A model generated the notes under the pieces. The model worked only from the letters and a program-made list of their open reading frames with translations, was not told where the DNA came from and made no database searches. The translations under genes were made by a program, and so were the position numbers. Below, piece by piece: positions 1 to 27,376 of a DNA stretch of 27,376 nucleotides. Source of the DNA: a virus; the IMG/VR virus record IMGVR_UViG_3300031758_000459, positions 1 through 27,376 of that record, one strand, 5' to 3'. Position 1 is the stretch's first letter, and each line of letters opens with the position of its first letter.

Positions 1-111
1 TACGGCGCCGCCGGACCCAGCAATCGCACCACCGATGACGAGTAGCGCCCACACAGGCACCTTGACTGGTGCGGACATCCACGGTGCCGGCGCAGTCGTC
101 GTCTCGCTCAT
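1..111 (-). CDS. Small membrane protein, N-terminal part only (holin candidate)
   Basis: Reading leftward from an ATG at 111, the first 37 codons are open and the gene leaves the window. A polar N-terminus of about 18 residues (MSETTTAPAPWMSAPVKV) is followed by the start of a hydrophobic segment (PVWALLVIGGAIAGSGGA), which looks like a transmembrane helix. A strong ribosome site (GGAGG) lies about 8 bases upstream. The gene begins 17 bases after the putative endolysin stop codon. A small membrane protein next to an endolysin is the usual setting for a holin or other lysis protein, but this is inference from position. Only one helix is visible, and a virion or unrelated membrane protein is possible. 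Confidence 0.55.
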   Translation of the reverse strand, partial: MSETTTAPAPWMSAPVKVPVWALLVIGGAIAGSGGAV

Positions 112-128
112 CGTCCCTACCTCCGTCA

Positions 129-824
129 TTACGCGATGATAACGCCGCGCACAGTAAGTGGTAGAGTCAAGTCCCAGTTATCGGCAGCGATGATCGCTTC
201 AAACACGTCCTGACGGTAGACAGTACGGCGCAGAATCTCATTGGCACTAGCCATGAGCCACGCGCGACGGGCCTTCAGGTACTCCTTCACCCACGTCTTC
301 TCGTCGCCACCACGGGCTGGTGGCACGGCAGCGAAGCGGTTGCGCACGACCTGAAAGCCGCCGTGGATGAGTCCGTCGTAGACCACCGCATGCGCCAGCG
401 GAGTCACGAGCTTGGCGTCCGTGCAGATGTTGACCGCAGGGAGCCAGTAGTTGGCGTCGAACACCTCGTCCTGCGCACGGTGCATCACCGGGTCGGTGCC
501 GGCAGTCTTCAGCAGAGCGATCAACTCTGCCATCCACATCGGGTACGCCTTCGACGGGTCCACCTTCGAAGACTCGTTCGTCGCCAGGTACGGAAGGTAC
601 TTGTGGAACTTATCGGCATGCTGACCGCGAAGGTCGATGTACCGCTTGCAGACGAGGTCGAGGCTACCCGACTTGTCCGTACACTGGTGCTTGCCGTAGG
701 AGATGCCGGCCCCATCCTTGAGGACAGCGCAGGTGGCATACGCAGCCGGTGTAGGCACGCGACCAGTCTCAAAGATGCTAATGATGCTGTCGATGGCGCG
801 CTTCTGCTGGTCGGTGATGCTCAT
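129..824 (-). CDS. Putative endolysin, GH46 (chitosanase)-like fold
   Basis: This 231-residue protein resembles glycoside hydrolase family 46 near its N-terminus. Glu19 lies in SIFETG and Asp37 lies in KDGAGISYGKHQ, followed by a GSLDLV stretch. The Glu-to-Asp spacing of 18 matches the catalytic pair Glu22/Asp40 of the classic Streptomyces chitosanase. The rest is helical, as expected for this lysozyme-like superfamily. There is no signal peptide, so export would need a holin, and a membrane-protein gene follows directly. Its start has an AGGAG ribosome site overlapping the end of the fibre gene. From position the likely role is cleavage of host peptidoglycan, or of another cell-surface polysaccharide, at lysis. 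A virion-associated wall hydrolase is an alternative. The family call is by motif only. Confidence 0.7.
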   Translation of the reverse strand: MSITDQQKRAIDSIISIFETGRVPTPAAYATCAVLKDGAGISYGKHQCTDKSGSLDLVCKRYIDLRGQHADKFHKYLPYLATNESSKVDPSKAYPMWMAELIALLKTAGTDPVMHRAQDEVFDANYWLPAVNICTDAKLVTPLAHAVVYDGLIHGGFQVVRNRFAAVPPARGGDEKTWVKEYLKARRAWLMASANEILRRTVYRQDVFEAIIAADNWDLTLPLTVRGVIIA

Positions 825-833
825 GCGACTCTC

Positions 834-2330
834 CTAGATGTCCTCGATCCAGACGATGGACGCAGCCACATCGCTCGCGTTCGTGCTTGTCGCGGTGATG
901 GTGAGGTAGTCGCCGGCTTGCATAAACAGAGCGATGTCGGTCAGACTTTCCGTGGAGTTGCCCGTCTTGCTCACCGCGAACGCGTACACGAGCGTGCCGT
1001 TTCCGACGCTGAAGCCGGTAGCGTTCTGATCGTAAGACGCAGCCGACGTGGTCGAGTTGACGTACTGCCAGCGAGGCGCGGTCAGCGTGCTGTTCTTGTA
1101 GACCTTGAACAGCACCGTCTTCGTTCCATCACATGCAACCGAGATACGGTCGATCTGAAGTTGCGCCGTGGACTGACGGTTTAGGTACACGGTGTTCGCA
1201 CGCAGCGAGAGGATAGGCGTCTCGACACCGGCACCAGCGGTAACGGATGCCGGGGGCACCGCAAACTGCGCTCCGAGGAACTGAACAGACCCTTCAACGA
1301 ACGCACCGCCTGAAGCACCGCGCATCACTACCGAGGTTCCTGTACCGGTGTTGCGGCTCTCCCAAGTCAGGTAGAGGTTCGGGTTTCGAAGGTTCGTGCT
1401 GCTGCGGGTGTTTGAGTTGCGGATGACGTGGCAGAGTGTTGGGCGTCCCGTGAGCCCATCGACTACGTAGAAGAAGGCATCACCGTAGCCGAGGTATTGA
1501 AACTGCACCCCGTAGACGTTGCCCTTCGTCGGGTCGATGGTCTGTCCGCTGGGTCCGGTGCCGTCGAACTTGTCCTGGTTCCACGACGACTGCGGGATGA
1601 ACTGCTCGGTGGGAGCCACTCCTGTCGTGAGGATGGCGAACGTAGCGACAGTCCCTGTGGTCCCTGGTGCGAACGTCGAGGAACCAGCAGTACCCGCCGT
1701 CTTGCGAGTGAAGTACACGACGTTGGCGACCGCTTGTGCATCCCACCCACCAGCGGTCTGGCTGTAGTTAGCCGAAGCGATCTCGCTCGCGGTGACCGAC
1801 GTGTTCCCGCTGTTCGTCACAGCCACGACCACAGGTGTGCCCGCGTCGAGAGTCACGGTCACGTTGCCGCTCGAGGCAGGTGCGCCCGTCACGGTAAGCG
1901 TCTGCACCTCGACCGTAGCGGCCTCCGTGTAGAGGATGCCGAACGACGTTCCGTTGTAGCCGAACTGGTAGCCGGCCTCGATGTTGTAGAGGCCCGCCAT
2001 CTGACGGTTGCCAGCAGACCCGGTGGTGAAGCGAGCGGTCCACTTCGCCATCGTCGCCTGACCCGCACGGTACTTCGCGACCTTCTTCGACGTGAGTCGA
2101 GCGTATCCATCGGTCGAAGTCCCACTCGTCATCACGGCCTCGCCGTTCGACAGCGTGACGGTGGCGCCCGTACCGTAGACATCCGTCGTCACGAGCAGCG
2201 GGTTCAGTCCGTAGATGAACGCTACCTGCGAGGTCGGAGTAGGAGAGATAGTCTCGATTTCTCCGAACCCAGAGAGTGGGCTAGATATCGAAACGCTTGA
2301 GGACGCCCGTTGCGGGAAGATCTGGCTCAT
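834..2330 (-). CDS. Tail fibre / receptor-binding-type structural protein
   Basis: This 498-residue, Ser/Thr/Gly-rich beta protein has almost no charged helices, which is typical of phage fibres. Three parts can be seen. The N-terminus (MSQIFPQRA) may dock to the tail. A repeat-like beta domain spans about residues 139-240, running from the VQTLTVTGAPA region through GGWDA to VVYFT. A segment at about 255-330 carries WNQDKFDGTGPSG, GNVYGVQFQYLGYGDAFFYV and the GRPTL and NSNT motifs, which recall a module found in tail proteins of many unrelated phages. The C-terminal 170 residues are a beta domain with regular hydrophobic spacing. It lies directly upstream of the endolysin gene in the same operon. 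Its N-terminus resembles that of the 530-residue protein at 16057. It may equally be a baseplate or tail adhesin. Confidence 0.65.
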   Translation of the reverse strand: MSQIFPQRASSSVSISSPLSGFGEIETISPTPTSQVAFIYGLNPLLVTTDVYGTGATVTLSNGEAVMTSGTSTDGYARLTSKKVAKYRAGQATMAKWTARFTTGSAGNRQMAGLYNIEAGYQFGYNGTSFGILYTEAATVEVQTLTVTGAPASSGNVTVTLDAGTPVVVAVTNSGNTSVTASEIASANYSQTAGGWDAQAVANVVYFTRKTAGTAGSSTFAPGTTGTVATFAILTTGVAPTEQFIPQSSWNQDKFDGTGPSGQTIDPTKGNVYGVQFQYLGYGDAFFYVVDGLTGRPTLCHVIRNSNTRSSTNLRNPNLYLTWESRNTGTGTSVVMRGASGGAFVEGSVQFLGAQFAVPPASVTAGAGVETPILSLRANTVYLNRQSTAQLQIDRISVACDGTKTVLFKVYKNSTLTAPRWQYVNSTTSAASYDQNATGFSVGNGTLVYAFAVSKTGNSTESLTDIALFMQAGDYLTITATSTNASDVAASIVWIEDI

Positions 2331-2364
2331 GCTTTACCCCTTAAACGGATCGTCCGTATCTACC

Positions 2365-2553
2365 TCAGTCGATGAGATCGCGCGTCAGCTTCGCAGCAAG
2401 AGGAACGAGGTGCGCCTTGAGCAGCACCTTCATCTCTTCCTTGTCGAGGCGCTTCTTGCCGTCCGCATCGACCTTCAGCGACTTCTGAAGGAAGAGGGCC
2501 AACTCGTAGGCGTCGGTGCCGATGTCGATCATCTCGTCGGGGGTGATGGGCAT
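2365..2553 (-). CDS. Small helical protein, unknown function
   Basis: This 62-residue acidic/basic helical protein is not recognised. It starts MPITPDEMID and has a central SLKVDADGKKRLDKEEM stretch. That stretch looks vaguely like a calcium-binding loop, but its acidic residues are wrongly spaced for an EF-hand. A good ribosome site (AGGGAG) lies just upstream. The gene begins one base after the stop of the preceding 67-residue gene, so the two are likely co-translated. Position among fibre genes suggests a fibre chaperone or minor structural role, but nothing in the sequence proves it. Confidence 0.6.
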   Translation of the reverse strand: MPITPDEMIDIGTDAYELALFLQKSLKVDADGKKRLDKEEMKVLLKAHLVPLAAKLTRDLID

Positions 2554-2554
2554 G

Positions 2555-2758
2555 TCAGACTCCCTGATTGTCGGTGGGGACCACGACTTCTTCCGTCCAG
2601 AAGTGCGGAAGCACCCACTGCTCCTGCTCAGCCTGGGCCTGTAGGAACGGTGGGATGCCGGTGTAGAACCCGACGCAGCCTTCCGCTTCGCAGATGGCGA
2701 CGTTCGCGTCGAACGAAGAGTCGAGGGGAGCGATGAGCCACTTCTGATAGATGATCAT
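2555..2758 (-). CDS. Small protein, unknown function
   Basis: This 67-residue protein is aromatic-rich (MIIYQKWLIAPLD, QWVLPHFWTEE) and has two cysteines in ICEAEGC. The family is not recognised. The ATG shares the ATGA overlap with the stop of the glycine-rich fibre gene, so it is translationally coupled to it. That pairing suggests a partner or chaperone of the fibre, as inference only. The final residues are polar, and there is no membrane segment or signal peptide. Confidence 0.6.
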   Translation of the reverse strand: MIIYQKWLIAPLDSSFDANVAICEAEGCVGFYTGIPPFLQAQAEQEQWVLPHFWTEEVVVPTDNQGV

Positions 2759-3798
2759 GTCACCACCATGAGAACGTAGAATCCGTCTGCGCCCGCCGTT
2801 CCGTTACCACCAGTTCCACCACCGATGGCAGCACCAGTGCCACCAGTTCCACCAGCCACGCTTACTGTTCCACCAACGCTGGTACTCTTCGTGATGATGC
2901 CGACAAGACCACCACCACCACCACCACCTCCACCGACTTCACCTGTACCTACACCGACAGAGGCGTTCGCTCCATTGCCGCCCTTTGCGCTGATGTTCCC
3001 GCTGTTGGAGATGGTCTTAGCAGCGATCCAGACGATGCCGGCGCCAGAACCGCCACCACCAGAGATGAATGTACCACTAGTGATCGCTGTGATAGTCGCA
3101 GCACCGCCGCCACCCCCGGCGCCTCCGTTGAACGCACCGAAGGATCCACGACCGTCAAGAATACGGCCAGACCAGCGCTGAGGTATAGCGTTAGCCGGGG
3201 CAGTACCACCAGTGCCACCTGTTCGGCTTGACGAGTTGCCGCCGTTTCCACCAGCTGGCTGCACGTTCAGCGAGTTCGGAGACGAGTTGGTGTTCGCGAT
3301 ACCATTGTTGCCGTTTGCTGCCTGGATCCCACTGACAGACCATCCAGAACCCGCGTTCGTGCCGCTGCCGCCAAGGTAGTTGCGTGCGACAAAACCGGTC
3401 GGACCCACCTGGTTTGTCGCGCTCGTTCCATCGTCATCGATGGATCCACCCGATGCGATGGTAAGCGTTCCAGCAACGAAAATGCGGTTTCCGTTCGGCT
3501 TCAGCCTTCCGGTGGCGCTCACCGTCAGGTTGTTGTAGTGCATCTCCCGGCTGAGCGTGGTCGTTCCGGTAATGGTCACATCGCCATCCCCGGCATCACC
3601 GAAGAGCGCGTTGAAGAACGAACTTGAGATGGCAGACGCAGGAGTCCCGTGCGTGTGGTCGGCACGCGCATAGTCAGTCGAGGCTCCTACAGCCGGAGAC
3701 TGGCTATAGGACGTCTCGCTAACGACCGATGAGGCCGGCGTACCGCTACCGCCGCCGCCACCATCAATCGGTGACGGAAGAACCTGAGATCCAGCCAT
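2755..3798 (-). CDS. Glycine-rich tail fibre / tip adhesin
   Basis: This is a 347-residue structural protein. The N-terminal 60 residues carry a Gly linker (SPIDGGGGGSG) and YARADHTHGTP, a motif common near the start of phage fibre proteins. Residues about 75-125 form beta repeats (DVTITGTTTLS, GRIFVAGTLTIASGGSI type). From about residue 140 to the end the chain is dominated by glycine tracts (GGNGGN, GGTGGT, GGAGGGGG, a run of nine glycines, GGTGGTG). Such tracts recall the stacked polyglycine-II core of the receptor-binding tip proteins of some T4-like phages, for example S16 gp38. It could be the host-recognition tip, or a collagen-like shaft. The stop overlaps the next gene by four bases. 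Confidence 0.65.
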   Translation of the reverse strand: MAGSQVLPSPIDGGGGGSGTPASSVVSETSYSQSPAVGASTDYARADHTHGTPASAISSSFFNALFGDAGDGDVTITGTTTLSREMHYNNLTVSATGRLKPNGNRIFVAGTLTIASGGSIDDDGTSATNQVGPTGFVARNYLGGSGTNAGSGWSVSGIQAANGNNGIANTNSSPNSLNVQPAGGNGGNSSSRTGGTGGTAPANAIPQRWSGRILDGRGSFGAFNGGAGGGGGAATITAITSGTFISGGGGSGAGIVWIAAKTISNSGNISAKGGNGANASVGVGTGEVGGGGGGGGGLVGIITKSTSVGGTVSVAGGTGGTGAAIGGGTGGNGTAGADGFYVLMVVT

Positions 3799-3801
3799 GC
3801 T

Positions 3802-4173
3802 CTACCTCACGATCTCGAAGTAGACCTCGTAGTCGAACACGTTGTCCGCACCAGCGTTCGGGCCAGGCTCGAGGTAGAGCTTCCCGCTGCTGTCCGTGAA
3901 CGTGTAGACCTCTGCGACGGTATCGAAGAGCGCAGCCACAGCGGTGCTGCTTCCCTCAAACTCCTGATTGATGCTGGCCGAGAGCGCTCCGCTCACCTTG
4001 TAGATGCGCGGAGTGAACGTAGCGGCAGCACCAGCGGTGTGCTTGAGCTTCACGCGACGGATGATGATCTTCACGCGGCCATCCGAAAGCACGAGCGCGG
4101 TCTGCGTCGTGCTACCGGAAGCAGCCGTCGTGCCCGTCAACCGCGAGACGGGCTGCGGGGCGATCGCGCTCAT
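3802..4173 (-). CDS. Small beta-rich virion protein, unknown
   Basis: This 123-residue protein starts MSAIAPQPVSRLTG. The start at 4173 is preferred over an upstream in-frame ATG at 4209, because its ATG shares one base with the stop of the previous gene (TGATG), a typical coupling signal. The upstream start would add an Arg-rich leader that overlaps the neighbour. The sequence alternates polar and hydrophobic residues (VKIIIRRVKLKHT, FDYEVYFEIVR), which suggests a beta sandwich. It lies between two other tail-type genes, so a minor tail or fibre-attachment role is likely but unproven. Confidence 0.6.
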   Translation of the reverse strand: MSAIAPQPVSRLTGTTAASGSTTQTALVLSDGRVKIIIRRVKLKHTAGAAATFTPRIYKVSGALSASINQEFEGSSTAVAALFDTVAEVYTFTDSSGKLYLEPGPNAGADNVFDYEVYFEIVR

Positions 4174-4637
4174 CAGGCCACGCGCAGGACGGTGACGTAC
4201 ACCACGCAAGCGCTGTTCGTGCCGACCTTGGTGGAGGTGACCTTCAGCAGACCGCCAGACGCGACATCCATCTTGCTGTCGTCAATGGAGAAGCCGCTGG
4301 TGGTAAGCACCTGGTCGTTCACCGAGAGAGTGGTGGCGCCAGTAATCGCGTCGGATCCGTTGAACACCTGCACGGTGTTGTTGCCGCCAGCGTTCGCCGC
4401 CACCTTGAGGTGGGTCACGTCGATGACGCGCACCTTGTAGGGCATCGTCACCGAGATGGTGGACGTTCCGTCCGCAAACGCGAAGGGGACGACGAGCGGA
4501 GACGAGAGCGTGGGCGCCGTGTTGTCGGCGCTGTACGCGGTGGCGTTCGCGAGGATCGTGCCGCTGAAGGCATTGCTCGCGAGCTTGGGGGCAGTAACTT
4601 CACCGTTCTTGATGAAGTCGCGACGGATGTACGGCAT
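4173..4637 (-). CDS. Small beta-rich tail-type protein, first gene of the leftward operon
   Basis: This 154-residue protein starts MPYIRRDFIKNGEVTAPKLA. The start at 4637 is chosen over an in-frame ATG at 4676 because a clear ribosome site (GGAGGG) sits 5-10 bases before it. The N-terminal GEVTAPKLASNAFSGTI pattern is like the short repeats at the start of many phage fibre proteins. The remainder is beta-rich with a central FADGTSTISVTMPYKVRV stretch. It heads the leftward operon, with the 113-bp divergent intergenic region just upstream. It may be a fibre-anchoring or decoration protein. The exact family is not recognised. Confidence 0.6.
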   Translation of the reverse strand: MPYIRRDFIKNGEVTAPKLASNAFSGTILANATAYSADNTAPTLSSPLVVPFAFADGTSTISVTMPYKVRVIDVTHLKVAANAGGNNTVQVFNGSDAITGATTLSVNDQVLTTSGFSIDDSKMDVASGGLLKVTSTKVGTNSACVVYVTVLRVA

Positions 4638-4660
4638 ATTCCCTCCAGACCCTTGCGGGC

Positions 4661-4694
4661 TCCCGCCCTCCAGCACGGGATGTGCTACGCGGGA
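4661..4694. repeat. Nested inverted repeat in the divergent intergenic region
   Basis: TCCCGC (4661-4666) pairs with GCGGGA (4689-4694). Inside it, AGCAC (4672-4676) pairs with GTGCT (4682-4686) around a five-base loop. The arms are joined through an asymmetric internal loop (5 and 2 bases). It lies between the divergent leftward and rightward operons and has no T-tract. It could be a regulator-binding dyad or an RNA structure for the leftward leader. The rest of 4638-4750 shows no convincing promoter pair on either strand. Confidence 0.4.
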
Positions 4695-4750
4695 TGCGCT
4701 AAACTACCACCTGTCAATGCATCGCGCTAGGCACGTCCACGAGGTGAAAG

Positions 4751-4903
4751 ATGCCGCTGTCGAAAGAGTTCAGCCGTGAAGCCATCAGCAAGAACATCAG
4801 CATGATGGCGAAAGAGAAGCCGAAGATGAGCCAGAAGCAGCGCATCGCGATCGCTCTCGAGACTGCGCGCAAGGCCGGGCACGGCAAGTTGCCGAAGAAG
4901 TAG
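4751..4903 (+). CDS. 50-residue basic protein, DUF6496-like
   Basis: A short ORF of 50 codons starts at ATG 4751 behind a GAGGTGAAAG ribosome site and ends at TAG 4901-4903. It starts MPLSKEFSREAISKN. Its C-terminal half (SQKQRIAIALETARKAG) matches the pattern of the small phage family DUF6496, with a KQ-hAIAL-x-x-A-x-KAG core and a Lys-rich tail. The family's function is unknown. It is the first gene of the rightward operon, five bases before the next gene. The basic helix could bind nucleic acid, as inference. Confidence 0.7.
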   Translation: MPLSKEFSREAISKNISMMAKEKPKMSQKQRIAIALETARKAGHGKLPKK

Positions 4904-4908
4904 GGCGC

Positions 4909-5328
4909 ATGGAGAAGGCTCCGAAGTCCGACACACCAGCAAAGCCGTCCGAGCGCATCACCGGGTCGAAGACGAACCCTTCCGGTAGTGCATCTGATGC
5001 GAACGAAGGCATTCAGTTAAGCGATGAGATCGTCGCCTCGCTCGAGCAGAAGGTGTCCGACCACAACAAGGACTCGGACAAGAAGGCTACGCTCGGCATG
5101 CTGAAGACGGTGTGGCGGCGCGGAGCAGGTGCGTTCAGCCAGAGCCACAGTCCGGTGGTGAAGAGCCGGCAGCAGTGGGCGATGGCGCGCGTGAACGCCT
5201 TTCTCCACCTCTTGAAGACCGGCAGTCCTCGCAACCCGAAGTACACGCAGGACAACGACCTACTCCCCGGCAGCAGACAGAAGAGGGTAGCCGCTGCTCT
5301 TGCTCGTGGAAAAGCGGCGAAGAAGTAG
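4909..5328 (+). CDS. Conserved phage protein of unknown function upstream of terL
   Basis: This 139-residue basic protein has a disordered Ser/Pro/Lys N-terminus (about 1-35), followed by a compact conserved-looking core. Landmarks are SDEIVASLEQKVSDHN, TLGMLKTVWRRGAGAFSQSH, RQQWAMARVNAFL, and a TQDNDLLPGSR motif near the C-terminus. I have a recollection of similar cores (RRGAGA, W-A-x-ARVNAFL, DNDLL) in other phage proteins, but cannot assign a proven function. It occupies the position where a small terminase subunit is often found, 12 bases before the large terminase gene. No helix-turn-helix is evident, so a terminase role is only a hypothesis. Confidence 0.7.
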   Translation: MEKAPKSDTPAKPSERITGSKTNPSGSASDANEGIQLSDEIVASLEQKVSDHNKDSDKKATLGMLKTVWRRGAGAFSQSHSPVVKSRQQWAMARVNAFLHLLKTGSPRNPKYTQDNDLLPGSRQKRVAAALARGKAAKK

Positions 5329-5340
5329 ATAAGGGAGCGC

Positions 5341-6927
5341 ATGGCACGCAACGGGACTACCACGCCGCTTGATGCAGCAGCCGTAAGGGCCGCGATGCAG
5401 CGAGACCGGTTCGTCAGCATCTGTCGAATCGTTCGCGAAGACGAGAGCATTGGGTCGCTCAACATCACGCCCACGCAGCAGCAGGTACTAGATGCGTGCA
5501 TCAACCACCGCTGGGTGATGATCAAGAAGTATCGTCAGGCGAAGATCACCACGCTGATGATCCTTGATCTGCTCGGTCAGTGCATGTACAGCCCAGGCGT
5601 GCAGGGCGTGCTGATCGCAGAGAAGTACGACACGGCAGAGACGGCGTGGGGCCGCGCTCGCTACGCGTATGACTACCTGCCGGACGCCATCAAGATCCCC
5701 ACCCGCTCTGGTCGTGACCCGGCGAAGCGTGAGATGGAGTTCGTCCACGGTGGACGCATCAAGACCATCACCGCAGCCACCGGTACGCCGGCCATCGGCA
5801 ACAGCCCAGACCGTGTCGTCGTCACCGAGTACGACGAGTTCAATGACCAAGACAACTTCAACGCGCACTTCTTCCCGTCCGTCGCGAAGAGGCAGAACGC
5901 CCGCGTCGTGATGGAGTCCACCCCTGGTAGGCAGGGCACGACCTCGCACACGATGTGGCTCAAGGCTCTTGAAGGCTCGAGCCAGTTCCACCCGGTCTTC
6001 CTCAAGTGGTGGCTGGACGACACCTGCACCATCCACGACCCGACGTTCATCCCAGACCAGACCGAGCTGCGGCTGATGGAAGAACTTGAGGGCATCACCT
6101 ACGCGCACCTCGCGTTCAGGCGTGCGCGTCTCGACACCGAGTTCATCGGTGACGACAACAAGTTCCGGCACAAGTACCCCTACGGCCCGTATGACGGATG
6201 GGCGGCAGAGAGCGGCAACATCCTTCCTTCGGATGCGCTGCTGCCCATGCTGACGGATGCAGTCGCCACCATCGATGGTCGTGAGCATTACTTTGAAGAT
6301 CGTGAGGAAGGCGTCCCGTACCTTCTGACGTGCGACCCTGCTGGCTACGGTAGCGACGGAGACCCGAGCGCCATCACCATGTGGAACGCGTGGGACCGCA
6401 CCGAGGTGATGTCGTGGTCTGGTCGTGAAGACCCAGGTCGCCTCGCTGCACGCATCATGCGCATCCAGTCGCACTGGGACTGCGACGTGGTGGTGGAGAG
6501 CAACGCCCCCGCATGCGTCCAAGCGCTCATGTCTGCGCGGTGCCCGAAGCTCTACCACACGAACGCTAACCACCCCGGCTTCTACATGACCGCGACCGGC
6601 AAGAGCGCGGCCATCGTGACGCTGGTCGAGCAACTTCGCCAGAACGACATCCACCTGAAGACGAAGGCGACCATCCATCAACTCATGCAGTGGGACGGTC
6701 AGAGCCGTAAGCGTGGAAAGGGCGAGCATGGACGCCACCACTTCGACAGGGCCATCACCGTTATGATCGCTGCTGCTATGTTTAGGCAGCGGGGATATGG
6801 GCTGCGTCCAGCGGGCAGTAGCCGTCCGCATGTACTGAAGCCTGGTCAGACTTCTGGTCTGTCGGTCAACATCCTCGACAAGCTCTTCCAGCCTCGCCGT
6901 CGCAAGACACTAGGGATCCACCCATGA
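5341..6927 (+). CDS. terL: Terminase large subunit (packaging ATPase and nuclease)
   Basis: This 528-residue protein has the two-domain layout of the motor that pumps DNA into the prohead. The N-terminal ATPase part shows an atypical Walker A-like segment (KKYRQAKITT, residues 62-71). It also has a Walker B strand with Asp165-Glu166 (VVVTEYDEF) and a coupling-type motif MESTPG (191-196). The C-terminal RNase-H-like nuclease shows its three expected acidic positions: Asp332 (LLTCDPAG), Glu386 (VVVESNAP) and Asp469 (HHFDRAITV). The length is normal for the family. The start has a ribosome site (AAGGGAG). The last bases overlap the portal start as ATGA. No separate small-subunit gene is recognised upstream. 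Confidence 0.95.
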   Translation: MARNGTTTPLDAAAVRAAMQRDRFVSICRIVREDESIGSLNITPTQQQVLDACINHRWVMIKKYRQAKITTLMILDLLGQCMYSPGVQGVLIAEKYDTAETAWGRARYAYDYLPDAIKIPTRSGRDPAKREMEFVHGGRIKTITAATGTPAIGNSPDRVVVTEYDEFNDQDNFNAHFFPSVAKRQNARVVMESTPGRQGTTSHTMWLKALEGSSQFHPVFLKWWLDDTCTIHDPTFIPDQTELRLMEELEGITYAHLAFRRARLDTEFIGDDNKFRHKYPYGPYDGWAAESGNILPSDALLPMLTDAVATIDGREHYFEDREEGVPYLLTCDPAGYGSDGDPSAITMWNAWDRTEVMSWSGREDPGRLAARIMRIQSHWDCDVVVESNAPACVQALMSARCPKLYHTNANHPGFYMTATGKSAAIVTLVEQLRQNDIHLKTKATIHQLMQWDGQSRKRGKGEHGRHHFDRAITVMIAAAMFRQRGYGLRPAGSSRPHVLKPGQTSGLSVNILDKLFQPRRRKTLGIHP

Positions 6928-8618
6928 AGCTCAACGAGTACCTCCCTACGATCCAAAGGCACGTCGAGTCGTACAAGAGTACGGAGAAGCTTGCCTTCGA
7001 TCGGCTGCTGCGGTTCTACCAAGGCAAGTTCTACACCGACCGCGAGTCGGCTGGTCCGACCGAGAGCGAGTTGATCGTCACCTCGATCAACCTCACGTTC
7101 GCCATCACCGAGACGGCGCTCTCCTCGCTCATCCCCCGCAACCCGCAGGTGACCGCGCTCTCTCGTGGCCCGTCTCCCGGTGATGCTCTCCGCGGCATGG
7201 AGGGCGTGGTCAACCTCGCACTCGACACCAGCGACTACTACAGCGAGCTGGTCCTCGCGGTGCAGGACGCGGTCCTCTACGGTCGTGGCGTGCTGAAGAC
7301 CGTGTGGGACAAGCAGCAGGATCTTCCGCTGGTGCGGGCGTGCGACATGCGAGCGGTCTTCTTCGACCTCACCGCACGGCGTCCGTCCGACATCCGGTAC
7401 TGGATCGAGGCGACGGTCATCAGCGAGGAAGACCTCAAGGATCGCATCGCTCAAGGCATGTACAAGCCGTGGGCGAATAGCCTCAAGGGAGACACCTACC
7501 CTCGCTGGCTCAACTACGATCTCGGCACCGGGGTCTCTCGCGAACAGCTCAAGAACTGGCAGAACTGGATCGTCGTGTACGAGGTGTACGACATCGAGAG
7601 CGGGCGCGTCGTCCACATGCACCCCGACCATGAGGAGCCGCTCATGGAGGATGCGCTGCTGTACAACCCGTACAGCATCATCGCGCTCAACAACAACGGG
7701 CAGGACTGCCGTGGCCTCTCCGACATCGCTCTGATTAGCGACAACCAAGAAGAGTTGAACCACATCCGCACCTACCTGCTGAACATCGCGCGTCTGTCGA
7801 TTCCGAAGACCGCGTATGACAGCACCGCGCTGCAGAGCGAGGACGTGGCTCTCGCGCAAGAGGCGCCGGTCGGATCGATGATCGGCATCCGCACGACGAA
7901 CAACCAGCCGCTGCAGAACAGCTTCTACCCGTACCCGATGCCGCAGCCTCCTGGTGCGCTGTTTGAGATGGCGGCTGCGCTCGAGAAGAGCATCGCCACC
8001 GTCTCTGCGCTCGCAGACGCACAGCGTGGTCAGGTCACGGGTGCGCGCACGGCGACCGAGTTGGCGCTTGTCGAGGGTCAGCTCCGCAACCGTCTGTCTG
8101 CTCGCCAGCGAAAGATTGACACGGTGACGGTCGAGGTCGCAGAGAAGATCGCCTTCCTCGCCAGCAAGTTCATGCAGGAAGAGAAGATCGTGGAGTTCAC
8201 CGGCTACTCCGACGCCGAGCCCATCCACCCGTCCACGCTTGAGGGCGTGCGCGTGAAGTTCAAGGTGGTGCCGTACTCCCCGATGGAGAGCAACCGCGCT
8301 GTGCTGCAGGAGCAGTTCAAGGCGGCGATGGAGTTCCTGCTGAACAACCCGTTCATCGACACGGTCGAGGTGACGAAGCAGTTCCTCGAGGTGTTTCAAC
8401 TCTCCCCGCGTCTGCTCAAGAAGGAAGGCGCACCCGCTCCTGCTGGTCCCGGTCCTGCACCTTCTTCTGCTCCTGCTCCTGCTGCCACACCGCAGGATGC
8501 TGCCGCCATCCTTCAGGCGCAGGGCATCGCGGAGCCAGCAGCACAGATGCCGCCGCAGCAGCAAGCGGTCGCTGACCAGGCGGCTGCACCCATCACCAGC
8601 GAAGAGGCAATGGCATGA
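6924..8618 (+). CDS. Portal protein
   Basis: This 564-residue protein forms the dodecameric DNA gate at the prohead vertex and binds the terminase. Family-type landmarks are an N-terminal helical region ending in SELIVTSINLTFAITE and a central stretch with RACDMRAVFFDLTARRPSD and YWIEATVISEEDLKDR. The long helical segment GARTATELALVEGQLRNR is typical of the part lining the channel and crown. The C-terminal 60 residues (about 501-560) are Ala/Pro/Gln-rich and probably disordered, like the low-complexity tails in later virion proteins here. It overlaps the terminase gene (ATGA) and the next gene (ATGA), so it is translationally coupled on both sides. Confidence 0.93.
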   Translation: MKLNEYLPTIQRHVESYKSTEKLAFDRLLRFYQGKFYTDRESAGPTESELIVTSINLTFAITETALSSLIPRNPQVTALSRGPSPGDALRGMEGVVNLALDTSDYYSELVLAVQDAVLYGRGVLKTVWDKQQDLPLVRACDMRAVFFDLTARRPSDIRYWIEATVISEEDLKDRIAQGMYKPWANSLKGDTYPRWLNYDLGTGVSREQLKNWQNWIVVYEVYDIESGRVVHMHPDHEEPLMEDALLYNPYSIIALNNNGQDCRGLSDIALISDNQEELNHIRTYLLNIARLSIPKTAYDSTALQSEDVALAQEAPVGSMIGIRTTNNQPLQNSFYPYPMPQPPGALFEMAAALEKSIATVSALADAQRGQVTGARTATELALVEGQLRNRLSARQRKIDTVTVEVAEKIAFLASKFMQEEKIVEFTGYSDAEPIHPSTLEGVRVKFKVVPYSPMESNRAVLQEQFKAAMEFLLNNPFIDTVEVTKQFLEVFQLSPRLLKKEGAPAPAGPGPAPSSAPAPAATPQDAAAILQAQGIAEPAAQMPPQQQAVADQAAAPITSEEAMA

Positions 8619-9043
8619 GCTTCATCACGTTCGACCTCAACTGCGAAGAGGGCCACTGGGAGATCGGCGTTCTGTATCGCCGCTCCGAGGGACCGCCCCC
8701 GTGCCCCGAGTGCGGTAAGGCGCGCAAGAACGGATGGTACCCGCGAGGCACGTCCGTCGCTTCTACGGTCGGCATGTGGAAGCCGCTCACCCATGACGGT
8801 GTGACCTACGAGACCCGCGAGGACTGGAACGCTTACAAAGCGGTGGTCGAGCGCAACACCGGTCAGAAGATCGTTGAGGTCAGCAACTCGGATCGACACG
8901 AGCGCGCCGACTTCCACAAGCATCGGGCATGGGAGGCGCGACGTGCCCGAGGGATCGACAGCCAGCAGTGGGCCGAGATCGTCCGTGAGCGCAACAACGG
9001 CTATGACCCGATCAGCGGGCGGCACTTTAGGAGGCCACAGTGA
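8615..9043 (+). CDS. Zinc-ribbon protein in the head operon
   Basis: This 142-residue protein has a probable N-terminal zinc site formed by Cys10, His14, Cys30 and Cys33 (CEEGH and CPECG). The second knuckle is of rubredoxin/FmdB-like type. The remainder is helical and rich in Arg, Glu and Trp (REDWNAYKAVVERN, HRAWEARRARG). It starts within the portal stop codon (ATGA) and ends within the next gene's GTG start (GTGA), so it is fully embedded in the head operon. A role in assembly or nucleic-acid contact is plausible. Its exact function is unknown. Confidence 0.75.
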   Translation: MSFITFDLNCEEGHWEIGVLYRRSEGPPPCPECGKARKNGWYPRGTSVASTVGMWKPLTHDGVTYETREDWNAYKAVVERNTGQKIVEVSNSDRHERADFHKHRAWEARRARGIDSQQWAEIVRERNNGYDPISGRHFRRPQ

Positions 9044-9471
9044 AGGACATGAACGAAGATGGCGGCATGACCGCAAAGCTCAAGGAGATCCTCAAGGCGA
9101 CGGTCGAGAAGGCCGAGGCTGACGGGAAGCTCAAGCCCATCGAGGACGCCATCAAGGCGCTCAACCTCAACACCGACGCGAAGACGCTGTTCATGGCGGC
9201 GCAGCTCGATGACAGCACCAAGGGCAAGTCGCCCGAGGAGTTGGCGTCCATGCTGAAGGGACAGCCCGAGGTCGTGCGCGTGGTGATGACGAAGATCGAG
9301 ATGGCGCCGAAGCCCGGCATGGAGGAGGAGCCCACCGAGGAGGAGGCGATGCCTTCTGTCGGCGCCAAGATGATGAAGATGAAGAAGGATGCCGAGATGT
9401 CCGACATGGCCGAGGACGGCATGGAGGATGAGGGCAAGGCCCAGGCGTACCGTATGCGGATGGGCATGTAG
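9040..9471 (+). CDS. Acidic, Met-rich head-region protein, unknown
   Basis: This 143-residue protein starts at GTG 9040, chosen because AGGAGG lies five bases upstream and the start overlaps the previous stop as GTGA. An ATG three codons later (9049) is a weaker alternative. The N-terminal two thirds are helical and charged (MTAKLKEILKATVEKAEADG). The C-terminus is extremely acidic and Met-rich, with EEEPTEEEAMP followed by Met-Lys and Met-Glu repeats. It lies between the portal and the scaffold, so it may be an assembly cofactor or minor scaffold component. No family is recognised. Confidence 0.7.
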   Translation: MKDMNEDGGMTAKLKEILKATVEKAEADGKLKPIEDAIKALNLNTDAKTLFMAAQLDDSTKGKSPEELASMLKGQPEVVRVVMTKIEMAPKPGMEEEPTEEEAMPSVGAKMMKMKKDAEMSDMAEDGMEDEGKAQAYRMRMGM

Positions 9472-9480
9472 TTCCTGAAC

Positions 9481-9500
9481 GGGCGGGACAGCAACCGCCC
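9481..9500. repeat. GC hairpin before the scaffold gene
   Basis: GGGCGG (9481-9486) and CCGCCC (9495-9500) form a perfect six-base-pair stem around an eight-base loop, in the 51-base gap between the acidic protein and the scaffold gene. No T-tract follows, so it is not a classical terminator. It may stabilise or partly attenuate the transcript. Confidence 0.45.
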
Positions 9501-9522
9501 ACACCCTAGTACGAGGAGAAGC

Positions 9523-10395
9523 ATGGAAACGAACACGAGTGAGGTCGTGCAGGATACGGTGGCGCAGGAGGCGTCCTCGCCATCTGAAACCGGGAGCGGT
9601 GACGCTTCTCCTGCCGCATCTACGACGACAGGTGGCGAGGATGCCGCCTCTGCGTGGAACGGTGAGCTTGAGAGTCTCAAGTCTCAACCGTGGTGGGCGA
9701 GCCTTCCAGAGAACGTCCGTTCGTCCGTAGAGGGTGGTCTGAAGTCGAAGCACGCCACCTGGCAGCGCGGCTACCAGACGAAGTTCGAAGAGTTCAAGAA
9801 GGGCCAGCAGTCGTGGCAGCAGGAGAAGGCTGCGCTCGAGAAGAGCGTTGCCGAGGCCAAGGACCACAGCGCGTGGGTCGAGCGTCTCCTTGGTTCTGAC
9901 GACACCTCGTCCGAGTTGAACGCGAAGATCGAGAGCCTCACCAAGGCGCTATCCGAGAAGGACTCGACGCTGTCTGCTCTTGAGCGTGAGCGCGACGACT
10001 GGAAGACTCGTCTCGTCTCCTACGAGGAGCAGGTGGCCGCGAAGGAAGCGGAGTTCTTCGACAACAAGTTCAAGACCGACTACCCCGACATCTACAACGA
10101 CTACTCGGTCGATGAGAACGGGACGGAGAGCGGTGCGTTCTCGCACTTCCTCAAGCTCATCGAGTCTGGGTTCGACAGCGATGCTGCTGCGAAGATGACG
10201 CGAGCGATCATGCCGGCTCCGGTACAGGCGCCTGGTCCTCGCAAGGTCGAGCCGCCCCCGAGCATCCGCGCACAGACCGCACCGGGTACGCGCCCGCAGC
10301 CGTCTACGACGCAGTCCTCGCGTGAGTTCACGTCGTATGATGATGCCATCCGGTCGCTTCGCGCTCAAGCGATGGGTGAGCCAGATGATGAGTGA
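9523..10395 (+). CDS. Capsid scaffolding protein
   Basis: This 290-residue protein, directly before the major capsid gene, has the composition of a scaffold. The N-terminus is acidic and disordered (1-45). A helical, coiled-coil-like region spans about 85-178 (FEEFKKGQQSWQQEKAALEK, LERERDDWK). A Pro/Gln-rich linker covers about 230-268, and a short C-terminal helix (YDDAIRSLRAQAM, 272-284) is like the coat-binding tail of other scaffolds. It would guide coat assembly and then be expelled or degraded. No maturation protease gene is seen in the window, so a P22-like recyclable scaffold is possible. The ribosome site is GAGGAGA. The stop codon overlaps the first arm of an inverted repeat. Confidence 0.88.
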   Translation: METNTSEVVQDTVAQEASSPSETGSGDASPAASTTTGGEDAASAWNGELESLKSQPWWASLPENVRSSVEGGLKSKHATWQRGYQTKFEEFKKGQQSWQQEKAALEKSVAEAKDHSAWVERLLGSDDTSSELNAKIESLTKALSEKDSTLSALERERDDWKTRLVSYEEQVAAKEAEFFDNKFKTDYPDIYNDYSVDENGTESGAFSHFLKLIESGFDSDAAAKMTRAIMPAPVQAPGPRKVEPPPSIRAQTAPGTRPQPSTTQSSREFTSYDDAIRSLRAQAMGEPDDE

Positions 10396-10423
10396 CATTC
10401 TGTCCGATGCTTGACAGAATGTC
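10394..10423. repeat. Perfect 11-bp inverted repeat made of two GACA-N3-TGTC dyads
   Basis: GACATTCTGTC (10394-10404) and GACAGAATGTC (10413-10423) are perfect inverted copies around an eight-base loop. Each arm is itself a near-palindrome (GACA, three bases, TGTC), with centres 19 bp apart. It begins inside the scaffold stop codon. No T-tract follows. It may act as an RNA hairpin between scaffold and coat cistrons. It may also be a double operator, because the second arm contains a perfect -35 hexamer. Confidence 0.6.
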
Positions 10424-10440
10424 CGTCTACTGCTTACGGT
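10411..10440 (+). promoter_or_regulatory. Candidate sigma70-type promoter for the capsid gene
   Basis: TTGACA at 10411-10416 is a perfect -35 hexamer. At 17 bp spacing the -10 is TTACGG, preceded by an extended TGC. At 18 bp it is TACGGT, which keeps the first two and last consensus bases. Transcription would start near 10447 and give a leader of about 105 bases that contains the repeat at 10481-10548. The -10 match is weak, so this is tentative. Confidence 0.35.
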
Positions 10441-10480
10441 TGAAGTAGCCCCCACCGGAAGCATCGTAGGCGCAAGCACG

Positions 10481-10548
10481 GTAGGCTCCTCTGGATGGGA
10501 AGGCGAGCAAGCAGTCTTTCTCCTCTTCCTCTCTCCACAGGAGCCTAC
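10481..10548 (+). promoter_or_regulatory. Inverted repeat that covers the capsid-gene ribosome site
   Basis: GTAGGCTCCT (10481-10490) is the exact complement of AGGAGCCTAC (10539-10548). The stem extends four more pairs beyond one C-C mismatch (10492-10495 with 10534-10537). The 3' arm contains AGGAG (10539-10543), the Shine-Dalgarno sequence of the capsid ATG at 10553. Folding would hide the ribosome site. The 38-50 base loop contains a pyrimidine-rich stretch (10515-10536). This fits translational control of coat synthesis, as inference from structure. Confidence 0.55.
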
Positions 10549-10552
10549 GCTC

Positions 10553-11623
10553 ATGTCGGTTTCTATCGAACTTCTGAACACGACCCTCGCGGACCTCAAG
10601 GGTCCGATGGTCAGCGCGTTCTACCAGAACGTCCCCACCTTCCGTGCCCTCGAGAAGAAGGGCCGCATCTCCGCTGACGGCGGCACGCTCATCGAGCGCC
10701 CGATCATGTCCGGCTCGCCCGCCCGCGGCACCGGCATCTTCAATGGCGACGAGACGCTGGACATGACCCGGTACAAGAAGAGCCAGAAGTACCAGGTCGA
10801 GTTCCACCGCGTCGTTCTCCCCATCAACATCCCGAAGAAGGAGTTGATGCAGAACAAGGGCCGTCTCGGCGCGATCAAGCTCATCGACACCTACCCCAAG
10901 GTGACGATGGACGGCTTCACGACCGACTACGAGAAGTACCTTCTCACGGGCGGTTCGGCTGGCATCGCGATCGACAGCGCGGAGCTCGCGGGCTTCACGA
11001 CCTTCAACGGCCAGTTCATCGCTGGTGTCGGCACGGGCGTGACGAACGGTCTCCTCGACTTCGCGACCCCCGCGAACCAGACGCAGACCGTGCAGAACGT
11101 CGCCAAGTCCGCTGCCAACTACCACTTCAACCAGGCGCAGCAGATCACGGCGTTCGCGACGGACGGTATCAGCAAGATCCGCAAGCTCTACCGTCAGTGC
11201 GCGCAGTACAGCGGCAAGCCGAACGGTGGGCCGGACATCATCGTGATGGACGATGACACCTTCGGCAACTACCAGAACGCGAAGCTCGACCTCGTCCGTC
11301 TCACGGCTCTGCCCGAGAACACGGACAAGTCGAACCTCATTCAGGACGTGATCGGCGTGGGCGGCGTGTACGCGTCGAACCTCATCGACCTGACCACGGA
11401 CTTCGTGGCGCCGACTGGCAGCGAGTTCGACCCGCGTACCGGTGTGGTCTACATGATCAACACCGACTTCCTCGAGCTGATCCACATCCAGAAGATGACG
11501 ATCTCGGACTTCACCGACCAGATCGCGCAGCAGGATGCGGTGACCGCCAAGGTCGAGCTGCACCACCAGATGGTTCTCACCAAGTTCCCCGCCCACGGCT
11601 GCATTGCCGGCGGCGCGTCCTAA
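10553..11623 (+). CDS. Major capsid protein (HK97-fold type)
   Basis: This 356-residue protein follows the scaffold, the usual place for the coat gene. The sequence begins with a helical N-arm (MSVSIELLNTTLADLKGPM). It then has the extended-loop-like region GGTLIERPIMSGSPARGTG with FNGDETLD. A long spine helix region covers AANYHFNQAQQITAF to DGISKIRKLYRQC. Late P- and A-domain-like strands are PDIIVMDDDTFGNY and TGVVYMINTDFLELIHIQ. Length and pattern fit a simple HK97-fold coat without a long pro-domain. Codons are strongly biased to C-ending forms, as in a highly expressed gene. The leader has a ribosome-site-occluding repeat. The fold is inferred, not proven. Confidence 0.87.
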   Translation: MSVSIELLNTTLADLKGPMVSAFYQNVPTFRALEKKGRISADGGTLIERPIMSGSPARGTGIFNGDETLDMTRYKKSQKYQVEFHRVVLPINIPKKELMQNKGRLGAIKLIDTYPKVTMDGFTTDYEKYLLTGGSAGIAIDSAELAGFTTFNGQFIAGVGTGVTNGLLDFATPANQTQTVQNVAKSAANYHFNQAQQITAFATDGISKIRKLYRQCAQYSGKPNGGPDIIVMDDDTFGNYQNAKLDLVRLTALPENTDKSNLIQDVIGVGGVYASNLIDLTTDFVAPTGSEFDPRTGVVYMINTDFLELIHIQKMTISDFTDQIAQQDAVTAKVELHHQMVLTKFPAHGCIAGGAS

Positions 11624-11641
11624 TCTACGGAGGATCGAAAG

Positions 11642-12124
11642 ATGCTTACCGAGTTCACCTCTGATGCGGTGTCTGCGATCGACAGCACCGCCAACTACAA
11701 GCTGGGCTACAAGGTCTTCACCAAGGACTCGACCGGCACCAAGATCTGGACCTACGTCAAGAATGGTTCCGGTGGTAGCCTCAAGGTCGGCCAGGGCACG
11801 ATGATCAAGGACGCAAGCGCGACGTGGGAGGTTGCTGTCAGCACGACGGCGGCGTCCGCGGCTCGCTTCGTCGGCGTGGCGCAGACCTACACGCTCAACG
11901 GCGTGTCGAGCCTGTTCCTCGACAACTACTTCGGCTTCGTGCTGTCGAGCGGCTACGGTCGCGTTCTCGGCATCGCGGCTGGCGTGGGTGCGAACAGCTC
12001 GCTGACCTGCGTTGCGGCGGGCGAGTTCAACGCTGGCACCATCGGCACGAACGACCTCGTGGCGTTCAACTCCGTCGCTCTCGCGGCGGGCACCGTGGCT
12101 GGTTCGGCTTACATCAAGCCGTAA
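11642..12124 (+). CDS. Capsid decoration-type protein
   Basis: This 160-residue Ala/Gly/Thr-rich beta protein begins 18 bases after the coat gene stop, with a GGAGGA ribosome site. Regular short strands are visible (YKVFTKDSTGTKIWTYVKNG, RFVGVAQTYTLNG, AGSAYIKP), with no charged helices. Small beta proteins directly after the coat gene commonly decorate or cement the capsid, and the ARFVGVA-type segment recalls such proteins. A head-fibre or neck role is possible. It shares the coat gene's strong C-ending codon bias, which fits a high-copy virion part. Confidence 0.68.
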   Translation: MLTEFTSDAVSAIDSTANYKLGYKVFTKDSTGTKIWTYVKNGSGGSLKVGQGTMIKDASATWEVAVSTTAASAARFVGVAQTYTLNGVSSLFLDNYFGFVLSSGYGRVLGIAAGVGANSSLTCVAAGEFNAGTIGTNDLVAFNSVALAAGTVAGSAYIKP

Positions 12125-12136
12125 TCACCGCAAGGT

Positions 12137-12165
12137 GCGACACGGGCCGGTGGCTGGGGTACACT
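12137..12165 (+). promoter_or_regulatory. Candidate promoter before the adaptor gene
   Basis: GCGACA (12137-12142, four of six -35 positions) and TACACT (12160-12165, four of six -10 positions) are separated by exactly 17 bp. Transcription would start near 12172, about 27 bases before the ATG at 12199. The -10 hexamer is the loop of the long hairpin at 12146-12179, so promoter and hairpin functions may compete. This is hexamer matching only. Confidence 0.3.
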
Positions 12166-12179
12166 CCCTAGTCACCGGC
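12146..12179 (+). terminator. Long hairpin after the decoration gene (terminator-like, no T-tract)
   Basis: The arms 12146-12159 and 12166-12179 pair along all 14 positions as RNA, with two G-U pairs. The outer stem is GCCGGTG with CACCGGC, the inner stem is CTGGGG with CCCTAG, and the loop is six bases. It is the strongest simple hairpin in the window and follows the coat and decoration genes. Only TTCG follows, so termination would be inefficient. It may lower readthrough into tail genes or protect the upstream mRNA 3' end. Confidence 0.5.
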
Positions 12180-12198
12180 TTCGTGCTAGGAGGTGAGC

Positions 12199-13647
12199 AT
12201 GAACAAGAAGGACTGGCGCGACAGGCTCCTCACCATTCGGGCGTGGAACGCAGACACGACCAAGAACTTCTCGTCTGAACTAGACGACGTGCTTAACCTC
12301 GCGCTTCAGCGCATCGCGTCCGATGTGCCTGGCGCAGTCATCCCAGACACCGACTACGTGGTGGTCAATAAGGACTACACGCAGACGGACTTCGGTCGGG
12401 GCGTCTCCACCACCACCGATACGCTGGTACTGTCGTTCGGCGTCTCTGGTGCGCTGAACCCGGCGATCGACGGTACGTGGGACGGCATCTACCACATCGA
12501 GTTCGTAGACTCCAAGAACGTCTGGCATCGCCGGCAGTGCCGCGAGTTCTGGTTGAAGACGCCGGGAATGGTTCCGGCTCCCTACGACAACCACTACCTC
12601 GTGAGCCTCGACCGACCGATTCAGGCCGGCATCACGCTGACGAACGTGAGCTTCCGGCTGCACCAGCCCGAGTTCTTTTTCAGCGACGACGTGATGGAGC
12701 TTGTGGATGGTGGCATCCACGATCCGAACATCAGTCAGATCATCTGCCTTCCTCAAGCGTTCGCCTCCTACATGGAGCATGACAACGTGCGCGGGAACGT
12801 CATCGGGCGTCCCGAGTACTGCGCTCGAGGGAGGCACTTCCAGATCGACGCGCCGGTCAAGGTCATCACCACCACGACCTCGCAGAACGCGTGGGCAGGA
12901 CCAGAGCCTCTCGGATCGTTCGAATACTGCTTCACCTACTGCTGGGGCAAGCGTGACCTTGAGTTCACGAGTGCGAACGGTACGGCCATCCCCATGTGGG
13001 AGAGCGCGCCGTCTCCGATCAGCGCGACAGCGACAACTGCGCTCAACTCGATCATCTTGGCGTTGCCCGAGATCGACTGGCAGTTGAACTTCGGGGACAA
13101 CACGACGCTCCGATACAGCCGCAGCGGCATCTACAAGCGCATCTACCGTCGCCGCATCACGACCGGTGCTGGTCCGTCGCACACCAGCATCGAGGCCGGC
13201 TCGATCTTCCAGTACCTCGCGGACGTGGACGGTGTCACGACCTCGTACACTGACGATGGTAGCGTCATCCCCGACTACTACCGGCGTCTTCCAGAGTCGC
13301 ACGGCTACTACGCGTATACGTTCTACCCGCATCAGGATGAGCGGTACGAGGTCAACTTTCGGGTGCGCCGTCGTCCCGAGAAGCTCGTCAACGACTACGA
13401 TGCGCCGCCGGTCCACCCCGACTGCCACGATGCGCTCATCGAGCTGGGCCTCTACTACCTCTGTCTGATGGACCGTCAGATGGACGAGGCCACCTCGCAC
13501 CTGAAACTGTACCTCGACCTCCACCTTCCGAAGCTGAAGGCGATGTACGCGAATCCTGCACGTCTCGTACCGGGACTTCCCTGGTTCGTGCAGAACTACC
13601 CGAACCGTCGATTCACGGGGCTGCGGTTCGGGCCGATGACCTCGTAG
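12199..13647 (+). CDS. Head-tail adaptor / connector candidate
   Basis: This 482-residue protein starts at ATG 12199, with AGGAGG (12188-12193) five bases upstream. A GTG at 12193 overlaps that site and is rejected. The N-terminal 45 residues (KKDWRDRLLTIRAWNADTTK, ELDDVLNLALQRIASDVPG) and the C-terminal 80 residues (HPDCHDALIELGLYYLCLMD and following helices) are helical. These flank a large beta insertion with a LADVDGVTTSYTDDGS stretch. Helical ends around a beta insert, in a gene just after the coat, resemble proteins that extend the portal in short-tailed phages (P22 gp4 or T7 gp11 position). The beta insert may face outward. The assignment rests on position and layout. Confidence 0.6.
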   Translation: MNKKDWRDRLLTIRAWNADTTKNFSSELDDVLNLALQRIASDVPGAVIPDTDYVVVNKDYTQTDFGRGVSTTTDTLVLSFGVSGALNPAIDGTWDGIYHIEFVDSKNVWHRRQCREFWLKTPGMVPAPYDNHYLVSLDRPIQAGITLTNVSFRLHQPEFFFSDDVMELVDGGIHDPNISQIICLPQAFASYMEHDNVRGNVIGRPEYCARGRHFQIDAPVKVITTTTSQNAWAGPEPLGSFEYCFTYCWGKRDLEFTSANGTAIPMWESAPSPISATATTALNSIILALPEIDWQLNFGDNTTLRYSRSGIYKRIYRRRITTGAGPSHTSIEAGSIFQYLADVDGVTTSYTDDGSVIPDYYRRLPESHGYYAYTFYPHQDERYEVNFRVRRRPEKLVNDYDAPPVHPDCHDALIELGLYYLCLMDRQMDEATSHLKLYLDLHLPKLKAMYANPARLVPGLPWFVQNYPNRRFTGLRFGPMTS

Positions 13648-13664
13648 CCCCTTCAGGAGAAGCA

Positions 13665-13964
13665 ATGTCTGACACCATTCTGTACGACAAGCCCAGCGTC
13701 GGTGACGTGTGGGTGAGCGTATGGCCGGATGCCGCCGAGAGCGCGACCATCATCGGCGTGAAGGAGTCTGCGAACGGTCAGTGGCAAGCGGTTCTGTGGG
13801 GCGGCTTCCGCAACCCGCTGCGCGTGGCCCAGGGCGAAGGCTGGAACAGCCGCAGCCAGTGGCACCCGCTGCGCGACGATCACGTTCTGTTCCCCGCTGC
13901 AAAGCCGGTGGAGCCTACCCCTGTCGCTGCTGATACTGCGGTGAAGAAGCGCGGAGCCGTCTGA
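13665..13964 (+). CDS. Small virion-region protein, unknown
   Basis: This 99-residue protein starts behind an AGGAGA ribosome site. The first 75 residues form a compact beta-looking unit rich in Trp (VWVSVWPDAAES, WQAVLWGGFRNPLR, WNSRSQWHPLRDDH). A Pro/Ala/Val tail ends KKRGAV. Its stop shares one base with the next start (TGATG), so it is coupled to the large tail gene. It is probably a small adaptor or chaperone for that protein. No family is recognised. Confidence 0.65.
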   Translation: MSDTILYDKPSVGDVWVSVWPDAAESATIIGVKESANGQWQAVLWGGFRNPLRVAQGEGWNSRSQWHPLRDDHVLFPAAKPVEPTPVAADTAVKKRGAV

Positions 13965-16054
13965 TGTCCTACACTCGCTCGTCCGTAGTTCTGCCGGTCA
14001 TCGAGAGCGGCAAGACCTACTCTGCCGATGAGTTCGCGTTCCAGATTCGCAATCTGCAGCGCACATCGGAAGGGACGCTCGCGAGTGTTCGTGGACCCTG
14101 TCGGTACACCACGTTCGCATGGCCGTCTCGCGTCTACTCTGTGTTCCACGCTCTGCTGGACCAGGGGATGCGGGACGTGCTTATGGTCCGGTCTGGCTCG
14201 ACCATGTACACGCAGACGGGATGGGCGACGAACGCCTTCACCGCTGTGCATACGGGCCTGACCGAGACCGCCTCTTACAAGTACCCCGACCAGTTCTGCG
14301 AGGTCGGTGGACGCATCGTGTGGACGAACGGCGTGGACAACCCGCTCGTCTACGATGGCTACATCACGCAGACCACGTCGGCGTTGCTGCCTCTCGGCTA
14401 CGACCGAGTGCCGAACGGACCTACCGTCCTTGGCCCTACGGTCGGCAACGACAACGCCCTGCAGCGAGCCACGAACAACAGCGGCTACGCTCACCCTGGC
14501 GACATCGGAACGATCTCGTCGGACATCTCCGCTATTCAGAACGGCAACACCGAGCCGAACGACAACGCCATCGGGCAGATGCTCGAGGGGTCGTGGAACT
14601 ACGCCGTTCAGTACGAGGACGCCTTCGGCAACCTTTCGAAGATCAGCCCGCAGACGAACGTGCGTGTGCGGCAAGAGCAGACCCGCACGAAGTACCAGAC
14701 GTTCGACCCTACGGCTTCACCACCTATTGTGTGGGTGGATCTCGCGGGTAACGCCGTCACCTACGATGACCTTCAGCGTCAGTTCTGGGTGGACAACATC
14801 TCGGTCGGTCCTACCGGTACGGTGGCGCGTCGTCTGCTGCGAACGCCGGACACCCTGCACCAGGGCAGTGGGCTGCGGCTCCTTGCCCGCATTCCCGACA
14901 ACGAGACGACGTGCTACCCCGACGAGACCGCAGATGGTCTGCTGGGAGCGCGAGCGCAGGACTACATCACGGTCCCGACGTTCAAGATCATGTGTTCGTA
15001 CAACGGTGGCCTCGCCGTCGCGAACACGACATCGAACCCCGGCATCGTTCACTTCTCGGATCCCGGCTACCCCGGCAGCTTCCGACCAGACCGGTACATC
15101 TTCCCCGACCCGAACGGTGCAGAGGTCACGGGCCTCGCGACGTTCAACGGTGTGCTGCTAGCGTTCACGGTCCACAACGTCTACGCCATCAGCGAGTCGA
15201 GCCCAGGCAGTTACGTCAGCACGCCCATCACGAACGGCATCGGATGTGTGGCCCCGTCATCCATCTGCTCGACCGCGTGGGGCGAGATGGTGTGGCTAGG
15301 CCGAGACGGCTTCTACTCCTACAACGGGAAGGATGTCTCGTACATCAGCGAGCCGATCGAGCGTTTCCTGCGCGGGCTCGAGATGGGCAAGACCAGTCGT
15401 TCGGTGGCCGTCTACAACCCGACGAAGCGCGAGTACGTGTGCGCCGTAACGGCTCCTGGCAGCAACACGCCGAACGCCATCTTCTGCTACGACGGCACCG
15501 GCTGGCGCGAGCAGCAGCACAACCGCTCCTACCATCACCTGTGCGTGACTCGCGACTACCGTCAGTACGTGCTGGCGGCTGCGCAGACGAACAACGAGAC
15601 CAACTCGCTGCTGGTGCTGGACCACGAAGTGCGGGACGACCCCACGTCGCTCACGCAGTTCAAGTACACGAGCCGCTGGCTGAAGATCGACGGCGCGGGT
15701 CTTACGCGGTTCAACGCCGCGGTGCTGTACGTCGGCTTCCTTGAGAGCAGCAGCGCACAGGTAGTCGTCAACTGCTACCGCAACGGACGGTGGGACGAGG
15801 TAATCGCCACCGGTAGCCTCACGCTCGATGCAGACGACAGAACGGTCGATCTGTCGAACCTCGTGGTCGGCACGGACAAGGCGCTGTCGCCTCGACTGTA
15901 CTGGCGCCGGTTCGACATGCACCTTCGCAGCGTGGACAGCTTCGCGTTTGAGCTGGTCTGCCAGCCGGCAGATGGCGAGTACCTCAACATCGCAGCGTTC
16001 GCGTTCGACGGGGTCGTGGCCTCCGAGCGTGGCGCACGCATTATGAAGGGCTGA
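13964..16054 (+). CDS. Tail hub / nozzle candidate (beta-propeller-like)
   Basis: This 696-residue beta-rich protein has repeated short strand motifs of propeller type. Examples are GGRIVWTNGVDNPLVYDG, NGVLLAFTVHNVYAIS, EMVWLGRDGFYSYNGK, NAIFCYDGTGWREQQ and TNSLLVLDHEVRDD. A C-terminal jelly-roll-like domain covers about 560-690. Size, fold pattern and position after the adaptor match proteins forming the tail tube end of short-tailed phages (P22 gp10 or T7 gp12 role). Its N-terminus (SSVVLPVIESGKTYSADEF, residues 6-24) is shared with the protein at 17650. Tailspike or stabilisation protein are alternatives. Confidence 0.66.
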   Translation: MSYTRSSVVLPVIESGKTYSADEFAFQIRNLQRTSEGTLASVRGPCRYTTFAWPSRVYSVFHALLDQGMRDVLMVRSGSTMYTQTGWATNAFTAVHTGLTETASYKYPDQFCEVGGRIVWTNGVDNPLVYDGYITQTTSALLPLGYDRVPNGPTVLGPTVGNDNALQRATNNSGYAHPGDIGTISSDISAIQNGNTEPNDNAIGQMLEGSWNYAVQYEDAFGNLSKISPQTNVRVRQEQTRTKYQTFDPTASPPIVWVDLAGNAVTYDDLQRQFWVDNISVGPTGTVARRLLRTPDTLHQGSGLRLLARIPDNETTCYPDETADGLLGARAQDYITVPTFKIMCSYNGGLAVANTTSNPGIVHFSDPGYPGSFRPDRYIFPDPNGAEVTGLATFNGVLLAFTVHNVYAISESSPGSYVSTPITNGIGCVAPSSICSTAWGEMVWLGRDGFYSYNGKDVSYISEPIERFLRGLEMGKTSRSVAVYNPTKREYVCAVTAPGSNTPNAIFCYDGTGWREQQHNRSYHHLCVTRDYRQYVLAAAQTNNETNSLLVLDHEVRDDPTSLTQFKYTSRWLKIDGAGLTRFNAAVLYVGFLESSSAQVVVNCYRNGRWDEVIATGSLTLDADDRTVDLSNLVVGTDKALSPRLYWRRFDMHLRSVDSFAFELVCQPADGEYLNIAAFAFDGVVASERGARIMKG

Positions 16055-16056
16055 AC

Positions 16057-17649
16057 ATGGCTCACATCTTCCCGCCCAAAGCCTTCAAGCCCCAAGAGCT
16101 TCCCGACCCTACTGCGCTCGACAGCGTCATTACGCCGATCGCAGAGAAGATCTGGGGCAAGATCAACGAGCAGGACATCAACGCCGTCACGACCGGCACG
16201 TTTCCGCTTTCGGTGATCGACCCGCTCTCCGGTACGGGCAGCGACGAAGGGGCCTACACCAGCAAGCACCTCAAGTTCAAGGAGGTGAGCCCCGGCTTCG
16301 GCGCCACCACCGCGAACCCGCCGTGGTTCAACTACAACGCGAACATGGCCGTCATTGACTACAGCCAGGCGTGGCAGCTCGTTGCTGACCTCACCAAAGA
16401 CATCAAGACGGGCGAGGACGTACTGTGGGTCGTGGCGCAGATGACCTACGCGTGCTGGAAGGGCGGCATCAGCGGGGGCGCGCTTGACTACCCCAACAAC
16501 GCCACGCAGGATCCGGTGCGCGTTCAGTTCGCTATTCGCGTGGATGGCGCAGTCATCGATGAAACCATCACCGGGTCAGTCATCTTCCCCGACCAGTCCC
16601 GACAGATGCTGTACAAGGCGAAGTCTACAGGTGCTTTCACTTACTTCGACTACCGCCACATCCGGTACGTGCAGAACACCGAAGGTATCGGAGGCGCGGC
16701 GAAGCCCGTTCGGTTGACCTACGCGATCCCCGTTGTCGAAGGTACGCACACCATCGAGATCGTTGCACGTCGCCTTCCACAAGGCGATGGCCTCGTGGAC
16801 AACAACACTAGCGGTCTCTTCACCACAGACCGCCTTGGCTCGACCGTTGCTGTGTTCAATCGGCAGATGTTCGTGCTGAAGTGCAACGCATGGGGCGGCG
16901 GCGTTCTGCTGAACCCATCGAGCGGAATCACCACCTTCAACGAGGGGCAGGTGCTGTCGAACCAGTCACTCTACGTTGACCGGCTAGACAGCATTCAGGA
17001 CCGGATGAACGCCATCGTCCCCGGCAACACCGAGCGTGGTGCGCTGCGTGCCGAGGTGCTGCCTGATGCGGTGCGGGTGCGCGACGTAGAGGTCATCCAG
17101 AACACCGACTACTCCACGACGCAGCAGTACCAGGTCTACGGCGACAACGCTGGGTGGACCATCGTGCAGGACGCTAGCGCGAACCTGCTGGTGCTGGACA
17201 ACGGTGGCGCCGGCTGGAACCTCTCGACGTACAGCGGGTGGTTCATCGTGATGGCGAACGTCGCGATGAAGAACGCTCGCCGCACTGGAGTCACTGCTGG
17301 TACGCGTAGTCAGGTGATGGGCTGCTTCACCATCCGCGTGAAGCCCGCTGGCGGGAATGCGGTGAACATCGACCGTGCAGAGGTCTACTGCACGAACGAC
17401 AACTTCGCGTACACGTTCAACGCGTCCATCGGCCTGACCCCGAAGGAGACGACGAACCCGTGCTACGAGGACGTTCCTCTGTTCCTAGCGATCCGCACGG
17501 ACACGCTCTCTGTGGCTATTGGCAGCACTAGCGTCGAGCGCGTTGAGATCTGCTTCAACGGATGGCACGGAACCTCTGGTGGTAGTGCTGCTGCCATTGA
17601 GGTCACCGTAAACGGCGGCAACGCGTCCGCATGGATTCAGGAGCGCTGA
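16057..17649 (+). CDS. Tail structural protein, unknown family
   Basis: This 530-residue protein starts MAHIFPPKAFKPQELPDPTA, two bases after the previous stop. A helical N-terminal stretch (LDSVITPIAEKIWGKIN) is followed by beta-rich domains. Landmarks are WQLVADLTKDIKTGEDVLWV at about 107-126, THTIEIVARRLPQGDG in the middle, and a C-terminal sandwich ending SAWIQER. It is likely an outer tail or fibre-base component. Its MAHIFPPKA start resembles the MSQIFPQRA start of the leftward-strand fibre at 834-2330. It is directly followed, with no gap, by a second structural gene. No catalytic motif is seen. Confidence 0.65.
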   Translation: MAHIFPPKAFKPQELPDPTALDSVITPIAEKIWGKINEQDINAVTTGTFPLSVIDPLSGTGSDEGAYTSKHLKFKEVSPGFGATTANPPWFNYNANMAVIDYSQAWQLVADLTKDIKTGEDVLWVVAQMTYACWKGGISGGALDYPNNATQDPVRVQFAIRVDGAVIDETITGSVIFPDQSRQMLYKAKSTGAFTYFDYRHIRYVQNTEGIGGAAKPVRLTYAIPVVEGTHTIEIVARRLPQGDGLVDNNTSGLFTTDRLGSTVAVFNRQMFVLKCNAWGGGVLLNPSSGITTFNEGQVLSNQSLYVDRLDSIQDRMNAIVPGNTERGALRAEVLPDAVRVRDVEVIQNTDYSTTQQYQVYGDNAGWTIVQDASANLLVLDNGGAGWNLSTYSGWFIVMANVAMKNARRTGVTAGTRSQVMGCFTIRVKPAGGNAVNIDRAEVYCTNDNFAYTFNASIGLTPKETTNPCYEDVPLFLAIRTDTLSVAIGSTSVERVEICFNGWHGTSGGSAAAIEVTVNGGNASAWIQER

Positions 17650-18381
17650 ATGTCTACCGTCGTTCTGCCCTACGTTCCTGCTGACGGGTCCACGTTCAAC
17701 GCGGATCAGTTCAACCGCGATCTGCACAGCAACGTGACGGGCGAGTCGCTCTACCAGACGAGCAACGGCAACCTTGAGCCGACCGTCAACTTCAGCCCGC
17801 TCTACCTCATCAAGAACGAGCAGATCCGTCCGTTCCAGATGTCGTATGCACAGAGCAGCGGGATGCTGCAGTCGCAGGACTACATCGAGACGGCATGGGG
17901 ACGCAGCGACGAGAAGCGTGAGATCGCAGGTACCGGCATCACCTGGTTCCTCCGCAGCAACGCCAGCATGACCATGATCAACCTCGCGATGCACCTCTCG
18001 TGGTGGCGTCTACGCGGTCGCCCAGCAGAAGGCAGTCAGGATGATCAGGACAGCAGCAACATCCGCATCGCTGTCTACGTAGACGGCGGGCAGGTGGTCG
18101 AGCGCTTCCTGCCGATCAGCGTGTACCCGCATCCATATGGCTACACCTCTAACGTAGATAGGTACGATATCGGAGAGGCGTTCCTCTCTCGCCACATGAA
18201 CCTCTCGTTCGGCGTAAAGAACATGCCTCTCGGCTGGCACAAGGCGACCCTGCGAGTCTCCGTCCGCAACAACCAGCAGGTGGAGACGGGCGAGATCTAC
18301 GACCAAGAAGAAGCGTACTATGAGAGCAACCACCGCGTTAGAGTACGCGTGCGCAGTGCTACTGTGCTGGCGGTTCGCTAG
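17650..18381 (+). CDS. Tail structural protein sharing N-terminus with the hub candidate
   Basis: This 243-residue protein begins on the base after the previous stop (TGA then ATG). Residues 4-21 (VVLPYVPADGSTFNADQF) match the start of the 696-residue protein with one indel. The body is beta-rich, with a central ITWFLRSNASMTMINLAMHL segment and a C-terminal jelly-roll-like part (NIRIAVYVDGGQVVERFLPI, HKATLRVSVRNN). It ends with an Arg/Val strand. The shared motif suggests that both dock at the same site. A fibre or plug role fits, but no family is recognised. Confidence 0.64.
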   Translation: MSTVVLPYVPADGSTFNADQFNRDLHSNVTGESLYQTSNGNLEPTVNFSPLYLIKNEQIRPFQMSYAQSSGMLQSQDYIETAWGRSDEKREIAGTGITWFLRSNASMTMINLAMHLSWWRLRGRPAEGSQDDQDSSNIRIAVYVDGGQVVERFLPISVYPHPYGYTSNVDRYDIGEAFLSRHMNLSFGVKNMPLGWHKATLRVSVRNNQQVETGEIYDQEEAYYESNHRVRVRVRSATVLAVR

Positions 18382-18389
18382 GAGGTCTG

Positions 18390-18989
18390 GTGGCTACAAC
18401 TAGTGAGATGATCGGTGGTGCAATCGGAGCCGTCGCAGGTGGTGCGTTCGGCGGTCCTGCCGGCGCGACTGCTGGGTACGGCGTCGGAAAGGGCATCGGC
18501 AGCATGGTCGATCGCGCTCGCGGGAACGAGTTCACCAAGGCTTACGACAAGACCTTGAGCGAGTCGCTTCGCAAGATCCGTATGGGCCAGTCGCTAGCGC
18601 CGAGTGCTGCCGAGGTTCAGCAAGCCACGATGGGTGCGCAGCAACAGGCGCTCTCCGTGCAGCAGCAGCAGCAAGCCGACCTTGAGCGTGCGGCAGCGAT
18701 GGGTGGTGCGCGTCAGGGTGCGTTCTTCACGGCGCAGCAGCAGCTCGGACAGGCGTCTGCAGATGCAGTGGCCCGTGAGCGCATGGCGAATGAGATGCGT
18801 GCGCAGTCCATCGGTGAGCTTCGCCGTATGCGGGCGCTCGGTGAGGCCAAGGTGCGCGGCGCAGAGATCACCGAACAGAAGGCTGCAGAGGCTCAAACCA
18901 CAGACCCGTTTGAGAAGCTGCTCGCTCCTGGCGAGACTGAAGACTCGTTCGTAGCGAAGTTCCTTGGATCCTTCATGGGAGGACAGTAG
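18390..18989 (+). CDS. Glycine-zipper internal virion / ejection protein candidate
   Basis: This 199-residue protein starts at GTG 18390 behind a GGAGG site. Residues 8-37 form a hydrophobic, glycine-spaced stretch (IGGAIGAVAGGAFGGPAGAT and on to GKGIG), the glycine-zipper type seen in proteins that insert into membranes. The rest is helical, with a Gln-rich run (QQQALSVQQQQQADLERAA) and Arg/Glu/Ala heptads. Small proteins of this kind precede the large internal virion proteins in short-tailed phages and help form the DNA ejection channel. That role is inferred from composition and order. It is followed two bases later by the 841-residue gene. Confidence 0.65.
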   Translation: MATTSEMIGGAIGAVAGGAFGGPAGATAGYGVGKGIGSMVDRARGNEFTKAYDKTLSESLRKIRMGQSLAPSAAEVQQATMGAQQQALSVQQQQQADLERAAAMGGARQGAFFTAQQQLGQASADAVARERMANEMRAQSIGELRRMRALGEAKVRGAEITEQKAAEAQTTDPFEKLLAPGETEDSFVAKFLGSFMGGQ

Positions 18990-18991
18990 TC

Positions 18992-21517
18992 ATGGCTGCA
19001 CCCGCTACCGCCCCCACGCGAGCCGACCTCACCAAGCAGTTTTCTGATCAGTACATCGCGATGCTGAACGCTGCGGTGAAGATCTACGCTGAACAGCGTG
19101 ATCCTCTTGAGAAGGAGTTGGTGGCTCTTCTCACGTCGCAGCGCAGCCTCGACAAGGCGATTGGCGAGGGACAGAACAACGCGTTCGTGAAGCTCGTAGA
19201 CGTGAACAACCGCTACGGTGGAATGGTCGCGCGTGGCTCCGTCAGCGGTCAGGACAAGGTCAAGTACCTGATCGACATCCTTGAGCTTCAGAACAAGGTG
19301 AACAAGGGTGGAATCGCAGCGAACGAGAGTCGTATCGACAGGATCTTGCGCGACTCTAATGTGACGGAGCCCGGTCAGGCTAGAATCCCTGAAAATGCTG
19401 CACGCATCTGGCGCAACTACATCGACCTTGTTGGCGATGCTGCGTATGACCCCACGCTGACCGCTGACTTCCAGCGTCTTATGGACCTTACTGGATACGA
19501 CGAGAACACCGTCGCTGGTCTGGAAGGTGGCGCGGGGATTCTTGAGCAGCGCAACCTACGTATTCAGGCGGCAAACTCGCTCGACTCTGCCGCTCAAGTC
19601 ATCATCAACGCTTTCGGTCAAGATGCTCTTTCGAACCTGAAGAGCAGCGCCGGAAGTGCTGCTGGAATCGCCGCCGTAGGGTCGAAGCTCGCGAGCATTC
19701 CAGACGATGTCTACGACCAGGTTCGCGTACAGGCCGGTATGCTTCCCGGTCTTGGTGACTCTCAAGCGAAGCGCGCCGCATACGAAGAGCGCATCAAGGT
19801 TATCCGAGATGCTCTTGCCGAGAATCCAGAGACGCGCATCACCGCGATCATGTCTGGCATCCAGAGCAAGGTCGATGCTGCCAACAGCGGGTTCAAGAGC
19901 GTGAGCTTCAAGGCCCGCCTCATGGGTCAGCCGAAGTTCCACGAGTGGGCGAAGAGCAACGGCTTCACCGTAGGGTACGCCCGCAAGGCCGATCAGCCCG
20001 GCGATCAAGACCTTCCCGGCTACGACAGCGCGACGAACACGGTCTACGTCCCTGGCCTCGATGACGAGCGCGCCTTCCGTGCTGCTGCCCGACAGGCTGC
20101 GATGGGACCGCGCGCACAGGCGCTCCCGTCGTTCATGCAGGGAGTGCGTGGCCGTCTGCCCGAGCGTAAGAACCTCACCGTCGAGGTCTCTGAAACGTCG
20201 GCTGAAGAAGAGAAGAAGAACGAGGCCGACCGCGCCAAGGTTCACCCTGACGGTAAGTTCCGCACCATCGACGGGAAGTACGCCACGGAAGCAGAGGTCA
20301 AGGCTGCGCGTGATGCCGAGACCTACATCGAGAGCGGAACCACCAAGGGTGGCACCCCGGTGTTCAAGACTGCGACCGGAAAGATCTTCCTTTCTAGCCC
20401 CGGCATGGAGCCTGTAGAGGTTCAGCCCGGTGATGCTCGTCTTGCCGGTATGACGTTTACGCGGCTTGCTGCTCCGCTTGTTGCATCGGATGATGCTCTC
20501 GGCATTGCAGAGGCTCCGGTTCCTCCTCCCGCAAAGACCCGTACCATCGTGGGTCGTGAGACTGCGCTGCTGCCTAGCGACCCGCCGGGAGCGACGGTCA
20601 TTGAGACCACCGAGGGTCGGCGCATCGTCATCCCGAAGGAGAAGATCGTCTCCTCGCGTGAGTACAAGGAAGGCGATGTCACCAGCGGTACGGGTACGCC
20701 TCTTGAGGGCGAGACCGGTGCGCGTGGTATCCGTGCGCCGTTCGCTGCTGCTCGAGCTAGGATGGGTGGTCTCCCTGCCGTTGAAGCAGCGACTCCACCA
20801 GAGATCACCCCACAGGCTGCTGCTGTGCGTCGTGTGGTCACTCCGACCGTGGCTGCGCCCATTCCTGCACCTGTTTCTAGTGAGGTTGCTGGCGCACCTG
20901 GTATGCGTGCGCGTGTCGCCCCCACCGCAGTCGCACCCATCCCCGCTCCGTCGGTGACGGTCACTCCTGGTCAGGAGGCTGGTGCAGAGGTTCGTGAAGC
21001 GGTTCCGTCCGCTATGACGGGTGGTAATGCTCCGCAGCCTGTGCAGACTGTTGTCGGAACGCCTGCGAAGGTCCCGGTGATGGTTGGTCGCACAACCCCG
21101 ACTCCTGCGACCATCCCGACGCCTACGTTCGGAACCATCCCCGAGCCTCCGCCTGAACCGATGATGCCTAGCGTGACCTCTGCAACGTCTGCTGTAGCGT
21201 CTCCGCGTCTTGAGGACATGCCGGCATTCCCCGTTGCACCTGCGCCTGTTCCTGCACCTGCAAAGCCGGCGGCTCCCGCTCCTGTTGCTGCTCCGGCCCC
21301 TGCTCCTGCACCTACGCCCGTTCCTGCTGCTGCACCGGCTCCAGAGGAAGACATCTTCTCTGGTGCGACGATCACGATGGAGCCGGAAGAGGTTCCGACC
21401 GTCGCTGCTCCCGATACTGCTGCGCTCAAGTCTCGTCTTGATGCGCTGCGGCGTAAGCGTGCAGAACGTGAGGCAGCAAGGCAGCAAGCGTTGTCTGCTG
21501 GTGTCTTCTCGCAGTAG
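18992..21517 (+). CDS. Large internal virion / ejection-type protein
   Basis: This 841-residue protein has four parts. The first is a helical N-terminal region (about 9-300; FSDQYIAMLNAAVKIYAEQR, VKYLIDILELQNKVN). The second is a mixed central region to about 580, including LMGQPKFHEWAKSNGF and DGKFRTIDGKYATEAEV. The third is a long Pro/Ala/Val-rich, probably disordered segment (about 600-785). The last is a short basic helix at the C-terminus (LKSRLDALRRKRAEREAARQ). Residues 785-805 carry EEDIFSG and PEEVPTVA, which recur in the giant gene next door. It is likely packed inside the capsid and ejected with the DNA. No catalytic motif such as a transglycosylase is seen. Confidence 0.62.
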   Translation: MAAPATAPTRADLTKQFSDQYIAMLNAAVKIYAEQRDPLEKELVALLTSQRSLDKAIGEGQNNAFVKLVDVNNRYGGMVARGSVSGQDKVKYLIDILELQNKVNKGGIAANESRIDRILRDSNVTEPGQARIPENAARIWRNYIDLVGDAAYDPTLTADFQRLMDLTGYDENTVAGLEGGAGILEQRNLRIQAANSLDSAAQVIINAFGQDALSNLKSSAGSAAGIAAVGSKLASIPDDVYDQVRVQAGMLPGLGDSQAKRAAYEERIKVIRDALAENPETRITAIMSGIQSKVDAANSGFKSVSFKARLMGQPKFHEWAKSNGFTVGYARKADQPGDQDLPGYDSATNTVYVPGLDDERAFRAAARQAAMGPRAQALPSFMQGVRGRLPERKNLTVEVSETSAEEEKKNEADRAKVHPDGKFRTIDGKYATEAEVKAARDAETYIESGTTKGGTPVFKTATGKIFLSSPGMEPVEVQPGDARLAGMTFTRLAAPLVASDDALGIAEAPVPPPAKTRTIVGRETALLPSDPPGATVIETTEGRRIVIPKEKIVSSREYKEGDVTSGTGTPLEGETGARGIRAPFAAARARMGGLPAVEAATPPEITPQAAAVRRVVTPTVAAPIPAPVSSEVAGAPGMRARVAPTAVAPIPAPSVTVTPGQEAGAEVREAVPSAMTGGNAPQPVQTVVGTPAKVPVMVGRTTPTPATIPTPTFGTIPEPPPEPMMPSVTSATSAVASPRLEDMPAFPVAPAPVPAPAKPAAPAPVAAPAPAPAPTPVPAAAPAPEEDIFSGATITMEPEEVPTVAAPDTAALKSRLDALRRKRAEREAARQQALSAGVFSQ
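21227..21343 (+). repeat. Pro-Ala coding low-complexity repeat, end of the 841-residue gene
   Basis: Short imperfect repeats of CCTGC/GCTCC type encode alternating Pro, Ala and Val (APAPVPAPAKPAAPAPVAAP and similar). They form a flexible linker just before the EEDIFSG motif. The matching array near the start of the next gene lies about 300 bp downstream, so recombination between the two is possible. Confidence 0.7.
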
Positions 21518-21520
21518 CCA

Positions 21521-21545
21521 TCTTGACGTTAGACTAGCGTCGAGA
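21521..21545 (+). promoter_or_regulatory. Small hairpin at the giant gene's ribosome site
   Basis: TCTTGACG (21521-21528) pairs with CGTCGAGA (21538-21545) over eight positions, with one G-U pair and a nine-base loop. The 3' arm covers the first bases of the GAGAGGG ribosome site for the ATG at 21553. It could tune translation of the giant gene. It is short and may be chance. Confidence 0.3.
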
Positions 21546-21552
21546 GGGAACC

Positions 21553-24500
21553 ATGCCTGACCCGCAGAAGCTGGCCGAAGAGCGTCGTCGCCTGTTTGAG
21601 GCCATGAAGGCCCAGACTCCTGCGCCCGCTCCTGCCCCTGCGCCAGCTCCTGCACCTGCGCCAGCACCCGCACCTGTTGCTGCTGCACCTGCGCCCAAGC
21701 CTGTCGCTCCCGCTCCCGCACCTGTTGCTGCTACGCCGAAGCCGCCCGCACCACGCAAGAAGGTCCGCAAGACCCCGACGACGGCTGCTGCAAAGCCCGC
21801 TGCTCCTGCTGCCCCTGCGCCGATGGTCATCAAGGTTCAGGGGCGTACCGCACCTGCACCCGCTCCTACGCCAACCCCTGCTCCTGAACCGGTCACCATC
21901 GCGAGCCAGGTTGAAGAGCAGACCCGTCCGATGGTCGAGGCGAAGCGGGCAGAGGTGAAGGCTGCGAGGGCCGCAGAGGCTGCAAAGATCCCTGCGTCTG
22001 CGCTTGAGTTCAAGCCCGCCGATGTGCCCGACGAGGACATCCTCTCTGGCGAATACGTCGATGAATCGCGGAAGATGCTCCGCTCCTTCTACTCGGCACA
22101 GGCTGGAATCATCGCAGACAACCGCCGCCGCGGCATCACCATGCCGGATGAAGAGGTTCGTCGCCTTGCCGCCACCAAGGTCGCCTTCACGCCGAAGAAG
22201 GTCGCTGGCATCACGGTCCCGTCCTCTCGCGCTCTGTCTGCGCTCGGCACGCTCGCTAGCGATCTCACCACCATCCGCATGGGTGAGGACGCCAACGCTC
22301 GTGCAACTAGGGCTGCTGCGCGTGCGGCGTCTGTCGCGGCTACGGACCCTCTCGCAGAGATCGACAAGCGTGAGAAGTTCGTGCGTGCCCTTGAGACACG
22401 TCTCGGTGGTGACGAACTGACCGCAAGCCTCGTCAAGCGCATGGACGCGGACGCCAAGAAGTTCGACGCCGCTACCCGTGCGAACAACTACCCGAAGCTC
22501 ATCCGTGACTTCAAGAGCCGGTACGTCGCTGGTCGCATGCAGCAGACCGGCAACGACAAGAAGTTGAACAGCACGAACCCGCAGGAGATCGCTGAAGCTC
22601 GAGCGGCTGAAGAGTCGTTCAACCTTGAGGCCGATAAGACGCTCGACTCCCTGCGTGTCGCCGGCAACCCCGTCATTCGTGGCGGCATGAACGTCGTCAC
22701 GGTCGATACCGTAAATGATGCATTCGGGCGCGGACCAGTCGAGGGATTGCGAGAGGTCGCCAACATCTTCCTTCCGCAGGTAGCGCCTACGGCTACGGGC
22801 AAGGCAGTACGCGTCGAGAGCATCCCGTCTGCAGTGCTGCGTGGTGTCTCGGCGCCTGTCGCTGCGCTTGCGTCTGCGATCCCCATGCCGGGCGAGCGTG
22901 GCGGCATCAACCTTGGTGCTGCACCAGGCGAGTCTCGTGGTCTGCGTGGCGATCCTCTCGCTCGCATCCAGGCCGGTCGCACTCCGCTCGTTGATGCGAT
23001 GGAGAATGACTGGGTCCGCAACGCTCTTGAGCGCGGAGACGCAGCCGACAAGGCGCTTGCGATTGGTGTGCTGACTGCTGCTGGGGCCGCCGAGGTCAGC
23101 GTGCCTGGTCTTGAGGTAGTCGCCGCACCCGCTGCCGGTCTCGCTCTCGGCAAGACCGTGGATGCTGGTCGCTTCATCATCAACGCCAGCGATGCGCTTG
23201 CTGTCGCTCGTGCAGGAAAGGCTGGAGGTCTCCCGCCTGTCGGCATCCCCGGCGCCATCCGCGACATGGTCGATACCGTCAAGCGTGCGAAGAGCATCTA
23301 CAGCAGCACGCGTGATGAGGGCAAACTGTTCGACGCCGTCATCGCTGCACGCGGCAACCACCCGACAAACATCAACGTCACGCTTGATGAGGTGAACCCT
23401 GCGCTCGCTAGGGTCTACCGCGATGAGTTCCTCAAGGCTGTGGACAAGGACGCTGACCTCAAGAAGGTTCTCGACGCCCTTGTCGAGGACGCTCCTCCTG
23501 CAGAGCGGTCGAACGAGTTCCGCGTCCTCGTCAACAAGGACCAGAACGACATCGTCACGCTGCTCGATGATGCCGCCACCCGTGCTGCTGATGACGTAGC
23601 GCGTGCGGAGAAGCGCGTTGCTGCTGCAGATGACGCTCTGAAGCAGAGCCGGTTGAAGCCTACTACGGAAGAGATCGAGCGCACCATCAAGGCTCAAGCG
23701 AAGACTCTCTCCGTAGAGCGTGAGGCCCTCACCAAGGCAAAGGCGAAGTCTGCCTCGCTTGAGGCGCTGCGTGGTATTGACCCTCAAGACATCCGCACTC
23801 GCATCAGCGATGCGTCCGATGAAGCCGTGCGCACGATGCTCGGTGAGAAGCGGGCCGCTCCTGAACCGCCCACCGTCCCGTCTGCTGCAGCCATCGACGT
23901 GCAAGACGTTCAGCGGGTGTTTGGCACGCTAGTCACCCCGACAGAAGCGCAAAGCACCACCAAGGCGAAGAGCCTCCACGAGTGGCTGCGCGGTAAGGGC
24001 GACAAGTCGCTCACGGTCGCAGAGTCTGCCGTTGTCAAGGATCTGATCTCAACGCTGCGCTCCGGTCCTGCTGGTGAACTGATCAGCATCATCGAGAACG
24101 AAGGTCAGCGTCTGGTCACTAGCGGTCAGCGCACCGCGCCGTACTCCGAGCTTGAGCTTCTCCGTCGTCTCGACAGCGCAGATGCTGCTCGTGCATTTCA
24201 GAAGCTGCAGGAGTTTGAGGCTCGCGAGGCAAAGGTTTTGAACCAGCTCGCTGAAGATGCGATCGAGATGAACGACATTCAGGAGCGATTCATCTCGTCT
24301 GCAGAGGCAAAGTTGCGGCTCAAGGCTGCAACTGATGCGGTCAACGATGCGCTCAAGAACGCCAAGATGGCGTCTCAAGATCTTCAGCGTGCGCGGTCGA
24401 TGAAGGTTCCGAAGGCGCAGGTGAAGGCTGCTGCTGAAGCAACCAAGGCGCGCAAGACTGCGACTGTCCCACCGGTCTCCGAAGTTACCGTAGAGAATGC

Positions 24501-27376
24501 TGTAGACATCGCGTCTGACCCGTCTGCTGCTGGTGTTGACTCTGCCGCTGTGGCCCAGCAGCTTGACGCTGTGAACGGTGCGCTCCGTACCGTCGTTCCT
24601 GACAATGCCGCTGCTCGTCTTCAGGTCGAGATGCGCTACGGTCTCGACCGCAACCGCATCTACGGTGTGACGAACGAACCGTGGGAGCGCCCTGATCTTA
24701 TTCTCACGGATCGCCCTCCGATCACGGCTGAAAGCGTCCGCGATCCGAAGCACCTCTACAAGCTCGCTAGGAATCGCGGAATCGACAACGTCGAACGCTA
24801 CCTCATGGCTGATGGTCCTGCGATCAAGGCAACGATTGAGAAGAACTTCAACGAAGCGTTGAACGCACAGACCGTTACGAAGGACAACGCGGACAAGATC
24901 CGTAAGTACCTCGACGCCGGCATGGCCGAGCATGACACGGCGAAGCGTGAGTTCGCAGCGCGTGTAGGTCTTCCTCACTTTGAGGAATACATCACCGGGA
25001 GTGAGTTCTGGGGACGTGGTCCGAAGTTCGACGGAGCCAAAGCCAAGAAGTTCTACGATGACCTCGACAAGATCGCGGCGTCGATGCCGGATGGTACGCG
25101 GCGCGCTCGAGGTGAGAACGTCTACTTCCGTTGGCTAGGGTATCGCTCCGCTCCGGAAGGCTTCGACCCGCTAGTCGCACGCCTGGACGACTTCGTTGAA
25201 GTCCGCAACCCCAACCTCGCTGAACAGGCTGGACCGCTGCGGCAGACCGTGGTGCTGCCTGATGGAACGACTCGCTTCGCTGACGAAGGTGCGGTGTCCG
25301 ATCGTTTCACCGGGTACATCGTTGGTGCAGAGGTTCGCGACGGTAAGCAGTACCTCGTGGTGCAGCCGACAGAGTACGTCACTAGCAAGGGTCCGCAGCG
25401 CGTTCGCGTTCAAGGCCGAAGCGTCCTCGTTCCTGCTGAAGAGGCCATCCTCTCCGAGCGTGGTCGCGTTCCGTCCTACACCGTAGGTACGGGTCGCAGC
25501 ACGAAGGAAGGCGTGCGCATGGCCGTCTACGACATCGCTCGCCCGATGACGAACGCCGAGTGGGCTGCGCTTGCCGAGCGTGAGAAGGTCGCATTTAAGG
25601 GTAGCGCCGGGAAGATCCGCTACGATGGTGCGTACAACCGCCACGTCACCGAGCCGATCGCTCCCCCGAAGCGTCCGACCGCTACGGACTTCGACATCAG
25701 CCCCGATGATGCGATGGACGCCAACGGGTACAAGGATCTTCTGAAGCGTGCCGTGCCGAAGCCGCAGGTGGTCAAGGAGACCGCGCCCGCTGCTGCTGCT
25801 CGCGTTGCGCCTGAAGAGGCGCCTACCGTCGCTGGTCGTGCTGCCCCTGAAGAGGGGCCGCTCTACACCGGAGAGGATCGCCCCACCGAGGTGAAGCGCC
25901 GGGTCGTGAACGCTGCGATGAACAATCGCGACAACGCGGTCGAGCGCCTCGACCAGGTACGTCGTGAGGCTGGTGCCGTCGTAGCAGAGTCGCGCATCCC
26001 CGACGCCACTCTCGACAAGCGCTTCAAGGAGTTGATCGCTCGTCAGGCGAAGCTCGAGCAGGAGCGCCAGCGACTTCGCGAGGCCATCAATCTTCAGTCG
26101 AAGGTCGTGAAGGGTCTCGATGAGTACGGCGACCTTGCCGACTCTGCTTACGACGCTGTCAGCGCACCTCGTCGCGCGATGGCCGACCAGCTCGAGCGTG
26201 CCCAGCGCAACGTCGCTGCAAGCCTCGCTGCAGAGACCGGTCGTGCCCGTGACCTCATCGCAGAAACGCGTGCCGCGTCCTTCCCCGAGCGCGAGATCAA
26301 CCTCCAGCGTCAGGTGCAGGAAGAAGTGCGCCGCGTTGCTGCCTCGACGCCTGGCATGCAGAAGGTTGCCGAACTTGGTCGTGGTGTGGGTGCGCTGTTC
26401 TCTAGTGCGCGTGAGGTCGTTGAAGGCACCGTCCCCAAGGCGCTGCGTGACCTCAACCGCGAGATCGAGCGCATGGGCGATGCTGCGGCTCGCGACCTTC
26501 AGGCGGCTGTGGATGCCGTCAACGTCACGGACCCGAACCAGCGTCTCACGACCGTGATGCAGATGCTGGACGACACCAACTACGGGTCCACCTGGAAGAC
26601 CACGCAGGAGCTGGGGAACCTCGATCCTCGTGCCGTAGACAGCATGGCGTTCGCCTACGTCGAGGATGTCCCCAAGTTCTTGAGGGAAGACCCTGCTCTT
26701 GCAGACGAACTTCGCAAGACCGTCCGAACCATGACGTTCGATGAAAAAGACATCGGATCGATGAATGATCTTTCGTACATCATCTCTGGGATGACTCCTG
26801 AACGAGTCATGGGTGAGCGCGCGATAGCGACTGGAGACATTCAGTTCGCTCAAGCGGTGATGTCGCAGGGCATCATCAACCACGCCACCACGCAGATGCT
26901 GAGTCTGGGCGCGCTCTACACCAAGGAAGAGATGCTGGCGATCTACGCGTGGATGCGCGGTGGTGATGTCTCGACGCGTGAAGCCGCTCGTGGACGCGAT
27001 CTTGCGCTCGCAATCTACGGGAGCGCGGTCGATACCCGCAAGCCGATCAACGGCATCGCAGACTTCTTCAACGCACCGGAGAACAACAGCCTCGTCTCGG
27101 CCATTCGTCTGACTGGCGCGACCATCGAAGAGGGCATGACCGAGGGGACCGCCGCTGCTGAAGTGCTGAAGGCTTACGAGAAGGTGCTTGGTCAGCGTCT
27201 GTACCTGCCCGAGACCGTAGCGCGTCAACTGGACAAGACGGTCAACGACATGCTCATCGCGACTCGCGGCGGTGTTGATGGATCGACCGGATGGTTCACG
27301 AACCCTGGCTGGATGTTCGGACAGGCGTACAAGAAGTCGTCGGTCTATGGGCTGTTCTCGCCACGCACCGAGTTCT
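21553..27376 (+). CDS. Giant virion protein, at least 1941 codons, 3' end outside window
   Basis: A single uninterrupted frame runs from ATG 21553 (ribosome site GAGAGGG) to the window edge. The N-terminus has a charged helix (MPDPQKLAEERRRLFEAMKA), then a Pro-Ala array (about 23-60), a basic patch (RKKVRK) and DEDILSG (160-166). About 501-535 is a hydrophobic, Gly/Ala-rich segment. Coiled-coil-like regions cover about 676-745 and 1493-1598. A beta-like region lies near 1180-1290 (FTGYIVGAEVRDGKQYLVVQ). A Pro-rich hinge with PEEAPTVA is at 1420-1427, and a helical domain extends to the edge. Size, order and hydrophobic part suit an internal virion or ejection protein. I see no polymerase, protease or lysozyme motif in the visible part. 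Confidence 0.72.
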   Translation, partial: MPDPQKLAEERRRLFEAMKAQTPAPAPAPAPAPAPAPAPAPVAAAPAPKPVAPAPAPVAATPKPPAPRKKVRKTPTTAAAKPAAPAAPAPMVIKVQGRTAPAPAPTPTPAPEPVTIASQVEEQTRPMVEAKRAEVKAARAAEAAKIPASALEFKPADVPDEDILSGEYVDESRKMLRSFYSAQAGIIADNRRRGITMPDEEVRRLAATKVAFTPKKVAGITVPSSRALSALGTLASDLTTIRMGEDANARATRAAARAASVAATDPLAEIDKREKFVRALETRLGGDELTASLVKRMDADAKKFDAATRANNYPKLIRDFKSRYVAGRMQQTGNDKKLNSTNPQEIAEARAAEESFNLEADKTLDSLRVAGNPVIRGGMNVVTVDTVNDAFGRGPVEGLREVANIFLPQVAPTATGKAVRVESIPSAVLRGVSAPVAALASAIPMPGERGGINLGAAPGESRGLRGDPLARIQAGRTPLVDAMENDWVRNALERGDAADKALAIGVLTAAGAAEVSVPGLEVVAAPAAGLALGKTVDAGRFIINASDALAVARAGKAGGLPPVGIPGAIRDMVDTVKRAKSIYSSTRDEGKLFDAVIAARGNHPTNINVTLDEVNPALARVYRDEFLKAVDKDADLKKVLDALVEDAPPAERSNEFRVLVNKDQNDIVTLLDDAATRAADDVARAEKRVAAADDALKQSRLKPTTEEIERTIKAQAKTLSVEREALTKAKAKSASLEALRGIDPQDIRTRISDASDEAVRTMLGEKRAAPEPPTVPSAAAIDVQDVQRVFGTLVTPTEAQSTTKAKSLHEWLRGKGDKSLTVAESAVVKDLISTLRSGPAGELISIIENEGQRLVTSGQRTAPYSELELLRRLDSADAARAFQKLQEFEAREAKVLNQLAEDAIEMNDIQERFISSAEAKLRLKAATDAVNDALKNAKMASQDLQRARSMKVPKAQVKAAAEATKARKTATVPPVSEVTVENAVDIASDPSAAGVDSAAVAQQLDAVNGALRTVVPDNAAARLQVEMRYGLDRNRIYGVTNEPWERPDLILTDRPPITAESVRDPKHLYKLARNRGIDNVERYLMADGPAIKATIEKNFNEALNAQTVTKDNADKIRKYLDAGMAEHDTAKREFAARVGLPHFEEYITGSEFWGRGPKFDGAKAKKFYDDLDKIAASMPDGTRRARGENVYFRWLGYRSAPEGFDPLVARLDDFVEVRNPNLAEQAGPLRQTVVLPDGTTRFADEGAVSDRFTGYIVGAEVRDGKQYLVVQPTEYVTSKGPQRVRVQGRSVLVPAEEAILSERGRVPSYTVGTGRSTKEGVRMAVYDIARPMTNAEWAALAEREKVAFKGSAGKIRYDGAYNRHVTEPIAPPKRPTATDFDISPDDAMDANGYKDLLKRAVPKPQVVKETAPAAAARVAPEEAPTVAGRAAPEEGPLYTGEDRPTEVKRRVVNAAMNNRDNAVERLDQVRREAGAVVAESRIPDATLDKRFKELIARQAKLEQERQRLREAINLQSKVVKGLDEYGDLADSAYDAVSAPRRAMADQLERAQRNVAASLAAETGRARDLIAETRAASFPEREINLQRQVQEEVRRVAASTPGMQKVAELGRGVGALFSSAREVVEGTVPKALRDLNREIERMGDAAARDLQAAVDAVNVTDPNQRLTTVMQMLDDTNYGSTWKTTQELGNLDPRAVDSMAFAYVEDVPKFLREDPALADELRKTVRTMTFDEKDIGSMNDLSYIISGMTPERVMGERAIATGDIQFAQAVMSQGIINHATTQMLSLGALYTKEEMLAIYAWMRGGDVSTREAARGRDLALAIYGSAVDTRKPINGIADFFNAPENNSLVSAIRLTGATIEEGMTEGTAAAEVLKAYEKVLGQRLYLPETVARQLDKTVNDMLIATRGGVDGSTGWFTNPGWMFGQAYKKSSVYGLFSPRTEF
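21619..21741 (+). repeat. Pro-Ala coding low-complexity repeat, start of the giant gene
   Basis: Near-tandem short units (CCTGCGCC, GCTCCTGC and variants) encode an alternating Pro-Ala run, then mixed Pro/Val/Ala, at about residues 23-63 of the giant protein. The peptide is likely an extended flexible linker. It mirrors the array at the end of the preceding gene. Confidence 0.75.

Follow-up and report, generated by a model that had tools for sequence, protein, structure and literature searches.

The DNA stretch analysed here (the window; 27,376 bp, one linear fragment) ends inside an open reading frame so long that it raises the question of what kind of phage protein is encoded there, and whether that kind has been described before. 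The preliminary description had presented it as a giant frame without a stop up to the window edge and without a recognisable enzyme, and had suggested a modular, possibly multi-domain ejected protein of an undescribed kind. The frame (P0001; 21553..27375, plus strand) starts with an ATG, is complete at its 5' end, encodes at least 1941 amino acids and is cut at its 3' end by the end of the contig, which is also the end of the IMG/VR record. Its 1941 stop-free codons confirm the first of these claims: in 60 random sequences drawn from an order-2 Markov model of matching composition, the longest stop-free frame averaged 333 codons and reached at most 525. The start of P0001 is credible because a Shine-Dalgarno-like GAGAGGG (21542..21548, plus strand) lies just upstream of the ATG and is conserved in a related phage, G001 (IMGVR_UViG_3300020042_005535), in which the leader and the N-terminus are near-identical. 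Comparison of P0001 with its G001 counterpart yielded a dS of 1.02 and a dN of 0.30 at 62.8% amino acid identity, and the frame is therefore translated and constrained. P0001 is thus a genuine gene truncated by the contig end, and the long antisense frames that overlie it are composition artefacts, by-products of GC-rich codon use.

The G001 giant is complete, with 2780 aa and 63% identity to P0001 over their common part, and it extends 788 residues past the window end before giving way to a small-terminase gene. About 790 residues of P0001 are therefore missing and a stop or frameshift just past the edge, which the preliminary description had named as a refutation of its reading, is unlikely; from the homolog, a full length of about 2730 aa is to be expected for P0001. 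A second relative, G002 (IMGVR_UViG_3300044641_002006; L017), encodes a diverged homolog with a length of 2145 aa or more (26% identity, E 2e-41). Used as a direct query, the giant protein returned no match. Searches with tail and capsid proteins outlined a group of related uncultured phages, two of which reach the giant gene, and single-protein and alignment searches using the tail protein, the giant core and the capsid protein detected this gene only in G001 and G002. The other related contigs presented no match to the giant, and most of them (L002, L004, L005, L009, L010, L013, L025 and L027) stop short of its gene. The fast divergence of the giant gene may break metagenome assembly at this point and so hide such genes. 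A search of genome contigs found no provirus, and for this reason no host was assigned; a plasmid search returned no match.

The genomic context of P0001 outlined a three-gene cassette. Three consecutive genes encoding proteins of 199, 841 and at least 1941 aa, with the giant last, are located directly behind tail-type genes. The first encodes a glycine-zipper protein (18390..18989, plus strand) and the second a protein with a Pro/Ala-rich C-terminal part (18992..21517, plus strand), and they occupy the positions of gp14 and gp15, in agreement with the earlier reading of the two genes as a glycine-zipper and an internal-type protein. The same order is repeated in G001 (203/831/2780 aa) and G002 (200/752/at least 2145 aa), and it is the layout of the podophage ejection cassettes of the gp14/gp15/gp16 class. 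Among the other genes of the window phage are those for a P22-type portal (PF16510, 6e-13), the large terminase and the major capsid protein. A tail-type protein weakly resembles 'phage stabilization' proteins, and the portal type, together with the gene order, suggests a podovirus morphology. At the DNA level, Pro-Ala repeat arrays are present in the gene for the 841-aa protein at its 3' end (21235-21336) and in the giant gene at its 5' start (21619-21676), and similar Pro-Ala tethers thus flank the junction of the two genes on both sides.

At the other end of the window, a minus-strand gene (129-824) encodes a 231-aa GH46 chitosanase-like protein (Pfam 3.8e-19, over the cut-off; PDB chitosanases, 8.7e-17) that is 70% identical in G001 and has no match in the G002 stretch searched. 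Such a protein is unusual for a phage and possibly serves as the lysis enzyme. The adjacent genes (834-2330, 2755-3798 and 3802-4209) encode a structural protein of the virion (phrog_1645, 3.6e-46) and fibre-like proteins rich in Gly; they too lie on the minus strand, whereas the other virion genes are on the plus strand. The product of 2755-3798 is variable among the relatives.

A salient feature of the cassette is the complete absence of cysteine from all three proteins. The 2981 residues of the window cassette include no cysteine, whereas the other structural proteins have 40 in 3993 residues (Poisson P about 1e-13); the cassettes of G001 (0/3814) and G002 (0/3097) are likewise free of it. 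This empirical hallmark was calibrated on nine isolates (T7, N4, P22, Sphaerotilus R1, phiKMV, epsilon15, P-SSP7, DSS3phi2 and DEV), the ejection proteins of which contain six cysteines in 25,075 residues, compared with 197 in 33,537 residues of their other virion proteins. Among proteins of at least 600 aa from these isolates, 14 of the 16 ejection proteins and none of the 19 others are cysteine-free. The signature is therefore strong for large proteins, although not exclusive, because smaller scaffolding and other helical virion proteins are often cysteine-free as well. A lack of cysteine has been proposed to be important for the entry of the N4 virion RNA polymerase (vRNAP) into the cell (PMC2784036, PMC3715699, PMC3915230), and the ejection-protein papers searched for this feature do not mention it. 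Cysteine depletion has been noted before for N4-like vRNAPs and for the StenR_269 and Zobellviridae giants, and is here extended to the whole cassettes of nine phages. Since, among large virion proteins, it sets the ejection proteins apart from the rest, it provides a cheap sequence test for unannotated ejection cassettes.

Fast divergence, which is characteristic of ejection proteins (PMC8954989), was likewise detected. Between the window and G001, dN/dS is 0.42 for the 841-aa protein and 0.30 for the giant, compared with 0.07-0.18 for other genes; the capsid protein and the terminase are 98% and 93% identical, and the two large cassette proteins 63-64%. In the comparison with G002, identity falls from 85% for the capsid protein to 26% for the giant. 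The giant is hence constrained, yet evolves faster than the other virion genes.

The anatomy attributed to the protein in the preliminary description, with coiled coils, a hydrophobic Gly/Ala segment, a beta-like region and Pro-rich hinges, holds on the sequence. Near the N-terminus of P0001 lies a tether (residues 24-112; 21622..21888) that is rich in Pro and Ala and probably disordered; it is followed by a hydrophobic segment (residues 423-443; 22819..22881) and a hydrophobic Ala/Gly-rich stretch (residues 504-560; 23062..23232), both of which are candidate membrane contacts. The most conserved block forms a core (residues 1011-1405; 24583..25767; 72% identity to G001 and 32% to G002) that encompasses a stretch, at about residues 1214-1300 (25192..25452), predicted to be strand-rich in a low-confidence model only. 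The core is followed by a variable, coiled-coil-like slot of 158 aa (residues 1406-1563; 25768..26241) and by a conserved helical block (residues 1564-1941; 26242..27375) that continues for about 790 aa in G001. All these features lie on the plus strand, and the remainder of P0001 is largely helical as judged from its sequence. Structure prediction produced two AlphaFold models with mean pLDDT of 46 and 39, which are unusable.

The comparison of the slot with its G002 counterpart bore out the claim of modularity. In place of the 158-aa coiled coil of the window phage, the G002 giant presents about 490 aa (residues 1368-1859) that contain an ART-PolyVal domain (PF18760; 41 bits, cut-off 31). 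An adjoining module of about 150 aa within the same stretch (1625-1771), which is covered by no Pfam family, matches gp41, an internal virion protein of the T7-like Sphaerotilus phage R1 (E 4e-12). It is also found in Macromonas phage BK-30P and, more weakly, in the giant of the Prochlorococcus P-SCSP1 podophages; in Sphaerotilus R1 and P-SCSP1 the matching proteins occupy the same cassette position. Because ejection proteins of other phages also carry this module, an exchange of modules between them and the slot appears to take place. Within one phage group, the giant thus keeps its chassis while exchanging an enzyme-bearing slot.

Searches for a known function were negative throughout. P0001 returned no match against Pfam, PHROGs, NCBIfam, PDB sequences or, by tblastn, INPHARED, and the complete G001 giant returned no enzyme match in the same databases. 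The claim that no enzyme is recognisable hence stands for the visible part and for a full-length relative, and a profile hit of the visible part to a known family, which would have refuted the preliminary description, did not emerge from the scans. No SLT transglycosylase domain, the hallmark of muralytic internal proteins of the T7 gp16 type, was detected in P0001, P0002, P0003 or the G001 giant by a profile scan in which T7 gp16 itself matched SLT at 1.7e-31. The window protein lacks an HExxH metallopeptidase motif, a search for LPD38 by accession carried no information, as its control gave no match either, and an FxPFW-type motif at the C-terminus of the G001 giant did not recur among the comparison sequences. 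Alignments with hhalign of three blocks to 26 known giants or ejection proteins were at chance level, and phmmer, hhalign and tblastn identified no known gp16-type or ejection protein matching P0001; only the module of the G002 homolog matches Sphaerotilus gp41. Homology to gp16-type proteins is often absent within the ejection-protein class, and it is thus supportive rather than defining (PMC8954989).

Taken at face value, the ART-PolyVal domain of G002, beside a second mobile module, raises the possibility that, besides or instead of forming a channel, the giant serves to deliver a domain of an undescribed type, either enzymatic or for host takeover. This domain would lie in the core (residues 1011-1405) or among the roughly 790 C-terminal residues that the window lacks. 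Polyvalent proteins combine, in one chain, two or more domains of disparate biochemical activities, and some of them are giant phage proteins that are packaged along with the DNA (PMC5512222); a size far above that of T7 gp16 and a conserved core with strands in a low-confidence model are consistent with such a role. No domain, however, was recognised in P0001 or in the complete G001 giant, the core presents no recognised catalytic motif, and the zincin-like HExxH common, though not universal, in polyvalent proteins is missing. We consider this reading possible but doubtful. The more specific proposal that the core or the C-terminal residues known only from G001 constitute an undescribed domain of this type, and the protein a new class of polyvalent effector with an exchangeable cargo slot, appears unlikely.

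The cassette also invites comparison with N4, in which a giant and cysteine-free vRNAP is likewise the last of three genes, and the same arguments have led to the 2270-aa giant of StenR_269 being assumed to be a vRNAP (PMC10747016). That P0001 is a diverged N4-type polymerase is nonetheless very improbable. Polymerase motif B (R...K.{7}YG), present in N4 and DSS3phi2, is absent from the giants of the window phage, G001 and G002, in which isolated [TD]xxGR matches occur without it; the test is good but not perfect, because the pattern misses DEV gp71. Moreover, the HExxH of three known vRNAPs is missing, tblastn returned no INPHARED phage, N4-like phages included, and hhalign scores against the N4, DSS3 and DEV giants did not exceed chance. 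An external tail protein or adhesin that is not ejected could account for the large size and the low-complexity Pro/Ala linker, but P0001 is mostly helical, lacks cysteine and lies behind gp14/gp15-type genes, whereas the beta-rich fibre-like genes are found on the other strand (834-4209), making this explanation scarcely credible.

P0001 is best read as a large, indeed oversized, internal (ejection) protein. With a probability of about 0.87, it would be the last and largest of the three proteins encoded by a podophage ejection cassette, in the position of T7 gp16, N4 gp50 and P22 gp16, with a role in the ejection channel. The preliminary proposal of an ejected-type and modular protein is in this respect supported by the position and size order of the cassette, the lack of cysteine, the fast evolution, and the G002 module common to T7-like internal virion proteins. 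In T7 and in two N4-like phages, N4 itself and DEV, packaging in the head, ejection and assembly of a trans-envelope channel have been worked out (PMC8954989, PMC12633501, PMC10925440). By analogy with these systems, the 199-aa protein, the 841-aa protein and the giant would be packed together inside the head and exit through the portal before the DNA, partly unfolded and thiol-free, to refold in the envelope. The 199-aa protein could then form an outer-membrane pore and the 841-aa protein a periplasmic tunnel, while the giant would touch the inner membrane with its hydrophobic segments and extend into the cytoplasm. The core and the C-terminal helical region may provide the structural chassis, and the slot at about residues 1406-1563 would be the site at which a relative, G002, carries a probably host-directed ART module and the window phage does not.

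The attribution to an undescribed kind found no support, since giant, cysteine-free, helical ejection proteins are already known (the N4 vRNAP, StenR_269) or present without annotation in cultured T7-like phages. The small/medium/large layout of the window cassette is that of T7 gp14-15-16 (196/747/1318 aa) and N4 gp52-51-50 (150/644/3500 aa) (PMC8954989, PMC12633501), which share its near-absence of cysteine and fast divergence, and also that of Sphaerotilus R1 gp39-41 (218/927/1186 aa). P0001, however, is about twice the size of T7 gp16, and lacks both the transglycosylase domain of that protein and the polymerase motifs of N4 gp50. The phage-type polyvalent proteins (PMC5512222) resemble it in being giants encoded near virion genes, and the ART domain of G002 fits that concept; the window giant differs from them in that it has no metallopeptidase and no catalytic domain could be recognised in it. 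The StenR_269 giant and the Zobellviridae internal virion proteins are, like P0001, giant, cysteine-free and alpha-helical, with no profile hits, low-confidence models and a location in a podophage late-gene cluster (PMC10747016), but no INPHARED sequence matches P0001 or G001, and the vRNAP role assumed for StenR_269 finds no support in P0001. A cassette with the same gene order and similar sizes is that of the Prochlorococcus podophage P-SCSP1a (217/953/2571 aa; ULF49526-ULF49528, all annotated as hypothetical). Its 953- and 2571-aa proteins are cysteine-free, and its giant (L046 5025-12740) contains no Pfam domain and has a module in common with the G002 giant; it shows no similarity to P0001, and the 953-aa partner, unlike the 841-aa protein, carries a lysozyme-like SLT domain. 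The P-SCSP1a giant comes from a T7-like cyanophage, where it takes the place of gp16 at about twice the usual size, and presents a HESFH motif. P0001, for which 50,697 phage records contained no detectable relative, defines a new sequence family within a kind that is already known, the giant podophage ejection proteins, and extends this class in uncultured phages.
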